DNA of 64,000 bases from positions 3,414,001 through 3,478,000 of the forward strand of contig NZ_OZ038525.1 of the NCBI RefSeq assembly GCF_964036645.1, given 5' to 3'. Shown here in pieces: positions 1 to 64,000 of the stretch; position 1 is the first letter of the stretch; each line of letters opens with the position of its first letter. Below the pieces are notes generated by a model. It was not told the DNA's origin and made no database searches. It was given only the letters and a program-made list of their open reading frames with translations. Made by a program: the position numbers and the translations under genes. This DNA comes from Tenacibaculum sp. 190524A02b. Lineage in GTDB: Bacteria > Bacteroidota > Bacteroidia > Flavobacteriales > Flavobacteriaceae.

Positions 1-381
1 CACCTCTCCAAAAAGTAAAATTAAAAAAGTAACTAAAACTACTTCTATTAAAAACTTCACTCCTTCAGATAAACCACTAAAAAATACCTCACCTAACGAA
101 GCAAACAATAGTACAATTAGTATATTAATAAAGTTATTTGTTATAAGTATAGTTCCTAAAAGTTTTTTAGGCTTTTTTAATAAATTAACTACTACACTCT
201 TCCCTTTTGTTTTTTCAGAAAGACGGTCTAAATCAACCTGAGAGATTGAAAAAAAAGCAACTTCAGTTCCAGAAATCAAAGCTGAACAAACTAATAAAAA
301 GAAAAGTACTATCAGGTTTACTGAAGTTAACCAATCTATAAATAAAAAAAAATGTACTACTGATTCGGGTTCTGGATCCAA
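1..381 (-). CDS. gldE: GldE, gliding-motility membrane protein (N-terminal part, cut by window edge)
   Basis: The first 127 residues are visible and the gene runs off the left edge. The product begins LDPEPESVVHFF and then has hydrophobic segments and the stretch SALISGTEVAFFSISQ, typical of the CNNM/DUF21 transmembrane domain of GldE, needed for gliding and T9SS function in flavobacteria. The only usable start is TTG at 381-379, because an in-frame TAA lies two codons upstream. It follows ssb by 19 bp on the same strand, and the order mutY-ssb-gldE is conserved in flavobacteria, which supports the call. The CBS and CorC_HlyC parts expected downstream are outside the window. Confidence 0.85.
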   Translation of the reverse strand, partial: MDPEPESVVHFFLFIDWLTSVNLIVLFFLLVCSALISGTEVAFFSISQVDLDRLSEKTKGKSVVVNLLKKPKKLLGTILITNNFINILIVLLFASLGEVFFSGLSEGVKFLIEVVLVTFLILLFGEV

Positions 382-400
382 AGTTTAAAGTTTAGTTATA

Positions 401-847
401 CTAGAATGGTAAATCATCATCTTCATTATGACTTTGATCTACCTTTGGTTTAGCATCAACATTAGGCTGATTACTTACTGGTGAAGGAGAAGTTCCATTA
501 CTATTTGGGTCTTTCTTGGTAGACAAAAAGGTCATATCTTGCACTTGAATTTCTGTAGTATAACGCTTTTGCCCATCAACTTCGTATTGTCTGTTTTTTA
601 TACGTCCTTCAATATAAACCTTATCTCCTTTTACCAAATATTTTTCACATATTTCAGCTAATTTATTACGAACAACAATATTGTGCCATTCTGTATTTGT
701 TATTCGTTCACCCGTTTGACGATTGGTATATGTTTCATTAGTAGCCAAAGGAAAACGCCCAATTGCGTTTCCTCCTTCAAAAAAATGCATTTTCACCTCG
801 TCTCCTAAATGCCCTATAAGAATAACTTTATTAACTGTTCCAGCCAA
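401..847 (-). CDS. ssb: Single-stranded DNA-binding protein
   Basis: This 148-residue protein coats single-stranded DNA during replication, repair and recombination. Residues 1-105 form one OB fold, starting MAGTVNKVILIGHLG and containing TEWHNIVV and KVYIEGRI, typical of bacterial SSB. The middle is a low-complexity Ser/Pro/Asn linker, and the protein ends in the acidic tip DDDLPF that binds partner proteins. Length is usual for the family. It lies between mutY (36 bp upstream) and gldE, probably one transcription unit. No oddities seen. Confidence 0.97.
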   Translation of the reverse strand: MAGTVNKVILIGHLGDEVKMHFFEGGNAIGRFPLATNETYTNRQTGERITNTEWHNIVVRNKLAEICEKYLVKGDKVYIEGRIKNRQYEVDGQKRYTTEIQVQDMTFLSTKKDPNSNGTSPSPVSNQPNVDAKPKVDQSHNEDDDLPF

Positions 848-883
848 AATTTAGTGTTTTGAGTAAATCCAAATATACAAAAA

Positions 884-1930
884 TTAGCTTTTATTATTTA
901 AGTAGGCTTTCAAAAAATTTTCTATTAAAACAGGAACAGGAAACTCTCTTACTTTATCCCAATCTACATTTACTTTTATTTTGCTTTTAGATTTAATTAT
1001 CCAAAAATGAACATGTAAATGTTGATGAGAAAGTTTATGTACAATTTCTTTAGAATTAAAAAGTTTAACAGTTAATTCTCCAGTAAATAGTTCATTAAAA
1101 ATTTTAGACTCTATTAATTCTTCAACCTCAATCCTTTTTTCAGACTCTAACAAAGGAAATTGATACAATCCTTGCCAAATACCTTTTCCTATTCTTTCTT
1201 CTAAGATTGTTTTACCATCAAAAGTTTCTAGAACTAAATAATTAAAAAAACGCTTTTTAATTTTAATTTTTTTCACTTTTACTGGCAAAACATTAACTTG
1301 TTTATTTTGATAAGCAACACAGCTATTAGCTAAACTACATTCAGAACAAAGAGGATTCTGAGGCTTACAATGTAAAGCTCCAAAATCCATAATAGCTTGA
1401 TTATAATCACCAGGATTATCGATATCTATTAAAGATTGAGCCAGCTTTTTAAACTCCTTGATTCCTTTTGTTGTGTTTATTGGAGTTGAAACTCCAAAAA
1501 ATCTTGATAAAACTCTATAAACATTACCATCTACTACTGCAACAGGTTCATTGAAACATATAGAAGCGATAGCTGAAGCTGTATAATCTCCAACACCTTT
1601 TAAGTCTAAAAGGTTTTTATAATTATCTGGAAATATACCATTTAATTCATCAACCACATATTTAGCTGCAAAATGCAAATTCCTAGCTCTTGAATAATAC
1701 CCCAAACCTTGCCAAAGTTTCAATACTTTTTCCTCTTTTGCTTTTGCTAAATCAAAAACTGTAGGAAATACTTCAGTAAACTTCAAAAAATAAGGTAAAC
1801 CCTGAGAAACTCTAGTTTGTTGTAACATTATTTCACTTAACCATATAAAGTATGGGTTTTGAGTCTCTCTCCATGGTAAATTTCTCTTATTATTCTCGTA
1901 CCAAATAGCTAATTCTTTATAAAAAATCAT
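884..1930 (-). CDS. mutY: A/G-specific adenine glycosylase MutY
   Basis: This 348-residue base-excision repair enzyme removes adenine mispaired with 8-oxoguanine. The sequence shows the N-terminal EIMLQQTRV helix with the catalytic Glu, the helix-hairpin-helix LLDLKGVGDYTASAIA, the VDGNVYRVLSR segment with the catalytic Asp, and a C-x6-C-x2-C-x5-C iron-sulfur motif (CKPQNPLCSECSLANSC). The C-terminal third, rich in KIKIKKR and HKLSHQHLHVHFW, fits the NUDIX-like 8-oxoG recognition domain. It is probably first in an operon with ssb and gldE. The ATG at 1930 is the natural start, since the protein begins directly with the conserved FYKELAIWYENNKRNLPWR. Confidence 0.96.
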   Translation of the reverse strand: MIFYKELAIWYENNKRNLPWRETQNPYFIWLSEIMLQQTRVSQGLPYFLKFTEVFPTVFDLAKAKEEKVLKLWQGLGYYSRARNLHFAAKYVVDELNGIFPDNYKNLLDLKGVGDYTASAIASICFNEPVAVVDGNVYRVLSRFFGVSTPINTTKGIKEFKKLAQSLIDIDNPGDYNQAIMDFGALHCKPQNPLCSECSLANSCVAYQNKQVNVLPVKVKKIKIKKRFFNYLVLETFDGKTILEERIGKGIWQGLYQFPLLESEKRIEVEELIESKIFNELFTGELTVKLFNSKEIVHKLSHQHLHVHFWIIKSKSKIKVNVDWDKVREFPVPVLIENFLKAYLNNKS

Positions 1931-2129
1931 CTACATTAACTCTATTTTTTTTGCGAAACTATGATAATTAAAAGCTTTTATTAACATAAATTCCTATTAT
2001 TTTATTAAATTTTACTTTAAAAAGTAGGGTATTTGTACCTATATTTGTTCTAGTTTATGCCATCTCTTTGCTTTTTCAGCAAATATGGTAACAGAAAACT
2101 AAATTTTTTTAATTTAATTCAAATAATCT

Positions 2130-5100
2130 ATGTTTAAAATTACAAAAACACTTACACTGTTTTGTTTGTTTGTTTTACATCATGTAATTGCTCAGCAAAA
2201 AGTAGTTACAGGTGTTGTGTCAGACAGCTCGGGTCCTTTACCTGGAGTTACTGTACTTATTAAAAACACTATGAAAGGTACCGAAACCGATTTCGATGGA
2301 GTTTATAACATTAAAGTAGATGAAAACGATATTATTGTTTTCAGTTACATTGGAATGCAAACTGTTGAGAAAAGTGTTAAAGGTATCAGTACTATTAATG
2401 TAGTGCTAGAAGAAGACTCAAATGTCTTAAATGAAGTAGAGGTAGTTGCTACTGGTTATGACAATATCAACAAAAAAGCCTTTACTGGTTCTGCTGCTAC
2501 AATTAAAGCTGAAGACCTTAAAATTGATGGAGTTGTTGATGTTTCAAGAATGTTAGAAGGTAAAGTTGCCGGAGTTAATGTTCAAAACATTTCTGGTACT
2601 TTTGGTGCTGCCCCAAGAATAACGATTCGTGGTTCATCTTCTATCTTTGGTAACAATACTCCTTTATATGTAATTGATGGAGTAGTTCAAGAAGACATTG
2701 TTGAACAAAATTTAGATGCATTAACTTCTGGTGACGCTTCTACCTTAATTAGCTCTTCAATTGCTGGTATTAACTCTAGTGATATTAAGAAAATTGACTT
2801 ATTAAAAGATGCTTCTGCTACCTCTATATATGGGGCAAGAGCAAGAAATGGTGTTGTTGTTATCACTACTAAAAGTGGTAAAAGATCAACTCCTTTAAAG
2901 GTAAAATATTCATTAGAGCAAACTGTTAGAGATATCCCTAGCTATTCTCAATATGATATTTTAGACTCTAGAGAAACTATTGGTATTTTAGAAGGTTTAA
3001 GAAGTCAAGGTTATTTAAGATTCCCTGATGTTGGTAATGCTCGTTTTTCTGGGGTATATGGTATTTTAGAAAAAAGAATCAACACTTATTTAAACAATGG
3101 AACTTTTGGAACTCCTAACGTTGTGGAAGCGAGAAATAGATTCTTAAGAGACTATGAATTAGCTAACACTAACTGGTTCAAAACATTATTTAACCAATCA
3201 ATTTCTCAAAATCATTCAATCAATTTTAGTGGTGGTGGTGAGAAAAATGCTTTTTATGCTTCAGTTGGTTTCTTTAATGACCCAGGATGGACAGTAGCTG
3301 ATAATGTTAATAGATTAACAGCTAATCTGAAAAACACTTTTTTCTTTTCTGATAAATTCAAATTATCATTAGCTTCAGTTGCTTCTATCAGAGAACAAAG
3401 AGCTCCAGGTACTTTCCGTAGAGAAGCTAATGTAGTTGATGGTCAATTTTCAAGAGATTTTGACATTAACCCATTTAGTTATGCTTTGAATACTTCTAGG
3501 GCTTTAAGACCTAGAGACAATAATGGAAATTACGAGTACTATACTAATAACTGGGCTCCATTTAACATTTTAGAAGAGTTAGAAAATAACTTTATAGACT
3601 TAAACGTAAGTGATATCCGTTTTCAAGCAGATGCTTCATATAAATTAACTGATCATATAACTTATGAGGTTAATGGAGCTGCCAGATATGTAAATAGCTC
3701 TAGAGAACACCAAATTAAAGAAGATTCAAATGTAGTTAGAGCATATAACTCAAATGAAACTCCTGTAATTGCAAATGCTAACATTTTCTTGTATAATGAT
3801 CCAAATAATCCTGACGCTATTCCAGTTCCAGTTTTTCCTGAAGGAGGATTATATATTAAAAATGACAATAGATTGACTTCTTATTACTTAAGAAATAGTA
3901 TTAAGTATGATAATACTTTTAATGAGAAACATAGTTTAAATGTATTATTAGGTCAAGATTTAAGGTATATCAATAGAGATAATAATAACTTTACTGGTTA
4001 TGGGTTACAATATAATAATGGTTATACTCCGTTTACAGACCCAAGATTATTAGAAAAGGTTATTACTGATGGTGGTAATTACTTTGGTGTTGGGCAAGAA
4101 AGAGAAAGAACTGTTGCTTTCTTTGGTAAGGCTACTTATGGATTTGATGACAAATATATTTTCTCTGTTACTGGAAGATATGATGGATCCAACAGACAAG
4201 GTAGAAGCGCTAGCTCTAGATGGTTACCAACTGGTACTGTAAGTGCTAAATGGAATGCTTCTAGAGAAAAATTCTTACAAAACTCTAATACTATTAGTAA
4301 TCTTCAATTTAGAGGTTCATATGGTTTAGTAGCAACTCCTGGTTCAGCTACAAATGCTTTAGCTATTTTTAGAAGTCAAATTACAGATAGACTTACTCCT
4401 TCAGAAAGAGAAACCTATTTAGACATTAATGATCTTGAAAACTCAGAGCTTACTTGGGAAAAGCAATATGAATTGAATATTGGTTTTGATCTTGGTTTAT
4501 TTAACAATCGTGTAAATATAACTACAGACGTATACTCTAGAGATATTTTTGACAACATTGATTTTGTAAGAACTTCAGGTATTGGTGGTGAATTATTTAA
4601 ACAAGGGAATAATGCTGATGTAGAAACTAAAGGTATTGAGTTTGGAATTACTACCAAGAACATTTCTACAGATAATTTTTCTTGGACTTCTAATTTAAAC
4701 TTCTCATACTATGATCAAAAGATAACAAAACTACAAAATGAACCAAGAGTTGTAGATCTTGTAGGTGTTCAAGGTGGTAATCTTGAAGGGTATCCTATTA
4801 ACTCTCTTTTCTCTTTTGATTTCCAAGGCTTAAATAATGAAGGTCTTCCTACTTTCAATTTAGCAGAAGGAGAAGATCCAACTACAGGTGTTGATTTTCA
4901 AGATTCGGAAAACATTAGTGATTATTTAGTTTTTAATGGATCAGTTATTCCTAATATTTCTGGTGGTATTTCAAATTCATTTAAATATAAAAACTGGGAC
5001 TTAAATGTATTAATAACTGGTGCTGGAGGTAATGTAATTAGATTAAATCCTTCATTAGATAATTTCTACTCAGGAACTAATGTTTTTACTAAAAGCTCAA

Positions 5101-5471
5101 TAAACAGATGGGTATTAGAAGGTGATGAAAACGTGACTAATATTCCTAAGATAGTTGATGTTAGAAATAATAACAGCTACACAAACAGTGACCTTTCTAG
5201 AGCTTATAATGCCTATAATTTCTCTACTGCTAGAGTTGCTAAAGGTGACTTTATACGTATGAAGAATATTGCTTTAGGATACAACTTAGACAGTGAATTC
5301 TTAAATAAGATTGGATTAAGCACATTTAGAATTCAAGTACAAGGAACTAACTTGTTCTTATTATATTCTGATGATAAGTTAAATGGACAAGATCCAGAAT
5401 TCTACGGAACTGGTGGTGTTGCATTGCCTATTACTAGACAATATACAATGTCATTAAATATTGGAATTTAA
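2130..5471 (+). CDS. SusC/RagA-family TonB-linked outer membrane receptor
   Basis: This 1113-residue outer-membrane transporter imports glycans or peptides using TonB energy. A signal peptide ends near residue 21 (HHVIAQ). Residues about 24-95 form a carboxypeptidase-like regulatory domain (VTGVVSDSSGPLPGVTVLIK). A TonB-box-like NEVEVVATGY follows, then the plug (VAGVNVQNISG, PRITIRGSSSI, LYVIDGV, LLKDASATSIYGARARNGVVVITT) and a long beta-barrel ending in the short C-terminal strand QYTMSLNIGI. SusC-type length and the adjacent SusD gene 11 bp downstream make the call firm. The substrate cannot be read from sequence; no carbohydrate-active enzyme lies nearby. Confidence 0.95.
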   Translation: MFKITKTLTLFCLFVLHHVIAQQKVVTGVVSDSSGPLPGVTVLIKNTMKGTETDFDGVYNIKVDENDIIVFSYIGMQTVEKSVKGISTINVVLEEDSNVLNEVEVVATGYDNINKKAFTGSAATIKAEDLKIDGVVDVSRMLEGKVAGVNVQNISGTFGAAPRITIRGSSSIFGNNTPLYVIDGVVQEDIVEQNLDALTSGDASTLISSSIAGINSSDIKKIDLLKDASATSIYGARARNGVVVITTKSGKRSTPLKVKYSLEQTVRDIPSYSQYDILDSRETIGILEGLRSQGYLRFPDVGNARFSGVYGILEKRINTYLNNGTFGTPNVVEARNRFLRDYELANTNWFKTLFNQSISQNHSINFSGGGEKNAFYASVGFFNDPGWTVADNVNRLTANLKNTFFFSDKFKLSLASVASIREQRAPGTFRREANVVDGQFSRDFDINPFSYALNTSRALRPRDNNGNYEYYTNNWAPFNILEELENNFIDLNVSDIRFQADASYKLTDHITYEVNGAARYVNSSREHQIKEDSNVVRAYNSNETPVIANANIFLYNDPNNPDAIPVPVFPEGGLYIKNDNRLTSYYLRNSIKYDNTFNEKHSLNVLLGQDLRYINRDNNNFTGYGLQYNNGYTPFTDPRLLEKVITDGGNYFGVGQERERTVAFFGKATYGFDDKYIFSVTGRYDGSNRQGRSASSRWLPTGTVSAKWNASREKFLQNSNTISNLQFRGSYGLVATPGSATNALAIFRSQITDRLTPSERETYLDINDLENSELTWEKQYELNIGFDLGLFNNRVNITTDVYSRDIFDNIDFVRTSGIGGELFKQGNNADVETKGIEFGITTKNISTDNFSWTSNLNFSYYDQKITKLQNEPRVVDLVGVQGGNLEGYPINSLFSFDFQGLNNEGLPTFNLAEGEDPTTGVDFQDSENISDYLVFNGSVIPNISGGISNSFKYKNWDLNVLITGAGGNVIRLNPSLDNFYSGTNVFTKSSINRWVLEGDENVTNIPKIVDVRNNNSYTNSDLSRAYNAYNFSTARVAKGDFIRMKNIALGYNLDSEFLNKIGLSTFRIQVQGTNLFLLYSDDKLNGQDPEFYGTGGVALPITRQYTMSLNIGI

Positions 5472-5482
5472 AAAATATAAAA

Positions 5483-6976
5483 ATGAAAATATTACAATAT
5501 AAATATATAACAGCAATCGTTTCTCTTACGTTATTATTTTCTTTCGTAGGATGTAGCGAGTATTTATCTGAATTACCAGATAATAGGACAGATATAGACT
5601 CTCCTGAAAAAATTAGTGCATTAGTTACTGGAGCTTACCCTCAAGGTAACTATATGTTAATGGCAGAATTAATGTCAGACAATGCTTTCTCAAAAAACAC
5701 CACAAATGGGGTAGTTAACTCTAGACTGCATGAAGATATGTTCAACTGGGAAACTTCTAATGATGATAACCAAGATACTCCGGTTTTTTATTGGTCTAAT
5801 TGTTACGAAGCTATTTCTCAAGCAAACCAAGCTTTAAAATCTATTGAAGATTTAAAAGGTCAATATAATTTAAATGCACAAAAAGGAGAAGCTCTTGTAG
5901 CAAGAGCTTATGCTCATTTTATGCTAGTGAACTTCTGGGGAAAACATTACGATCCAAGTACAGCTAGTAGTGATTTAGGTGTACCTTATGTTACAGAACC
6001 TGAAACTGTATTGATAAAAAAATACAAAAGAAACACGGTTCAAGAAGTATATGATTTAGTAGAAAAAGATTTACTTGAAGGAATAAAGTTAATCGTAAAA
6101 AGAGAAAGAAATGCTAAATTTCACTTCTCAAAAGAGTCTGCTCATGCATTTGCTACAAGGTTTTATACTTTCAAAGGAGAATGGGCTAAAGCTATACAAC
6201 ATGCTTCTCTGGCTTTAACAGATCCTAGAAATGAAATAAGAAACCAAATAGAATTAAGAGGTTTATCTTATTCTCAACAAACTTTAAGGTATAATGGTTC
6301 ATTAGAAAGAGCTAATATGTTAATTAACTCTGTTAGTTCTTGGTGGGCAAGGAATTATGCAAGTACTAACTATGGATTGATTTCTGGTTCTACAATTTTA
6401 TCTTCAAACAATCCTCTTGGTAAAGCTTGGGCTTACCAAACTTTTGGAGGAAATCGTTTCTCTAATAGACCTAAGTATGATGAATATTTTAAAATTACTA
6501 ATCAAAGTGCAGGAACTGGTTTCGGGTTTACCGCTCAAGTTTTATTTAGTAAAGATGAAGTTTTGTTAAATAGAGCTGAAGCTTACGCAATGTTGGGTGA
6601 TTATACTAACTCTTTAAAAGATTTAACAGATTACCTATCACAAAAAACTTTAGGTTTTAATGATGGTAGCGACAATGTCACTGAAAACATGATCGTTAAC
6701 ACATTCCCTGTAGTTGCTGATGAATTAACACCTCCATACCCTATGGATGATAAACAAACTTCTTTTGCTAAAGCTATTTTAGAATTTAAACAAAAAGAGT
6801 TCTACCATGAAGGTATGCGTTGGTTTGATGTTAGAAGGTTTAAAATAAAAATAGAACGTGACTTTATCAAAGGTGGAGTATCTACTCCTATAACCTTAGA
6901 AAAAGATGACAATCGTAAGCAATTGCAAATACCGCAATCTGCAATAAACTTTGGTTTAACTCCTAATCCTAGATAA
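5483..6976 (+). CDS. SusD/RagB-family substrate-binding lipoprotein
   Basis: This 497-residue lipoprotein caps the SusC-type receptor and binds the substrate at the cell surface. The N-terminus has a hydrophobic signal and a lipobox (FSFVGC, Cys near residue 24). Typical SusD features follow: SELPDNRTDIDSPEKISALVTGAYP, the helical TPR-like core with RAYAHFMLVNFWGKHYD, the segment EVLLNRAEAYAMLGDYTNSLKDL, and the C-terminal FYHEGMRWFDVRRFKI. It is 11 bp downstream of the SusC gene and 2 bp upstream of the next lipoprotein, so the four genes form one operon. Confidence 0.95.
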   Translation: MKILQYKYITAIVSLTLLFSFVGCSEYLSELPDNRTDIDSPEKISALVTGAYPQGNYMLMAELMSDNAFSKNTTNGVVNSRLHEDMFNWETSNDDNQDTPVFYWSNCYEAISQANQALKSIEDLKGQYNLNAQKGEALVARAYAHFMLVNFWGKHYDPSTASSDLGVPYVTEPETVLIKKYKRNTVQEVYDLVEKDLLEGIKLIVKRERNAKFHFSKESAHAFATRFYTFKGEWAKAIQHASLALTDPRNEIRNQIELRGLSYSQQTLRYNGSLERANMLINSVSSWWARNYASTNYGLISGSTILSSNNPLGKAWAYQTFGGNRFSNRPKYDEYFKITNQSAGTGFGFTAQVLFSKDEVLLNRAEAYAMLGDYTNSLKDLTDYLSQKTLGFNDGSDNVTENMIVNTFPVVADELTPPYPMDDKQTSFAKAILEFKQKEFYHEGMRWFDVRRFKIKIERDFIKGGVSTPITLEKDDNRKQLQIPQSAINFGLTPNPR

Positions 6977-6978
6977 TT

Positions 6979-7953
6979 ATGAAAAAAATATATTTACTTA
7001 TGGCAATATCTGGATTATTATTTTCTTGTAATCCAACTGATGAAAAGCTAGAGGGTAGTAATTTAGATATTAATACTCCAAATTTAAACACTACGGACCA
7101 ATGGTTAAGGGATAATTACACAACTCCATATAACATTGAAGTTACATACAAATGGGATGAAGGTAGAGTTGATTTAAATAGATATTTACACCCTCCTTAT
7201 TTAGAAAATGTAATTCCTGTTATGGAAATAGTAAAAACTATATGGTTAGATACTTATAGTCAAGTAGGTGGTGCAGATTTTGTTAAAAAGATTGCTCCTA
7301 GAGAACTTGTTTTAGTAGGTGGTAAAAATTTAAATGAGGATGGTACTAGAACACTTGGTTTTGCTGAAGGTGGAAAAAACATAGTACTTTTTGAAGCTGA
7401 TTTAATTGACCTAAAAAGTAAAGCTAGTGTTATCCGATTTGTAGAGACTATTCAACATGAATATACACATATTCTAAATCAAACTGTACGTTTTGATGAA
7501 GAGGCTTTTAAACAAATTACACCTGCGGATTATACAGCTCAATGGTTTAACCCAGCAAATGAAACTGAAAGAGTTGATATTGCAAATAGCCTAGGTTTTA
7601 TTTCTGATTATTCTAGATTAAACCACACGGAAGACTTTGCTGAAATGGTAACTGCTTTATTATCTAATTCAGCTACTGAATATGCAGCTCTTCTAAGTAA
7701 TATCAGAACTCGAATCATTAACAAAGCCGTAACTGAAGCTGTTGCAGCATTAGGTTCAGGAGCAACAGCTGCACAAATTCAAATAGCTACTGATGCTGCT
7801 ACAGTAACTGCAACTCCAAATGCTGATAAAGCTGTTAGTTTAATAAGACAAAAAGAAGCTATAGTTGCTGATTACTTTAAGAGAGAATTTCAAGTTGATA
7901 TTTACGAGTTGCAAAGAGTTGCTTCTGAAAATATCTTAAAAGCTATTAATTAA
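6979..7953 (+). CDS. SusCD-associated zinc metallohydrolase-like lipoprotein (HExxH)
   Basis: This 324-residue lipoprotein has lipobox LLFSC (Cys17). Around residues 160-164 it has HEYTH, an HExxH zinc-protease motif preceded by a helix (VIRFVETIQ). The later EDFAEMVTALL may supply a further acidic ligand. It resembles the family annotated as substrate import-associated zinc metallohydrolase lipoprotein, which occurs inside SusC/SusD operons of Bacteroidota. Its place directly after SusD (2 bp gap) suggests it cleaves a peptide or protein substrate at the surface before uptake. The activity is inferred from the motif; the natural substrate is unknown. Confidence 0.82.
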   Translation: MKKIYLLMAISGLLFSCNPTDEKLEGSNLDINTPNLNTTDQWLRDNYTTPYNIEVTYKWDEGRVDLNRYLHPPYLENVIPVMEIVKTIWLDTYSQVGGADFVKKIAPRELVLVGGKNLNEDGTRTLGFAEGGKNIVLFEADLIDLKSKASVIRFVETIQHEYTHILNQTVRFDEEAFKQITPADYTAQWFNPANETERVDIANSLGFISDYSRLNHTEDFAEMVTALLSNSATEYAALLSNIRTRIINKAVTEAVAALGSGATAAQIQIATDAATVTATPNADKAVSLIRQKEAIVADYFKREFQVDIYELQRVASENILKAIN

Positions 7954-7964
7954 AATTTGATATT

Positions 7965-9227
7965 ATGAAATTATTTAAATCACATATATATCTTGCCTTG
8001 TTTACAGTTTTTTCACTGTTTATAACTAGTTGTCAAGACAATAATGATCCTGAATTATTATTTGAAGACACTCCAACGGCAAGAACTAAACAAGCTATTC
8101 AAAAATTAAGAACCGCATTAAAATCATCTGAAAACGGGTGGAAAGTTACTTACTTTACAGATGATGAACTTCTAGGTGGTTATACTTTCCTTTTTAACTT
8201 TATCAGTGATGAAGAAGTTAAAATGCATTCTGATTTTGGAAATCCTGATCCTAACAAGTTAAGTTTATATGACATCACTTTAGGATCTACCATAAAGCTT
8301 TCTTTTACTACAAAAAATGTATTACATGAATTAGCCGATGGAGATAATTATCCAGATAATGATTTAGTAGGTAGAGGTTATAAAGGTGACTTTGAGTTCT
8401 TACTTTCTTCGTATGATGGAGATGATATTATTTTTAGAGTTAATAGAGATGCTTCAAATTATTTAAGATTTAAGAAAGCAACTGCTGCTGATTGGACAGA
8501 TATAGAGAAACACAAAACGATTAGAGAAAGTTTCCCTACTAACCATATGGCCTATAAAATTGGAGATAAAGTTAGTAATTTCTCTTTTAACCCTCTAAGA
8601 TGGTTTGCTAGTAATACAGATAATAATGGTACTGCTGGATTTGGTGTAGGATTTACATCTACAGGAGTTGTAATTTCTCCTGCAATTGATGTTAATGGTA
8701 CTAAGTATAGTGAGTTTACGTTAAGTGATGATAAGACACAATTAGTTTCTTTAGATGGAAACTTCACTATTTTCTTCTTAAAACTGCCTTTTAACATAAA
8801 CCAAGAATGGTGGTCTAACGCCGCTTCAACAACTAAATCATCTCCAGCTGTTAATACAGCTCATGCTACAGCTAAGACGGCAAATACAGCTACTTGGGGA
8901 GAAACTTTATCAAATTGGGCTAGATTTGGGAATTTAGCTAGTGGTAGAAAAGGATTCTCTTTATTCTCTTTTACTGGACCAGGTAGAGGTTTTACTGCTC
9001 AGTATAATGTTGCTTTTCAAGGTGTTTTTGGAGAACCAACTCAAATAGATATTGTTAGAGTTTCTGAAGGTTTTAACTGGCGTTTTTATAGACATTTAAA
9101 TCCTTTATTAGATTTATATATTGACAATGCCCCATATACTACTGAACCAACTCCTGCTGCAAGCCCAACAGAAGTGAAACTTACTAGTACAAAAGACCCT
9201 AATGTTTGGTTTATTATGGAATTATAA
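7965..9227 (+). CDS. DUF4302-like lipoprotein of the SusCD operon
   Basis: This 420-residue exported lipoprotein has lipobox FITSC near residue 23. After it comes the region TARTKQAIQKLRTALKSSENGWKVTYF, which I recognise as typical of DUF4302 proteins, and a beta-rich remainder. Such proteins often accompany a SusC/SusD pair and an HExxH lipoprotein, exactly the arrangement here, so it is probably a surface accessory or substrate-binding component. No catalytic motif is visible. It is the last gene of the operon, 11 bp after the metallohydrolase gene, and a strong terminator follows 28 bp downstream. Confidence 0.75.
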   Translation: MKLFKSHIYLALFTVFSLFITSCQDNNDPELLFEDTPTARTKQAIQKLRTALKSSENGWKVTYFTDDELLGGYTFLFNFISDEEVKMHSDFGNPDPNKLSLYDITLGSTIKLSFTTKNVLHELADGDNYPDNDLVGRGYKGDFEFLLSSYDGDDIIFRVNRDASNYLRFKKATAADWTDIEKHKTIRESFPTNHMAYKIGDKVSNFSFNPLRWFASNTDNNGTAGFGVGFTSTGVVISPAIDVNGTKYSEFTLSDDKTQLVSLDGNFTIFFLKLPFNINQEWWSNAASTTKSSPAVNTAHATAKTANTATWGETLSNWARFGNLASGRKGFSLFSFTGPGRGFTAQYNVAFQGVFGEPTQIDIVRVSEGFNWRFYRHLNPLLDLYIDNAPYTTEPTPAASPTEVKLTSTKDPNVWFIMEL

Positions 9228-9254
9228 TAAATTTTAAAACTTAAATATATTTAA

Positions 9255-9287
9255 CCCCAATGATTTTCAAAATCTTGGGGTTTTTTT
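9255..9287 (+). terminator. Rho-independent terminator of the SusCD operon
   Basis: CCCCAA...TTGGGG stem with inner GATTTT/AAAATC pairing, followed by seven T residues. It lies between the DUF4302-like gene and the HU promoter. Confidence 0.9.
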
Positions 9288-9316
9288 ATTATATTTAATT
9301 TTTAACCTTTTAACCT

Positions 9317-9346
9317 TTTGGAATAGATATAATTATCATATATTTG
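9317..9346 (+). promoter_or_regulatory. Bacteroidota-type promoter of the HU gene
   Basis: TTTG at 9317-9320 (-33 element) and TATATTTG at 9339-9346 (-7 box, consensus TAnnTTTG) are separated by 18 bp. The box makes any translation start before about 9350 impossible and supports the ATG at 9389. Confidence 0.75.
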
Positions 9347-9388
9347 CATCCTCAATTTTTAAAGAAAATAAATCAAAAAATATTTATA

Positions 9389-9679
9389 ATGACAAAAGCA
9401 GATATCGTATCTAAAATTTCAGATAAGAGTGGAATCGAAAAAGCAGATGTTTTAGCAACTGTTGAAGCATTCATGGAAGAGGTAAAAGAAGCATTAGAAA
9501 ATGGAGATAATGTTTACTTAAGAGGTTTTGGTAGCTTTATCATCAAAAAAAGAGCTGAAAAAACTGGTAGAAACATTTCTAAGAATACTACCATTAAAAT
9601 TCCAGCACACAACATTCCTGCTTTCAAGCCTTCAAAAGTATTTACAGAAGGAGTTAAAGCTAAAGTTGCTGTAAAATAA
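9389..9679 (+). CDS. HU-family DNA-binding protein
   Basis: This 96-residue histone-like protein bends and packages DNA. It begins MTKADIVSKISDKSGIEKADV and contains the beta-arm signature region GFGSFIIKKRAEKTGRNISKNTTIKIPAHNIPAFKPSK, the hallmark of HU/IHF. A longer reading frame opens at 9344, but that codon lies inside the -7 box, so I chose the internal ATG at 9389, which gives the standard HU length. The next gene is a 29-residue basic protein and then rng, an order common in flavobacteria. Confidence 0.95.
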   Translation: MTKADIVSKISDKSGIEKADVLATVEAFMEEVKEALENGDNVYLRGFGSFIIKKRAEKTGRNISKNTTIKIPAHNIPAFKPSKVFTEGVKAKVAVK

Positions 9680-9737
9680 TTTTGTAACTAAAGTATTAAC
9701 ACAAACCATTTTTCTGGTTTTATAAAACATTTTAATT

Positions 9738-9827
9738 ATGCCAAGTGGTAAAAAAAGAAAGAGAGCTAAAATCTCTACACACAAAAGAAAGAAAAGAGCA
9801 AGAGCAAATCGTCATAAGAAAAAGTAA
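9738..9827 (+). CDS. Small, very basic protein (ribosomal-protein-like, 29 aa)
   Basis: A 29-residue ORF starts MPSGKKRKRAKISTHKRKKR and ends RHKKK; more than half of its residues are Lys, Arg or His. Proteins of this type are conserved in Bacteroidota between HU and rng. The composition and the KKR..NRHKKK end resemble very small ribosomal proteins of the COX24/bS22-like kind, so an rRNA-binding role is likely but not proven. It is 58 bp after HU. No cysteines and no hydrophobic segment are present. Confidence 0.8.
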   Translation: MPSGKKRKRAKISTHKRKKRARANRHKKK

Positions 9828-9974
9828 GCAGTAGCTTACTTTTTCCGTTTGCTTTAAGCACTTTAAAAGTTCATTGACATTAAGGTTTAAACACCTTAAA
9901 TGGTATTAAATTACCTGTTTACAATTTTTAATCCGTCTTCGTAAAATTTACGTAGGCATAAAAACTAGTTTCAG

Positions 9975-11522
9975 ATGAAAACAGAATTAATTATTCGTTC
10001 AAATTCTTCTGATATTGATTTTGCCTTACTAAGAGATGGTAAACTTATTGAATTAAATAAAGAGACAAGCGATAATAAATTTTCAGTTGGAGACATTTTT
10101 CTTGCAAAAATAGGAAAAGTTATGACTGGTTTAAATGCCGCTTTTGTAAATGTTGGTTATCCTAAAGATGGTTTTCTACACTATCATGATTTAGGGCCGC
10201 AAGTACAATCTTTAAATAAATTCATTAAGAAAGTAAGCACAGGTAAATTCAAAGAATTCACTTTAAAAAACTTCCGTTCTGAAGAAGATATTGATAAAGA
10301 CGGAGGTATTAATGATGTACTAAAATCAGGTCAAAATTTATTAGTACAGATTGTAAAAGAACCTATTTCTACCAAAGGGCCAAGAATTAGCTCTGAATTA
10401 TCTATTGCTGGTAGATATTTAGTTTTAGTCCCTTTTTCTAATAGAGTATCAGTTTCGCAAAAGATAGCTGATAGTAAGGAAAAGGAACGTTTAAAGAAAT
10501 TAGCAAAAAGTATAAAACCAAAAGGTTTTGGACTTATTTTACGTACTGTTGCTGAAGGTAAAAAAGTAGCAGAACTAGACAAAGATTTACAAAATTCACT
10601 TGATCGTTGGAAAAATATGTGTAAACGTATACCTAATAACAATACACCAACTAAAATTCTAAGTGAATTAAATAGAGCTTCCTCAATTTTAAGAGATGTT
10701 CTAAACGATTCTTTTACAAGTATAGTAACAAACGATGAAGCCTTAAAAGTAGAAATTAAGGAGTACCTTCAAGAAATTTACCCAGAGAAAGAAAAAATAG
10801 TGAAATTACACAGATCACAAATGCCTATTTTTGAAAAATATGGCATTGAGAGACAAATTAAAACATCGTTTGGTAAAACAGTTTCTATGAGCAAAGGTGC
10901 CTATCTAGTTATAGAGCATACTGAAGCTTTGCATGTTATTGATGTAAATAGTGGAAATCGTTCAAATAAGGCTTTAAGCCAAGAAGAAACTGCATTAGAA
11001 GTAAACTTAATTGCTGCCTCTGAAATTGCTCGTCAATTACAATTGAGAGATATGGGAGGGATTATAGTAGTTGATTTTATTGATATGAAAAGTGCTGAAA
11101 ATAGACAAAAATTATATCAGCATTTAAAAGAAGCAATGTCTTTAGATAGAACAAAGCACAAAATACTTCCTCCAAGTAAATTTGGATTAGTGCAAATCAC
11201 AAGACAACGCGTACGACCTGAATTACATATAAAAACAAGAGAACCTAACCCTAATAAAAATGGAGAAGTAGAAGCTCCTATTGTTTTATTAGATAAAATT
11301 GAATCAGAACTTGATCGTATAATTAATAGTGATAGGCAATACAAAAACATCACGTTAAATGTTCATCCTTTTCTTGCAGGTTACCTCACTAAAGGATTAG
11401 TTTCTATTCAAGTAAAATGGTTTTTAAAATATAAAAAGTGGATTAAGATTTTACCTAGAGATGCTTACATGTACTTACAATATAAATTCTTTTATAAAAA
11501 AAAGAACTTAAAAAGTAAGTAA
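9975..11522 (+). CDS. rng: Ribonuclease E/G family endoribonuclease
   Basis: This 515-residue protein processes rRNA and degrades mRNA. An S1-like RNA-binding domain lies near residues 35-135 (GDIFLAKIGKVMTGLNAAFVNVG). The catalytic DNase-I-like part contains HVIDVNSGNR and IVVDFIDM, whose Asp residues bind magnesium. The small C-terminal domain follows. Length matches RNase G rather than RNase E, and there is no long unstructured tail. The CPxC zinc-link motif found in the E. coli enzymes is absent: after QRVRPELHI the sequence reads KTREPNPNKNGEVEAP. A terminator follows. Confidence 0.94.
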   Translation: MKTELIIRSNSSDIDFALLRDGKLIELNKETSDNKFSVGDIFLAKIGKVMTGLNAAFVNVGYPKDGFLHYHDLGPQVQSLNKFIKKVSTGKFKEFTLKNFRSEEDIDKDGGINDVLKSGQNLLVQIVKEPISTKGPRISSELSIAGRYLVLVPFSNRVSVSQKIADSKEKERLKKLAKSIKPKGFGLILRTVAEGKKVAELDKDLQNSLDRWKNMCKRIPNNNTPTKILSELNRASSILRDVLNDSFTSIVTNDEALKVEIKEYLQEIYPEKEKIVKLHRSQMPIFEKYGIERQIKTSFGKTVSMSKGAYLVIEHTEALHVIDVNSGNRSNKALSQEETALEVNLIAASEIARQLQLRDMGGIIVVDFIDMKSAENRQKLYQHLKEAMSLDRTKHKILPPSKFGLVQITRQRVRPELHIKTREPNPNKNGEVEAPIVLLDKIESELDRIINSDRQYKNITLNVHPFLAGYLTKGLVSIQVKWFLKYKKWIKILPRDAYMYLQYKFFYKKKNLKSK

Positions 11523-11544
11523 GGCAAATCTTATTATGAAATAA

Positions 11545-11580
11545 CCCCATTCTATTAATATAGAATGGGGTTTTATTTTT
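11545..11580 (+). terminator. Terminator between rng and purD
   Basis: CCCCATTCTAT/ATAGAATGGGG stem with a TTTTATTTTT tail. The genes converge here, so it probably stops rng transcription and, in reverse, may also serve purD. Confidence 0.88.
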
Positions 11581-11595
11581 TATAAAAACTTGGTT

Positions 11596-12870
11596 TTATA
11601 ATAAATCAAAACCAATATCTTTTCTATAATTCATTTTGTCAAATGAAATAGACTTAATATTATTATATGACTTTTGTAAAGCTTCTTCTATAGTATCTCC
11701 AAAAGAAGTTACTGCCATTACTCTTCCGCCACTTGTTACTACATCTTCATCAGTAACTTTTGTCCCTGCATGAAATACAATTGAATCTATAATATTTTCA
11801 AAGCCACTAATAGATTTTCCTTTTTCATAAGCTTCTGGATATCCTCCTGAGACTAACATTACTGTTGTAGCTGTTTTATTAGTTACTTTGTAAGATTTAC
11901 TTTCAAGAGTTTGCGAAGCAACTCCTTCAAATAAATCAAATAAATCAGACTCTATTCTTGGTAATACAACTTCTGTTTCTGGATCTCCCATACGTACATT
12001 ATATTCTATCACATATGGTTCTCCTTTTACATTCATTAAACCTATAAATATAAATCCTCTATAATCTATATTATCTTTCTGCAGTCCATTTACAGTTGGT
12101 TTTACAATCTTTTCTTCTACCTTTTGCAGAAATACATCATCTGCAAATGGAACGGGTGAAATAGCGCCCATTCCTCCTGTATTTAGCCCTGTATCTCCTT
12201 CTCCTATTCTTTTATAGTCTTTAGCAGATGGTAATATTTTATAGCTTTTACCATCTGTTAATACAAAAACAGATAATTCTATTCCTTTTAAAAATTCTTC
12301 AATTACCACAGTTGATGAAGCTTCTCCAAATTTCTGATTAGAAACCATTTCTTCTAATTCAGATTTTGCTTCTTGAATATCATTTAAGATTAAAACCCCT
12401 TTACCAGCAGCTAATCCATCAGCTTTTAATACATAAGGTGCTTCTAAAGTTTCTAAAAAAGCAAAACCTTCAGCTAAGTTTTCTTTTGTAAAAGATTGAT
12501 ATCTTGCTGTTGGTATATTATGCTTTTGCATAAATTGCTTTGAAAAGTCTTTACTTCCTTCTAATAATGCACCATCTTTTTTAGGCCCTATCACTGGAAT
12601 ATTTTTCAAGAGTTGATCTGATAAGAAAAAATCGTGAACTCCTTCAACTAAAGGTGCTTCTGGCCCCACCACTACCATGCTTATGTTATTATTCAATACA
12701 GCTTCTTTAACTGCCTTAAAGTCTGTGGGGTTTATTGGTAAGTTTTCCGCGATGTTAGCAGTACCTGCGTTTCCTGGTGCTACAAAAAGTTGTTCAACTT
12801 TATCACTCTGAGAGAGTTTGTATGCAAATGCATGTTCTCTTCCTCCTGATCCTAAAATTAAAATATTCAT
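11596..12870 (-). CDS. purD: Phosphoribosylamine-glycine ligase (GAR synthetase)
   Basis: This 424-residue enzyme joins glycine to phosphoribosylamine with ATP, the second step of purine synthesis. The N-terminal domain starts MNILILGSGGREHAFA. The ATP-grasp domain shows GSKDFSKQFM, APYVLKADGLAAGKGV, NTGGMGAISPVPF and VIEYNVRMGDPETEVVLPR, and the C-terminal domain VMLVSGGYPEAYEKG. Length is normal and the ATG start is clear. It stands alone, convergent with rng. Confidence 0.97.
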   Translation of the reverse strand: MNILILGSGGREHAFAYKLSQSDKVEQLFVAPGNAGTANIAENLPINPTDFKAVKEAVLNNNISMVVVGPEAPLVEGVHDFFLSDQLLKNIPVIGPKKDGALLEGSKDFSKQFMQKHNIPTARYQSFTKENLAEGFAFLETLEAPYVLKADGLAAGKGVLILNDIQEAKSELEEMVSNQKFGEASSTVVIEEFLKGIELSVFVLTDGKSYKILPSAKDYKRIGEGDTGLNTGGMGAISPVPFADDVFLQKVEEKIVKPTVNGLQKDNIDYRGFIFIGLMNVKGEPYVIEYNVRMGDPETEVVLPRIESDLFDLFEGVASQTLESKSYKVTNKTATTVMLVSGGYPEAYEKGKSISGFENIIDSIVFHAGTKVTDEDVVTSGGRVMAVTSFGDTIEEALQKSYNNIKSISFDKMNYRKDIGFDLL

Positions 12871-12999
12871 ATTCTTGTTGTGTTGTTCTGCAAATATAAA
12901 GTCTTCCTAAAAAAAACGGACACTTAAACTGAAAAACATTAATGCTTTACATTTACAGCTTATACCGTTTCTATATTTTCTATAAGATACTCTAGGAAA

Positions 13000-13065
13000 T
13001 TCACGTAACATATAAACTTTTCCTTGAGACGTTAAATAAACTTCACGCAGCATATAAATTTTCCT
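13000..13065. repeat. Imperfect direct repeat of about 24 bp
   Basis: Two copies of TTCACGyArCATATAAA(C)TTTTCCT lie at 13000-13024 and 13042-13065. Their role is unknown; they could be remnants of a short duplication. Confidence 0.5.
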
Positions 13066-13114
13066 AATTAAACAATGTAAAAATTATCTTTTACTTTTTT
13101 TGAGAAGAAAAAGA

Positions 13115-13151
13115 ACCTCCAACAGAAACAATAATCATTTCTATTAGAGGT
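13115..13151 (-). terminator. Terminator of the M43 protease gene
   Basis: An imperfect stem (ACCTC/GAGGT and AGAAA/TTTCT arms) is followed on the minus strand by a T-rich tract. It lies 28 bp beyond the protease stop codon. Confidence 0.6.
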
Positions 13152-13179
13152 ATTGAAAATAAAAGTATTACAATAGCAA

Positions 13180-15918
13180 TTATTGTTTAATTATTTTTTT
13201 ATTAAAAATTTTATTGTCTACTGAAGTTATTCTTACTACATATATACCTTTTTTTAAGTTAGATAAACTTACTTTTCCTGAGTCCAATTTATTTAAACTA
13301 GAGACAATATTACCCCAAACATCTATCAATTTAAAATTAGACACTCTTTTATAATTACTTATAAAAACCTCTTTTTTAACAGGATTAGGATAAATTTCAA
13401 ATCCTTCACTTGTCTGAGACTTTGAAAACTTATTAAGCTCATCTGTTTTTTTTACAAAATCTTGATTCAGTTTACTAGATAAAGTACAATTGTTTTCAAA
13501 ATTACAGACATTATAATCTCCTATACTAGATATTTTAAAAGTATTTTTACCACCTGACACTATGGTATTAGGGCTAATTAAAATTTGATTGCTAGCTTTA
13601 AATAATTTGTTAGTATTATTAAAAACTGCCTTACAATTTAAATTTCCACTTATCTTAATATTAAAATCCTGATAAGAATCATATTCTATTGACTTACAAA
13701 TATCCATAGTTGTTTTTTCTTCAAAAGCAAAACTAAAATTAGAGGTATCTGTTTGTAGAACATCATCCAATTTTAACATTCTATCATCTAAAATCAACTC
13801 ATTAGTATTATGGTTGATTGAAAAGTTGCCTGAACAAAGAAAATCTATTGTATCTGGTGAATTAGCGTACATGTGATTTAAGTTCATTAATTCAAAGCCA
13901 TCATTATTATCTTTTTTAAATAAATATAATCTTTCTTCTTTATACCCAGTTTTTCTGACAATGAAGAAATCTTCATTTATAAAACTAATTTCTCTAACCC
14001 CAAAATTAATCTCAATATCTTTAATCAAACTCCAACCTAAACCTTCTTTTTTGAAAACTTTTAAGTAACTACTTTTCTTAGGAACTGGCCTTCCAACCTC
14101 ATCATTTCGTAGCTCCTCAACTACAAGATAATCTTTATAAGCACCTACTGTTAAAGTTTTCCCTGGCATAGGTGCACCAATATAATCATTTATGTAAGTA
14201 CCAACTAGAGGTACAGAAAATTCTGAATTATAATATAATTTATTTCCTGAAGTACTTAAATCAAATTGTTTAAAAACACCTCTATTTACCTCTAAAAAGA
14301 AACTCTCATGACTCATTGAATAATTAATTTCATGATAACCAAAACTATCAGCAGCAATAAACCCTGTATAAAAACTATCAACATTAATTATAGTATTTGT
14401 CAGTTTATCAAATTTATAAACAGTAACAATCTGAGGAGTATTACTTCCAGAATGAAAATCCAAACTAGTAAAATAAATTCCTTTTTCATTTTTTATTATT
14501 TTATCTCTCATATTTCTTTTAATTGAATATTCCTTTACTAATGACCATTGTCCTTTAGATTTATTATAAATCTTAAAATTGTTACTTGATCCCATAGAAA
14601 AAACAAAAAACGTGTCGCTATCAACTATATGTACTTCTCCATAAACATTATCCAAAGCTTGTTTTTCTTGAAAATCCAGACAATTTCTCTCGTAAATTAC
14701 AGTTCTTGAAAAACCAGCATTAAAGTAGGATACTATATATGTATTATCCTTAAAATCATTTTTAATGTTATGTACACCATAGTAGTGCTTATTGTAAGGG
14801 TCTGGTAACAAAAAACTTGGATCATAACAAGTTCTACAGAATAAATTAAAAGGAGGGTTATAACCTCCACCTCCAGAATTCGTAGGAGTTTCACAATAAT
14901 TTTTTAAGTTTAAAACACTATTATTATATATAATAAATCTTTTGTCTTTTAAAACATCCCTCATTCGATTTTTTTGACCAATGGTAAAATTATTGTAACA
15001 ATATTCTCTTTCTCTTTCCTGGTAATCCATATAATTTTGTACAACTGAACTAGATTTTCCATTACAATTATAACCTTTACATTCACCAGGAGCTATATTT
15101 TTGATACCACTTCTAGGTACATTATCAGTATCACAAATAAAATCACCTTGTAATTCACAATCAGTTTCATCGCACGAATTCCCTGACGAAATTTCCTGTG
15201 AAGAAAAGACATGAAATAAGCCCAACCAATGACCTACCTCATGAGACATAGTGTACTTATTTACTTCTGCGAAATCTATTACAACTCCATCTTTAACAGG
15301 TAAGTTTTGACTATATTTTGGTATTGGTGTCGAAGAATAACCTGCTAAATCATCATTTCCTTTGTAGTCTTTTAAATCAACTACCCATATATTTAAAAAA
15401 CTATCTTCAGGAAATCCATTATCCATATGTTTCTTAATACTACTATCAACCTCAAGAAAATGCTTCTTAACATTACCAGACAGAACCATTGGTTGATAAC
15501 TAGATTCTCCAAAAAACCTTTTAATACCAGTACTTTTTAATCCATAAATATTTTGTTTTGCTAAACAAAATCTCACTTTAGTATCTACTCCTTTTCCCTC
15601 TCCTGAATACCTTGTATTGAGGATGTCTATTTGATTTTGTATCACTGAACCATGAAGGTTAGCTCCTTGACCTAAACTATAATAAGCTGGATATACTAAA
15701 TTAAAAACTACAGGAATATTAATAGTTTCCTCACTCTTATCTATCTGAAGTAAATTCTTCCTCTTGTTTATTATTTTATTCACCTCACCTCTTATACTTC
15801 CCTTCACTGATGAATCTAAACTATTTAAAGCATTTAAATACTGATCAGTTCCACATCTTTGTGAAAACATCTTATAACCAAAAAGTAATAAGATTATAAA
15901 AAATAGATTGTTTTTCAT
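13180..15918 (-). CDS. Secreted M43-type (pappalysin/cytophagalysin) zinc metalloprotease with T9SS sorting domain
   Basis: This 912-residue exported protease has a signal peptide (residues 1-20, ending KMFSQ). The zinc site is HEVGHWLGLFH at residues 226-236, the extended metzincin motif, and NYMDY supplies the Met-turn some 70 residues later. Both are typical of peptidase family M43. A long beta-rich region follows with no domain I can name. The last ~75 residues begin FEIYPNPVKKEVFIS and end KKIIKQ, a type A T9SS C-terminal sorting domain, so the protein should cross the outer membrane and be attached or released. It lies in a run of secreted proteins and has a terminator on each side. Confidence 0.9.
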   Translation of the reverse strand: MKNNLFFIILLLFGYKMFSQRCGTDQYLNALNSLDSSVKGSIRGEVNKIINKRKNLLQIDKSEETINIPVVFNLVYPAYYSLGQGANLHGSVIQNQIDILNTRYSGEGKGVDTKVRFCLAKQNIYGLKSTGIKRFFGESSYQPMVLSGNVKKHFLEVDSSIKKHMDNGFPEDSFLNIWVVDLKDYKGNDDLAGYSSTPIPKYSQNLPVKDGVVIDFAEVNKYTMSHEVGHWLGLFHVFSSQEISSGNSCDETDCELQGDFICDTDNVPRSGIKNIAPGECKGYNCNGKSSSVVQNYMDYQEREREYCYNNFTIGQKNRMRDVLKDKRFIIYNNSVLNLKNYCETPTNSGGGGYNPPFNLFCRTCYDPSFLLPDPYNKHYYGVHNIKNDFKDNTYIVSYFNAGFSRTVIYERNCLDFQEKQALDNVYGEVHIVDSDTFFVFSMGSSNNFKIYNKSKGQWSLVKEYSIKRNMRDKIIKNEKGIYFTSLDFHSGSNTPQIVTVYKFDKLTNTIINVDSFYTGFIAADSFGYHEINYSMSHESFFLEVNRGVFKQFDLSTSGNKLYYNSEFSVPLVGTYINDYIGAPMPGKTLTVGAYKDYLVVEELRNDEVGRPVPKKSSYLKVFKKEGLGWSLIKDIEINFGVREISFINEDFFIVRKTGYKEERLYLFKKDNNDGFELMNLNHMYANSPDTIDFLCSGNFSINHNTNELILDDRMLKLDDVLQTDTSNFSFAFEEKTTMDICKSIEYDSYQDFNIKISGNLNCKAVFNNTNKLFKASNQILISPNTIVSGGKNTFKISSIGDYNVCNFENNCTLSSKLNQDFVKKTDELNKFSKSQTSEGFEIYPNPVKKEVFISNYKRVSNFKLIDVWGNIVSSLNKLDSGKVSLSNLKKGIYVVRITSVDNKIFNKKIIKQ

Positions 15919-15981
15919 AAATTTTAATTTTGCTAAATTAAGTTTGTTTATTAGAAGACATTAATTAATTCTCTTCTAAAA

Positions 15982-16010
15982 AGCTCTCAACTTCATTTAA
16001 GTTGAGAGCT
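15982..16010 (-). terminator. Perfect 12-bp hairpin terminator
   Basis: AGCTCTCAACTT / AAGTTGAGAGCT stem with a 5-nt loop, T-rich on both sides. It ends the transcript of the 16.1-17.0 kb genes before the protease gene, which must therefore have its own promoter. Confidence 0.85.
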
Positions 16011-16037
16011 TTGTTTTTAATTAATGTTTCTATTTTT

Positions 16038-16100
16038 TTATTGGGCATAGCTTCCCAAACTAAACATTAATAAACCAAATACTAATACTACAAATTTCAT
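16038..16100 (-). CDS. 20-residue ORF consisting only of a signal peptide
   Basis: The ORF starts MKFVVLVFG, has a continuous hydrophobic core and ends GSYAQ directly before TAA. This is a complete Bacteroidota type I signal peptide including the cleavage-site AQ, with no mature protein after it. The ATG lies 2 nt after the stop of the preceding gene, so translation is probably coupled, and a strong terminator follows 28 bp later. It may be a short membrane peptide, a leader with a regulatory role, or the surviving 5' end of a lost gene. The short length keeps confidence moderate. Confidence 0.5.
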   Translation of the reverse strand: MKFVVLVFGLLMFSLGSYAQ

Positions 16101-16102
16101 AG

Positions 16103-16960
16103 CTAGTTTTTAATAAGCTTCTTTTTCAGAATTCCCCCATTCTTTAAAATAAACTGCATAACGTACATACCTTTTGGCAAGTTGCTTGTATTTATTTGAT
16201 GCTCTCTTCCTTCTCCAAATTTTATTATTTTGTTTTGCATGGTTAACAATTGCCAGCTAACAATATTCTCAGTATTTGAAATATTTAATACTGTTGAAAA
16301 AGGATTTGGATATACTTTTACTTCTTCAACCTCATTAATTACAAAGCCTTCTATTTCTAGTGATGCAAAATTTTCTTTACCTCCAACTTTTCTAGCTATT
16401 GTGCAACCTTTAATAAAGGCTTTAAATTTAGACCCTGAAACTGATTTGAATCCTGGTTTCAGCATTACATTACTTCCTGCATTATAATTTGCAACTGCAT
16501 TATTATGGATTATGTTAGTAGCATTTATGGTTGTTCCTGCAGAAAGGTTATGCGTTTGTCCTGAATTGATATTACTTACTACAGAAATAGTACTCATACA
16601 ACTTGGTAAGTAGTTTACTATAATACTAAAGTTAAAAGAAAAACTTCCAAGTGATGTCCTAAAATGTACCGTACCAATGTAAGTATTTGTTATATTGATA
16701 TTATACTGATTATTTCTAATAATTATTGGAATTACTTTTCTTTGGTACTTAGGCAATGTACCTGATGTTTGTGAAATATGTAAAGCCCCAGCTCCAGAAA
16801 TGCTCCAAGTAGCATCAAGTCTCCCACTACTTATATCTACATAAACTATTCTAGTTTCTCCATATTTTACAGATACATTTTGATGGGCTGGAGTTGCTAT
16901 CTGGGCAAACCCAACAAATTGCATGATAAATAAGAGTAAAAAAGCTATTATTTTTTTCAT
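16103..16960 (-). CDS. Secreted beta-rich protein with coathanger-stack-like repeat and T9SS sorting domain
   Basis: This 285-residue protein has a signal peptide ending GFAQ (residues 1-20). A beta-sandwich-like domain spans roughly residues 25-115. At about 130-185 comes a region with INATNIIHNNAVANYNAGSNVMLKPGF, which resembles the so-called 3-coathanger stack domain common in flavobacterial surface proteins. A type A T9SS sorting domain from about residue 213 (VKVYPNPFSTVLNIS ... GILKKKLIKN) closes it. No enzyme motif is present; a surface or adhesion role is inferred. It is transcribed ahead of the 20-residue ORF. Confidence 0.75.
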   Translation of the reverse strand: MKKIIAFLLLFIMQFVGFAQIATPAHQNVSVKYGETRIVYVDISSGRLDATWSISGAGALHISQTSGTLPKYQRKVIPIIIRNNQYNINITNTYIGTVHFRTSLGSFSFNFSIIVNYLPSCMSTISVVSNINSGQTHNLSAGTTINATNIIHNNAVANYNAGSNVMLKPGFKSVSGSKFKAFIKGCTIARKVGGKENFASLEIEGFVINEVEEVKVYPNPFSTVLNISNTENIVSWQLLTMQNKIIKFGEGREHQINTSNLPKGMYVMQFILKNGGILKKKLIKN

Positions 16961-17027
16961 CGTTTTTTATTTAAGTTTTGACAATAAAACCCCAACCTAA
17001 ACAATTTGTTTAAGTTTTTAAGGGTGG

Positions 17028-17062
17028 CAATTACTTATAAAGAAAACTTTTATAAGTAATTG
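17028..17062 (-). terminator. Stem-loop downstream of the 17.1-18.1 kb gene
   Basis: A 13-bp perfect stem CAATTACTTATAA/TTATAAGTAATTG lies 23 bp after the stop codon. There is no clear T-run directly after it, so it may be an RNA-end-stabilising hairpin rather than a classical terminator. Confidence 0.5.
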
Positions 17063-17084
17063 CTTTAAATAAAAGATGATACTA

Positions 17085-18086
17085 TTATTTAGTAGCTAAC
17101 TTTTTCTCTAACGTTTTAATACGTTTTTCTTGCTCAATAGTGTATAAGGTAAGTTCTTCTATTTTCTGTAACAATAAGTTAGTCATTTCTTTTAAGTGCA
17201 ATCCTTCTTCTTGAATTTTTGCTGCTGATGGAATGGCTGGTAAGTGGTGATTTTTTTTAGTAAATGCTTCTACTTCTTCTAAAGTTGGCATTTTATAATC
17301 TGCTTTTAAGGTAGATGCTCCTTCATAATACTTTTCAAAAACATAATCTGCTGGTATTTGCAAATCTACACGTACTTCTTTACTATGGATGGTACCATTA
17401 ACCGTTAATTTTGAATCTGGACTTTTTGAACCAATACCAATATTACCTTCAGAATCTATTAAAAATCCTTCTCCAAAAGACTTAGTACTTTGATATATAG
17501 AAAATTTACTATTAACGCCTCCACCAACTCCATATCTCCAACTTTCTCCATTCCCATTAACTGCCTCACTTACAACTCCTCCTCCTGAAGTAGTTCTAGT
17601 TATTCTAGAAACAATAAAATCACTAGATTCAATATCTAATTTTCTCAATGGATTTCTTGTACCAATACCAATTTTTCCATCTACAATTACATCAGCATCT
17701 TTTGTAAAATAAACCTGTTTGCCCCAACTCCAATCTCCATCAATTTTTGGAGCGAAATGTAAACTTCCTGGATTATCACCTGGTGTATGTATTATCCAAT
17801 CATTACCTCCTTCAAAAATAATGTCATTTTTAGCCTTTAAAAAACCTCCAACTGTAAGATCAACACGTGATATTAGATTTAAAGCAGAAACCGTTCCATT
17901 ATTTTCAAACTTAATTTCTTTTGACCAATCCCAACTTCCATTAGTTTTAGGTGCTATATGCATTGAGGTTCTTCCATTATCTGGTGTGTGGAAAATCCAA
18001 GAGTTAGAGCCTCCACTTACTAAATCTTGTGCATTCATTGTAAAACATGCTACTAGTGCTACCGCACCTACAATTACTTTTTTCAT
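17085..18086 (-). CDS. Exported tail-fibre-like repeat protein with C-terminal coiled coil
   Basis: This 333-residue protein has a signal peptide ending CFTMNAQ. The N-terminal part contains two repeats of the type (N/D)WI(F/I)HTP(G/D)(D/N)...LHFAPK.(D/N)G.W.W. The middle has KIGIGTRNPLRKLDIES and NIGIGSKSPDSKLTVNGTIHSKEV, the IGIGT..P..KL motif common in Bacteroidota fibre-like proteins. The end (ADYVFEKYYEG..., then LPAIPSAAKIQEEGLHLKEM) and a 30-residue coiled coil resemble the conserved tail of such proteins, probably a trimerisation unit. There is no T9SS domain. Its upstream region shares a regulatory block with the next gene. Confidence 0.7.
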   Translation of the reverse strand: MKKVIVGAVALVACFTMNAQDLVSGGSNSWIFHTPDNGRTSMHIAPKTNGSWDWSKEIKFENNGTVSALNLISRVDLTVGGFLKAKNDIIFEGGNDWIIHTPGDNPGSLHFAPKIDGDWSWGKQVYFTKDADVIVDGKIGIGTRNPLRKLDIESSDFIVSRITRTTSGGGVVSEAVNGNGESWRYGVGGGVNSKFSIYQSTKSFGEGFLIDSEGNIGIGSKSPDSKLTVNGTIHSKEVRVDLQIPADYVFEKYYEGASTLKADYKMPTLEEVEAFTKKNHHLPAIPSAAKIQEEGLHLKEMTNLLLQKIEELTLYTIEQEKRIKTLEKKLATK

Positions 18087-18150
18087 AATGTTTAATTTTT
18101 AATAAATGTTTTAGTTATAATTTGTACTTTTATTTGTAATTTTTCTCGTT

Positions 18151-18199
18151 ACAAAATTGCGGTTAATCTGTTTTTAAAAACATACCATAAACATGGTGT
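18151..18199 (-). promoter_or_regulatory. Promoter/operator block with near-palindrome, copy 1
   Basis: On the plus strand CAAAATTG (18152-18159, minus-strand box CAATTTTG, one mismatch from TAnnTTTG) is followed exactly 30 bp later by ATACCAT-AAAC-ATGGTGT (18182-18199). The same layout and spacing recur at 18893-18941. It lies 65 bp upstream of the fibre-like gene. Confidence 0.6.
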
Positions 18200-18207
18200 T
18201 TTTATGT

Positions 18208-18876
18208 TTATTTTTTTGAAATTATTTTTGTCAATACCTCTCCTGTTTCTGTGTACATTATTAGGTTGTATAAACCCTTGGGGTACTCTTCTAATGAGAT
18301 AGCCTTACTTTTATTTAAATCAGGATTTGTTATCTCTGTTAATAAAAGCCCTACTGAATTGTATAACTGATAACGATTAATAATTATGTTTTCAGTAGAA
18401 ATTGTAATACTACTTTCTGTAGGATTTGGATAAACAGTTACTTTTGAAGCAAACGGAGTGATTGGGTCTTTATCATCTCCTTTGTCTTTAATACCAATAT
18501 TCGAAGGAGAATCATCACCTAATCCTATCCATATATCAAATTCATCTATATCCGTATTTTCTTCCGTTATATCTATTGCATGTTTTTCAAGAGGTATAAT
18601 TTTTATAGTCCCTAAGCTATTTCCTTTTATCACAATACTTTTTCTAGCCGATAAAAAACCACTAATTTTAGTACCATTTTCATCTTCTGGTTTTATGGTA
18701 ATAAAAACATCATCATTACAGTTTCCGAAGCTTATATTACAAACTTCTCCGTGTACTGGCTTACCACATTCCCATAGGAACTCTTTACAAATTTCATTTT
18801 GTTCGTTGTTGTTTTCCTGTGCATAAAAAGTCATACTGCATAGCAGTAAAAATGCACCTAGTTTTCTTGTTTTCAT
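18208..18876 (-). CDS. Small secreted protein with T9SS sorting domain
   Basis: I start this 222-residue exported protein at the ATG at 18876, which opens MKTRKLGAFLLLCSMTFYAQ, a clear signal peptide; the frame extends 18 codons upstream but would run through the putative promoter box. The mature part has six cysteines within residues about 28-53 (EICKEFLWECGKPVHGEVCN), then an acidic region, and a T9SS type A tail starting VTVYPNPTESSITIS. No function can be assigned. Its promoter carries the same palindrome as the fibre-like gene, so the two are probably co-regulated, perhaps by the adjacent divergent two-component system. Confidence 0.72.
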   Translation of the reverse strand: MKTRKLGAFLLLCSMTFYAQENNNEQNEICKEFLWECGKPVHGEVCNISFGNCNDDVFITIKPEDENGTKISGFLSARKSIVIKGNSLGTIKIIPLEKHAIDITEENTDIDEFDIWIGLGDDSPSNIGIKDKGDDKDPITPFASKVTVYPNPTESSITISTENIIINRYQLYNSVGLLLTEITNPDLNKSKAISLEEYPKGLYNLIMYTETGEVLTKIISKK

Positions 18877-18892
18877 TCCCCCATGATTTAAT

Positions 18893-18941
18893 ACAAAGTT
18901 GCGATTAATATATTTTAAATAAAATACCATAAATATGGTAT
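18893..18941 (-). promoter_or_regulatory. Promoter/operator block with perfect palindrome, copy 2
   Basis: ATACCAT-AAAT-ATGGTAT at 18924-18941 can be read as TACCATA-AA-TATGGTA, a 7-2-7 inverted repeat like NarL-family sites. The minus-strand box CAACTTTG lies at 18894-18901, the same 30-bp spacing as copy 1. It lies between the T9SS protein gene and the divergent kinase gene. Confidence 0.65.
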
Positions 18942-19055
18942 TTTTGAGAACACAAAACTAAACTTTATGTAAGAGTTAATTATATTTACACACTAATACT
19001 AACCAACAAAATTATTAACAAACAATACCTTATGAAATAGGTGTAAAATAGATAG

Positions 19056-20939
19056 ATGAGAAATCGTTTTTTTTTAGTATTGGTGTTTTTAGCAACCTGT
19101 ATTTACGCACAAAGTAATGACGAGTTTATAAGACTTCAACAAAAATTTGAACAAAATGAGTATAATAACCTAAACATTGCATATAAAATAGCTATAGAAG
19201 AAGTTTCTTTAGGTGAAAAATTACAAGACTCTACACTACTCATGCAATCTTATCATAATTTGGCTGTAATATATCTTCGTCAAAAAAAAATCAATAAGGT
19301 TTATGATTCATCAGAAAAATGTTTAACAATAGCTCAAAAACTAGACAACCCTGAATTTATAGCCAAATCGTATAATAAAATAGCAGTTGTTAAACGAAAA
19401 AAAGGAAATTATAAAGAGGCATTAACCTATCATAAAAAAGCAATAAGTATAGCAAATAAGAATGGATTTAATAACCTTAGTCACAAGATTACAAACAGTA
19501 TAGCAAACTTATATAGTACCAACGGGGATTATAAAGAAGCGAAAAAGCTTATAAAAGAAAATCTAAAAAATAATAAAACAAATTTAATTAACCGTATTGC
19601 CACCTTTAGCATCTGGGGAGATATTTTAGATATTGAAAACAAAAAAGATAGTAGTATTTATTACTATACCAAAGCCCTTCTTTTATCAAAGAAAATAAAA
19701 AATAAGTATTACCAAAAAGTATTACATACGAATATTGCCTTCACCTATCTTGAGCTGAAACAATTAGTCAATGCAAAAAAACATATAGTAGCTGCCGAAA
19801 CAATAGGAAAAGAAATTTTTAGCTATACAAACTTATTTCATATTAATATAGCCCTTGGTGTTTATTATGATAATACAAAAAAGTACACTAAGGCAATTAA
19901 AAAATATAAAAAAGCTATTGAAGAATACGGCTCTCATATAAGTAAATCTCAAAAATTAAAAGTATATGATCTTATTTACAGCGCTTATTATAGAAATAAG
20001 CAATTTAAAGAAACCTGTTTGTTTCAGGAAAAATTTATTCTCTTAAAAGACAGTTTATTTACGGAGAATAAAAATAAAGAGTTTGAACGCTTAAAAACGG
20101 AGTATGAAGTTGAGAAGAAAAACAGTAAAATTCAACTTTTAAAAAAGGAAAAAGCTTTGGAAAGCCAGCGTAAAAAATTGATTTTGATTATAGGTTTATT
20201 ACTTTTAATCCCTGCCATATTAATAGCTTTCATGTATAGAAACCGAGTACAATCTCAAAAAACAATTAGAGCTAAAGAAGCTGAATTACATCAAAAAGAA
20301 AAAGAGCAGTTACAACAGCAACAAAGAATAAAACGTATTGAAGGTTATGTAGCTGGAGAAGAAAAAGAAAAAAATAGAATTGCTTTGGAATTACACGATG
20401 GTATTGGTGGACAACTTTCGGGCATTAAACATTATGCTACTTCTTTAGAGGATAGTAAAGAGAAAACGATACTTTTAAAAGATTTAAGCAATGTAACTAA
20501 AGAAGTTCGTTTATTATCACATAGCTTGAGTTCTAGCTATAGTATGCAACAACCTTTAACGGATTTATTACAAGTATTACAAGAGCAGTATAAAAATCAT
20601 TTTAAAACTGAGATTTCTATTTATCCTGAGGAAGCTTTGCAAAAGGTTTCGGATAAAACGAAGCATTTTTTACACCGAACACTTCAGGAATTAATTAATA
20701 ATATTTACAAGCATGCCAATGCGAATTTGGTCACTATTTCGTTAACTATTATTGATGATATTATTCTTATGATTGAAGATAATGGTATTGGTTTTGATAC
20801 TTCTGTTAAAAGTAAAGGAATTGGTTTACATAATATTCAAGAACGTGTTGATAATTTACAGGGAGAACTTTCTATAGATAGTACTTCTGGACATGGAACA
20901 ACTATTATTGTTAAAATACCTATTGGTTTAGTAAATTAA
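19056..20939 (+). CDS. TPR-containing sensor histidine kinase (HisKA_3 type)
   Basis: The 627-residue kinase has an N-terminal signal (ending CIYAQ). A periplasmic array of TPR-like helices spans about residues 30-345 (e.g. GNYKEALTYHKKAISIA). A coiled stretch leads to one membrane helix at about 375-394, then a HisKA_3 domain with the phosphoacceptor His447 in RIALELHDGIGG, and an HATPase domain with ELINNIYKHANA and DNGIGFDTSVKSKGIGLHNIQERV. The response regulator follows 92 bp downstream, with a small GTAC-stem hairpin between. The input signal is unknown; the TPR domain suggests protein or peptide sensing. Confidence 0.9.
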   Translation: MRNRFFLVLVFLATCIYAQSNDEFIRLQQKFEQNEYNNLNIAYKIAIEEVSLGEKLQDSTLLMQSYHNLAVIYLRQKKINKVYDSSEKCLTIAQKLDNPEFIAKSYNKIAVVKRKKGNYKEALTYHKKAISIANKNGFNNLSHKITNSIANLYSTNGDYKEAKKLIKENLKNNKTNLINRIATFSIWGDILDIENKKDSSIYYYTKALLLSKKIKNKYYQKVLHTNIAFTYLELKQLVNAKKHIVAAETIGKEIFSYTNLFHINIALGVYYDNTKKYTKAIKKYKKAIEEYGSHISKSQKLKVYDLIYSAYYRNKQFKETCLFQEKFILLKDSLFTENKNKEFERLKTEYEVEKKNSKIQLLKKEKALESQRKKLILIIGLLLLIPAILIAFMYRNRVQSQKTIRAKEAELHQKEKEQLQQQQRIKRIEGYVAGEEKEKNRIALELHDGIGGQLSGIKHYATSLEDSKEKTILLKDLSNVTKEVRLLSHSLSSSYSMQQPLTDLLQVLQEQYKNHFKTEISIYPEEALQKVSDKTKHFLHRTLQELINNIYKHANANLVTISLTIIDDIILMIEDNGIGFDTSVKSKGIGLHNIQERVDNLQGELSIDSTSGHGTTIIVKIPIGLVN

Positions 20940-21031
20940 AATGATAAATATTTAGATATAATAATCTTTCGACTTCGTACAAGGTACGATTTGGATTATT
21001 GTACAAAGAATGAATATATAATAAAAATACT

Positions 21032-21640
21032 ATGGAAAAAATAACAATCGTTTTAGTAGATGATCATACGTTGTTTTTAGAAGGTTTAAAAGCAGCTTTA
21101 AAACCATATAATTTCATTGAAATAGTTGCTACTTTTAATACAGCAAATAAAGCATTAAACTTTCTTAAAAAAGAAACTATTGATTTAGTGATTACAGATA
21201 TCTCTATGCCTGAGTTGAATGGAATAGAGTTTATTAAAAAATTAAAAAAACAAAATTCTACTATCAAAGTAATTGCCATAAGCATGTTTAAACCTGTTCA
21301 TTTTGAGGAAAATTTTTATGACGGGTATTTATTAAAAGATGCTGAAATTAAAACTCTAGTAAATGCTATTAAAAGTGTTGTTTATGAAGACACTTCTTAT
21401 TTTAGCCCTTCGATTAGCTCTTCAAACGAATTAGCTTTTTCTTCTAAAATAGTTACCAAACGTGAAAAGGAAGTGATTAATTTAATTGCTCAGGAATTTA
21501 CGGTTGATGAAATTGCTGAAGCTCTTTTTTTAAGTAGACATACTGTGGAAACTCATAAGAAAAATATTTTTCTAAAACTTCAGGTAAAGTCTAACGCTGG
21601 GTTGATTCAAAAGGCAATTCAGTTGGGAGTACTTAACTAA
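21032..21640 (+). CDS. NarL/FixJ-family response regulator
   Basis: The 202-residue regulator has a receiver domain with VLVDDH at the start, the phosphoacceptor Asp in LVITDISMPELNG (near residue 55) and a Lys in GYLLKDAE. The C-terminal LuxR-type helix-turn-helix reads VTKREKEVINLIAQEFTVDEIAEALFLSRHTVETHKKNIFLKL. It is the partner of the upstream kinase. NarL-type regulators bind inverted 7-bp half-sites, so the 7-2-7 palindromes at 18.2 and 18.9 kb are good candidate targets. Its 3' end overlaps the convergent glycosyltransferase gene by 8 bp. Confidence 0.92.
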   Translation: MEKITIVLVDDHTLFLEGLKAALKPYNFIEIVATFNTANKALNFLKKETIDLVITDISMPELNGIEFIKKLKKQNSTIKVIAISMFKPVHFEENFYDGYLLKDAEIKTLVNAIKSVVYEDTSYFSPSISSSNELAFSSKIVTKREKEVINLIAQEFTVDEIAEALFLSRHTVETHKKNIFLKLQVKSNAGLIQKAIQLGVLN

Positions 21641-22406
21641 TTCCCCATTTATTAAAATATTTAAAAGCTGAAGAAATATGGTATAAAAGTAGTTTTATTT
21701 TTTTTGAAGAGCCTTGTTTAAGATTATGATATACTTTTTCTTCTGGAAAATAGAGTTTCTTTTTTCCATACTTCTCTATTTTTTTACATATATCAATATC
21801 TTCCATGTATAAAAAATATCTTTCATCAAAACCATTTATAGCAATAAAATCCTCAGTTTTATACAATTGAAAACAACCTGTTAAATACTCTGGGTTAAAA
21901 GGTTTTGTTAAATCTCTATCATTATATTCTCCTTTCTTTATCGATTGTTCAAATAATGGTTTAAGAAAACCTAATCTCCTTATTAATAAATCGGAAATAG
22001 TCGGGTATTTCCTGCATGAAAATTGATGTTGTCCATCAGGAAATAGTACTCTAGGAGCTATCATTGCTACATCAGTATTTATCTTTAACTCTTCTATTAA
22101 ATTGGGGAGAGCATCTTTTAAAAAAACAACATCTGGATTTAATATTAAATGATAATTAGATTTTTGTTTAATTCTCTCTATAACTTGATTATGTGCTTTA
22201 CCAAATCCTAAGTTTCTCCTATTAGCTATATAAACTATTTCTTCTGAGTTAAATTTATTTTCAAAATCAGCAGTAAATGTATTGTCAACTAAAAATAGTC
22301 TTTTTGACAAAGGGATAGCTAAAAAGCTTTCAATAGTCTTTGTTAACTCTACTATATTTTCTTTGTAGAGTACTATAGATGCTGATATGATTACTTTGTT
22401 ATTCAA
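21633..22406 (-). CDS. Family 2 glycosyltransferase (rhamnosyltransferase-like)
   Basis: The 257-residue enzyme adds one sugar to a lipid-linked polysaccharide precursor in the cytoplasm. The GT-A fold is shown by SIVLYKEN at the start, NRRNLGFGKAHNQVI, the DxD-like LILNPDVVFL, the acceptor-site TGCFQLYKTEDF, and DERYFLYMEDIDICKKI. Similar proteins include WbbL-type rhamnosyltransferases; the actual sugar cannot be read from sequence. It is the last gene of the polysaccharide operon, 3 bp after the sugar transferase gene. Confidence 0.88.
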   Translation of the reverse strand: MNNKVIISASIVLYKENIVELTKTIESFLAIPLSKRLFLVDNTFTADFENKFNSEEIVYIANRRNLGFGKAHNQVIERIKQKSNYHLILNPDVVFLKDALPNLIEELKINTDVAMIAPRVLFPDGQHQFSCRKYPTISDLLIRRLGFLKPLFEQSIKKGEYNDRDLTKPFNPEYLTGCFQLYKTEDFIAINGFDERYFLYMEDIDICKKIEKYGKKKLYFPEEKVYHNLKQGSSKKIKLLLYHISSAFKYFNKWGIS

Positions 22407-22409
22407 TAT

Positions 22410-23765
22410 TTAATATGCCTTTTCTTCGCCAGTAAAAACATTAAAAAACGTTTGGAATACTATTTTTATATCTAGTGCCAACGACCAGTTCTCAATATAA
22501 AATATATCTAAACGTACTCTGTTTTCTATATCTGACTTTTTAATTATTTCTCCTCTATACCCACTTATTTGGGCTAGACCTGTAATTCCTGGTTTTACTT
22601 CTTTTCTTTTCATGTAATTTCTTACTTCTTTAGTAAATTTTGACGATTGTTCATTCATATGTGGCCTTGGCCCTACAACTGACATAGAACCCAAAAACAC
22701 ATTAAAAAATTGTGGAAATTCATCTAAACTAGTCTTCCTTAAAAAAGCTCCTATTTTAGTAACTCTACTATCATTTTTACTTGCATGTACTTTATCTGCC
22801 ATATCATTTAAACGCATGGATCTAAACTTATAACAAACAAACTCACCTCCATGTAGCCCTTCTCTTTTTTGTTTAAAAATAGCTGGGCCTTTTGATTCTA
22901 ATTTAATCAGAATAAATAACAAAGGATACAACCAAGACATTACAAAAATGCAAACAAGTGAAGAAAAAATAATATCAAAGATTCGTTTAATAATTCGATT
23001 TTCATTTAATTCAAAAGGCATTTTTTTCACCTTTAATATCATAGTTGCATCTCCATAATATTCAGCTACAGTATCTTTTTGATATAATTCATTAGAATTT
23101 GGAATCAATTTTACAATTCTATTATTTTTGGTTGCAAATTTTTTCACTTTTTTAAGATCACCCTTAACCATTTCTGTTAGAGAACAATATATTTCATCTA
23201 CTTCATTTTCTAAAGTATAAGAAAAACTTTTCTTTAATGTTCCTAAGTACTCTTTATCATTATTCTTCGTATCTGAAAAAAAACCACAATATTGATATCC
23301 TAATTCTTTATTCATTTTAAATAAATCTATTAGCTTTTTTGCTGAACTATCGTTCCCTAAGACAATAACTTTTCTATAATTATTACCTAATCTTCTGTAT
23401 TTTTTTAAAATAAAAACACCTAAAATTTTACTGACGCTTATAGATATAAAAAGAATTAATAATGTTTTGAATTGATTGTCAACTATAACTCCTTCTCTAA
23501 AAATAGAAAAATAGGTAAAAAACCCTAAAGCAAATATTAAAAATTGCCTTATTAATAAATTTACTATTCTCAAAAATGTAGTAAAACGAAAAACTTTATA
23601 AAAATTAGTAAATAATGAGGATGTAACCCAAAACAAAGATATATATCCTAAAAAATTTAGATTTAAGTATTCTTTATCTTTTACTAAAAAGACTACTAAA
23701 TAAATTATTAGTAAATCAACCAACAAAAAGGCTATGTTTATATATTTTGAATATCTTTTTTTCAT
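22410..23765 (-). CDS. Polyprenyl-phosphate sugar-1-phosphate transferase (exopolysaccharide initiation)
   Basis: The 451-residue membrane enzyme starts polysaccharide repeat units on undecaprenyl phosphate. It has four N-terminal membrane helices (about 10-125), a Rossmann-like CoA-binding-type middle domain with KVIVLGNDSSAKKLI, another helix near 270-290, and the catalytic domain with KRIFDIIFS, KQKREGLHGGEFVCYKFRSM, TSLDEFPQFFNVFLGSMSVVGPRPH and GITGLAQISGYRG. This layout matches WcaJ/WbaP-type enzymes. The start overlaps the preceding glycosyltransferase stop by 1 bp. Confidence 0.93.
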   Translation of the reverse strand: MKKRYSKYINIAFLLVDLLIIYLVVFLVKDKEYLNLNFLGYISLFWVTSSLFTNFYKVFRFTTFLRIVNLLIRQFLIFALGFFTYFSIFREGVIVDNQFKTLLILFISISVSKILGVFILKKYRRLGNNYRKVIVLGNDSSAKKLIDLFKMNKELGYQYCGFFSDTKNNDKEYLGTLKKSFSYTLENEVDEIYCSLTEMVKGDLKKVKKFATKNNRIVKLIPNSNELYQKDTVAEYYGDATMILKVKKMPFELNENRIIKRIFDIIFSSLVCIFVMSWLYPLLFILIKLESKGPAIFKQKREGLHGGEFVCYKFRSMRLNDMADKVHASKNDSRVTKIGAFLRKTSLDEFPQFFNVFLGSMSVVGPRPHMNEQSSKFTKEVRNYMKRKEVKPGITGLAQISGYRGEIIKKSDIENRVRLDIFYIENWSLALDIKIVFQTFFNVFTGEEKAY

Positions 23766-24883
23766 TATTTTTTTATTTTTCTATAAATATTTCTTAACAA
23801 TTCTATATTATTTTCCATACTAAAATTTTTATCGAAAAAAACCTTTGAGTTCTTTCCCATTATATTTCTTCTTTTATCATCTTCATTCAACGATATTATT
23901 CCTCTAGCAATTTCATTAACATTTTCCTTAACAACAAAGCCATTAAATCCATCTTTAACTAAATCTTTATTCCCATCTACATCTGTAACCACACAAGGTT
24001 TTCCTAAGGCTATAGCTTCTATTACTGCATATGGCAAACCTTCATACCTAGATGTTGATATGTAAAGGTCAGATTTCCTTAAAATACCCAAGGCTTTATC
24101 TCTTTCCACCCACTCTATTAAAGTAACATTGTTATTTAATTCTTTTTCATTTATCATTTTTTTTACATTGTCTAATGATGGTGAATAAAATCCAACACCT
24201 AATATCACTAAATGAATATTTTTAACCTCTTTCTTTACTTCAAAAATAGTTTCTATCAAAAGTTCTGTGTTCTTTTGATAGGATGGTCTTCCTATTGTGC
24301 AAATATAATTTAACGGTAGTTTGTACTCAAAATTATCATGTAACCTAACGGAAACATTCTCTATTGAATTATTCCATAGAAGTACTTTTTCAATATTAAA
24401 CCCTAAATCTTCTATTGTTCTTCGCTTTTCAGATTCTGAACAGCATAAAGTTTTAGATGGTAAAAATTTAAATATTTTTTCAATAAGTATATATACATTC
24501 CTCTTGATAGTTGAATCCGTACTTAAATAAGAATATGCGTGCGGTGTGTATAAAGTTGGAATTCCTAGATAAGCTCCAGCTAAACGCCCTAATATACCTG
24601 ATTTTGCACTATGGCAGTGTATTACATCTGGTTTTTTATCTTTTACTATTCTTATTATCTCTTTTAAACATTGTAAATCATTAGAAGGGTTTATTTCTCT
24701 TTTTAAATTAACATGGTATTTCTCTATATCCTCGCCTAGGTTATTTTTTATTGGTATTATCTTTTCTTTTTTATTGCATATCATAACATTAGAAAAACTC
24801 TCTTTTTCTAAGAACTTAGAAAGCAACTGAATATAAACACCAACTCCTCCCACTGGTCTAGCAATATGTAATATCTTAATCAT
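23765..24883 (-). CDS. Family 4 glycosyltransferase
   Basis: The 372-residue GT-B enzyme begins MIKILHIARPVGGVGVYIQLLS and carries the nucleotide-sugar binding part YICTIGRPSYQKNTELLIE and the E-x7-E motif EGLPYAVIEAIALGKP followed by VVTDVDGNKDLV. It probably transfers a sugar from a nucleotide donor while the repeat unit is built on the inner face of the inner membrane. It overlaps the upstream polymerase/ligase gene by 8 bp and the downstream gene by 1 bp, which indicates translational coupling. Confidence 0.9.
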   Translation of the reverse strand: MIKILHIARPVGGVGVYIQLLSKFLEKESFSNVMICNKKEKIIPIKNNLGEDIEKYHVNLKREINPSNDLQCLKEIIRIVKDKKPDVIHCHSAKSGILGRLAGAYLGIPTLYTPHAYSYLSTDSTIKRNVYILIEKIFKFLPSKTLCCSESEKRRTIEDLGFNIEKVLLWNNSIENVSVRLHDNFEYKLPLNYICTIGRPSYQKNTELLIETIFEVKKEVKNIHLVILGVGFYSPSLDNVKKMINEKELNNNVTLIEWVERDKALGILRKSDLYISTSRYEGLPYAVIEAIALGKPCVVTDVDGNKDLVKDGFNGFVVKENVNEIARGIISLNEDDKRRNIMGKNSKVFFDKNFSMENNIELLRNIYRKIKK

Positions 24884-26222
24884 TGTGTTTAGCTTGTTTT
24901 TGACTCAAAAAAATTAAATAAAAAGTTATAAAAACAGAAATTCCTTTTTCTCTAACCAAAATAGATTCTGTCAACATTATTAATAAAAAAAAGAATAGAA
25001 ATAAGCTAGAGTTAGGGTAAGAATTTTTAATAAAAAAAATGCTTAAATAGATAAAGTAAAGTAACCCAAAAACTCCCATACCTACTAAAAAATGTAAATA
25101 TTGATTATGTGTGTTTATAGGATAAAAATGAATGTAACCATCTTTTTTTATTTTAGAAGAGATTTTGGTTGTTACATTTTGCATACCAATTCCTAAAAAA
25201 AAGTTTTTTTCAATCTCTTCAATAGTATATTTAGTTACTAGAAATCTCCTATACATATTTAACCATGAATTCCTAATTAGACTCTCTTTATCATCATTAA
25301 TAATTGAAGTATAAATATCTTCTACCTGTTTAATACCTTTTTTAAATCTTGGTGTTTTTATTCCTAAAAAAATAGTACTAGAAAACAGTATTATCATTAG
25401 TAATGACCTCACCAATAATGAAGTGTTTAATTTTTTTAGAAAAAAAACAAATAAAATAAAAATACTTCCTAACAGTGAAATCCTTGCTCCAATATGAAAT
25501 AATAATACAGTAAAAAAAATGTATATAAAAACATCTATTAAACTTGAAATATAATTATCCTTATTTAGGTTTAATATCAATATAAAACTACTTGCAACTC
25601 CAACTAACATTCCAAAATAAACATGAATCATTTCAATAGGTTCTGAAAAAAAAGTGTTAATCGGAAGTTTAGTTTTACCAAAAAAACTACTATAAATTAA
25701 CATTAATATTGAACAAATTAAAACAGAACTTACAAACACTTTAACTAACTCATTGATATTAATATTGTATTTATATCTTTTTATTTTTAAAAATAATACT
25801 GGTATTAACAAAAAGTATAAAAATACATCTATTCCTATACCAAACGGAGGAAAAATAAGGTGGTTTATTAAAATAAAAATAAAAAATATAAGTACTAAAA
25901 ACTCTGGCATCTTTTTATCATATCTTAACCCTTTTCTTTCTCTCTTAAACAAGTAGAAAAATATTAAAAGAGAGATTAAATAAACTTTAGCTAAAACACT
26001 AAATAAAACCAAAGAATATATAAAAAGGTAAAAAAAACTATAAAAAAAATCAACTTCTTTAATTTTTTCTTTTTTTAGCCTGTAAATCTGAAATAAAGTT
26101 AAAACTATAATTAGAGGAAGCGTAAGTACATTAGTTTGTACAAACGTAATAGAAGATAGAATAAACAAAAATAAAATGTTTAGGTCTTTTTTGAGATAAA
26201 ATAAAAACTTAAAATTAAGCAT
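24876..26222 (-). CDS. O-antigen ligase/polymerase family membrane protein
   Basis: The 448-residue protein has about eleven hydrophobic segments and one large periplasmic loop near residues 295-375. That loop ends in INTHNQYLHFLVGMGVFGLLYF, the conserved H-x-x-Y-L signature of the Wzy_C/WaaL family. It either polymerises repeat units or ligates the finished chain to lipid A core. A second multi-spanning protein lies just upstream, so one may polymerise and the other ligate; sequence alone does not decide. Confidence 0.82.
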   Translation of the reverse strand: MLNFKFLFYLKKDLNILFLFILSSITFVQTNVLTLPLIIVLTLFQIYRLKKEKIKEVDFFYSFFYLFIYSLVLFSVLAKVYLISLLIFFYLFKRERKGLRYDKKMPEFLVLIFFIFILINHLIFPPFGIGIDVFLYFLLIPVLFLKIKRYKYNININELVKVFVSSVLICSILMLIYSSFFGKTKLPINTFFSEPIEMIHVYFGMLVGVASSFILILNLNKDNYISSLIDVFIYIFFTVLLFHIGARISLLGSIFILFVFFLKKLNTSLLVRSLLMIILFSSTIFLGIKTPRFKKGIKQVEDIYTSIINDDKESLIRNSWLNMYRRFLVTKYTIEEIEKNFFLGIGMQNVTTKISSKIKKDGYIHFYPINTHNQYLHFLVGMGVFGLLYFIYLSIFFIKNSYPNSSLFLFFFLLIMLTESILVREKGISVFITFYLIFLSQKQAKHND

Positions 26223-26235
26223 AACTCGTTAATAA

Positions 26236-27291
26236 TTAATTTTGAAATTTATCATAATATAATGCAAAATATATTATTGGGAAAAATCCCATTTTATGCC
26301 TTATAGCCGACCCCAAGTCTGGTTCAAAAACTCCCTGAACAATAAAAAAAGAAAATAAAATATAAAAAATCCATATCTCTTGGTTATTAAAAACTCCCTT
26401 TTTTAAACATCTTTCATATCTAATAAATAGTATTATGAAAATTAAAAGCTGCCAAAGTATAAAAGCTAAAATTTGAGGAGAAAAAATATGTTTTAAACCA
26501 TTTACTGGTAAATTAACTGAAAAAAAACCATAGATAATACCAAAAGATTCTCCATACCAATATTCAGTATCAATTGGAGACATTATCATCGAATTACTTG
26601 CTTCTCCATTAATCCTTGAAAGATTATAACTTTCCCTTGTTTTATTTGATATAAACTGTCCTTTTATAATCCCATAACTTAAAGATATACATATTGCTGT
26701 TATTAATCCATACGCAATAGTTGCTATTCTTTTGTTCTTTATATTTATTTTACTTACTGCCCAAAAAATTAGAGATAAGAACGCTATAAGTATATAATAT
26801 TCTCTGAAGAAAACACCAAAAAACACCAGCAACAATAACACCAAGAAAACGGTTTTTTTAAATCTAAATTTTTGATTCTTTAAAATTAAAACCACCATTG
26901 ACAAATAAATGTAATTAATAAATTCTTTTGTAGGCATGCATAAAAAAACAGCAACCATAACAAAACTCAGATAAGTAATTATATTTTTTGCTGTGATTAT
27001 ATCAAATTTCTTAGGTACTCCAATTCTATATGTCAAATAAGTTACTATCGAATATTGAAACAGACCAATTATAGAAAAGTGTAAATTACCTATGCCTGTT
27101 AAACGATAAAACAGAATTGTAAAAGGGTAACTACCTACCCAACCTATCTCATTATACTTATCGAATAATATAGTTTCAGTATCAAAGAAAAAGCGTTCAG
27201 GCAAGAAAAAAAAACCCATCATTGCTATAACTCCGCCTATTAGAGACAAGAGTAAAAAAGTAAGTTTTGATTTATTAACGAAAAACTTCAT
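26236..27291 (-). CDS. Multi-spanning membrane protein, probable polysaccharide polymerase
   Basis: The 351-residue protein has roughly nine membrane helices and few charged segments. The N-terminal third contains FDTETILFDKYNEIGWVGSYPFTILFYRLTG, then TYRIGVPKKFD and a helix-rich body. The layout resembles EpsG/Wzy-like polymerases, but I see no diagnostic motif, so the function is inferred from topology and operon position. It lies 13 bp upstream of the ligase-type gene and 25 bp after the glycosyltransferase gene. Confidence 0.6.
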   Translation of the reverse strand: MKFFVNKSKLTFLLLSLIGGVIAMMGFFFLPERFFFDTETILFDKYNEIGWVGSYPFTILFYRLTGIGNLHFSIIGLFQYSIVTYLTYRIGVPKKFDIITAKNIITYLSFVMVAVFLCMPTKEFINYIYLSMVVLILKNQKFRFKKTVFLVLLLLVFFGVFFREYYILIAFLSLIFWAVSKINIKNKRIATIAYGLITAICISLSYGIIKGQFISNKTRESYNLSRINGEASNSMIMSPIDTEYWYGESFGIIYGFFSVNLPVNGLKHIFSPQILAFILWQLLIFIILFIRYERCLKKGVFNNQEIWIFYILFSFFIVQGVFEPDLGSAIRHKMGFFPIIYFALYYDKFQN

Positions 27292-27316
27292 AATAAAACC
27301 TAATGATTCAACATGT

Positions 27317-28372
27317 TTAATTAAATATTACTTGTTCAATTCTAATTGATATTTCAGCCCATGACAATTTTGTTCTTTTTAGCTTCAGTTTATTTTTAAT
27401 ATCATTTATTTTTTGATAATCATTAAATACTGTTCTTATCTTAGCTGCTAAATCCTCCTCATTTGGTTCACTCCAAAAACATTCATCCTTTTCTAGCTGT
27501 TCTGAAAAACCTCCTACATTTGTACAAATCATTGGTAATTCTGAAAATATCCCCAATGATATTACACCAGATTGAGTTGCTTCAGTATAAGGCAATACAA
27601 GTAAATCTGCCCAACTTAATAAATCTCCTATTTCTTTTTCAGTAAGATACTTATCAAGTATTTCTATTTTACTATGATCTATATATTTAACTTGGTAATT
27701 ACTTTTACCAGCTATAATTAATTTATCATAATAACTTTCAGAAAGAATTGCACTATTCATTAATAACTCTATTCCTTTATACTTATCAATTCTTCCCAGA
27801 AAAAGAATATTTCTTGTTTCATTATATTTACTTTCCTTTTTTACAAACTCATTTTCAATTATTGGATGTGGGATTACATACCTCTTTTTATTAGATTCTA
27901 TTTTATCTTCAACTATTTTTTTTACATAATTCGTTAAAAAAATATACTCAGAAGTATTTTTTAATCTAATATTAGAGAGTAATTGGGTAAAAAAATTCTT
28001 TTCTCCTTTATGTAAAACACCATCATGTACAGTAAAGACAACCTTTCTTTTAAAAAGCTTAAAAATAAAAATAAATAATATGTCCCAAAAATGCTTATAG
28101 GGTAAATAAAGTGTATGATAGTCTTTATAAATTCGAGGTAATAAAAATAAAACCCTTAAAGGTAAATAAAAAAATGTGCTTAAAACAAATGAAAACTTAT
28201 TTGTATAAGTATAAAACTCGATTGAGTTTTTTATTCTCCTCTTAATAAACCTATTCTTAGATACTAATATATCATAATTATCACAATCAAAGTTAGATAC
28301 TATATTCTCAGCATAAATTGGTAGAGAACCAGACCTTCCCAAAGATAAAATTAAGACCTTTTCCATTTTCAA
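27317..28372 (-). CDS. Family 4-like glycosyltransferase
   Basis: The 351-residue GT-B type enzyme starts MKMEKVLILSLGRSGSLPIY. Later it shows RNILFLGRIDKYKGIELL, typical of the donor-binding half, and ADLLVLPYTEATQSGVISLGIFSELPMICTNVGGFSEQ, the C-terminal nucleotide-sugar site. The N-terminal half is rich in aromatic and basic residues near 65-110, which may associate with the membrane. It starts 1 bp from the stop of the flippase gene. The sugar donor is unknown. Confidence 0.85.
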   Translation of the reverse strand: MKMEKVLILSLGRSGSLPIYAENIVSNFDCDNYDILVSKNRFIKRRIKNSIEFYTYTNKFSFVLSTFFYLPLRVLFLLPRIYKDYHTLYLPYKHFWDILFIFIFKLFKRKVVFTVHDGVLHKGEKNFFTQLLSNIRLKNTSEYIFLTNYVKKIVEDKIESNKKRYVIPHPIIENEFVKKESKYNETRNILFLGRIDKYKGIELLMNSAILSESYYDKLIIAGKSNYQVKYIDHSKIEILDKYLTEKEIGDLLSWADLLVLPYTEATQSGVISLGIFSELPMICTNVGGFSEQLEKDECFWSEPNEEDLAAKIRTVFNDYQKINDIKNKLKLKRTKLSWAEISIRIEQVIFN

Positions 28373-29653
28373 TTATTTTAAAAACACTTTTACTTTGTCC
28401 TTTCTATATATATAAAACGTTGATACTATATTCCAAAAAAACAAACTACAGCTAAAAGATATTGCAGCTCCTTTCATACCGTAAATAGGAATTAGAAAAC
28501 GATTGAGTATAAAATTTATTACAACAGACATAATCAAAATATTTTGAAATGCTTTTTGCTTTCCTGTCATATTCAAATAAACTCCAACACTTCCAAAAAC
28601 GGTACATATTCCCTGACTTACTACCATAATTATTAAAGCTTCTTTAGACTCTACATACTTTTCTCCAAACAAATAAAGAATTCTTTCACTAAAAAAAATT
28701 ACAATAAGAATTAAAGGAAGTGATAACACTACTATCAATCTTGAGCTTTTCACTAAAAGTTTACTTAGTTTTTTAAAATCTTGACTCTTATAAAGCTCAG
28801 CTATTTTTGATGAAACATTTATATTAATAGTATTAATTATCATTGATAATATTAAAACAAATTTCACAGCTACACTATAATAAGCTACAACTTCATCCCC
28901 TTTATATTTTTTTAACAACATTACATCAATGCTTAATAATAAAAAAAAAGCCATATTACTTATCGCCATTGGATATGATGTTTTAAAAACTTCTCTATTA
29001 GAAATACGTCCTTTTTTAAAGGAAGTAAAGTTCATCCTCTTCATCTTAATAAAAAGCAAACCTGTTGAAATAATAGAGATAAAAACAAAACCATATAAAA
29101 ACAATATAATTAACAACTCTTGTTTGTTAAATATTGAAAGTAAAATTGCACCTAAAAAAAAGGGGGCATACTTTATTATATTTCTAAATAACTCTGATAA
29201 AGAAACTAAATTAATTGCCCTAAAAAATTCTGTATTTAATATACTCAAACAATAGAAAAATAAGATTAAAGTACCATTTAAAATTAAAAAATACATGCTT
29301 GAATCTTGAAAAAATAAGTTGACATTTTTTTTTCCTAATATTATTAAAATAATAATAGGAAATAAGGTAGCTAAAAGAATTAACTTAATCATTGTATAAT
29401 AAACCCCTTTTAAATCTTTAGATCTATTTACACTACTTAATTTTCCTGAAAAATATAAAATTGAATGGTCAGTTCCTAGCAGACAAATACTCCCAACTAC
29501 AAGTAAAAAAGATCTAATAAAATCATATTTACCTACTAAACTAGCTGAGTAATTATTAGTCAAATATAAAGTTAAACCAAATAATAAACAAACACCTAAA
29601 ACCCTAAAAAAAAGAACTATAACTGTTTGCTGTATTAATCTACCTTTAAACAT
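28373..29653 (-). CDS. Wzx-type polysaccharide flippase
   Basis: The 426-residue protein has about twelve membrane helices in the MOP-superfamily pattern, starting MFKGRLIQQTVIVLFFRVLGVCLLFGLTLYLTN. It also contains MAISNMAFFLLLSIDVMLLKKY and, near the end, FILNRFLIPIYGMKGAAISFSCS, typical of oligosaccharide flippases. It should move the lipid-linked repeat unit across the inner membrane before polymerisation. It is second in the operon in transcription order. Confidence 0.88.
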   Translation of the reverse strand: MFKGRLIQQTVIVLFFRVLGVCLLFGLTLYLTNNYSASLVGKYDFIRSFLLVVGSICLLGTDHSILYFSGKLSSVNRSKDLKGVYYTMIKLILLATLFPIIILIILGKKNVNLFFQDSSMYFLILNGTLILFFYCLSILNTEFFRAINLVSLSELFRNIIKYAPFFLGAILLSIFNKQELLIILFLYGFVFISIISTGLLFIKMKRMNFTSFKKGRISNREVFKTSYPMAISNMAFFLLLSIDVMLLKKYKGDEVVAYYSVAVKFVLILSMIINTININVSSKIAELYKSQDFKKLSKLLVKSSRLIVVLSLPLILIVIFFSERILYLFGEKYVESKEALIIMVVSQGICTVFGSVGVYLNMTGKQKAFQNILIMSVVINFILNRFLIPIYGMKGAAISFSCSLFFWNIVSTFYIYRKDKVKVFLK

Positions 29654-29736
29654 TTTTATCTTTTTATAAATAATGAGAGTTCGCCCAATTAAAATCTATT
29701 AATATTTTGTATGAGATATCTATATACAATTAAATG

Positions 29737-30774
29737 TTAATTACTTTTTTTATAACCGTTAAGATACCTATTAAGCATCCCTCCCAATAAATATAAAATC
29801 ATTACACCTAAAGCTAACAAAGCAACCTGAACAAATTTGTACTTAGAAACCCCTTTTATTTCATACCCTATTGGTTGAAAATTAGAGATTACGTTCACTA
29901 CTTCAGACTTTTCTGATTTCTCTACGCTTACCGCTTTTAGTTCTTTATTAAGTTTTAAAGACGTTGAAAACAAATCCAGTTCTTTGTTATTTTGTTTACT
30001 ATTTCCCAAATCTATATTTGTGCCTTGACTAACTGATTTCGCTTCTTCTAGTAGTACTTTTTTGTATAAATTATGTAACGAATCTGTTTGAGAAAGATTT
30101 TTCCTCAATAACTTATCCGTTCTGTTTAAGTTTTCATTCGTTAATTCTTTCAACTTATTGAAATAACTATTTTCTGTGATAGAAGAAATAATCACCTCAT
30201 CTAACTTAGTAAACACGTCATTTTTAGTTGCTTTAACTTCAAGATTATGTACTTTATAATCGTATTTGGTAAATGATTTTTTAAAATCTAAAAACGTAAA
30301 ACTCTTCGCTGTTAGTGTATCAATAGATAAAATTAGCTCGTCATAAGTAGTAACAATATCATTACTATTTTCAACAGGTTCTATTATAAACTTTTGTAAG
30401 GATTTTGCTTCTTCCTCATTGATATTAAATGTTTTTACTAATAAAGGAATATTTTCTTGCTTTACTAAGTTATTATAAAACTCAACATTATTATATAATT
30501 GTCTAGCACTATCAAAATTTGTTTGTACTAAAAGATTAGATCCATATTTTTTATCTTCTTTTACATCAATTATTAAACCTAAACCAGCTCCAATTACCAT
30601 AGCTATTCCAAGTTTTAAAAAATTCTTTTTGAAAAAAAGAAGAATTAATATTAAAAAATGAAAAATTCCTACAAAGATTCCTCCAATAAAGTTGAAAAAC
30701 TTAGTAAATCCTTTACCTATTAATACAAATAAGGAACCTAAATCTACTTCTTCTTCGTGTTTGTTAGCACTCAT
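29737..30774 (-). CDS. Wzz-like polysaccharide chain-length/co-polymerase protein
   Basis: The 345-residue protein has two hydrophobic hairpin-like segments near residues 25-70, a charged helical region (about 75-315) and one membrane helix near 320-338 (FVQVALLALGVMILYLLGGML). Two membrane ends flanking a helical periplasmic domain fit polysaccharide co-polymerases of the Wzz type. There is no kinase domain. It is the first gene of the polysaccharide operon in transcription order, 83 bp before the flippase. The family call comes from topology and context rather than a clear motif. Confidence 0.62.
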   Translation of the reverse strand: MSANKHEEEVDLGSLFVLIGKGFTKFFNFIGGIFVGIFHFLILILLFFKKNFLKLGIAMVIGAGLGLIIDVKEDKKYGSNLLVQTNFDSARQLYNNVEFYNNLVKQENIPLLVKTFNINEEEAKSLQKFIIEPVENSNDIVTTYDELILSIDTLTAKSFTFLDFKKSFTKYDYKVHNLEVKATKNDVFTKLDEVIISSITENSYFNKLKELTNENLNRTDKLLRKNLSQTDSLHNLYKKVLLEEAKSVSQGTNIDLGNSKQNNKELDLFSTSLKLNKELKAVSVEKSEKSEVVNVISNFQPIGYEIKGVSKYKFVQVALLALGVMILYLLGGMLNRYLNGYKKSN

Positions 30775-30777
30775 GTT

Positions 30778-32469
30778 CTAAAAAATTTGTTCTATTATTT
30801 TTTGTGTTATTGCATATGTTGGTGTTACTCCACTCATCCCTAAACCTCCTGAGGCTAAAGTTGCACCTGTTTCTAATGGATTATCAGATGCATAATAGGC
30901 ATAACGCACTTTTACATTTTCAGAAATATTTCCTCTAATTCTTGAAGCAGATTGAATGGCTTTTTGATAATGAGCCCCTTCCATTTCTAGTCCTATAACG
31001 TTCCAAGTAGAATCATGGAAAAACTTTAATAAGTCTTTATTTTGTAAAGATGTTCCTAATACTGTAACCATAGCACCATCAAAAACCTGAACACCAAAAC
31101 CTTCTAAATCTAATTTTGATAACTCATTACGGAAAGGATAATTATCTGCTGTTCCTTCGAAAATATGAGAAGACGGAATCATTATATCTCCTTTTCCTCC
31201 TTCTAAAATTCCAGCTTTACCCATTATAGAAATCGACTCTACGTTTAAATGAACCTTGCCTTCTTTAGTTTTATACGGCTTTAACAATTCATCCATTGTT
31301 TCATAAGCCTGCTCTCCAAAAGCATAGTCCATAACTATAATAACAGGGTCTTTATCTACAGAATTTATCTTACTAAAAGACGTAGAGCTTATATCAATTT
31401 TTTTAGTATCAATAATTTGTACATTAATGTTAGTTCCTGAGGTATCTTTTAAATAAATCAATCCGTTTTCAGAAGCATATTGTTTAACTTTTTTCTGTAA
31501 AGACTCACTATTTGAATTACTTAACAACTCAAACAAAGCAAAACCTTCGTGCTTTTTAGCTTCTGTTGGTAATGCGTTTTTAGCATAAACTGTATTCATT
31601 ACACTATGCATATTGGCACTAATAATATGAATTGGTCTATTAATTAAATTATTTTGAACTAAGGTTTCTTTTATGTTGTTTGCCCAGATTTCTCCGTAAA
31701 AATGATGTCCTATTTCTTCAATTAAAACCGAACTAAATTTTATAGATCTTTTTTGGTCTAATAACACTTCATTGATTGCCAATTTGCCAAGCCAATAAAT
31801 AAGATGTAAAAACCTATTAGGGTTCTCTTGTGATGCAAACGAATTATATACATCATAAACCTCATCATAGGTTCTACCTAAAATATTACCAAGATGAACT
31901 ATTATTACATCTTTTTCTTCATCAGTAAGTGTTTTATTATGAAGCACCACTTCTTCTAAGTGCATCCATTCTCTAATAAACTTTGTTCCTGAACTACCAA
32001 TAGAAACCCTATCTTTTATTTTATGAGATTCAATAAATAAAAAGGTAAGATGCGTAAGAATATCATAGATTTCAGATCGACCTCTTGTGATTTCAATATT
32101 CATTTGATCTTTATCTATTCGGTAACAGTTTCGTCTTCTTTTTGGGGGTACTATTGCCTTAAAACGTGAATTACGATATCCTTCATCAGCTGTTAAGTTG
32201 ATAAACTGACATTCTTCAATTCCTTCAGGCAGTCTTTCTATCACATAAATCAACCCATTAAGTTCTGTTTTATCTTCTGCTATAGACCCATAAATTTCAG
32301 GACGCAATGCTAATAATGATTTCCTTAATGTTTCTCCAGAAACTCCCATTGGCTTATAAAATCCACGGCTAAATAAATGTCGCATAGATATATATAAACG
32401 CTCAATTGCATTTGTTGATTCTTGTGCTCTAGTTCTTTCTTTCTGGTTTGGTTTTGACATATATTTCAA
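30778..32469 (-). CDS. DUF6909-like protein with nucleoside-phosphorylase-like C-terminal half
   Basis: The 563-residue cytoplasmic protein has an N-terminal helical half (MRHLFSRGFYKPMGVSGETLRKSLLALRPEIYG). The C-terminal half has SIMGKAGILEGGKGDIMIPSSHIFEGTADNYPF and VIGLEMEGAHYQKAI, which look like the phosphate and ribose sites of purine nucleoside phosphorylases and AMP nucleosidase. I recall this family as DUF6909 in flavobacteria; no biochemical role is known to me. An alternative start three codons in (MSKPNQKERT) is equally likely. It stands 3 bp after the polysaccharide chain-length gene's start region on the same strand, yet its function looks unrelated. Confidence 0.65.
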   Translation of the reverse strand: MKYMSKPNQKERTRAQESTNAIERLYISMRHLFSRGFYKPMGVSGETLRKSLLALRPEIYGSIAEDKTELNGLIYVIERLPEGIEECQFINLTADEGYRNSRFKAIVPPKRRRNCYRIDKDQMNIEITRGRSEIYDILTHLTFLFIESHKIKDRVSIGSSGTKFIREWMHLEEVVLHNKTLTDEEKDVIIVHLGNILGRTYDEVYDVYNSFASQENPNRFLHLIYWLGKLAINEVLLDQKRSIKFSSVLIEEIGHHFYGEIWANNIKETLVQNNLINRPIHIISANMHSVMNTVYAKNALPTEAKKHEGFALFELLSNSNSESLQKKVKQYASENGLIYLKDTSGTNINVQIIDTKKIDISSTSFSKINSVDKDPVIIVMDYAFGEQAYETMDELLKPYKTKEGKVHLNVESISIMGKAGILEGGKGDIMIPSSHIFEGTADNYPFRNELSKLDLEGFGVQVFDGAMVTVLGTSLQNKDLLKFFHDSTWNVIGLEMEGAHYQKAIQSASRIRGNISENVKVRYAYYASDNPLETGATLASGGLGMSGVTPTYAITQKIIEQIF

Positions 32470-32494
32470 TCAAAAATTAAGTTATATAACTGTT

Positions 32495-34135
32495 TTATTT
32501 TTTAAGTATTGTGTTATACTTATTCTTGTTTTTTAATAAAGCTGTAGCTTTTTTAATTGTAACATCGTTTTTTAATTGATGTTTATACATTCCTTCTTTA
32601 TAAAAAGAACGTTTAATAATTTCTTTTTCTATTTCATTTAAAAGTATTTCATCATTCTCTTCCAATTTTTTTATTTTAGCTTGTTTTAGCTTTCTCACAA
32701 TACTTTTATAATCAGAATCAATTTCTACTTTTTCTTTTGATACTTTGTACGCTCTTTTAAAAATTCTTTCTTCTTTAGTTAGAAAAGTAGTATCAACTGT
32801 TAATAAATATGTTTTAAAATCTTCTAACTTTGGTTTTGTAAATTTAAATCTAAGTGAATCTACAACAGGTTTGGTCTTTAAATAATCTGTAACAAAATTA
32901 AATACTGCTCTTGATTTTAATAAATCTTTAATCGTTTTGTTTTTTTCAGCATGCTCCAAACTAACATCTGGAGTAACTCCTCCTCCATCATAAACTGGTC
33001 TCCCATTTTCTGTAGTAAACTTATTTATAACTCCTTCAGAAAAAGATGGAACTTTTCCTGTTTTAGCATCTCTATTAGCATAGTCTAACTCTTGAATACA
33101 CCTTCCACTTGGCGTATAATACTTAGAAATAGTTACTTTCATTTGGGTGCCGTAGTTTAATTTAAAATAACGTTGTACTAAACCTTTACCAAAAGAACGA
33201 TTCCCCATGACTACAGCCCTGTCATAATCTTGTAATGCTCCTGATACAATTTCTGAAGCTGAAGCAGATCTATCATCTATCAAAACCACCATTGGCATTT
33301 CAATATCCAATGGTTCTCTATTTGTTTTGTATGACCTACTATTCTTTTTTATTTTACCTCTAGTATCTACCACTTTTTTATCTCTAGGGATAAACAAATT
33401 CGTAATATTCACTGCATCTAAAAGAGAGCCTCCAGGATTGCTTCTTAAATCAAAAACTAGCTTTTTCATTCCTTGCTCTTTTAAATTTTTGATAGCCTTT
33501 CTAACCTCCTCGGTAGCTTTCATACTTGTAAACCTTGTTAATACCACATAACCAGTTTCTGCATCAATCATATCATAAAAAGGCACTGGGTTTACAACTA
33601 CTTTATCTAACTTTAAATTAAAATTTAAATTTTTACTTCCTCTAACTACCTTTAAAGATATCTCCTTATTAGGTGTACCCTTTAGCATTTGTGATAATTG
33701 CTCTCTTTCTAAATCTTTCAGTTCTTGCCCATCAACATTAACAATAATATCACCAGCTTTTAAACCTGCTTTATCAGCAGAAAAACCTTTATAAATTTCT
33801 GATAAAATAATTCCTTTTTTGGTATAGTAAGAAAGTACTCCAATTCCTCCATATTCTCCTTCTCTTCTTATACGTGCATCTTCTACATCTTGCTCATTAT
33901 AAAAATTAGTATATGGATCTAAGTTTTTAAGTGTATTCTTTATCGCTTTATCGGTTAAGTCTCCCGGATTAATTTCATCAATATAGTTTATATTTAACTC
34001 TTTAAAAAGGTTATTATAAATCTCTATCTGTTTTGCTATTTCAAAAAAACGAGATTGAAATGAAAAGAAAATGGTAATTACTACCAAACCAATAAGAGTA
34101 ACTATATTTTTATTGTTCATTTGTCTTAATTTCAT
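32495..34135 (-). CDS. S41-family C-terminal processing peptidase
   Basis: The 546-residue protease has an N-terminal membrane anchor (about 10-26), a PDZ domain near residues 90-185 (GGIGVLSYYTKKGIILSEIYKGFSADKAGLKAGDIIVNVDG), and the catalytic core with LVFDLRSNPGGSLLDA, DDRSASASEIVSGAL (catalytic Ser) and GNRSFGKGLVQ (catalytic Lys). It probably trims periplasmic proteins at their C-termini. The frame opens inside rnpA, overlapping it by 26 bp (17 bp more conservatively from the second Met), an arrangement usual in flavobacteria. Confidence 0.92.
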   Translation of the reverse strand: MKLRQMNNKNIVTLIGLVVITIFFSFQSRFFEIAKQIEIYNNLFKELNINYIDEINPGDLTDKAIKNTLKNLDPYTNFYNEQDVEDARIRREGEYGGIGVLSYYTKKGIILSEIYKGFSADKAGLKAGDIIVNVDGQELKDLEREQLSQMLKGTPNKEISLKVVRGSKNLNFNLKLDKVVVNPVPFYDMIDAETGYVVLTRFTSMKATEEVRKAIKNLKEQGMKKLVFDLRSNPGGSLLDAVNITNLFIPRDKKVVDTRGKIKKNSRSYKTNREPLDIEMPMVVLIDDRSASASEIVSGALQDYDRAVVMGNRSFGKGLVQRYFKLNYGTQMKVTISKYYTPSGRCIQELDYANRDAKTGKVPSFSEGVINKFTTENGRPVYDGGGVTPDVSLEHAEKNKTIKDLLKSRAVFNFVTDYLKTKPVVDSLRFKFTKPKLEDFKTYLLTVDTTFLTKEERIFKRAYKVSKEKVEIDSDYKSIVRKLKQAKIKKLEENDEILLNEIEKEIIKRSFYKEGMYKHQLKNDVTIKKATALLKNKNKYNTILKK

Positions 34136-34493
34136 CTAAAAAAACTGCTATTATTTTCTTCATTTTGTGTTCAATATCTGCATATTCCCACTCATTCTTT
34201 GCAAGATAAGAAATCATAAACACATAGTGTTTATCTACTTCCGAATAAATAGTATGTTTTTCCTTACGGTAACTTTCTCTTAACAAGCGCTTGATTCTAT
34301 TTCTATCAACAGCTTTTTTAAAATTACGTTTAGGTACTGAAACTCCGACTTGGACAGGGTAGTTAGATGTATGTTCCGCTTGAATATATACCATTCTTAG
34401 CGGAAAAACCTTGATGGATTTTCCTTCTTCATATAACTTGCCAATTAGCTTTCGGCTTTTTAATCGTTCTTCTTTTCCTAAAGTAAATTTCAT
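34110..34493 (-). CDS. rnpA: Ribonuclease P protein component
   Basis: The 127-residue protein is the cofactor of the RNase P ribozyme that matures tRNA 5' ends. It starts MKFTLGKEERLKSRKLIGKLYEEG and contains QVGVSVPKRNFKKAVDRNRIKRLLRESYR, the RNP signature region. The frame opens three codons earlier, but MKFTLGKEERL is the start usual in this phylum. It overlaps the S41 peptidase gene downstream. rpmH is not adjacent. Confidence 0.95.
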   Translation of the reverse strand: MKFTLGKEERLKSRKLIGKLYEEGKSIKVFPLRMVYIQAEHTSNYPVQVGVSVPKRNFKKAVDRNRIKRLLRESYRKEKHTIYSEVDKHYVFMISYLAKNEWEYADIEHKMKKIIAVFLDEIKTNEQ

Positions 34494-34570
34494 AAAGTGC
34501 AAACATACGTAAAACCAAAATAAATAATCATTTTATTTAAGTATTTTTGAACAAATTCTGTACGAAAAAT

Positions 34571-35749
34571 ATGAAACCTGATTTATTCCAATCTCCAGAT
34601 TACTACCAAATAGATGATTTACTGACCGATGAGCATAAGTTAGTACGAGACTCAGCACAAACTTGGGTTAAAAAAAACGTATCACCTATTATTGAAACGT
34701 ATGCTCAAAAAGCACAATTCCCTGATCAACTCATTGGTGGATTGGCTGAAGTTGGCGCTTTTGGTTCTTATATTCCTACTGAATATGGTGGTGCTGGACT
34801 AGATCAAATTTCTTATGGCTTAATTATGCAAGAGCTAGAAAGAGGTGATAGCGGTATTCGTTCTACTGCTTCTGTGCAAACATCTTTAGTTATGGGGCCT
34901 ATATATAACTATGGTAACGAAGCTCAGCGTAAAAAATATTTACCTAAACTTGCTTCTGGTGAATGGATTGGAAGTTTTGGATTAACAGAGCCTAATCATG
35001 GTTCAAACCCTGGTGGCATGGAAACCAAATTTAAAGACATGGGTGACCATTATTTATTAAATGGCGCTAAAATGTGGATTTCTAATGCACCTATTTGTAA
35101 TCTTGCTGTGGTTTGGGCAAAAAACGAAGAAGGTAGAATTCACGGTTTAATTGTTGAACGTGGTATGGAAGGTTTTTCAACACCTGAAACTCATAACAAA
35201 TGGTCTTTAAGGGCTTCTATTACTGGAGAATTAATTTTTGACAATGTAAAAGTACCTAAAGAAAATATTTTACCAAAAAAATCAGGACTTGGAGCTCCTT
35301 TACTATGTTTAGATGCTGCTCGTTATGGTATTGCATGGGGAGCTATTGGTGCAGCCATGGATTGTTATGACACTGCGTTGCGTTATGCAAAAGAGCGTAC
35401 TCAGTTTGGTAAACCTATTGGTCAATTTCAATTACAGCAAAAAAAATTAGCTGAAATGATTACCGAAATTACCAAAGCACAACTTTTAGCTTGGCGTTTA
35501 GGAACGTTAAGAAATGAAGGGAAAGCTACTTCTGCACAAATTTCTATGGCTAAAAGAAATAATGTTGAAATGGCTCTAAATATTGCCAGAGAAGCAAGAC
35601 AAGTTTTAGGTGCTATGGGAATATCTGGCGAATATTCTATTATGCGCCATGCCATGAATTTAGAAAGTGTAATTACTTATGAAGGTACTCATGATGTACA
35701 TTTATTAATTACAGGTTTAGACATCACTGGATTAAATGCCTTTAAATAA
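34571..35749 (+). CDS. Acyl-CoA dehydrogenase, glutaryl-CoA dehydrogenase-like
   Basis: The 392-residue flavoenzyme oxidises an acyl-CoA. Family features are GSFGLTEPNHGSNPGGMET and GAKMWISNAPICNLAVVWAK (FAD and substrate site), ERTQFGKPIGQFQLQQKKLAEM, and VITYEGTHDVHLLITGLDITG, which has the catalytic Glu in the position used by glutaryl-CoA dehydrogenase. The YEGTHDVH block and length point to that subfamily, with a role in lysine/tryptophan breakdown. The frame extends to a TTG at 34547, but that codon lies in TATTTTTG (34542-34549), a likely -7 box, so I use the ATG at 34571. Confidence 0.9.
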   Translation: MKPDLFQSPDYYQIDDLLTDEHKLVRDSAQTWVKKNVSPIIETYAQKAQFPDQLIGGLAEVGAFGSYIPTEYGGAGLDQISYGLIMQELERGDSGIRSTASVQTSLVMGPIYNYGNEAQRKKYLPKLASGEWIGSFGLTEPNHGSNPGGMETKFKDMGDHYLLNGAKMWISNAPICNLAVVWAKNEEGRIHGLIVERGMEGFSTPETHNKWSLRASITGELIFDNVKVPKENILPKKSGLGAPLLCLDAARYGIAWGAIGAAMDCYDTALRYAKERTQFGKPIGQFQLQQKKLAEMITEITKAQLLAWRLGTLRNEGKATSAQISMAKRNNVEMALNIAREARQVLGAMGISGEYSIMRHAMNLESVITYEGTHDVHLLITGLDITGLNAFK

Positions 35750-35760
35750 CATTTAAAAAT

Positions 35761-35806
35761 TATTCATATCATTTCTAACTTTTTTCAAACAGAAATGATA
35801 TGAATA
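35761..35806. terminator. Bidirectional hairpin between convergent genes
   Basis: A perfect 16-bp stem (TATTCATATCATTTCT with its complement) encloses a 14-nt loop, between the acyl-CoA dehydrogenase stop and the next gene's stop. There is no strong T-tract on either side. Confidence 0.65.
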
Positions 35807-35807
35807 G

Positions 35808-36350
35808 TTATTCTTGAAATTTGGTTTTCAAACCGTCAATACTGTGCTGGTTTCTTTCCTCCCAATATGTTTTGATTCCATCCTCTCCTTTCTTTTCTGC
35901 CCATTCATTTAACTGATTTCGTTCTCCTTTGTATTCGTAAAACGGAATAGACATTCCACAGGATGTCTGTACACTTTCTATGGTTACTACAAATATTTGG
36001 CGTGTCCCTGGTAATGTTGGAAATAAGTCAATATAATTAGACCATACTTCACTAGTTGGTAAAACCTCTTCAGCTTCTCCATATAATCTAACAATATTAG
36101 GAGCGCCTTCAAAAGCACAAAACATAATAGTTATTCTATTATTTGCTAACAAATGTGCAGAGGTTTCATTGCCACTTCCAGTAACACTTAACCATGCCAC
36201 TTTATTCTCATCAAGTATTTTAAAAGTATCCATTCCTTTAGGAGAAAGATTTATTCTTCCTTCAGAAGCAGCGGTTGCGACAAAGAACATCTTTTGTTCT
36301 TTTATAAATTTTTGTACTCTTTGTGGTATGTTATCATAAAACTTTGCCAT
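35808..36350 (-). CDS. Pyridoxamine 5'-phosphate oxidase-family protein (FMN-binding split barrel)
   Basis: The 180-residue protein begins MAKFYDNIPQRVQKFIKEQKMFFVATAASEGRINLSPKGMDTF. This matches the N-terminal strand region of the PNPOx-like split barrel, with SVTGSGNETSAHLLANNRITIMFCAF and NIVRLYGEAEEV in the following strands. The family includes flavin- and F420-type oxidoreductases of mostly unknown substrate. It lacks the C-terminal dimerisation domain of true PdxH, so vitamin B6 synthesis is unlikely. It lies 15 bp downstream of glpK. Confidence 0.85.
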   Translation of the reverse strand: MAKFYDNIPQRVQKFIKEQKMFFVATAASEGRINLSPKGMDTFKILDENKVAWLSVTGSGNETSAHLLANNRITIMFCAFEGAPNIVRLYGEAEEVLPTSEVWSNYIDLFPTLPGTRQIFVVTIESVQTSCGMSIPFYEYKGERNQLNEWAEKKGEDGIKTYWEERNQHSIDGLKTKFQE

Positions 36351-36365
36351 AGCTTATAATTAAAT

Positions 36366-37850
36366 TTAATCTATCCAATCTTTTGTGCGTTCAACTGCTT
36401 TTTGCCATTTTTTATACAGTCTTTCTCTTTTTTCTTCAGAAAAATCTGGAGAAAATTGTTTGTCTATTCTTCTTCTTTCTATAATATCTTCTTTTTTCCA
36501 TAACCCAACACAAATCCCTGCTAAATAAGCCGCTCCCATTACGGTAGTTTCAATAACTTCTGGTCTCTCAACAGATACATTTAGTATATTTGATTGAAAC
36601 TGCATCAGTAAATTATTAACACAAGCTCCGCCATCTACTTTCAAAGATGTTAAGGCTATTTTACTATCTTTTTCCATCACCATTAGCACATCTTTTGTTT
36701 GATACGCTAACGATTCTAATGTTGCCTTTATTAAATGTTCTTTTCCAGTATCTCTGGTTAATCCAAAAACAGCGCCTCTTGCATACATATCCCAATAAGG
36801 AGCTCCTAAGCCAGCAAAAGCTGGTACTACGTATACTGGATTTTCTCCTTCTACCTTTTTAGCAAATTGCTCACTTTCTTTTGCATTCTTTATAATCTTC
36901 AATCCATCACGTAACCATTGAATGGCTGATCCGGCTACAAAAACACTTCCTTCTAATGCATAATATACTTTATTATCAATTCCCCAAGCTATAGTTGTTA
37001 ATAATCCATTTTCAGAATACTCTATATTTTCTCCTGTATTTAATAACATAAAACACCCTGTACCATATGTGTTTTTAGCTTCTCCTTTTTGAAAACATGC
37101 CTGACCAAATAATGCCGCTTGTTGGTCTCCTGCTATACCTGATATAGGAATAGAAACTCCATTTAATTCAAAATTTCCAAAATGATACGAAGAAGGTTTC
37201 ACCTCAGGCAACAATGCTAAAGGAATATCCAACGCCTTGAGAAGTTTAGCATCCCAAGATAATTTTTTAATATCATACAGCATTGTTCTTGATGCATTAC
37301 TATAATCCGTTGCATGCACTTTACCATCTGTTAAATTCCATAACAACCAAGTATCAATGGTACCAAATAGTAAATTATCTTTTTCTGCTTCCTCCTTTGC
37401 TCCTTTTACATTTTTTAGAATCCAATGAATTTTTGTTGCAGAAAAATAACTATCAATCACCAACCCTGTTGTTTCCCTAACATAATTATCAAATCCATTA
37501 TTTTTTAAATCTTCACAAATAGCTGCTGTTCTCTTATCTTGCCAAACAATAGCATTATATATTGGTTTTCCTGTTTTTTTATTCCAAACTACCGTAGTTT
37601 CTCTTTGGTTGGTTATACCAATACCCGCAATCTCATTAGCTTCTATTTTTGATTTTTCTAGTACTTTTTTTAAAGTAGTTAATTGTGTTTCTAAAATTTC
37701 TTCTGCCTCATGTTCCACCCAACCAGATTCGGGAAATATTTGTGTAAACTCTAGTTGTTCCATAGCTACAATTTCTCCTTTCTCATTAATAATTACAGTT
37801 CTTGAACTCGTAGTTCCTTGATCTAAAGCTATAATGTACTTTTTCGGCAT
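36366..37850 (-). CDS. glpK: Glycerol kinase
   Basis: The 494-residue FGGY-family kinase phosphorylates glycerol to glycerol 3-phosphate. It begins [20 protein letters not shown] and shows [19 protein letters not shown], the FGGY signature region [46 protein letters not shown] and [20 protein letters not shown]. Length is standard. Neither glpF nor glpD lies next to it. Its upstream side faces the small-peptide array, and a terminator separates them. Confidence 0.96.
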
Positions 37851-37893
37851 TTAGTTAATTTTAAAAACAGCAATTTACAACATCCTATTTAAT

Positions 37894-37922
37894 AAAAAAA
37901 CCTCTCAATGTTAACTGAGAGG
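37894..37922 (-). terminator. Terminator of peptide unit P1
   Basis: CCTCTCA/TGAGAGG stem with an 8-nt loop followed on the minus strand by seven Ts. The same hairpin type closes units P3, P4, P5 and the 10-residue unit. Confidence 0.85.
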
Positions 37923-37947
37923 CTTTCGTATAATCCTATTGTGTTTA

Positions 37948-38049
37948 CTAGTGGCTTAATGCATAACTAGCTCCTTTTCCAAATTCTGATAAGATGTTTA
38001 CTAATTTAAGTGTTGCTTTTTTAATGTTGTTAAGTAATTTTTTTTCCAT
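37948..38049 (-). CDS. Small cationic peptide P1 of the tandem array (33 aa)
   Basis: The peptide starts MEKKLLNNIKKATLK and ends EFGKGASYALSH. It has no cysteine, no cleavable signal and a net positive charge of about +4, and it should form an amphipathic helix. Five paralogues of exactly 33 residues lie in the next 3.5 kb; all keep E22-F23-G24-K25, A27, Y29 and A30. It has its own promoter (-7 box 38102-38109), a 5' leader with a GGTTATT/AATAACC hairpin, and a terminator. A membrane-active or bacteriocin-like peptide, a type I toxin or a signal peptide are all possible; the function is unknown. Confidence 0.75.
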   Translation of the reverse strand: MEKKLLNNIKKATLKLVNILSEFGKGASYALSH

Positions 38050-38101
38050 GATAATTGATTTTAAATTTTTCCCTTGTGGTTATTCCCTCAAATAACCAAC
38101 A

Positions 38102-38167
38102 CAAATATACCACTGATTTACAACAACTAAAATGGAAACTCCGCAACTAAAAATGTTATTTTCCGCA
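38102..38167 (-). promoter_or_regulatory. Array promoter of P1 with paired half-sites
   Basis: TATATTTG -7 box at 38102-38109; half-sites with CCG at 38141 and 38163 (22 bp apart, near one 39 bp from the box edge). Confidence 0.75.
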
Positions 38168-38194
38168 ACATCTTAACTTTACTTATATAAATCA

Positions 38195-38266
38195 CAAAAC
38201 CTCCTGAAATCCTTCCAGAAGGTGTTTGTTTTTCCCCTTAAATTATCCGCTCATATTAATGAGTGA
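38195..38266 (-). ncRNA. Putative small RNA S1
   Basis: About 72 nt from the predicted start to a terminator hairpin (ACCTcCTG/CAGaAGGT) with a TTTTGT tail. It has a 5' hairpin CTCAT..ATGAG and the single-stranded block TTTAAGGGGAAAA, shared with S2-S6. The only ORF is four codons (MSG), so it is more likely an RNA than a message. Confidence 0.55.
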
Positions 38267-38271
38267 CACTG

Positions 38272-38337
38272 CAAAGATATATGACTAACACCTTCTATAA
38301 AATGGGTTTTCCGTAACTTAAAATGTTATTTTCCGCT
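38272..38337 (-). promoter_or_regulatory. Array promoter of S1 with paired half-sites
   Basis: TATCTTTG -7 box at 38272-38279; CCG half-sites at 38311 and 38333 (22 bp apart). Confidence 0.75.
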
Positions 38338-38361
38338 CACTTTTTCTTTAGATATTTTTAA

Positions 38362-38392
38362 TAAAAAAGCCTCCCAGTTTATACTGAAAGGC
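38362..38392 (-). terminator. Terminator of the P2 / 111-residue protein transcript
   Basis: GCCTTTCAGT/ACTGGGAGGC-type stem (10 bp) with a T-run on the minus strand, 55 bp after the stop of the 111-residue gene. Confidence 0.82.
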
Positions 38393-38446
38393 CATAGAAA
38401 AACCCTATTGTTACTACGTCTAATAAAGTGTTATATACTAATATAT

Positions 38447-38782
38447 TTAGTTTTCTTTAGAACCTTTTAAAAGTCCTTGGAATAGAATTTTATTATCTAT
38501 TTTCATGAGTTCAGATTGTATTACCTCAACTACTTTACTTCTTTCTTTTCCTTGCTTCAATAACTTATATGCCTTTTCAGCATAAGGTAAAGCTACTTTC
38601 TTAAAAGACTCATTACTCATTTCTTTTACCATAGCTTCACTCATATTAGCTCTTACTGCTCCATCTATAGTGTAAACAATTGAAAAGGCAGCACCTTTAC
38701 AAATATCCTTTTTTGTTACATCTTGCCCACATATATTGGTTATACAAAACAACAATAAACTTATAAATAGTATTTTTTTCAT
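38447..38782 (-). CDS. Small exported protein co-transcribed with peptide P2 (111 aa)
   Basis: The 111-residue protein has a signal peptide (MKKILFISLLLFCITNICGQ). The mature part of about 90 residues is helical, with a single Cys near residue 28 (DICKGAAFSIVYTIDGAV). I recognise no family. It starts 10 bp after the stop of peptide P2, with no terminator between, so P2 and this protein share the array promoter at 38947-39012. It is the only larger protein in the array and could be an immunity, carrier or partner protein for the peptides; that is inference from position. Confidence 0.75.
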   Translation of the reverse strand: MKKILFISLLLFCITNICGQDVTKKDICKGAAFSIVYTIDGAVRANMSEAMVKEMSNESFKKVALPYAEKAYKLLKQGKERSKVVEVIQSELMKIDNKILFQGLLKGSKEN

Positions 38783-38792
38783 TTTTACATTT

Positions 38793-38894
38793 TTAATTAC
38801 TTATTGCATAACTAGCTCCTTTTCCAAATTCTGATAAGATGTTTACTAAATTAAGCGTTGCTTTTTTAATATTGTTAAGTAATTTTTTTCCCAT
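38793..38894 (-). CDS. Small cationic peptide P2 of the tandem array (33 aa)
   Basis: The peptide starts MGKKLLNNIKKATLN and ends EFGKGASYAISN. It differs from P1 at a few positions and keeps the shared EFGK.A.YA core. Unlike the other units it has no terminator of its own but continues into the gene for a 111-residue exported protein. Its promoter and leader match the rest of the family. Confidence 0.75.
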   Translation of the reverse strand: MGKKLLNNIKKATLNLVNILSEFGKGASYAISN

Positions 38895-38946
38895 GATAAT
38901 TGATTTTAAATTTTTCCCTTGTGGTTATTCCCTCAAACAACCAACA

Positions 38947-39012
38947 CAAATATATAACTGATTTACAGTAATTAAAATGAAAATTCCGCAACTAAAAATG
39001 TTATTTTCCGCA
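38947..39012 (-). promoter_or_regulatory. Array promoter of P2 with paired half-sites
   Basis: TATATTTG -7 box at 38947-38954; CCG half-sites at 38986 and 39008. Confidence 0.75.
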
Positions 39013-39039
39013 ACATCTTAACTTTACTTATATAAATCA

Positions 39040-39111
39040 CAAAACCTCCTGAATTTCCCTCAGAAGGTGTTTGCTTTTCCCCTTAAATTATCCGCTCATA
39101 TTAATGAGTGA
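39040..39111 (-). ncRNA. Putative small RNA S2
   Basis: Same layout as S1: 5' CTCAT..ATGAG hairpin, TTTAAGGGGAAAA block and a terminator stem at 39044-39068 with a TTTTG tail. Confidence 0.55.
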
Positions 39112-39116
39112 CACTG

Positions 39117-39182
39117 CAAAGATATATGACCAATACCTTCTATAAAATGGGTTTTCCGCAACTAAATATGCTATTTTCCGTA
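39117..39182 (-). promoter_or_regulatory. Array promoter of S2 with paired half-sites
   Basis: TATCTTTG -7 box at 39117-39124; CCG half-sites at 39156 and 39178. Confidence 0.75.
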
Positions 39183-39204
39183 TAACTAAAATGTTTTAAA
39201 AAGA

Positions 39205-39232
39205 AAAAACCTCTCAATTAATACTGAGAGGT
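39205..39232 (-). terminator. Terminator of peptide unit P3
   Basis: ACCTCTCA/TGAGAGGT stem followed on the minus strand by a T-rich tract, 26 bp after the P3 stop. Confidence 0.85.
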
Positions 39233-39257
39233 TTATAATTTGGTTAGTGATTTCTTT

Positions 39258-39359
39258 TTAATGACTTAGTGCATATCCTGCTGCTTTGCCAAATTCTGAT
39301 AAAAGTGTTATAAAATTATGTGTTACTTTTTGTGTCTTGTTAAGTAATTGTTTCCCCAT
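39258..39359 (-). CDS. Small cationic peptide P3 of the tandem array (33 aa)
   Basis: The peptide starts MGKQLLNKTQKVTHN and ends EFGKAAGYALSH. P3, P4 and P5 form a close subgroup (G24-K-A-A-G28, a GxxxG-type helix-packing motif) and sit in nearly identical repeats of about 500 bp, so they arose by recent tandem duplication. Net charge is about +3, with no cysteine. It has its own promoter, leader hairpin and terminator. Confidence 0.78.
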   Translation of the reverse strand: MGKQLLNKTQKVTHNFITLLSEFGKAAGYALSH

Positions 39360-39413
39360 GATAATTGATTTTAAATTTTTCCCTTTAATGGTTATTCCCT
39401 CAAATAACCAATA

Positions 39414-39479
39414 CAAAAGTAAACCTGATACACCACAACTAAAACGGGAATTCCGCGAATTGATTTGTCTTTTTCCGTA
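39414..39479 (-). promoter_or_regulatory. Array promoter of P3 with paired half-sites
   Basis: TACTTTTG -7 box at 39414-39421; CCG half-sites at 39453 and 39475. Confidence 0.75.
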
Positions 39480-39542
39480 AGTATTGAACTTTTACACTTT
39501 CAGATAAATTAACTTGACAATTATACTTACCTGTATAAATCA

Positions 39543-39614
39543 CAAAACCTCCTGAATTTCCCTCAGAAGGTGTTTGCTTTTCCCCTTAAATTATCCGCTC
39601 ATATTAATGAGTGA
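39543..39614 (-). ncRNA. Putative small RNA S3
   Basis: Same layout and almost the same sequence as S2; terminator stem at 39547-39571. Confidence 0.55.
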
Positions 39615-39619
39615 CACTG

Positions 39620-39685
39620 CAAAGATATATGACCAATACCTTCTATAAAATGGGTTTTCCGCAACTAAATATGCTATTTTCCGTA
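39620..39685 (-). promoter_or_regulatory. Array promoter of S3 with paired half-sites
   Basis: TATCTTTG -7 box at 39620-39627; CCG half-sites at 39659 and 39681. Confidence 0.75.
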
Positions 39686-39705
39686 TAACTAAAATGTTTT
39701 AAAAA

Positions 39706-39735
39706 GAAAAAACCTCTCAATTAATACTGAGAGGT
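39706..39735 (-). terminator. Terminator of peptide unit P4
   Basis: ACCTCTCA/TGAGAGGT stem at 39712-39735 with a T-rich tract on the minus strand. Confidence 0.85.
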
Positions 39736-39760
39736 TTATAATTTGGTTAGTGATTTCTTT

Positions 39761-39862
39761 TTAATGACTTAGCGCATATCCTGCTGCTTTGCCAAATTCT
39801 GATAAAAGTGTTATAAAATTATGTGTTACTTTTTGTGTTTTGTTAAGTAATTGTTTCCCCAT
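39761..39862 (-). CDS. Small cationic peptide P4 of the tandem array (33 aa)
   Basis: The amino-acid sequence is identical to P3; only silent base changes are seen. It lies 503 bp from P3 in a near-copy of the same module. Conservation of the peptide with silent changes indicates selection on the protein. Confidence 0.78.
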   Translation of the reverse strand: MGKQLLNKTQKVTHNFITLLSEFGKAAGYALSH

Positions 39863-39914
39863 GATAATTGATTTTAAATTTTTCCCTTGTGATTATTCTC
39901 TCAAATAACCAATA

Positions 39915-39980
39915 CAAAAGTATACCTGATACACCACAACTAAAACGGGAATTCCGCGAATTGATTTGTCTTTTTCCGTA
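39915..39980 (-). promoter_or_regulatory. Array promoter of P4 with paired half-sites
   Basis: TACTTTTG -7 box at 39915-39922; CCG half-sites at 39954 and 39976. Confidence 0.75.
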
Positions 39981-40043
39981 AGTATTGAACTTTTATGCTT
40001 TCAGTTAAAATGGCTAGACAACTACACATACCTGTATAAATCA

Positions 40044-40115
40044 CAAAACCTCCTGAATTTCCCTCAGAAGGTGTTTGCTTTTCCCCTTAAATTATCCGCT
40101 CATATCAATGAGTGA
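40044..40115 (-). ncRNA. Putative small RNA S4
   Basis: Same layout as S1-S3, with a CTCATTGATATGAG 5' hairpin; terminator stem at 40048-40072. Confidence 0.55.
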
Positions 40116-40120
40116 CACTG

Positions 40121-40186
40121 CAAAGATATATGACCAATACCTTCTATAAAATGGGTTTTCCGCAACTAAATATGCTATTTTCCGTT
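40121..40186 (-). promoter_or_regulatory. Array promoter of S4 with paired half-sites
   Basis: TATCTTTG -7 box at 40121-40128; CCG half-sites at 40160 and 40182. On the plus strand the far site reads TCCGTTAAG, which fits the published LytTR half-site pattern. Confidence 0.75.
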
Positions 40187-40205
40187 AAGTAAAGTTTCTT
40201 AAAAA

Positions 40206-40235
40206 AGAAAAACCTCTCAATTAATACTGAGAGGT
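40206..40235 (-). terminator. Terminator of peptide unit P5
   Basis: ACCTCTCA/TGAGAGGT stem at 40212-40235 with a T-rich tract on the minus strand. Confidence 0.85.
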
Positions 40236-40260
40236 TTATAATTTGGTTAGTGATTTCTTT

Positions 40261-40362
40261 TTAATGACTTAGCGCATATCCTGCTGCTTTGCCAAATTCT
40301 GATAAAAGTGTTATAAAGTTATGTCTTACTTTTTGTGTCTTGTTAAGTAATTGTTTCCCCAT
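40261..40362 (-). CDS. Small cationic peptide P5 of the tandem array (33 aa)
   Basis: The peptide equals P3 and P4 except Thr13 is Arg. It lies 500 bp from P4 in the third close copy of the module. It shares the promoter, leader hairpin and terminator types. Confidence 0.78.
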   Translation of the reverse strand: MGKQLLNKTQKVRHNFITLLSEFGKAAGYALSH

Positions 40363-40416
40363 GATAATTGATTTTAAATTTTTCCCTTTAATGGTTATTC
40401 CCTCAAATAACCAATA

Positions 40417-40482
40417 CAAAAGTAAACCTGATACACCACAACTAAAACGGGAATTCCGCGAATAGATTTGTCTTTTTCCGTA
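40417..40482 (-). promoter_or_regulatory. Array promoter of P5 with paired half-sites
   Basis: TACTTTTG -7 box at 40417-40424; CCG half-sites at 40456 and 40478. Confidence 0.75.
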
Positions 40483-40544
40483 AGTATTGAACTTTTATGC
40501 TTTCAGATAAATTAACTTGACAATTATACTTACCTGTATAAATC

Positions 40545-40616
40545 ACAAAACCTCCTGAAATCCCTCAGAAGGTGTTTGCTTTTCCCCTTAAATTATCCGC
40601 TCATATCAATGAGTGA
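40545..40616 (-). ncRNA. Putative small RNA S5
   Basis: Same layout as S4; terminator stem at 40550-40573. Confidence 0.55.
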
Positions 40617-40621
40617 CACTG

Positions 40622-40687
40622 CAAAGGTATATGACCAATACCTTCTATAAAATGGGTTTTCCGCAACTAAAAATGTAATTTTCCGTA
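40622..40687 (-). promoter_or_regulatory. Array promoter of S5 with paired half-sites
   Basis: TACCTTTG -7 box at 40622-40629; CCG half-sites at 40661 and 40683. The base change relative to S1-S4 keeps the TAnnTTTG consensus. Confidence 0.75.
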
Positions 40688-40707
40688 CAAATAAAATGCT
40701 TTACAAA

Positions 40708-40736
40708 TAAAAACCTCTCGATAGTATTCGAGAGGT
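40708..40736 (-). terminator. Terminator of the 10-residue ORF unit
   Basis: ACCTCTCG/CGAGAGGT stem at 40713-40736 with a T-rich tract on the minus strand. Confidence 0.85.
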
Positions 40737-40773
40737 CTTAGAGTCGTCTTTGTTCATCCATTATACTTGTAAT

Positions 40774-40806
40774 TTATTTACCAGTACTAATTTCAAAATA
40801 AGACAT
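40774..40806 (-). CDS. Possible 10-residue peptide of the array
   Basis: The unit occupies the place of a 33-residue peptide gene between S5 and S6 and has a full array promoter and terminator, but the only ORF found is ATG-initiated and reads MSYFEISTGK. It could be a very short peptide, or the transcript (about 40700-40867) may act as RNA. A decayed peptide gene is also possible. Confidence 0.35.
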   Translation of the reverse strand: MSYFEISTGK

Positions 40807-40872
40807 TGTTGGTTCTTTTTATTAAAGTTTACCCGATCTAGTTTTTCAACTAATTATTCAAATAATCTTTGG

Positions 40873-40938
40873 CAAAATTAAATTCAAATAAATGTATCTA
40901 AAAGGGTTTTTCCGTTGTTAAAATTGTATAATTCCGCA
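40873..40938 (-). promoter_or_regulatory. Array promoter of the 10-residue ORF unit
   Basis: TAATTTTG -7 box at 40873-40880; CCG half-sites at 40912 and 40934. The spacings are the same as in the other 14. Confidence 0.72.
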
Positions 40939-40974
40939 ATAAAACAATCAAGATATGTTTCCTATATAAAAACA

Positions 40975-41046
40975 CAAAACCTCCTGAAATCCCCTCAGAA
41001 GGTGTTTGCTTTTCCCCTTAAATTATCCGCTCATGATTGAGTGACA
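40975..41046 (-). ncRNA. Putative small RNA S6
   Basis: 5' hairpin CTCAATCATGAG, TTTAAGGGGAAAA block and terminator stem at 40979-41003. The promoter region has diverged more than in S1-S5, but the RNA body is conserved. Confidence 0.55.
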
Positions 41047-41051
41047 TACTA

Positions 41052-41117
41052 CAAATTTACAAGAAGTATATTTTTCACTAAAGGGGATTTCCGCATATAA
41101 AAGTGTAGTTTTCCGTT
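41052..41117 (-). promoter_or_regulatory. Array promoter of S6 with paired half-sites
   Basis: TAAATTTG -7 box at 41052-41059; CCG half-sites at 41091 and 41113. Confidence 0.75.
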
Positions 41118-41141
41118 AACCCTATTCTTAAAGTAAACTAC

Positions 41142-41228
41142 CTCGGGGCAAGCCCATGAGGCATTTAATAAGATAATACGTTTAATTTCGAGGCAAGCCT
41201 CGGGATATTATACCCTTTGGCGGTACCA
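41142..41228. repeat. Interspersed repeat-like element, copy 1
   Basis: It contains CTCGGGGCAAGCCCATGAG and GAGGCAAGCCTCGGG, two short inverted repeats. A diverged relative is at 42047-42136. It looks like a dispersed intergenic element that inserted in the array. Confidence 0.4.
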
Positions 41229-41242
41229 ATAAATTATTCCAT

Positions 41243-41271
41243 AAAAAAAGTCTCTTAAATTAATAAGAGAC
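41243..41271 (-). terminator. Terminator of peptide unit P6
   Basis: GTCTCTTA/TAAGAGAC stem with seven Ts on the minus strand, about 80 bp after the P6 stop. Confidence 0.82.
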
Positions 41272-41349
41272 CTTTATGAATAATTAAACTACCTTAACAA
41301 CAATTATCAAGGTATTAAACCCTTAGTTACTACCTTAGGTTCAAATTCT

Positions 41350-41451
41350 TTAATGCCTAAGTGCATAACTTGCACCTTTTCCAAATTCAGCTAAAGCTGA
41401 TAAAACTCCTACTAGAGCATTTTTTACTTTTTTAAATAATTGTTTTCCCAT
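41350..41451 (-). CDS. Small cationic peptide P6 of the tandem array (33 aa)
   Basis: This is the most diverged member. It starts MGKQLFKKVKNALVG and ends EFGKGASYALRH, again exactly 33 residues with E22-F-G-K25, A27, Y29 and A30 kept. Net charge is about +5. Positions 11-21 are strongly hydrophobic and alternate with the basic N-terminus, as in membrane-active peptides. It has its own array promoter (-7 box 41505-41512) and leader hairpin. Confidence 0.75.
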   Translation of the reverse strand: MGKQLFKKVKNALVGVLSALAEFGKGASYALRH

Positions 41452-41504
41452 TTTTAATATGTTTTAAATTTTTCCCTTATGGTTATTCCCTCAAATAACC
41501 AATA

Positions 41505-41570
41505 CAAATATACCACTGATAATCAGCGTTAAAAATGGGTTTACCGTTGTTAAAACCGTAATTTTCCGCA
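41505..41570 (-). promoter_or_regulatory. Array promoter of P6 with paired half-sites
   Basis: TATATTTG -7 box at 41505-41512; CCG half-sites at 41544 and 41566, with a third CCG between them at 41556. Confidence 0.72.
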
Positions 41571-41590
41571 AAACAAAACATTATAAAATA

Positions 41591-41664
41591 CAAAACCTTC
41601 TAGATTTCCCCATCTAGAAGGTTTCATTTTCCCCTTAAATTATTCTTCTCATAAAAACGAGTAA
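41591..41664 (-). ncRNA. Putative small RNA S7
   Basis: 5' hairpin CTCGTTTTTATGAG, AATTTAAGGGGAAAA block and a perfect 12-bp terminator stem (AACCTTCTAGAT and complement) with a TTTTG tail. The stem differs from S1-S6 while the block is kept. Confidence 0.55.
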
Positions 41665-41669
41665 CACTA

Positions 41670-41735
41670 CAAATATATCTTCTATTCTGTTTTTTAAAAA
41701 GGGGATTTCCGCACAAAAAAATGTAGTTTTCCGCA
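41670..41735 (-). promoter_or_regulatory. Array promoter of S7 with paired half-sites
   Basis: TATATTTG -7 box at 41670-41677; CCG half-sites at 41709 and 41731. Confidence 0.75.
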
Positions 41736-41879
41736 AAACACAACCATAAACAACTGTTTTACTGAAGCTTAAACCACATAAAAACTTAAAAACAATAAAC
41801 TATGTACTTATAAATACACTTTATAATTTTCAAAGTGATAATGGGAAAATTGTAAGATACAGCAGTTAATTTTTCGACA

Positions 41880-41965
41880 TAAAAAAAACCTTCTAGCTTA
41901 GGCCTGAAGGTTTTCTTTTAAATTTCCTCTTCTTCTCAAGGAATTTCTCCCTTTACGATTAACTC
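41880..41965 (-). ncRNA. Putative small RNA S8
   Basis: About 85 nt with AAAGGGAGAAA in place of the usual block and a terminator stem ACCTTC..GAAGGT followed by eight Ts. It is the rightmost unit and lacks the CTCAT hairpin. Confidence 0.5.
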
Positions 41966-41970
41966 TGTAA

Positions 41971-42036
41971 CAAAGTTATGCAACATTCAAGGGGTAGAAA
42001 AAGGGATGTCCGCACAAAAAAATGTTGTTTTCCGCA
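41971..42036 (-). promoter_or_regulatory. Array promoter of S8 with paired half-sites
   Basis: TAACTTTG -7 box at 41971-41978; CCG half-sites at 42010 and 42032. Confidence 0.75.
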
Positions 42037-42046
42037 AATGAATTGC

Positions 42047-42136
42047 TTCCATGAAGCATCCGGGATATCTAGCCTAAATAAAAAATTATTCGATGCAAGG
42101 CATCGGGAATTAAATTTTTGGCTATCGCCCTTGCGA
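42047..42136. repeat. Interspersed repeat-like element, copy 2
   Basis: It contains TTCCATGAAGCATCCGGG and TTCGATGCAAGGCATCGGG, arranged like the element at 41142-41228 but diverged. Confidence 0.35.
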
Positions 42137-42232
42137 TTAAACAACCTATTTTATAAGAACTTCGCTTTTCTTTGTATGATGATAAACAACGTTAGTTAAA
42201 GTTGTTTTTCTAGAATCAAATCTTATACCAAG

Positions 42233-42259
42233 ATAGCTTTTTTTATACTGAAAAGCTAT
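42233..42259. terminator. Hairpin downstream of the response regulator gene
   Basis: ATAGCTTTT/AAAAGCTAT stem 17 bp beyond the regulator stop. The T-run is better on the plus strand, so its direction is uncertain. Confidence 0.4.
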
Positions 42260-42275
42260 TTTTTGTAGTATTATT

Positions 42276-42953
42276 TTAATCCAAAATACCTAACTCCTTA
42301 GCCTTCAACACTAAATCAGTATTGTTATTGGCATTTAAATCTGTACGTAATTTTGCTAACTTACTTTCAATAGCTCTAATTTTAACTAAATTCCCATCAG
42401 GCTTTGTAATTACACCTTCCATATTTGAGATTTTAGTATGCCTTGGTAATTCCTTTAAAATTTGAACGGCTACATCATCCATTTGAATTTCAATCATAGC
42501 ACGTTTCATTAATTTTTCATGAATTTCATGCGTGTAATACGTTTCATCATTCAACATTTTTTGAATGGCAAAGTTCAACTCGTTTGTATTACACTTTCCT
42601 TTTAAAATATAAGCTAACGGGTTTAGGTTACGTACTACATTATATACTCTATTGGTTTCTGAATGTCCAGTAATTACTCCCACTTTTATGGGTAATTTTT
42701 CTTTTTGAATAGCTTTAATCAAGTTTTCTCCACCATCAATAGTATTATTATCCGTAGCATTATCAAAACTTAAATCGGTAAAAAGTATATGAAAAGGTTC
42801 TGTATGCAGATGTGATTTTACCATATGAAAAGCCTCATCACAAGAATTGGTACTGGTTATGTCAAGTCCATCAATATCTTTAAGATATGAAAGTATTCCC
42901 TCAATAATTAGTTGATGATCATCAACAAAAAGTATTTTTATTTTATCAGACAT
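42276..42953 (-). CDS. Response regulator with divergent LuxR-like DNA-binding end
   Basis: The 225-residue regulator has a receiver domain (ILFVDDHQLIIEG, then HILFTDLSFDNA with the likely phospho-Asp, and LAYILKGKC with the conserved Lys). The C-terminal part ends ESKLAKLRTDLNANNNTDLVLKAKELGILD, which aligns with the last helices of LuxR-type domains, although the usual LSxREREVL start is missing. It overlaps the kinase gene by 8 bp. Its position beside the small-peptide array makes it a candidate regulator of that array, but paired direct half-sites are less usual for LuxR-type proteins. Confidence 0.85.
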   Translation of the reverse strand: MSDKIKILFVDDHQLIIEGILSYLKDIDGLDITSTNSCDEAFHMVKSHLHTEPFHILFTDLSFDNATDNNTIDGGENLIKAIQKEKLPIKVGVITGHSETNRVYNVVRNLNPLAYILKGKCNTNELNFAIQKMLNDETYYTHEIHEKLMKRAMIEIQMDDVAVQILKELPRHTKISNMEGVITKPDGNLVKIRAIESKLAKLRTDLNANNNTDLVLKAKELGILD

Positions 42954-44805
42954 TTAAAGGTATTTGAATATTGGTTTCAGTTCCCAAACCTACCTTACTA
43001 CTAATTGCGAGTTCTCCCTTTAACTCCTCAACTCTTTCTTGTAAATTATGTAAACCGATTCCCTTTTTACTAATGGTGGTATCAAAACCAATACCATTAT
43101 CAGTAATATTCAAAAATACATTTTTTTTATGTACCGAAAAAACTATCATTACTTTTGATGCTTCTGCATGTTTTTTACAGTTTTGTAAACTCTCTCTAGT
43201 ACATATATATAATAGTCTTTTTAAAGTACTATCTACCTCTTCCCAATTGTGCTCATTTAAACCTTGTACAACAATTCTAAACCCTGGCTCAAAATAATCG
43301 GTAACCAAATTGATAATCTGATCTTTAAAAGAAACTTTTTTAAAACTTACACTACTTAACTGGTGCGATAAGTTTCGTACATTTTCTTTAACGGCATCCA
43401 ATCTTTGGGCTTCGTCTAAAAGTTGTGAACGTTCTAGTTTTCTATGTAGTAAACGTAAATCTCCTGCTACTTCATCATGCAAGGCTTTGGCAATTTGTTT
43501 ACGCTCTTGCTCTCGTGCTTGTGCTTTTTGTAATTGTGCTTGGTATAACAATTTTCTTCGTCTGAAAACAAAAAACAAAATACTAAACCCTAAACCTAAT
43601 AAACTGATTAATGACATTAGCCAACCAATGATTTTTTGTTGGGTTTGCCTTACTATCTCTGCTTGTTTTTTATCGTTTTCTGCTTTTAAAAAGGTGTTTT
43701 CTTCTTCTTTTTTAGTGGTTTCATAACGGATTTTTGCAAATTGGTTTTTTAAACTCCGTTCTTTCTTTATTAAACTATCATTTAGTTGTATGTATTCTTT
43801 TAAATAATTGGTTGCTTCTTCTCCTTTGCTAAGCTCAGATAATAATTCCAAAGCTTCTAACCAACGTTTATTGTTATGGGTTTGTTTTGCATACTTTAAA
43901 GCTTTAATTAAATTAAACTTAGCCAAATTAAAATCCTCACTATCAATATAATACCTGCCTATATTTACATAAACAGTACTTAATCTATTAAAATCCTTTA
44001 GCTTTTCTCTTATATCAGCAACTTCTATATATTTACCCAAAATATCTTTACTCACACCTAAAGAAGAACTGCTAACAGCAAAATTCTCTAATAGTAAGGT
44101 ATAATTTTCTGGATACTTAATTTTTATGCTATCAAATGCTAGACCTTCCTCAAAATACTCTATCGCTTTTTTATGCTGGTCTCTTTTCTGGTACAGTAAT
44201 CCTAAGTTGTTAAAAACTCTTAAATATCCTATTTCCTTTACTTGTTTATTATTATTTAACTTACTAACCTCATGCGCTTTATTATAATAATCTATCGCAT
44301 CTTTTTTTCTATCAAACTCTTCAGATATTAAACCTAAATTATTATACAAGCTCTCTAAAAACCTAAATGATTTAATTGGCTCTAAGTAATGCAATGCTTC
44401 AATAGAACTTATTTCACTACCTAAAAAATCCTTTGCATCCCTTTGCAAAACAGCAATACTTAACAACCTCCTTCCAACTTCTAAGGAATCTTTTAAATCT
44501 TTTGATATTTTTTTTGATTCATGATAAAAATAATAAGAACTATCAGCTATAAATTTGATTCTGTGATGAAGAGCTTTAAAATGATAATATTTAGCTAAGG
44601 CGGAAGAATCCTTATATTTTCTATATAATTGTAATAATTTTTTTCCTGATTTATTTAAAGTAAAAGTATCTTTCTTATAATAAGAATCTATACCTATCTC
44701 TACCAATTTTTTTTTCCTTAAATCATAAGAACTCAACAACTCTTCACCTTGTTGAGAAAATGTAGTAGTTATCGATAAAATTATAATTATGAGAAAAAAG
44801 CGCAT
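42946..44805 (-). CDS. TPR-containing sensor histidine kinase (HisKA_3 type), second system
   Basis: The 619-residue kinase has a signal peptide (ending TTFSQQ), TPR repeats over about residues 45-335 (for example RKKDAIDYYNKAHEVSKLN and HKKAIEYFEEGLAF), a coiled region, and one membrane helix near 393-415 (IIGWLMSLISLLGLGFSILFFVF). HisKA_3 has His443 in IAKALHDEVAGDL, and the HATPase has DNGIGFDTTISKKGIGLHNLQERVEELKGEL. It is built like the kinase at 19.1 kb. It probably senses an extracellular peptide or protein and controls the overlapping regulator gene. Confidence 0.9.
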   Translation of the reverse strand: MRFFLIIIILSITTTFSQQGEELLSSYDLRKKKLVEIGIDSYYKKDTFTLNKSGKKLLQLYRKYKDSSALAKYYHFKALHHRIKFIADSSYYFYHESKKISKDLKDSLEVGRRLLSIAVLQRDAKDFLGSEISSIEALHYLEPIKSFRFLESLYNNLGLISEEFDRKKDAIDYYNKAHEVSKLNNNKQVKEIGYLRVFNNLGLLYQKRDQHKKAIEYFEEGLAFDSIKIKYPENYTLLLENFAVSSSSLGVSKDILGKYIEVADIREKLKDFNRLSTVYVNIGRYYIDSEDFNLAKFNLIKALKYAKQTHNNKRWLEALELLSELSKGEEATNYLKEYIQLNDSLIKKERSLKNQFAKIRYETTKKEEENTFLKAENDKKQAEIVRQTQQKIIGWLMSLISLLGLGFSILFFVFRRRKLLYQAQLQKAQAREQERKQIAKALHDEVAGDLRLLHRKLERSQLLDEAQRLDAVKENVRNLSHQLSSVSFKKVSFKDQIINLVTDYFEPGFRIVVQGLNEHNWEEVDSTLKRLLYICTRESLQNCKKHAEASKVMIVFSVHKKNVFLNITDNGIGFDTTISKKGIGLHNLQERVEELKGELAISSKVGLGTETNIQIPLNV

Positions 44806-44883
44806 TAGGATACTTTAATTCTCAGTAAAAGTAACACATTCTTAACTAAGATTAAGCACATAGTAAAGTTATTTTATAAATAA

Positions 44884-44911
44884 AGCAACCTTTAAATGAT
44901 TAAAGGTTGCT
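44884..44911 (-). terminator. Terminator of the Gly/Asp-rich ORF
   Basis: GCAACCTTTAA/TTAAAGGTTGC stem with a TTTATTT tail on the minus strand, between the small ORF and the kinase gene. Confidence 0.75.
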
Positions 44912-44938
44912 TCCTAATAGTTTTTTTTTGGTATAAGT

Positions 44939-45067
44939 CTATTTTCCTCCTCCTTCTCCGTCACCACTTGAACCATCACCACTTCCTCCAGTATTATCTC
45001 CAATTTTATCTTCGTCTATTGGGCTACGAAATACCACTTGCTTTTCTAATGTGTAATTACTTTTCAT
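44939..45067 (-). CDS. Small Gly/Asp-rich peptide (42 aa), possible peptide precursor
   Basis: The ORF begins MKSNYTLEKQVVFRSPIDED and ends in a Gly/Ser/Asp-rich tail (GSGDGSSGDGEGGGK). It has no signal peptide and no cysteine. A structured, charged N-terminus before a glycine-rich C-terminus resembles leader-plus-core precursors of ribosomal natural products, but no modifying enzyme lies beside it. It has its own terminator and lies 134 bp upstream of the kinase gene, so it may be a signal or target of that system. Function unknown. Confidence 0.55.
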   Translation of the reverse strand: MKSNYTLEKQVVFRSPIDEDKIGDNTGGSGDGSSGDGEGGGK

Positions 45068-45415
45068 TTTGTTTATTTTTAATAATATTTATATAATTTT
45101 TTAAAAATAATGTTTTTTACCTAATCTTAAAAAGTTTTTCTAGTATTTATGGGAGCTTAGCGTATCATTGGATAATTTGATATTATTAAAATTATTTTTA
45201 GCTCCTATTTTTGTAAACTCATTATCAATATTTAAGCGTTTTTACATTTCGTTTTTCATACCGCATCAATTCTAAAAATTTAAACTTTGGTTCATAACTT
45301 TTATTTTTGAAGTAATTACTAGTTTTTCATAATCTCTGATTCTATTTATTCCTTTTTAGTCACTCTTTTTATTTTTTAGAGTGAAATTTATATCTGATTA
45401 CTCATAGGTATCTTT

Positions 45416-45463
45416 TGTACACGTTTTTTTTCTGAGAAATTTTTCGTGTACAGTTACTGTACA
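45416..45463. promoter_or_regulatory. Cluster of TGTACA palindromes
   Basis: TGTACACG (45416-45423) pairs with CGTGTACA (45445-45452), and TGTACAGTTACTGTACA (45447-45463) is a perfect palindrome with 8-bp arms. It could be an operator or a cruciform-prone site; no regulator can be assigned. Confidence 0.4.
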
Positions 45464-45580
45464 ATATTTTTTAAAATTTATTTTTTCATTGTACAGCTTT
45501 GTAACCTGAGCTCGGTTTGTATCGAATTAATAATAAATCCTTTTTAAAACTAAAATGTTAGTTCCAAGTGGAAGTATACG

Positions 45581-45673
45581 ATTTACAATACAATAGATTT
45601 TTATTATCGAAAATTTTTCATCTTTGGAATTGTTCTCGATACATCTCCTTACAGTCGATATTCGAACTGACAT
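45581..45673. repeat. Interspersed repeat, copy A
   Basis: It shares GAATTGTTCTCGATACA and TCGATA(T/C)TCGAA(C/T)TGACAT with copy B at 47234-47330. Both copies flank the MATE gene. Confidence 0.65.
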
Positions 45674-45847
45674 CAGGTATATTAAATAAATATAAATCAA
45701 ACATATAGAATCATGTTTTGATTAAATTTTATTCAAATTTAGATTTCGGGAAGCTCAATCTCCATAAAAACCATACCACTTAAAAATAAGTAAAGGAATT
45801 CACCTTATTGGTTTTACATTTTTTATTTTTGAGGTCTATTATATTTT

Positions 45848-47176
45848 ATGGATCAAGACATCAGTTTTAAACGGATAAATAAACTTGCCATCCCTGCTTT
45901 AATTGCAGGTGTTGCAGAACCTTTGCTTTCTACCACAGATTTGGCTATTGTTGGTAATATTGACACCAATGCTACCGAAAGTATTGCGGCTATTGGTGTG
46001 GTTGGTGCTTTTTTATCCATGCTTATTTGGGTGTTTGGACAAACACGTAGTGCCATTTCTTCTATTGTTTCACAATATTTAGGAGCTAATCAACTCAATG
46101 CTATTAAAGATTTACCTGCACAAGCTATTGTTTTAGTAGTTACTACTAGCTTATTAATTCTAGGGTTAACCTATCCGTTTGCTAAAGAAATTTTTGAGTT
46201 CTATAATGCAAAAGGTACCATACTTGAATTTTCTATTGAATATTATAAAATTCGTGTTTTTGGTTTTCCTTTAACCTTATTTGTTATTGCTGTGTTTGGG
46301 GTTTTTAGAGGTTTGCAAAATACGTATTACCCTATGCTTATTGCTATTATTGGTACAGTAGTTAATATTGTTTTGGATGTTATTTTGGTATATGGAATTG
46401 AGGGATACATTCCAGCTATGAATATTCAAGGTGCTGCCTATGCTAGTGTTTTTGCTCAGTTTACTATGGCTGTTATTTCTGGGGTTTTATTATTGAAAAA
46501 AACAAGTATTTCATTACGTTTTACTTTACCTTTTAATAAGGAAACACCACGGTTTATAACCATGATTTTAAACTTATTTGTAAGAACTATTGCTCTTAAT
46601 GTGGCGTTGTATTTTGCTACTTCCTATGCTACTGCTTATGGTAAAGAATACATTGCTGCTTATACTATTGGCTTAAATTTATGGCTTATGGCTGCTTTTA
46701 TGATTGATGGTTATTCTAGTGCTGGTAATATACTTTCAGGAAAGTTGTTAGGCGCAAAGGCTTATGGTACTTTATTGGCTTTGGGCAAAAAATTGATTTT
46801 ATATGGTTTTATTTTTGGGACTGCTTTAGGTGTAATAGGCTTTATTTTTTATCAATTTATTGGTCAAATTTTTACACAGGAAGCTCTTGTTTTAGAGCAG
46901 TTTTACACTAGTTTCTGGATTATACTAGCTATGCAACCTATTTGTGCTATTGCTTTTATTTATGATGGTATGTTTAAAGGACTTGGTGAAACTAAATATC
47001 TTAGAAATATTTTACTTTTAGCTACTTCATTGGTATTTGTGCCTGTTTTACTGGTTTTTGATTATTTTGACTATAAACTGTACGCTATTTGGATTGCTTT
47101 TTATGCTTGGATTATTGCCAGGGGAATTCCTTTAATTTTTCTGTTTAGAAAAAAGTTTGTGCCGCTTTCTAAGTAG
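45848..47176 (+). CDS. MATE-family efflux transporter
   Basis: The 442-residue inner-membrane protein has twelve hydrophobic segments in two related halves. It opens FKRINKLAIPALIAGVAEPLLSTTDLAIVGN, the usual MATE beginning, and contains GAFLSMLIWVFGQTRSAISSIVSQYLGA and GVFRGLQNTYYPMLIAIIGTVVNIVLDVILVYG. It exports drugs or metabolites in exchange for Na+ or H+; the substrate is unknown. Related repeats lie on both sides. Confidence 0.92.
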   Translation: MDQDISFKRINKLAIPALIAGVAEPLLSTTDLAIVGNIDTNATESIAAIGVVGAFLSMLIWVFGQTRSAISSIVSQYLGANQLNAIKDLPAQAIVLVVTTSLLILGLTYPFAKEIFEFYNAKGTILEFSIEYYKIRVFGFPLTLFVIAVFGVFRGLQNTYYPMLIAIIGTVVNIVLDVILVYGIEGYIPAMNIQGAAYASVFAQFTMAVISGVLLLKKTSISLRFTLPFNKETPRFITMILNLFVRTIALNVALYFATSYATAYGKEYIAAYTIGLNLWLMAAFMIDGYSSAGNILSGKLLGAKAYGTLLALGKKLILYGFIFGTALGVIGFIFYQFIGQIFTQEALVLEQFYTSFWIILAMQPICAIAFIYDGMFKGLGETKYLRNILLLATSLVFVPVLLVFDYFDYKLYAIWIAFYAWIIARGIPLIFLFRKKFVPLSK

Positions 47177-47491
47177 TTTTACAAACTATAGTAATTTTTA
47201 ATTGCATTATTGAATGTCATTTCGAGTGAAATTATTTGTAATACAATGGAAAATAATTTTGTATCGAGAAGTTTTCGTTTATAGAATTGTTCTCGATACA
47301 CCTCCTTATAGTCGATACTCGAATTGACATACGCGAAAAAAATATTCGAAAACAGTATAACACAAGATTCTTTTAAATAAATTTCCTTAGTAACTTAAGA
47401 AAAAGTATTTCATAGACCGTATAATTGAAGAATATGATAATGGTTGAACCTTGCGACTAAAATTCCTTATTTTTGATTAAAATTTAAAAAA
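47177..47491. other. Intergenic interval with repeat copy B
   Basis: 315 bp without a gene. It contains the interspersed repeat at 47234-47330; nothing else is recognised. Confidence 0.5.
47234..47330. repeat. Interspersed repeat, copy B, with stem-loop
   Basis: GTATCGAGAA/TTCTCGATAC forms a perfect 10-bp stem, followed by TCGATACTCGAATTGACAT. It is homologous to 45581-45673. Confidence 0.7.
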
Positions 47492-48259
47492 ATGCAAACA
47501 ACTCGACCTAACGGAAGTTTATATACTAAAATTGAAAACAGCATTGCTATTATTGAATTTGGGCATCCGGCTAGTAATTCTTTTCCTAGTGAATTGTTAG
47601 ATAGATTGGCCAAAGAGTTTGATAAGCTTTCTGACTTAAATGAAGTTTCAATTATTGTTTTAAAGTCTGAAGGAGAACGTGCTTTTTGTGCCGGTGCTTC
47701 TTTTGATGAATTGGTAGCTATTAACAATTTAGAGAATGGAAAATATTTCTTTTCTGGTTTTGCAAATGTTATTAATGCTATGCGAAAGTGTTCTAAACTA
47801 ATTGTGGGTCGTGTTCAAGGAAAAACTGTTGGCGGCGGTGTTGGTTTGGCTGCAGCTTGTGATTATGTGTTAGCTACAGAACATGCGGCTATTAAACTTT
47901 CTGAATTTACCATTGGTATTGGGCCATTTGTAATTGCTCCTGCTGTAAAACGTAAAATAGGCGTTAGCGGATTGGCTGAGCTAACGTTAGATGCGACTAG
48001 TTGGAAAAATGCCTACTGGGCAAAGGAAAAAGGATTGTATGCCAGGGTTTTTGAAAATATTGAAGATTTAGATAAAGAGCTTGTTATTTTTACTGAAAAA
48101 TTAGCTTCTTATAATCCTGAAGCTTTGCTTGAAATGAAACAGGCGTTATGGGTTGGCACTGAACATTGGGATACACTACTTATTGAAAGAGCTGAAACTT
48201 CTGGAAAGCTTGTTTTATCTGATTTTACTAAAAAAGCATTAGAAAAATTTAAAAAATAA
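47492..48259 (+). CDS. Enoyl-CoA hydratase/isomerase family protein
   Basis: The 255-residue crotonase-fold enzyme shows the oxyanion-hole segments FCAGASFDELVAI and GRVQGKTVGGGVGLAAACDYVLATEHAAIKLSEFTIGIGPFV. It acts on a CoA thioester in fatty-acid or aromatic degradation. Position 135-140 reads EFTIGIG where classical hydratases carry PE.(L/T).G, so the reaction may differ from plain hydration. It is a single gene ending in a convergent hairpin. Confidence 0.88.
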   Translation: MQTTRPNGSLYTKIENSIAIIEFGHPASNSFPSELLDRLAKEFDKLSDLNEVSIIVLKSEGERAFCAGASFDELVAINNLENGKYFFSGFANVINAMRKCSKLIVGRVQGKTVGGGVGLAAACDYVLATEHAAIKLSEFTIGIGPFVIAPAVKRKIGVSGLAELTLDATSWKNAYWAKEKGLYARVFENIEDLDKELVIFTEKLASYNPEALLEMKQALWVGTEHWDTLLIERAETSGKLVLSDFTKKALEKFKK

Positions 48260-48263
48260 AAAC

Positions 48264-48300
48264 AGTACGGTATTCAATATAAACTATTTAATACCGTACT
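48264..48300. terminator. Hairpin between convergent genes
   Basis: AGTACGGTATT/AATACCGTACT, an 11-bp perfect stem shortly after the enoyl-CoA hydratase stop. Confidence 0.6.
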
Positions 48301-48398
48301 TAATACCATTCATAACGTAAGTTTGCTCAATTAAACTGTCTACTTTTCTTATGAGTAAATTCACATTATAAATGGTATAACTATATAGAAAACTAAAC

Positions 48399-49268
48399 CT
48401 ATTTGTTTTTAAAATAACTTGGTTTCCAAATTAGGTTCCCAAATATTATTTTTAGTTTGTGTTTTAACGTTTTACATTTTTTTACTTCTTTATAGATATT
48501 TATATATTCTATAAAATTAATTTTAATAGGATTGTTTGTTTTTATGTTTTTGGTAAGTCCGTAAACTACTTTTTCTTGTTCTCTTTGAAATGTTCCAAAA
48601 AGTTTATCCCACAAAATAAAAACACCTCCATAATTTTTATCTAAATACTTTCGGTTGGATCCGTGGTGCACTCTATGATTGGATGGCGTATTGAATACCT
48701 CATCTAACCATCCTAATTTACCAATTCGTTCTGTATGAATCCAGGTTTGAAATTGTGCTACTAAAACCAACCCTACAATTGCCTGAAATGGTGAAAAACC
48801 TATAAGTACCATTGGTATTAAAAATGCCCACTCAAACAATCCTTCTACAATACTTAATCGCATAGAAATAGTTAAATTATAATCTTCTGAAGAATGATGA
48901 ACGCTATGACTTGCCCATAAAATTCGATGCTCATGTTCTAAACGATGCATCCAATAATAGGTTAAATCTGCTACAATAAAAGCGAATACCCAAGTATAAA
49001 TATTACTAGGAATTGTTATTGGAGTTATCCAATGAAAAGGCATTAAACAGATGACACCAATAGAACCTATGATTGTTTTTTCTATAAGTTGATTCATAAA
49101 GAAAATAGCAATATTCGCTAAAGTATCTTTCCATCTTCTTTTTTTTCTCAACAATACATCAATAACTATTTCTAATAGTATTAAACTTATGTTGAATATA
49201 AAAAAGTAACCTATATACAACATAATTGACGACTCTTGGAACAGTGATATTAATTTGGCAAAACTCAT
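48399..49268 (-). CDS. Sterol desaturase/fatty acid hydroxylase family membrane enzyme
   Basis: The 289-residue multi-spanning protein has the histidine clusters of the di-iron hydroxylase family: HRLEHEH, HSVHH within ASHSVHHSSEDYN, and later HRVHHGSN. It inserts oxygen or a double bond into a lipid in the inner membrane. The substrate cannot be told from sequence; members act on sterols, carotenoids and ether lipids. It follows a 61-residue membrane protein by 4 bp, probably one operon. Confidence 0.88.
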   Translation of the reverse strand: MSFAKLISLFQESSIMLYIGYFFIFNISLILLEIVIDVLLRKKRRWKDTLANIAIFFMNQLIEKTIIGSIGVICLMPFHWITPITIPSNIYTWVFAFIVADLTYYWMHRLEHEHRILWASHSVHHSSEDYNLTISMRLSIVEGLFEWAFLIPMVLIGFSPFQAIVGLVLVAQFQTWIHTERIGKLGWLDEVFNTPSNHRVHHGSNRKYLDKNYGGVFILWDKLFGTFQREQEKVVYGLTKNIKTNNPIKINFIEYINIYKEVKKCKTLKHKLKIIFGNLIWKPSYFKNK

Positions 49269-49272
49269 TTTC

Positions 49273-49458
49273 TTATGCTTGTTTTTTAGTTACGTATTCA
49301 GGAATAAAGTGAGAGAACCATAAAAACCACAGTAGATTTGTTAAAACCCATGGGGAATTGTTTCCTTGAAAAAAGTCGATTATATAAGGAATATAATAGA
49401 TTCCCACAAAACCTAAAAAACCTAAATACCAATACTTTTGTACTTTATAATCTTTCAT
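49273..49458 (-). CDS. Small two-helix membrane protein (61 aa)
   Basis: Residues 10-29 (YWYLGFLGFVGIYYIPYIID) and 37-51 (WVLTNLLWFLWFSHF) are hydrophobic, joined by a short loop. The ends are charged. It starts at a clear ATG and lies 4 bp upstream of the hydroxylase-type gene, which supports it as a real gene and as a possible partner. No family recognised. Confidence 0.65.
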   Translation of the reverse strand: MKDYKVQKYWYLGFLGFVGIYYIPYIIDFFQGNNSPWVLTNLLWFLWFSHFIPEYVTKKQA

Positions 49459-49680
49459 GTTCCCAAATTTTTAATCGTAAGAGAGATCGCCAAGAGTTTA
49501 ATTTCCAGACGTCTTGCATTACATAATTTTTAAATATTTTCTACTAGATACCCGTATACATACATCGGGGTATTTCATTTTACAATACAAAAGTAGTTGT
49601 GAGTAAGGCTGGAGTGTTTGTTTATTTAAGACAAAAACAATCATCATAGCAAGAAGATATTTTTTATCTTTTGTATTTAG

Positions 49681-50550
49681 TTAAATGACAGGAATATAGA
49701 TTTCAGTTATCAATTCTTCTTGAGGAGTATCTTCTTCATCGTTCAAATAAAACTCTAAGATTGGTGCATCTGCAAACTCTAATTGAACTTCATATATCCA
49801 ATGAGCATAAATTGTATTATAGGTCTCAAAACAGCTTTCATGGCTTCCTTTATGAATAAATTTTGCATACTTTTGAGAAGGCACCTCTTGAATCTTAAAC
49901 ATTCCTTTTTCTTCAATCTTTTGTTTTTTAGCAAGTATAACACCAGCATTATATCTACAATTAATAGATTCCGTTATCTCATCATCATCTAAAATTTGTC
50001 CTACAACAATCGTTTCATCAGTTAATAACTTATTACTATATGCATACTTTAAAAGCTGTTTCCAAGTCTTCTCTATACCTTTTATATTTTCATAGGTTCC
50101 TTGATATTGCAAATAAAGCATTTGAAATGTTGGCAGTGTTTCAATTTCAAATCTTAATAAAGGATTGTTTTTTTTAATAGGTTCTTCTAGAATTTCATTG
50201 GTAATTTTTTGTTGTAATGTATAAGAATTCCTAAATCTTGAAGGAGTACAACGAAAATGCTTTTTAAAAGCTTTACTAAAAGCAGCCACATCACTATACC
50301 CAATTTCTAAAGCAATATCTGAAATTTCAGCATCAGAGAACTTTAAATATTCCGCAGCTTTTTCTAGTTTTCTTCTTTTAAGAAATTGACCAATAGTTTC
50401 GTGCTGTAATGCTAAAAATATTCTATTAATATTTCGATAGGAATAAAAAGAAATATCTTCAATTTCATGTACGTCGATTGATGTTTTAAAACGCGTTTCT
50501 AAAAAGTTTAACAACTTATTAAATCGCTCTACTTGTGTTTCATTTTTCAT
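49681..50550 (-). CDS. AraC-family regulator with GyrI-like effector domain
   Basis: The 289-residue regulator has an N-terminal AraC helix-turn-helix pair (residues about 5-110: YRNINRIFLALQHETIGQFLKRRKLEKAAEYLKFSD and DIALEIGYSDVAAFSKAFKKHFRCTPSRFR). A C-terminal GyrI-like domain (from about 130, FEIETLPTFQMLYLQYQGTYENI) probably binds a small molecule. The order HTH-then-effector matches Rob/SoxS-like multidrug regulators. It is divergent from the 50.7 kb gene pair, so it may control it. Confidence 0.9.
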   Translation of the reverse strand: MKNETQVERFNKLLNFLETRFKTSIDVHEIEDISFYSYRNINRIFLALQHETIGQFLKRRKLEKAAEYLKFSDAEISDIALEIGYSDVAAFSKAFKKHFRCTPSRFRNSYTLQQKITNEILEEPIKKNNPLLRFEIETLPTFQMLYLQYQGTYENIKGIEKTWKQLLKYAYSNKLLTDETIVVGQILDDDEITESINCRYNAGVILAKKQKIEEKGMFKIQEVPSQKYAKFIHKGSHESCFETYNTIYAHWIYEVQLEFADAPILEFYLNDEEDTPQEELITEIYIPVI

Positions 50551-50702
50551 GTATGTGTTGTATCTACCAAAATTACAGTAAGTTTTTTCTTAATGGTTTG
50601 TTTATCTAGGACAAAAGGAAAAAAAACTATTGTCTTAAATGAACAAACCCACACTTAACCTAAAGTATACTTTTACCTAAAAATTTAATAAGCTTTTGTA
50701 AT

Positions 50703-51077
50703 ATGTATCGAATCACTTTATTTATTATGTTGTTTTTACTATCTCTTTCTCTTTTTTCTCAAAAAGGTTTAAAGTCAAAATTATATGGAAAATGGCAAAT
50801 TGAAAGTTATGAAATACTTGGTGAAATACATCAACCTTCTTTAAAAGAACGTAATGATTATATTTTATTTAAAACCAACATGTTTTTTGAAATTTTCTCG
50901 GAAGGAAATCAAGACAAAGGATCTTGGAGTTTTAACAAAGAAGCTAAAATATCACTTATAACAGATGACAACCAAAGCTTAGAGGTTACTTTATTAAAAA
51001 TCACTTCGGATTTTTTAACTATAAAGTACAATACTAAAGATTTAGACTATATTATTTTTCATTATAAAAAACAATAA
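50703..51077 (+). CDS. Small exported protein, lipocalin-like
   Basis: The 124-residue protein has a signal peptide (MYRITLFIMLFLLSLSLFSQ). The mature part reads LYGKWQIESYEILG, then KGSWSFNKEAKISLITDDNQSLEVTLLKI, a pattern of small lipocalin-like proteins that start with GKW. No binding site is visible. It is followed 3 bp later by another exported protein, probably co-transcribed. Confidence 0.65.
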   Translation: MYRITLFIMLFLLSLSLFSQKGLKSKLYGKWQIESYEILGEIHQPSLKERNDYILFKTNMFFEIFSEGNQDKGSWSFNKEAKISLITDDNQSLEVTLLKITSDFLTIKYNTKDLDYIIFHYKKQ

Positions 51078-51080
51078 GCG

Positions 51081-51629
51081 ATGCGTTGTTTATTTTGGTT
51101 AGCTCTTTTTTCAATGGGCTTCATTCATTCTCAAAGCCCCAATACCAATACAAAAGAAACTCAAAAAACTATCCATATAGTTTCTTACAATACTATTTTT
51201 AGTAAACAGTATAAAGGATTTAAAATAAAATACTCAGAGTTTACAGATACTGAAGAGGATTTTATAATTCCTGCTGTATTTTCATTTAACAACTACCAAC
51301 TAAAGTCTAATATTTTAAAAAGCAAAGGCTACAAAAGTTCTAATCAATTTTTATTAGGAGCTGGTTTAGATGGGTTTATTAAATTTTATAAAGGTTTTTA
51401 TGTTGGTATTGGTGTAAATATTCCTTTTGGTTATGAAACAACTAGAAACTTGAGCAATAAACAACAATCAAAATTCTTAATTGGTTTCGAGTCTAAGCAA
51501 GGCATACGATTGATTCCTTGGAAAGAACTGGGTATTGTTTTGGGGATAAATTACAAACAGTATTTTATCAATTCTAACGTATTAAATAGAGAGTTTAACC
51601 TTGAACTAGAGCTAGGCATTAATTTTTAA
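51081..51629 (+). CDS. Exported protein, possible small outer-membrane barrel
   Basis: The 182-residue protein has a signal peptide ending near IHSQ. The C-terminal half alternates in beta-strand style (FLLGAGLDGFIKFYKGFYVGIGVNIPFGYE, LNLELELGINF) and ends in a hydrophobic strand with a terminal Phe, as outer-membrane barrels do. The family is unrecognised. It starts 3 bp after the preceding gene's stop. Confidence 0.6.
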   Translation: MRCLFWLALFSMGFIHSQSPNTNTKETQKTIHIVSYNTIFSKQYKGFKIKYSEFTDTEEDFIIPAVFSFNNYQLKSNILKSKGYKSSNQFLLGAGLDGFIKFYKGFYVGIGVNIPFGYETTRNLSNKQQSKFLIGFESKQGIRLIPWKELGIVLGINYKQYFINSNVLNREFNLELELGINF

Positions 51630-51703
51630 GGACTTTTTAACCTTCTAAAACTAGAACTTTTAAAATCAAAATTTGTATTTTCGGCGCGTAAAAGCAGTTT
51701 AAG

Positions 51704-51799
51704 ATGGACAATTTATTATTTGCTGGTTTAGCAGTTTTAGTTGTAATTGTGTATTTTTTTAATAAATACAGAAGTAACAAAAAGTTTAGAAGAAAGTGA
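51704..51799 (+). CDS. Small single-helix membrane peptide (31 aa)
   Basis: The ORF starts MDNLLFAGLAVLVVIVYFF, followed by a basic tail (NKYRSNKKFRRK). Its stop overlaps the GTG start of the next gene in GTGA, so the two are translationally coupled. The helix-plus-basic-tail form suits a small inner-membrane protein with a cytoplasmic C-terminus. Function unknown. Confidence 0.6.
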   Translation: MDNLLFAGLAVLVVIVYFFNKYRSNKKFRRK

Positions 51800-52245
51800 G
51801 TACTATTAGAATAACTAAGCAATTTAGTTTTGAAACAGGTCATGCATTGTATGGCTATGACGGAAAGTGTAAAAATGTACATGGGCATAGTTATAAACTA
51901 TCTGTTACTGTGGTTGGTAAACCAATAACTGATTCTACTAATGTAAAGTATGGAATGGTTATAGATTTTGGCGACTTAAAAAAAATAGTTAAAGAGGAAA
52001 TTGTTGATGTTTTTGATCATGCTACTGTTTTTAACCAAAACACGCCTCATATTGAGTTAGCTAAAGAATTGATGGATAGAGATCATCATGTTATACTTGT
52101 TGACTACCAACCAACTAGTGAAATGATGATTATTGATTTTGCTTCTAAAATTAAAAAGAGATTACCTGAGAATATTCAGCTACATTCTTTAAAATTACAA
52201 GAAACAGATACAAGTTTCGCTGAATGGCATGCTAGTGAAAACTAG
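51796..52245 (+). CDS. queD: 6-pyruvoyltetrahydropterin synthase/QueD family protein
   Basis: The 149-residue enzyme is the QueD/PTPS type that makes 6-carboxytetrahydropterin for queuosine (or a related pterin). It has the zinc histidines in FETGHAL and CKNVHGHSYKL, and the catalytic part MVIDFGDLKKIVKEEIVDVFDHATVF and QETDTSFAEWH. It uses a GTG start overlapping the upstream 31-residue ORF by 4 bp. It converges with pth, with 4 bp between stops. Confidence 0.9.
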   Translation: MSTIRITKQFSFETGHALYGYDGKCKNVHGHSYKLSVTVVGKPITDSTNVKYGMVIDFGDLKKIVKEEIVDVFDHATVFNQNTPHIELAKELMDRDHHVILVDYQPTSEMMIIDFASKIKKRLPENIQLHSLKLQETDTSFAEWHASEN

Positions 52246-52249
52246 CATT

Positions 52250-52885
52250 TTATTTGCCATTAAATTCATTCATTGTATTTGAGAGTCCTGCAGTAATAAA
52301 AGAAGTTACTGCATTAACTGAAAAGGGGATACGTTCAATCATAGCACTTTCTTCTTCTCCACTCCATTCACCTAATACAAAGTCAACTTGTCTTCCTTTT
52401 CTATAATCAGCACCTACTCCGAAACGAAAACGAGGATACGCGCCTGTATTAAATTTATCTTGAATGTCTTTTAAACCATTATGGCCTCCAGAACTTCCTT
52501 TTCCTTTAATTCTAACCTTACCAAAATCAATATTCAAGTCGTCAGTAATTACCAATAAGTTTTCTACTTGAATATTTTCTTTTTTCATCCAATACATGAC
52601 AGCTTTACCACTCAAATTCATATAAGTGTTAGGCTTTAATACAAAAACTGTTTTTCCTTTTATTTTTAACTTAGCTAGATCTCCTAGCTTTTCAGTTTCA
52701 AAACTCCCTTCGTTCTCCTTTACAAAAGCATCTACAATACGAAAACCAATATTGTGACGCGTATTATGGTATTTTTCACCAATATTTCCTAAACCTACAA
52801 TTAAAAATTTTTTCATCGGATCTGTTTCTTTATCAGGTTGATTAGAATTCTTAAATACTGTTTTTAAATATGTAAAAATATTCAT
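52250..52885 (-). CDS. pth: Peptidyl-tRNA hydrolase
   Basis: The 211-residue enzyme frees peptidyl-tRNAs. It contains FLIVGLGNIGEKYHNTRHNIGF with the catalytic His, the substrate Asn in NTYMNLSG, and ITDDLNIDFGKVRIKGKGSSGGHNGLKDI. The conserved part begins MKKFLIVGLGN at residue 25 (52813); the 24-residue extension is seen in some flavobacteria, so either start is possible. It lies downstream of rplY, separated by a terminator. Confidence 0.93.
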   Translation of the reverse strand: MNIFTYLKTVFKNSNQPDKETDPMKKFLIVGLGNIGEKYHNTRHNIGFRIVDAFVKENEGSFETEKLGDLAKLKIKGKTVFVLKPNTYMNLSGKAVMYWMKKENIQVENLLVITDDLNIDFGKVRIKGKGSSGGHNGLKDIQDKFNTGAYPRFRFGVGADYRKGRQVDFVLGEWSGEEESAMIERIPFSVNAVTSFITAGLSNTMNEFNGK

Positions 52886-52899
52886 TGTTTTAAACTAAA

Positions 52900-52924
52900 A
52901 AAGCGCTACACAAGGTAACGCTTT
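52900..52924 (-). terminator. Terminator of rplY
   Basis: AAAGCGTTAC/GTAGCGCTTT stem (one mismatch) with a T-run on the minus strand, between rplY and pth. Confidence 0.8.
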
Positions 52925-52947
52925 TTATATTTTTTAAAACTAAGCTA

Positions 52948-53523
52948 TTAACTTTCAGCTTCAGCAGCAGCTTTAGCAGCATTACGAGACATACGTACTT
53001 GAGCAACCACAGTGTTATCTGGGTGCAAGAATGTATATGCTTCATTTTTAAGCTCAGTAATATATAATTTATTACCAATTTCTAACTCAGTGATATCAGC
53101 TTCAATAAAATCTGGTAAGTCAGCTGGTAATGCTTTTACTTTTACTTTGCGCATGTTATGACGTAAAGCTCCACCAACCATAACCCCTTTAGAGCTACCT
53201 ACTAATTTTACTGGAATTTCCATAGTTACTGGCTTATCTTCAAATAACTGGTAGAAATCTATGTGTAAAATTTTATCAGATACTGGGTGAAACTGAATAT
53301 CTTGTAAAACAGCGTTATATGTTTTTCCTTCAAGTTCAATCGTAGCAGTGTATACATTTGGAGTATAAACTAATGGTTTGAACGCTTTTTCATCTGCTGA
53401 AAAGTGTACAGGCTTATCTCCTCCGTATAATACGCAAGGAACCTTTCCAGCATTACGTAAGGCTTTAGTTGCTACTTTACCTACGCTTTCTCTTTGAGAT
53501 CCATTGATTGTAATTGACTTCAT
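52948..53523 (-). CDS. rplY: 50S ribosomal protein L25 (Ctc type)
   Basis: The 191-residue protein starts [35 protein letters not shown], the L25 domain that binds 5S rRNA, and continues with a Ctc-type C-terminal beta domain ([52 protein letters not shown]). The Ala/Glu-rich end is typical. It follows prs by 21 bp, and the prs-rplY-pth order is common in bacteria. Confidence 0.95.
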
Positions 53524-53544
53524 TACTTATATATTAATTATAAT

Positions 53545-54486
53545 TTACATTAAAAATTCATCGCTAATTGATGTATTGTCTTGCACTTTGTGCATCACAT
53601 CTGCGAATAAAGTGGCGCAAGATACAACTTTTATTTTAGATATCTGTCTTTTTAAAGGAATTGTGTCTGAAACAATTAACTCGGTTAATTTTGAGTTTTG
53701 AATTCGTTCATACGCTCCTCCAGAAAGTATTGGATGCGTACAAATAGCACGAACACTTAAAGCCCCTCTTTCCATCATTAAATCTGCTGCTTTTGCAAGT
53801 GTACCTCCTGTATCAATCATATCATCAACTAAGATTACATTTTTACCTTGCACATCTCCTATAAGCTCCATATGAGAAATTACGTTTGCTTTTTTACGTT
53901 GCTTATAACAAATAACCACGTCGCTTTCTAAATATTTAGAATATGCATAAGCTCTTTTAGAGCCTCCCATATCTGGGGATGCCACTGTTAAATTATCTAA
54001 TTTCAAACCTTCTACGTAAGGTAAGAATATAGAAGAAGCAAATAAATGGTCTACTGGTTTTTCAAAGAATCCTTGAATCTGATCTGCATGCAAATCCATA
54101 GTCATAATTCTAGTAGCTCCAGCAGCCTCCAGTAACTTAGCAACTAATTTAGCACCAATTGCAACTCTTGGTTTATCTTTTCTATCTTGTCTTGCCCAAC
54201 CAAAATATGGCATTACTGCTGTTATGTGTCTTGCAGATGCTCTTTTAGCAGCATCTAACATTAATAACATTTCCATTAAATTATCTGAAGATGGAAAAGT
54301 AGAGCCAACAATGAATACACGCCTTCCTCTTACTGATTCTTCAAAAGCTGGTTGAAATTCGCCATCACTAAATCGTGATATTTTTACATTTCCTAATTCT
54401 GTTCCAAACTTATTTGCTATGCTTTTTGCCAACTCAACGCTTTGCGAGCAAGCAAAAACCTTTGGACTTAATTGATTTGTAGACAT
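53545..54486 (-). CDS. prs: Ribose-phosphate pyrophosphokinase
   Basis: The 313-residue enzyme makes PRPP from ribose 5-phosphate and ATP. Motifs are KISRFSDGEFQPAFEESVRGRRVFIVGSTFPSSDNLMEMLLMLDAAKRASA, MPYFGWARQDRKDKPRVAIGAKLVAKLLEAAGA, the flexible loop region SPDMGGSKRA, and the PRPP loop VILVDDMIDTGGTL. Length is standard. It starts the operon prs-rplY and is divergent from the tRNA gene. Confidence 0.97.
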   Translation of the reverse strand: MSTNQLSPKVFACSQSVELAKSIANKFGTELGNVKISRFSDGEFQPAFEESVRGRRVFIVGSTFPSSDNLMEMLLMLDAAKRASARHITAVMPYFGWARQDRKDKPRVAIGAKLVAKLLEAAGATRIMTMDLHADQIQGFFEKPVDHLFASSIFLPYVEGLKLDNLTVASPDMGGSKRAYAYSKYLESDVVICYKQRKKANVISHMELIGDVQGKNVILVDDMIDTGGTLAKAADLMMERGALSVRAICTHPILSGGAYERIQNSKLTELIVSDTIPLKRQISKIKVVSCATLFADVMHKVQDNTSISDEFLM

Positions 54487-54606
54487 TTACCGAAGTATAT
54501 TTTTTGTATTAGTGTGTTGTGATGGAGCAAAAATAAAACTATTTTGAGAGTTTGAAAGTATTTTAATGAATTAACTAAAATATTTTATAAATTTGCCTTC
54601 CAAAAT

Positions 54607-54690
54607 GCCAAAGTGGTGGAATTGGTAGACACGTCGGATTCAAAATCCGATGTTCGCAAGGACGTGTGGGTTCGAGTCCCACCTTTGGTA
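54607..54690 (+). tRNA. tRNA-Leu (anticodon CAA)
   Basis: An 84-nt cloverleaf with GCCAAAG/CTTTGGT acceptor arms (one G-T pair), D-arm GGTGGAATTGGTAGAC, anticodon stem TCGGA/TCCGA with loop TTCAAAA (CAA), a long variable arm typical of Leu, and TGGGTTCGAGTCCCA. CCA is not encoded. Confidence 0.95.
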
Positions 54691-54691
54691 C

Positions 54692-54738
54692 AAAAACCCG
54701 AAATCTATATATATTGGTTTCGGGTTTTTATTTTTTCT
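54692..54738 (+). terminator. Terminator of tRNA-Leu
   Basis: AAACCCGAAA/TTTCGGGTTT stem (10 bp) followed by T-rich sequence (TTATTTTTT). Confidence 0.88.
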
Positions 54739-54750
54739 TATGTATAATTA

Positions 54751-56928
54751 CTATTCCATTAATTGAAACTCTGGATGATTGGTTTGCCATAATAGAAATG
54801 AAATCATATTGGCTAATTCAATATTCCTTCTTTCTTTTGAGGACTCAAAACCATGTCCACTTTTAGGATCAATATCTAATAATATTGGCTTATTTGAATT
54901 GGAACATTCTTGAAGCTTAGCTGCAAGCTTAAAAGAATGCCAAGGAGAAACTCTGCTATCGCGCATCCCTACCTTTAAATATACTGCTGGGTACTTTTCT
55001 CCTTTCTTAATAGCATCATAGCTATCCATATTTTTTAAAGAGATAAAACCTAAAGAATCTTCAATAGAACCAAACTCTTTCGCGTTCTTTTTACCATTCA
55101 TAGAGTGCTCTAACCTAAGGGTATTAAAAACACCTGCTCTAATAGCTACTGCAGAAAATAAGTCAGGACGTTCAGTAATGGCTTTACCCAATAGTACACC
55201 TCCTGCACTTGCTCCCCAAGCAGTTATTTTTTCCTTGTCAACAAACTTATTGTCAATTAAATATTCAACACATGCTATTAAATCTTTCCATGAATTGTGT
55301 TTTTTTAATTTTGATCCCTCTAAATGCCAGTCATTTCCTTTTTCTCCTCCTCCCCTTACATGAGCTACAGCATACACTCCTCCTCTTTTTACCCACTCTA
55401 ATAAATGTGGATATAGTTTTGGTTTGTTACTCCATTTAAAACTACCATAGCCATTTATTAACAGTCTGGCAGAACTATTAAGTGAAGTACCTTTTTTATA
55501 AATTATAGATAAGGGAACTTTTACATTATCATGAGAAGCAATTTCTATTTCTTTTATTTCAACCTCTTCTAATTCTTTAAATTGTTGAACAGGTATAAAA
55601 CCTTCCTCTACAAAAGATTTATTTTCATAATTATACTTGTATCTAGTTTTTTTCATAGCCCAACCTTCAATTTCTATCCAAACATCATCAAAAGCAATTC
55701 CTTTTGATTTTACGTTAATATACCCAGAAGAAACAGGTAATTCTATTTCATTAACTTTATTGTTTGTTTTTTGAAACAATTTGGCATCTACTCCATTTGT
55801 AGTTTTAACATAAAATAGGCTGTTTTTTACTACCGTAAAATCACTGATAGTTGATTTAACATCTTCATTCACTAGGACTTTAGGGTTTTTAAAATTTGGT
55901 TTTTTTAGTGATGTCTTACATATTTTAAAATTAGAAGCATTTTTTGCTGTTCTATAATACAGGGTATCTCCTACAATAAAAAACTGTTTAATTTTATCTT
56001 CTTTTTTATATAATGACTCCCATTTTACTGGTGATTTTGAATTTATACTCTTTATAGTGGTTACATAAGTATCTCTATAACCTGAAGTATATGCATTAGC
56101 CCCTAACACAAAATTGCTTTTTGAATCTTTAATATAAGTAATAGGTATAGACTCTGGTTTAAAACTAACATTTGGGTTAGTTTTAATTGAAAAAACTACT
56201 TTATTTGGAGTAATTTTTTCTTTTTTAACATTCCACAAAACTGCTTCTAAATTTTCTCTATATCCTTTTTTAGTTGGATTTATTTCAGGGATTTGAGTGC
56301 AAATAAACCCAGAGTTGTCTGGTAGCCATTCAATGCCTCCATAAGAATTAGGTTTGGTATTAATTACTTCACCTTCTAGAATATTTTTTGTTTTCAGGTC
56401 TAAAACTTTTAAAATAGAAAATTCTTCATCATTTTTAGAAAAGCTAACTACTATTTTTGAATCATCCCAAGATGGGTTTATGTAGTTAATAATATAGTCT
56501 TCATTTATAAAAACATCTTTTGGGTTTAGTAAAACAACTTCTTCTCCATGTATTCCTTTTCTATAAAACAGTTTGTGTTTTTTTTCTTGATCTTCTCTTT
56601 TTAAATAAAAATAATTCGACTTTTCAGATATTACTAATTTTCTTATTTGAAAGTTTTTTTTAAAATCTACACTATTAAGGTTTTTAAATAGTTTTTCTCT
56701 TCCTTCAATTTTAGAAAATATTTTATTTGTTTGTTTTCTTTGTGTTCTATACCAATTAATTACATTTTCATTATCTATATTTTCAAGTCCTCTATAAGCG
56801 TCTACAATTTTAACCCCAAAATGATTGCTAACTTCTTCTTGCTTATCAATGAAAGGGTATTTTTTTGCAGTATCAGTGTTACACTCTAAGCAAAAAATCA
56901 TAAGAAAAACTATAAAAATCTGTTTCAT
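54751..56928 (-). CDS. Prolyl oligopeptidase-family serine peptidase (S9A), exported
   Basis: The 725-residue protein has an N-terminal hydrophobic signal ending near Cys16 (FCLECN), possibly a lipobox. The beta-propeller part (about 60-400) is followed by the hydrolase domain with LINGYGSF, AHVRGGGEKG, the catalytic Ser in WGASAGGVLLG, the Asp in VGMRDSRVSPWHS, and the His in GHGFESS. It cleaves peptides after proline. It lies 132 bp downstream of the RiPP precursor gene, on the same strand but past a strong terminator. Prolyl oligopeptidases remove leaders in some lanthipeptide systems, so a maturation role is possible but unproven. Confidence 0.9.
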   Translation of the reverse strand: MKQIFIVFLMIFCLECNTDTAKKYPFIDKQEEVSNHFGVKIVDAYRGLENIDNENVINWYRTQRKQTNKIFSKIEGREKLFKNLNSVDFKKNFQIRKLVISEKSNYFYLKREDQEKKHKLFYRKGIHGEEVVLLNPKDVFINEDYIINYINPSWDDSKIVVSFSKNDEEFSILKVLDLKTKNILEGEVINTKPNSYGGIEWLPDNSGFICTQIPEINPTKKGYRENLEAVLWNVKKEKITPNKVVFSIKTNPNVSFKPESIPITYIKDSKSNFVLGANAYTSGYRDTYVTTIKSINSKSPVKWESLYKKEDKIKQFFIVGDTLYYRTAKNASNFKICKTSLKKPNFKNPKVLVNEDVKSTISDFTVVKNSLFYVKTTNGVDAKLFQKTNNKVNEIELPVSSGYINVKSKGIAFDDVWIEIEGWAMKKTRYKYNYENKSFVEEGFIPVQQFKELEEVEIKEIEIASHDNVKVPLSIIYKKGTSLNSSARLLINGYGSFKWSNKPKLYPHLLEWVKRGGVYAVAHVRGGGEKGNDWHLEGSKLKKHNSWKDLIACVEYLIDNKFVDKEKITAWGASAGGVLLGKAITERPDLFSAVAIRAGVFNTLRLEHSMNGKKNAKEFGSIEDSLGFISLKNMDSYDAIKKGEKYPAVYLKVGMRDSRVSPWHSFKLAAKLQECSNSNKPILLDIDPKSGHGFESSKERRNIELANMISFLLWQTNHPEFQLME

Positions 56929-57002
56929 TATTTAGTATTCATCTATTAAATCAATTATTTCTTAATTTAGAAATTTGTTTATCCATTTTTAAATATGAGA
57001 AT

Positions 57003-57048
57003 AATTAAAGGCTTCTATATAGTCTAAATTATATAGAAGCCTTTAATT
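57003..57048 (-). terminator. Terminator of the RiPP precursor transcript
   Basis: A perfect 19-bp stem (AATTAAAGGCTTCTATATA and complement) lies just after the precursor stop codon. Confidence 0.85.
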
Positions 57049-57060
57049 ATTTCTAATCCT

Positions 57061-57246
57061 TTATTTAACAAAACCACTTTGGGTTGGGTCTTCTGTATCA
57101 TCGTCATCATCATCTTCGTTAAAACCATGTAACCCTCCTACTCCTCCTCTTCCTCCAAAAATAGTATGCGGGTTTTCTATTTTTGAAATTTGAAATTTGT
57201 TAAAAAATAACTCTGTTTTGTTTTTTTGTAATGGTAATTTTTTCAT
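57061..57246 (-). CDS. Ribosomal natural-product precursor peptide with lanthipeptide-type leader (61 aa)
   Basis: I start at the ATG at 57246, which opens MKKLPLQKNKTELFF; the frame extends 13 codons further, but that part crosses the -7 box (57272-57279). The leader NKFQISKIENPHTIFGG has the FQISKI and Gly-Gly pattern of Bacteroidota class I lanthipeptide precursors. The core (RGGVGGLHGFNEDDDD..., 29 residues) has no cysteine, only two Thr and one Ser, and a run of six Asp. It lies in a locus with a split LanB dehydratase. It has its own promoter and a strong terminator. Confidence 0.75.
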   Translation of the reverse strand: MKKLPLQKNKTELFFNKFQISKIENPHTIFGGRGGVGGLHGFNEDDDDDDTEDPTQSGFVK

Positions 57247-57271
57247 GATATATTGTTTGTTAGTTACACTG

Positions 57272-57279
57272 CAAACATA
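57272..57279 (-). promoter_or_regulatory. -7 box of the RiPP precursor gene
   Basis: TATGTTTG on the minus strand, 25 bp upstream of the ATG. The sequence around it (ATATATgTTTGCAGTGTaACT) closely resembles the S1-S5 promoters (ATATATcTTTGCAGTGTcACT), but without the paired TTCCG half-sites. Confidence 0.65.
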
Positions 57280-57371
57280 TATCATTTCTCCCTTTAAAAC
57301 CTACTATATATAGGTGTGATTTATAAATTTCACGTAAAAAAACAACACTCAAAACACTAATAAACAACACC

Positions 57372-59039
57372 CTATACATTATTCAACTGTTTAATAAAGT
57401 ATGAAGGATACAACCCTGTTTTCTTTTGAAATGCCTTGGTAAATGACTGTGCTGTATTAAATCCAGACTCTTTTGCTATGGCTGTAATTGTATAGGATCT
57501 AAACTTTTTATCATTTTTTAATCTATTAACACTATAATCAATTTTTAGGTTATTAATATAATTTGAGAAATTGGTTCCTTTTGAAGAGTTAATTACTTTT
57601 GAAAGATAAGAACTGTTGGTTTTTAATTCTTTTGCCAACGAACTTAGTGTATAACTCTTTTGTACAAATTTTTCTTTCTCTTCAAATGAGGTTAACTTTT
57701 CTAAGATACTTGTTACTATTTCTTCAGAAACACCAATACTTACTGAAGCATCTATTTCTTTTTTCGTGTCTTTTACTGGAACTTTTTCTTTTTCTAAAGA
57801 AAGAATTAACTCATTGTATCTTTTCTTGTTTCGTTGATTTTTTTGAACAAAACTTATAATTAATACTACTAAGATTAGACAGACTATTATTAATAAGATA
57901 GACTTTTGACTTTCAAATCCTTTTTCTTTTTCTAATTTAGATATTAAATTTTCTTTTTCATTTAATAAATTAGGAATTTGATATTTTTTTAAAAGCACTT
58001 CTCTCAATTGATTTTTTTCAGCCAATAAACTATCTATTTTTAAAAGTTTTTCAACTGTAATTAATTGTTTTTCTAAATCGTTTTTCTCTTTATAATAATT
58101 ATATAGTTTTTGATTTGCTTCTTTAGCATAAAATACAACTTGTGGTTCAACATTATAAGTAGAATCAATTTTTAATAAATACTTATTATCTTTCTCTCCA
58201 AGTAATTTTAAACACTCATCTACTCTTAATAATCCTGCACAGTATGCCTTTTTTTTATATTTTACCAAACTGACACCTTTCTTAATACTATCTATTGCTA
58301 ATTCCGGATTTCCTTTTCTTAAAAAAGTGGTTCCGTATGACATTAAAAAGTGAGGATAAATGTCATTTTTTAATTCTTTACTCTTTTTTATTCCTTCTTT
58401 ATTTATTTTTTCAGCTAAATCCAACTTATCAAGTCTATTATAAAAAGGTACTAAGGCAAATAATGATTTCAAATACTGATTTTCATATTTTGTTTTATTA
58501 TTTCCCTCTTCAAAAAAAAGTATGTTTTTTTCAAGTATTTCAAGCGATTCTTCATATTGTTTTGCAACACCTTTTAACAGTGCTATATAATGTAATGTTT
58601 GTACTTTTCCGAATTGATTTTTATCTCGTTCAAATTTTTCACTGGCTAACAATAAACTATTTAATGCTTCTTTATTCCTATATAAATAGTACAATTGAAT
58701 TCCTTTTTGCAAATATGCTTTTGCAGGAAAATTTGAATTTTCCCAATGTTTAGTTTGTGTTATTAAACTATCCAAATAAACTAATGAACCCTGATCATGG
58801 GAGTTTGCTAGAGCCTTAAAATAAAAACCTTTAGCTATTTTAATTGAGTCATTATTTTCTTTAGCTTTTAATAATAGTTTATTAGAAATAATATTCTTCT
58901 CTATTTTCTCTAACTTAATAAATCTTTGCTCTACTTTTTCAATGGGTAATTTATAGAAATCGTTGTTTGTTTGACTATATAATGAAGTCAAAATAAAGGA
59001 TATTAGATATAACAAATATCTTTTTTTTAATAAAATCAT
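57372..59039 (-). CDS. Membrane-bound TPR-AraC regulator
   Basis: The 555-residue protein has a signal peptide (ending SLYSQ), an outer TPR-like helical region (about 30-340), a coiled segment, one membrane helix near 378-400 (ILLIIVCLILVVLIISFV), and a C-terminal AraC helix-turn-helix pair (LAKELKTNSSYLSKVINSSKGTNFSNYINNLK, then TAIAKESGFNTAQSFTKAFQKKTGLYPSYF). It should sense outside the cell and bind DNA inside without a separate kinase. It overlaps the LanB elimination gene by 4 bp, so it is translated with the RiPP enzymes and probably controls this locus. Confidence 0.88.
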   Translation of the reverse strand: MILLKKRYLLYLISFILTSLYSQTNNDFYKLPIEKVEQRFIKLEKIEKNIISNKLLLKAKENNDSIKIAKGFYFKALANSHDQGSLVYLDSLITQTKHWENSNFPAKAYLQKGIQLYYLYRNKEALNSLLLASEKFERDKNQFGKVQTLHYIALLKGVAKQYEESLEILEKNILFFEEGNNKTKYENQYLKSLFALVPFYNRLDKLDLAEKINKEGIKKSKELKNDIYPHFLMSYGTTFLRKGNPELAIDSIKKGVSLVKYKKKAYCAGLLRVDECLKLLGEKDNKYLLKIDSTYNVEPQVVFYAKEANQKLYNYYKEKNDLEKQLITVEKLLKIDSLLAEKNQLREVLLKKYQIPNLLNEKENLISKLEKEKGFESQKSILLIIVCLILVVLIISFVQKNQRNKKRYNELILSLEKEKVPVKDTKKEIDASVSIGVSEEIVTSILEKLTSFEEKEKFVQKSYTLSSLAKELKTNSSYLSKVINSSKGTNFSNYINNLKIDYSVNRLKNDKKFRSYTITAIAKESGFNTAQSFTKAFQKKTGLYPSYFIKQLNNV

Positions 59040-59887
59040 CTTTTTGTAGCTATTAAGTAATTATAGAATTTATGAATGCAATCATAACAAACTAATTCAT
59101 ATAATCGTTGTTTATCTCTAAAAAATCTATTTACCATCATATGTATATAACTAGATAAAAGGCTTTCAATATCAAGATTTTTATTTTTTTTATTTAACTC
59201 AACAATAGTGTTAGCTATACCTTCTATTTCATTTTTCTTATTTTTCAACAGTTGGTATACTCCTTTCATAGAGTTATCCTGCTCCAGTAATAAAGAAACT
59301 ATTTTTTCTTTACTATTATTATAATTAACACCTAGTTGTTTTACTAAATCTTTATCAGAATTGAACTCTCTTTTATAAGCGTTTAGTTGTCTTTTAGTAA
59401 AACTTTGTTTTGTTTCTACGGAGAATGAGAAGCTAGTAAGTAAATCATCTATTAGCTTCAACATTAAAAGAAACAATACCTCATCATCATCTATGTTACT
59501 TAATATATTTAAACAATACACACTATCTATAAAAAACAAATCCTCTGCATTGATAATTGTATGTTCTCCATATCTCTCCACTTCTCTTTCATAAGAACCA
59601 ATTTGAATTTTCCATATCAAATTATTCTCAGCAAAAGGTTTTAATGTATCTTTTACATTAAATATAATATTGCCTAGCTCTTTACTTTTTGTATAATGAA
59701 ATCGGATTCTTAAATGTGGCTTAGGGTCTGAATATCTTATAAAAAACCATTTATCTATGCTATTATTTTTCAACAACTTTTCAGTTAATGGTTTTATAGC
59801 TTCAGTTAAAATTAAATCGGCTGTTCTATTTCCACAATAGATTTTATAATACAACCATTCTTCTCCAGGTATAAAAATTCTTTTCAT
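59036..59887 (-). CDS. LanB C-terminal (elimination/thiopeptide-type) domain protein
   Basis: The 283-residue protein starts MKRIFIPGEEWLYYKIYCGNRTADLILTEAIKPL and continues HLRIRFHYTKSKEL and YEREVERYGEHTIINAEDLFFIDS. These match the small thiopeptide-type biosynthesis family, which forms the glutamate-elimination half of split lanthipeptide dehydratases. It is encoded directly after the large half (0 bp gap) and 4 bp into the regulator gene. Confidence 0.88.
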   Translation of the reverse strand: MKRIFIPGEEWLYYKIYCGNRTADLILTEAIKPLTEKLLKNNSIDKWFFIRYSDPKPHLRIRFHYTKSKELGNIIFNVKDTLKPFAENNLIWKIQIGSYEREVERYGEHTIINAEDLFFIDSVYCLNILSNIDDDEVLFLLMLKLIDDLLTSFSFSVETKQSFTKRQLNAYKREFNSDKDLVKQLGVNYNNSKEKIVSLLLEQDNSMKGVYQLLKNKKNEIEGIANTIVELNKKNKNLDIESLLSSYIHMMVNRFFRDKQRLYELVCYDCIHKFYNYLIATKR

Positions 59888-62116
59888 CTAAACCGCTTTA
59901 AGGTTTTTCTCTTTAAAAAAGGTAAACACAAACTCGTTAACAAATTGTTTTCCTTTATGCTTAACTACTGATTCATTTGTAAAAAGAAATTCATTTAGCC
60001 TAAACTTTTGCTTATTTTTTATACTATTAAGAAGTAGTTTAATAGATTCAATATTCTGAAAATCTATTAACAATGAGTTGTCTTTTTTACTATATTGAAC
60101 ATATCTAGGTATTTTTAACTTATTTCTGAATTTTAATGTTTCTTCTAACAGCTTCTCTTCTTTATCAGAATTATTCAACATTTTCTCTATATCTATTTTT
60201 GAAATAAACCAAGTTGCCTTTGATATAATTACATCTTTATATATTACTCTTGGTAAAAAACTATAATTTTCTACTACTGAAGGCCAAGAAAATCCAATAT
60301 AATTTTTTTCATTTTGAGATTGAAGGTCACATAGAAAATGGTAGATAGGCAATGCTTTAGGTGCATAGTTATGTGCGTTAGTCAGCTTAGGAACCACTTC
60401 TTTATTTAACTTTTTAGACCTTAAAATAATTCTATTATTTTTTATACGTATCCATAAATCATCTATTAACAACTGGTTATCAACTGGTAATGTAGACATT
60501 CCTAAATAGGGGATTTCATAATCTCTAACATGTGGTCTTTTTAAAATATTCCCTGTTCTAGCTTCTGGAAGATGTACAATTTCTGCTAGGACTTTATTAG
60601 GTTGAAGTTGTTTTTCAATTTCTGTAATTTCTTTAAAATGATTTCCTAACTTCTTATTTCCATACCCAAAACGACCTAATAATTTTCCTGCATTGTTACT
60701 AAATCCTTTTAGAAAAACTTGCTCTTTTTCTCCATTGCTAAAAACCTCAGTAAAAGCAGAAAGGGTATCTGGAGTATGTTCCCAATCTAACGCTATTTTT
60801 TCAAAATCTTTATCTGTTAATTCTAATACAAATGCTCCTTTTAAATTTAATAGTTTAAAAAGTAGTATTTCATTTACTTCCGTCCATGATAAATTTTTAT
60901 CTTTTGGTTTATTCTTTGGGGTAATCTTTTGTAAAAAAGGCGTGGTATCAGAAATAGCATTGTGTTGTATATAACCAATTCCTGATTCAATATCTAAAAC
61001 ATGAGCTAAAGGCATTTCTTTACTCCCATATCTTTCTAAAAAAGCTTTTTTAAATTGAATTAAACTAGTGTTATCCTTATAAGAACTTAATTTATTAAGA
61101 AAAGGAATTAACTTTTTAAGTGTGTAAAGGTGTTTGGTTTTTAATTTATTGGTGCTTGCATCACTAAACATATCTGTTTGAATAAGATATTTAGGGTTAT
61201 AAGAGATATCAAGGCGTTTTAACATTTCTTGTATTTCTTGATTACTTTTACCAAAACACACCTCTTTTTTATTCAATAAGTCTAGTTTATGTTGTAATGC
61301 GCCCACATACTTCAAAACTTCAGAAGGTGCTTCAATTTTTTTTAAAGATTGTATGGTATGGGCCAAGGTATCTTTACCTGTTAAATTAACACACAGCTCA
61401 CTAACTATAAATTGATTATCTATTAAGGTATTTATAAACGTATTTGCATCTTCTATAGAAATTCTAGTATCAATTTCAATAATAACCTGAACTAAACATC
61501 TTATAGTAGCACCATTTTTAGCTTTTTTTAAAATTTTTTCTAAAAAAACACTTTCCTCTACACCTTCTACGGTATACAATCTTTTATTATTTAATATTTG
61601 ATACTCTATATATCGATATTGATTAGCTACTTTATATAGTGTTGTATTTGTGTAAAAAAGTAGTTTCTCTTTAACATTAGGATCTTTAGAAATAAACTCT
61701 AATATAGAAGACAAAACATCGGTATCTAATCTATTTATCTTTTCATACGCACTACTATCAACCAACTCCATATGAGTTTCTTTACTTATTTCTCCGTAGC
61801 CTACACTTGCAAACATACCAAAAGGAGTACATCTTGTTGAAAGCCTTACTAAGTACTTCAAAAAAGATTGTTTAAGTTGTTCTCTTTTTTTAGGTTGTTG
61901 TATTTCTTCTTTAAAAAACTTATTAAGCTCCTTATATAAAACAGGAGAAGCTATAAGTATTGCTTCATTTATTTGCTCTTTTTCCCAAATGGTTTTTAAC
62001 ACTTCAAGAGATATTTTCTTTTTTTCAAACAAATTTTTATAGAAATCAATAGAAAAAAGAGGCACCCTAAAATAAAACGTGTTTAAAAAGCTATAAGGGT
62101 TTTTCTTTTTAATCAT
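59888..62116 (-). CDS. Lantibiotic dehydratase, glutamylation part (split LanB)
   Basis: The 742-residue protein contains FKEEIQQPKKREQLKQSFLKYLVRLSTRCTPFGMFASVGYGEI, the typical LanB N-terminal signature, and later EIVHLPEARTGNILKRPHVRDYEIPYL and LRSKKLNKEVVPKLTNAHNY, characteristic of Lant_dehydr_N proteins. It would transfer glutamate from glutamyl-tRNA to Ser/Thr of the precursor. The elimination half is the separate downstream gene, as in several Bacteroidota clusters. No LanC-like cyclase is in the window. It is first in the operon and divergent from the outer-membrane gene. Confidence 0.92.
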   Translation of the reverse strand: MIKKKNPYSFLNTFYFRVPLFSIDFYKNLFEKKKISLEVLKTIWEKEQINEAILIASPVLYKELNKFFKEEIQQPKKREQLKQSFLKYLVRLSTRCTPFGMFASVGYGEISKETHMELVDSSAYEKINRLDTDVLSSILEFISKDPNVKEKLLFYTNTTLYKVANQYRYIEYQILNNKRLYTVEGVEESVFLEKILKKAKNGATIRCLVQVIIEIDTRISIEDANTFINTLIDNQFIVSELCVNLTGKDTLAHTIQSLKKIEAPSEVLKYVGALQHKLDLLNKKEVCFGKSNQEIQEMLKRLDISYNPKYLIQTDMFSDASTNKLKTKHLYTLKKLIPFLNKLSSYKDNTSLIQFKKAFLERYGSKEMPLAHVLDIESGIGYIQHNAISDTTPFLQKITPKNKPKDKNLSWTEVNEILLFKLLNLKGAFVLELTDKDFEKIALDWEHTPDTLSAFTEVFSNGEKEQVFLKGFSNNAGKLLGRFGYGNKKLGNHFKEITEIEKQLQPNKVLAEIVHLPEARTGNILKRPHVRDYEIPYLGMSTLPVDNQLLIDDLWIRIKNNRIILRSKKLNKEVVPKLTNAHNYAPKALPIYHFLCDLQSQNEKNYIGFSWPSVVENYSFLPRVIYKDVIISKATWFISKIDIEKMLNNSDKEEKLLEETLKFRNKLKIPRYVQYSKKDNSLLIDFQNIESIKLLLNSIKNKQKFRLNEFLFTNESVVKHKGKQFVNEFVFTFFKEKNLKAV

Positions 62117-62266
62117 AATATATAGTTTGGTAGTTGTACGAAATTAATTCATTCAATAAGAACTGGCAAATAATGTTTTTTATCGTGTTTGAGAATTATT
62201 GCTGTTAAAATTAAGAACAAAAACATAAAAAACAATGCAAAACACTAAAAAACAACAACTTAACAA

Positions 62267-62313
62267 ACAAAAAACACACTTGACATTTATAAATATCAAG
62301 TGTGTTTTTTATA
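62267..62313. terminator. Strong bidirectional stem-loop
   Basis: AAAACACACTTGA and its complement around a short AT loop, flanked by A- and T-runs. It could stop transcription in either direction in the divergent region. Confidence 0.7.
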
Positions 62314-62319
62314 AAACCC

Positions 62320-62485
62320 AAGACCAAACACTTTGAATACATTGAGTTTATTTATTGTTTTGTTGACGGAAATGAACTGGACAATGTAGTTAGAACTAAT
62401 ACCAAAAGTAAAAAAGTTATAACAACATTTTAAGTATCCAGAAGATGAAACTAGATTTTTTGTAAACACAAAATTAGAACTCTAA
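62320..62485 (+). pseudogene. Possible degraded gene remnant
   Basis: One frame reads YIEFIYCFVDGNELDNVVRT and stops near 62431. A second frame then reads HFKYPEDETRFFVNTKLEL to a stop at 62485. Together they look like the end of one protein broken by a frameshift. Short length makes this uncertain. Confidence 0.3.
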
Positions 62486-62534
62486 AAAATTAATTTCAAA
62501 AAAGCCTCAGTGGTTATTAAGATATTTAATAGAT

Positions 62535-64000
62535 ATGAAAAATATAATAATTAGTACATTTTTATTTTTAGTAAGCAATCTTGTTTTTGGGCAAACTTTT
62601 AAAGGTATTATTAAAGACAATAACAACACTCCTATTGCTTTTGCCAATGTAATAGTAAAACAAAATAATCAAATGATTACAGGGACTATTACTGATGAAG
62701 AAGGTAAGTTTGAAATTACAGTAACAAAAAAGAAGCCTTTTCAAATAGAAATTAGTTTTATTAACTATGAAAGTTGGCACAAAGAAGTAACAGCTATTAG
62801 TAATACTGATTTTGGAGTTATTATCTTAAAAGAAATTAAAAACGAATTAGATGAGGTTATAATCACAGCAAAAAAGCCAACTATAAAAAGAAAAGTAGAT
62901 CGATTAGTTTTTAATATTGAAAATAGTATTGTTTCTTCCGGAGGAGATGCTATGGATGTTTTGAAAAAAACACCCGGTGTTCGTGTAGGAGATAATGCAA
63001 TCTCATTAATTGGAAAAAGTTCGGTTAGAATTTTAATTAATGACAGAATTTCACCTTTAACAGGAGAAGACCTTACCAATTACTTACAATCACTTAACTC
63101 AAATGATATTACTAAAATTGAGGTTATTACTAATCCGCCTTCAAAATATGAAGCAGCTGGTAATAGCGGACTTATTAATATAGTTCTTAAAAAAGCAAAA
63201 AAGAATTACTTTGGAGGTAATGTTAGGTCCACGTATAGACAAGCTACATATGCTAGTGCTATTTTAGGAGGAGGAATAACCTACCAAAAAAACAAGCTAT
63301 CATTATTTACTAATATAAATGCAAGTAATGGATCTGTAGAAGTAAATGAAACTAATAAAATATTTTATCCAAATCAAACTTGGGATACAGATTCAAAGGT
63401 TAGGTACTTTACTAAATCTATTGCTGCTAGAGCTGGTATTGATTATGATATTAATGAGAACACCTCATTTGGATTTCAATATCTTGGAGGAACAAGCAAA
63501 CCTGACAATAATGAAATAACAAATACTAACTTAATTAATAACTTAAGAACAATAGATTCTTTATTGTTAACAAAAGCTGGGGTAGATAAGAAAAACTATT
63601 ACCATTCTTTTAATGGTCATTTTAAAGCTGAATTGGACACATTAGGCAAATCTATAAATGTGGATGTTGATTACTTTATTTATGATAATAAGCAAACTAG
63701 AAATAACACCACTGAAACTTTTCAACAAGGAAATTTAGTACAAAATTCAACAAATGTATTTAGAAATACTTCTAATCAGCATATTAAATCATTTACTTCA
63801 GGCATTGACCTTGAATGGCCAAGTAAATTTGCTAATCTTGAATTTGGAGGAAAGGTATCATTCATTAAAAATAATAGTGATGTAAGTGCTTTTAATTTTC
63901 AAAACAACACATTTACAATTAATCCTAACCAATCAAATGTTTTTGAATACCAAGAAAATACACAAGCTATTTACGCCAGTGTTAGCAAGTCATTAAAAAA
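62535..64000 (+). CDS. TonB-dependent receptor-like outer-membrane beta-barrel protein (C-terminus outside window)
   Basis: The first 488 residues are visible. A signal peptide ends VFGQ (residue 20). It is followed by a carboxypeptidase-like domain (FKGIIKDNNNTPIAFANVIVK), then a plug-like region with VDRLVFNIENSIVSSGGDAMDVLKKTPGV and KIEVITNPPSKYEAAGNSGLINIVLKK, typical of the outer membrane beta-barrel family (PF14905 type), and the start of the barrel. It runs off the right edge. Divergent placement from the LanB operon suggests a link with the RiPP product (uptake, immunity or sensing), but such receptors are common. Confidence 0.82.
   Translation, partial: MKNIIISTFLFLVSNLVFGQTFKGIIKDNNNTPIAFANVIVKQNNQMITGTITDEEGKFEITVTKKKPFQIEISFINYESWHKEVTAISNTDFGVIILKEIKNELDEVIITAKKPTIKRKVDRLVFNIENSIVSSGGDAMDVLKKTPGVRVGDNAISLIGKSSVRILINDRISPLTGEDLTNYLQSLNSNDITKIEVITNPPSKYEAAGNSGLINIVLKKAKKNYFGGNVRSTYRQATYASAILGGGITYQKNKLSLFTNINASNGSVEVNETNKIFYPNQTWDTDSKVRYFTKSIAARAGIDYDINENTSFGFQYLGGTSKPDNNEITNTNLINNLRTIDSLLLTKAGVDKKNYYHSFNGHFKAELDTLGKSINVDVDYFIYDNKQTRNNTTETFQQGNLVQNSTNVFRNTSNQHIKSFTSGIDLEWPSKFANLEFGGKVSFIKNNSDVSAFNFQNNTFTINPNQSNVFEYQENTQAIYASVSKSLK

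Follow-up and report, generated by a model that had tools for sequence, protein, structure and literature searches.

A tandem array of small RNA and micropeptide units likely controlled by an adjacent two-component pair in Tenacibaculum

Introduction

Little is understood of how Bacteroidota control gene expression after transcription, and only a few RNA-binding regulators, of recent date, are known from them. In the Gac/Rsm (BarA/UvrY-Csr) system, a NarL-type regulator induces RNAs with GGA-like motifs, and mRNA leaders carry such motifs too, close to the start codon. The two-component output of agr in Staphylococcus consists of RNAIII and short amphipathic leaderless modulins, with a secreted autoinducer and another type of regulator, and bacteriocins of the aureocin A70 type comprise multiple leaderless, cationic peptides, each ~30 residues long, from adjacent genes. 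In the CiaRH system of Streptococcus, a set of similar small RNAs, the csRNAs, is under the control of a single response regulator; five of them are described as acting additively on comC in S. pneumoniae (PMC4507080). In the FopS/RbpB system of Bacteroides, 14 RNAs at multiple loci are described with canonical sigma promoters, their regulator being given there as unknown; they are reported to repress glycan-uptake mRNAs by pairing and are presented without peptide units (PMC11697453).

Here we analysed a 64,000-nucleotide stretch of the genome of Tenacibaculum sp. 190524A02b (NZ_OZ038525.1, positions 3,414,001 to 3,478,000), referred to as the window, which contains a tandem array combining small RNA and micropeptide units. 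No description of this system was found in searches of open-licence papers.

Results

Anatomy of the array

Fifteen tiny predicted transcription units were located on the minus strand between 37.9 and 42.0 kb of the window, comprising six peptide units (P), eight small RNA units (S) and one ambiguous unit, U (Table 1). The order given in the original prediction (S8-S7-P6-S6-U-S5-P5-S4-P4-S3-P3-S2-P2-S1-P1) was correct, and its six peptide genes of exactly 33 codons were all found on the minus strand, those of P3 and P5 being embedded in longer TTG-start frames in the ORF list. None of the eight units described as short RNA-like wholly contains an ORF of at least 20 codons, and P3 and P4, said to encode the same peptide with silent changes, differ by two synonymous substitutions. 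Read from its sequence, the fifteen-unit array is confirmed as real.

Two claims stood in part. Unit U has a site and a terminator, but its proposed 10-codon ORF shows no conservation evidence. Terminators had been assigned to nearly all units; at P2, no terminator was visible by eye in the interval to a 111-aa ORF that the original prediction did not list, and the automatic P2 terminator falls inside this ORF and was taken as false. A Pfam search with the 111-aa ORF returned no family over cut-off.

The alternation of S and P units looks like the local outcome of duplication of an S-P block, near-identical tandem copies lying ~500 bp apart within the array. The order in many relatives is regulator, first RNA, more RNAs and then peptide(s), and runs of peptide units without an intervening S unit were seen in three loci (G034, L106 and L110).

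Table 1 Features of the array and its surroundings, in transcription order (window coordinates; PWM, weight matrix).
Feature	Position	Strand	PWM score (bits)	Description
Histidine kinase	42946..44805	-		Pfam TPR and HATPase_c; one TM
Response regulator	42276..42953	-		PF00072; NarL/FixJ-type fold (predicted); divergent C-terminal helical DNA-binding domain
S8	41881..42037	-	58.1	Site and promoter 41969-42037; RNA ~41966-41881; regulator-proximal type; terminator
S7	41592..41736	-	71.0	Site 41668-41736; RNA carries TTTAAGGGGAA
P6	41243..41571	-	58.9	Site; leader hairpin and AAGGGAA; 33-aa ORF 41350-41451; terminator
S6	40976..41118	-	64.5	
U	40709..40939	-	47.0	Site (40900-40940) and terminator; RNA without GGGA; 10-codon ORF unsupported
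S5	40547..40688	-	72.3	
P5	40208..40483	-	52.3	33-aa ORF 40261-40362
S4	40045..40187	-	65.1	
P4	39707..39981	-	52.0	33-aa ORF 39761-39862
S3	39544..39686	-	66.2	
P3	39204..39480	-	50.2	33-aa ORF 39258-39359; peptide identical to P4
S2	39041..39183	-	66.2	RNA end placed by analogy with S3
P2	38793..39013	-	54.3	Site, leader, 33-aa ORF 38793-38894; apparently reads on into 111-aa ORF
111-aa ORF	38447..38782	-		Start resembles a signal peptide (by eye); apparently shares the P2 transcript
S1	38196..38338	-	60.6	
P1	37894..38168	-	52.5	33-aa ORF 37948-38049

A common operator site and promoter

The original prediction had also given each unit its own promoter and, consistent with this, a direct-repeat site followed by a TAnnTTTG (-7) box at fixed spacing was recognised in 15/15 units by a weight matrix that had been trained on this array and related loci. 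The direct repeats (TGCGGAAA...TTTT) are 22 bp apart, and the -7 box lies 29 nt beyond the end of the second CGGAA. The matrix found no other site elsewhere in the 64-kb window on either strand. Throughout the 5.04-Mb genome, the exact pattern of site and -7 box gave 13 matches, all inside the array, and a search allowing up to three mismatches gave 16 places, 15 of them the array, versus 0 for the reversed control, indicating that the site is not a chance occurrence. A negative-control pattern with the wrong site-to-box spacing matched twice in 59 genomes, neither time at an array. The sixteenth genomic site precedes a 91-aa ORF, the leader of which is devoid of GGGA.

The adjacent kinase/regulator pair and its distribution

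The array, which the original prediction left unconnected to the adjacent regulator and kinase, is adjoined by genes for an FGGY kinase (glpK-like), a response regulator and a histidine kinase. The latter two form a pair just upstream of the array and overlap by 8 nt. Farther on, past the histidine kinase, the ORF at 45848-47176 looks by eye like a MATE transporter. The histidine kinase gave UhpB/LiaS-type NCBIfam matches, all below cut-off, and its signal peptide and TM segment were read by eye. An alignment of 23 regulator sequences has a mean column identity of 75%, and in 20/23 loci an open frame extends over the start of the regulator gene. The AlphaFold model of the regulator (mean pLDDT 80.9) has predicted C-terminal helices, and the top Foldseek matches were spr1814, LiaR and RcsB; together with VraR, these align over its length with a TM-score of ~0.5-0.6. 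No Pfam family matched the output domain; as modelled, the protein joins a receiver to a four-helix HTH output domain, the arrangement of NarL/FixJ regulators.

The regulator is present in 23/59 genomes and in 75 named loci, 66 of which are titled Tenacibaculum or Polaribacter. In 63 of the 75 named loci it is followed by the site, one to eight times each, compared with 15 in this array, and the distance from the regulator stop codon to the start of a site is at most 110 nt in 61/75 named and 20/23 handle loci, two sets that overlap, several loci lying on the same contig, so that the counts are not independent. Control positions gave two site matches in 450,000 (counted on both strands, the first 3 kb extending past the kinase in a few loci), one scoring the same as the site of locus L134 itself and the other unexplained. 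Exact site matches occurred in 8/59 genomes, seven of which carry the regulator. No site over 12 bits was found in 12/75 named loci; inspected by eye, ten of these retain a CGG half-site, the sequence at L148 is GCGTAAA, and the contig of L168 is truncated. The predicted regulatory link between the two-component pair and the array is thus well supported, and the pair is likely to be the array controller; the regulator would bind the site directly and act as an activator.

Small RNAs and peptide leaders carry a GGGA motif

The predicted small RNAs are ~70-90 nt long, those of the S type consisting of a 5' hairpin, a single-stranded (A/U)UUAAGGGGAA and a terminator. The small RNAs and most peptide leaders have in common a hairpin at the 5' end with GGG(G)A behind it; in the leaders, this motif usually sits 21-26 nt upstream of the start codon. 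Once duplicates had been merged and units with N removed, 193 distinct units of 228 were classed by position as S, P or A, an imperfect scheme in which S8 of the window was counted as S and some A-like units stand among S. GGGA was present in 97/98 S units, 31/34 P leaders and 57/61 A units (counts derived from printed fractions), versus 63, 36 and 45% of shuffles, the motif alone being frequent in shuffles of these G-rich RNAs. The longer TTAAGGGGA was found in 47% of S units versus 0.4% of shuffles and in 0/61 A units; AAGGGGA occurred in 2% of A-type RNAs versus 3% of shuffles, the A type having GGG(G)A only.

The 5' hairpins ahead of the motif are divergent in sequence and out of register in alignments A2-A4, so the evidence for them is single-sequence folding. 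A folding z-score below -1 was obtained for all 40 S segments, which were chosen for carrying the motif, for 80% of 20 P leaders (left of 34 after removal of duplicates and of those ending in ATTATG) and for 59% of 27 class A units; given the weaker folding of class A, no conserved hairpin is claimed for it. Against Rfam (4227 families, release 15), only a tRNA scored over the gathering threshold in the 64-kb window, and a lax search with the array gave three sub-threshold matches only (E 0.33-0.51).

GGGA was found no more than 50 nt upstream of the start codon in 31/34 linked peptide genes and in 7/7 unlinked ones, which have no regulator site, versus 13/423 long ORFs. In the unlinked genes it lies 23-26 nt from the start codon, a fixed distance more in keeping with a site for translation control than with mere ancestry.

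Searches for pairing targets and an RNA-binding partner

The original prediction had imagined paired regulatory RNAs, an idea that found no support in the antisense sense: 15 duplexes between S RNAs and peptide mRNAs, computed with the first 50 nt of S8, S7, S6, S5 and S1, were no better than simple letter shuffles (z -1.16 to 1.74). A type I toxin-antitoxin arrangement likewise found no support: these 15 duplexes showed no S-P complementarity beyond shuffles, and the units lie on the same strand without antisense overlap.

Alternatively, within the same regulon, the S RNAs may base-pair with unlinked mRNAs as CiaRH csRNAs do, the single-stranded AUUUAAGGGGAA being a seed for C-rich stretches and its presence in the P leaders reflecting an origin of P units from S units. 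The stretch behind the hairpin is indeed seed-like and nearly invariant, and CiaRH is a known case of a single response regulator with a set of similar RNAs (PMC4507080, PMC8186281). A dispersed S-type RNA copy was found in genome G002, in which the motif complement had seven outside matches versus three in the control. Over six genomes, however, the complementary 11-mer TTTCCCCTTAA occurred 28 times outside the arrays and the stray S copy (a tally obtained by subtraction), versus 28 for the reversed control, shorter seeds being possible, and the fixed start-codon distance in the 7/7 unlinked peptide genes also argues against this explanation, which we regard as rather unlikely.

CsrA (PF02599) was rejected as the GGGA partner, as it was over cut-off in 0/39 genomes, with weak sub-cut-off matches (E ≤ 1) in 16; in 14 control genomes the same search matched seven, three over cut-off. 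No candidate GGGA-binding partner was identified.

The micropeptide family

The original prediction of a peptide family was supported. Paralogues and orthologues of the six ORFs exist, 47 of 52 collected peptides are exactly 33 aa long, and pN was below pS in 93% of 749 close peptide-ORF pairs, the mark of purifying selection; the sequence part of the refutation test set beforehand, which asked for paralogues and purifying selection, was passed. The predicted peptides therefore look like real genes, forming a family with accompanying small RNAs under their own promoters. The near-identical tandem copies and the dispersed S copy could instead mean that the repeats are selfish or decayed, as MITE-like elements or amplified promoter DNA, or that they serve as a DNA sponge binding the regulator, in either case with nonfunctional products. 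Such an origin is most improbable given this selection, the conserved RNA motif, the conserved position beside the regulator (61/75 named loci), the fixed site-box spacing and the terminators called automatically, false calls included, in 216/228 units.

In all 52 peptides, the hydrophobic moment exceeds the mean for shuffled versions of the same peptide (mean 0.58 versus 0.33), and net charges run from +1 to +7. Several paralogues occur per genome, varied in the middle and conserved at the C-terminus ([AS]E[FC]GKGA[SG]YA[LI]xH, a motif that doubled as collection filter). The cationic amphipathic composition is compatible with a leaderless antimicrobial or signalling peptide, and the peptides may act at membranes. 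The main product could accordingly be a multi-component set of leaderless membrane-active peptides, antimicrobial or modulin-like, co-induced with regulatory RNAs by the two-component pair, its control logic resembling agr (RNAIII plus modulins) or the blp/pln loci. Amphipathicity, charge and paralogue diversity favour this explanation, which is compatible with the decoy circuit proposed below; however, three window peptides matched no Pfam or NCBIfam family, a profile of five matched no solved structure, and in 53 of the 75 named loci keeping the regulator, a search within 6 kb yielded no peptide ORF, with a filter that misses some ORFs (such as a GTG-start ORF in L095). Control of peptides is thus unlikely to be the ancestral purpose, and we consider a primary peptide product doubtful.

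Peptide quorum sensing, in which an exported peptide would be the ligand of the TPR kinase in a positive feedback, appears very unlikely. The TPR sensor and the peptide genes are co-located and TPR domains bind peptides in RRNPP regulators, but TPR kinases are common in Bacteroidota, no peptide export signal was seen by eye, and the Polaribacter loci and several Tenacibaculum loci keep the regulator and first RNA with no peptide gene detected there.

Discussion

The common switch-like promoter and the mostly common short RNA motif point to a dedicated regulatory circuit. We propose, with about an even chance of being right, that the array serves as a dedicated output for the neighbouring kinase/regulator pair, with the small RNAs as decoys for a GGGA partner. 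The kinase would sense a signal through its TPR domain, presumably periplasmic, and phosphorylate the regulator, which would bind the two direct repeats and turn on many tiny promoters together, yielding small RNAs plus mRNAs for a cationic amphipathic 33-residue micropeptide. The simplest reading of the GGGA motif is a binding site for a single partner, which is probably an RNA-binding protein and would control micropeptide translation; the small RNAs would be multicopy decoys competing with the peptide mRNAs for this partner, so that RNA copy number would set the threshold for peptide synthesis. The predicted site, promoter, unit anatomy, conservation and regulator link are supported by sequence comparison, and the titration step is hypothesised. 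Several observations speak against the proposal: runs of peptide units lacking S units in between, the frequency of GGGA alone in shuffles, the restriction of the A type to GGG(G)A, the 53/75 named loci with no detected peptide ORF, the GGGA-free leader behind the sixteenth genomic site, and the 12/75 named loci with no site over 12 bits.

The array resembles Gac/Rsm in the GGA-type motif common to small RNAs and peptide leaders, above shuffles and long ORFs, and differs from it in lacking CsrA over cut-off in the 39 genomes, in having mostly one or two motifs per RNA, in its tandem RNAs and in that the motif-bearing mRNAs seen are micropeptide genes only. As for csRNAs, several similar RNAs each lie, at the sequence level, behind a site of the same regulator; unlike CiaRH, the units form one tandem array in a Bacteroidota host, the regulator is of the NarL type, the RNA element recurs in peptide mRNAs and base-pairing targets were not found among the 15 duplexes or with the 11-mer in six genomes. 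In agr, from its general description, a regulatory RNA and short amphipathic leaderless peptides are likewise under a two-component system, but without the tandem array and the GGGA leader common to units; in contrast to the aureocin A70 type, each peptide here has its own predicted regulated promoter. With FopS, as described, the array has in common multicopy paralogous Bacteroidota small RNAs with a single-stranded segment before the terminator (PMC11697453).

A broader reading, tentative and with the balance leaning against it, is that of an independently evolved Gac/Rsm-like decoy circuit without CsrA, in which the recognisable output of one two-component system would be almost RNA-only, decoy RNAs and micropeptide mRNAs, in a tandem bank that is growing, would share one GGGA element read by an RNA-binding protein, and RNA and peptide copy number would be tuned per species.

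The array supplies a precise candidate operator sequence for a Bacteroidota two-component regulator and offers a new micropeptide family for testing. With one to fifteen units in related species, and relatives with a single RNA, it also provides a compact natural series that could help to fish out the partner of a conserved RNA motif and to measure decoy dosage.

Architecture of the array

As the original prediction had held, fifteen short transcription units stand in tandem, six of which encode 33-residue peptides (P1–P6). The array is flanked by a response regulator gene on one side and by a glpK-like gene of the FGGY family on the other. Each unit opens with one of 15 copies of a 41-nt element, consisting of two direct repeats, TGCGGAAA...TTTT, 22 bp apart, with a flavobacterial -7 box, TAnnTTTG, at a constant distance on their 3′ side. 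As this box lies at -12 to -5 in Flavobacterium psychrophilum (PMC9723704), transcripts of the array are placed to start about 5 nt past its final G. ORF listing gave no frame of 20 codons wholly inside any of the eight RNA units (S1–S8), which reach a terminator after about 70–90 nt, and the assignment of unit U, with its 10-codon ORF, is unclear. P2 carries no clear terminator, and transcription appears to continue into a 111-aa ORF which the original list of 15 units had missed. A single relative of this ORF (39% identity) occurs at a different locus in genome G021, with none in the other 37 related genomes searched at an E value of 0.001.

The strict pattern of site (the pair of direct repeats) and box matched 13 times in the 5,036,910-base genome, always inside the array, and its reversed control gave no match in the same genome. 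When the site pattern was relaxed to allow as many as three mismatches, it yielded 16 places, 15 of them in the array (control, 0). The site pattern with wrong box spacing was met twice in 59 genomes, neither time at an array. Within the window, a weight matrix trained on the array and related loci recovered the 15 array sites and nothing else. The sixteenth near-site has a TAAATTTG box at the same 29-nt distance and lies upstream of a 91-aa ORF, a candidate protein-coding target of the array's regulator, the leader of which lacks GGGA.

Coordinates of the array and associated features
Feature	Position	Strand	Remark
Tandem array, 15 short transcription units	37.9-42.0 kb	minus	between response regulator gene and glpK-like gene
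111-aa ORF behind P2	38447-38782	minus	signal-peptide-like start
Response regulator	42276-42953	minus	directly upstream of array
TPR histidine kinase	42946-44805	minus	directly upstream of array
16th near-site and 91-aa ORF	L202 4404-4760; own genome ~2178.4-2178.8 kb	minus	up-to-3-mismatch search
Unlinked peptide gene	L008 ~6340-6440	minus	family relative
Six tandem peptide units of G034	L032 6350-7980		regulator-type sites recognised by eye; S RNAs absent from the run

The adjacent kinase and regulator

The kinase and regulator genes share an 8-nt overlap. At E below 1e-80, regulator orthologues were detected in 23 of 59 genomes. Scanning named genomes added 75 distinct loci: 66 bear a Tenacibaculum or Polaribacter title, and the remaining nine belong to other flavobacteria or to Crocinitomix, most of these records being assembled from metagenomes. 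The two sets overlap, several named loci being the same contigs. In 20 of the 23 loci, the regulator gene begins before the open frame upstream of it has ended; this frame is cut by the stretch end in L032 and has just 256 codons in L075. The regulator of G028 is located inside one 863-codon open frame (L089, G028:C1:2670480-2671154), suggesting a natural kinase-regulator fusion. Two loci, L084 (G018) and L086 (G022), possess the regulator without a kinase-sized frame directly upstream. Beyond the kinase in the window, a MATE-transporter-like ORF was recognised by eye (45848-47176).

Exact site matches occurred in eight of the 59 genomes, seven of which encode the regulator; the eighth, G033, has a regulator relative merely 29% identical, and its match looks like chance. 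A site starts no more than 110 nt behind the regulator stop at 61 of the 75 named loci and at 20 of the 23 from the searched genomes, compared with two matches in 450,000 control positions, one scoring the same as L134's own site and the other unexplained. The predicted regulator structure (mean pLDDT 80.9) aligns with the NarL-type proteins spr1814, LiaR, RcsB and VraR at TM-scores of about 0.5-0.6. We infer that the adjacent regulator binds the direct repeats, and the array is very probably the regulon of this kinase/regulator pair.

The micropeptide family

From the loci, 52 peptides were collected, encoded by 55 distinct sequences; 47 of the peptides have exactly 33 residues. Because the collection used a C-terminal motif filter and chose the start codon that brought the length closest to 33, the conserved C-terminus and, where several starts exist, the length follow in part from the method itself. 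For the 33-codon genes, the 749 pairs with pS of 0.05-0.6, which are not independent, had a mean pS of 0.48 and pN of 0.32, with pN below pS in 93%; all 1225 pairs gave 0.56 and 0.32, respectively. P6 diverges from the other array peptides nearly as much at amino-acid sites (pN 0.29-0.32) as at silent sites (pS 0.37-0.48). All 52 peptides have a net charge of +1 to +7 and a hydrophobic moment exceeding the mean of their own shuffles. The peptides and RNAs are judged likely to be real and functional.

Seven further family genes, one encoding 34 aa, lie unlinked at six other places, and regex search found no regulator site at any of them. Five places (L008, L028, L031, L034 and L036) share a neighbourhood, 3′ of the same 120-aa gene and with a uracil-DNA-glycosylase-like gene next in line where seen (both named by eye); the surroundings in L035 differ. 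Upstream of the -7 box of several unlinked genes, visual inspection showed an AAAGGGG-AAAA-like element, which a different regulator may recognise.

Variation between loci

Counting sites scoring over 12 bits in the weight matrix, 12 named loci have none, 26 have one and 37 have two to eight; of the 23 loci from the searched genomes, two have none, 12 have one and six have two or three, the highest numbers being 15 (window), 14 (G002) and six (G034). Behind the regulator, most Polaribacter loci show a single RNA. In many Tenacibaculum loci this first RNA is joined by at least one S RNA and by a single peptide unit, and in the window array an S-P block about 500 bp long is multiplied. In G034 (six units), L106 and L110, runs of peptide units with sites but no intervening S RNA stand some kilobases off; after the first, the G034 units carry GGGATTATG, whose G-run precedes the start codon by 5-6 nt. 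Peptide ORFs were detected in just 22 of 75 named and six of 23 other loci, using an ATG-start filter that missed the GTG-start peptide of L095, which makes the first RNA, rather than the peptide, the most widespread output. A solitary S-type RNA containing a TTTAAGGGGAAAACAAACCTTCTAG core (L169 ~3220-3320), bearing by eye a degenerate site at best, lies far from the G002 array, indicating that small RNAs of the S family can disperse in the genome.

A shared GGGA element

Typical S RNAs run from a 5′ hairpin, differing greatly in sequence between species, through ATTTAAGGGGAA to the terminator, and most peptide leaders have a hairpin and then GGG(G)A. GGGA is present in 97 of 98 S RNAs, 31 of 34 peptide leaders and 57 of 61 A units (the regulator-proximal first RNAs), but alone is a weak marker, since dinucleotide shuffles of such G-rich RNAs often contain it (63%, 36% and 45%, respectively). 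A sharper marker is TTAAGGGGA, found in 47% of S RNAs (0.4% of shuffles), 26% of peptide leaders (0.7%) and no A unit. The strongest evidence for a shared element is position: the 50 nt preceding the start codon contain GGGA at 31 of the 34 linked and all seven unlinked peptide genes, compared with 13 of 423 long ORFs. The G-run stands 23-26 nt from the start codon in unlinked genes and, in the 34 linked ones, 21-26 nt in 24, 31 nt in two and 5-6 nt in eight.

Mainly because this spacing is kept with and without the site, and because the motif recurs in non-coding RNAs, one common partner is proposed. The activated regulator would fire all array units, and the S RNAs would soak up a GGGA-binding factor otherwise acting on peptide translation; such titration of a common partner is our tentative preference. 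CiaRH governs several similar small RNAs, the csRNAs, through one response regulator (PMC4507080, PMC8186281), and FopS comprises multicopy small RNAs in Bacteroides (PMC11697453). By analogy with csRNAs, the S RNAs could instead act by base pairing, which we regard as rather unlikely. S-P duplexes were no better than shuffles in 15 cases, a weak test, and in a second weak test complementary 11-mers outside the arrays of six genomes numbered 28, against 28 in the reversed control, although G002 alone gave seven against three. Returning to titration, CsrA exceeded the cut-off in none of 39 genomes and by this measure is not the GGGA partner. The literature searched yielded no description of a regulator with an RNA/micropeptide array, and if a GGGA-reading protein of a new kind were confirmed, the array system would become categorically new.
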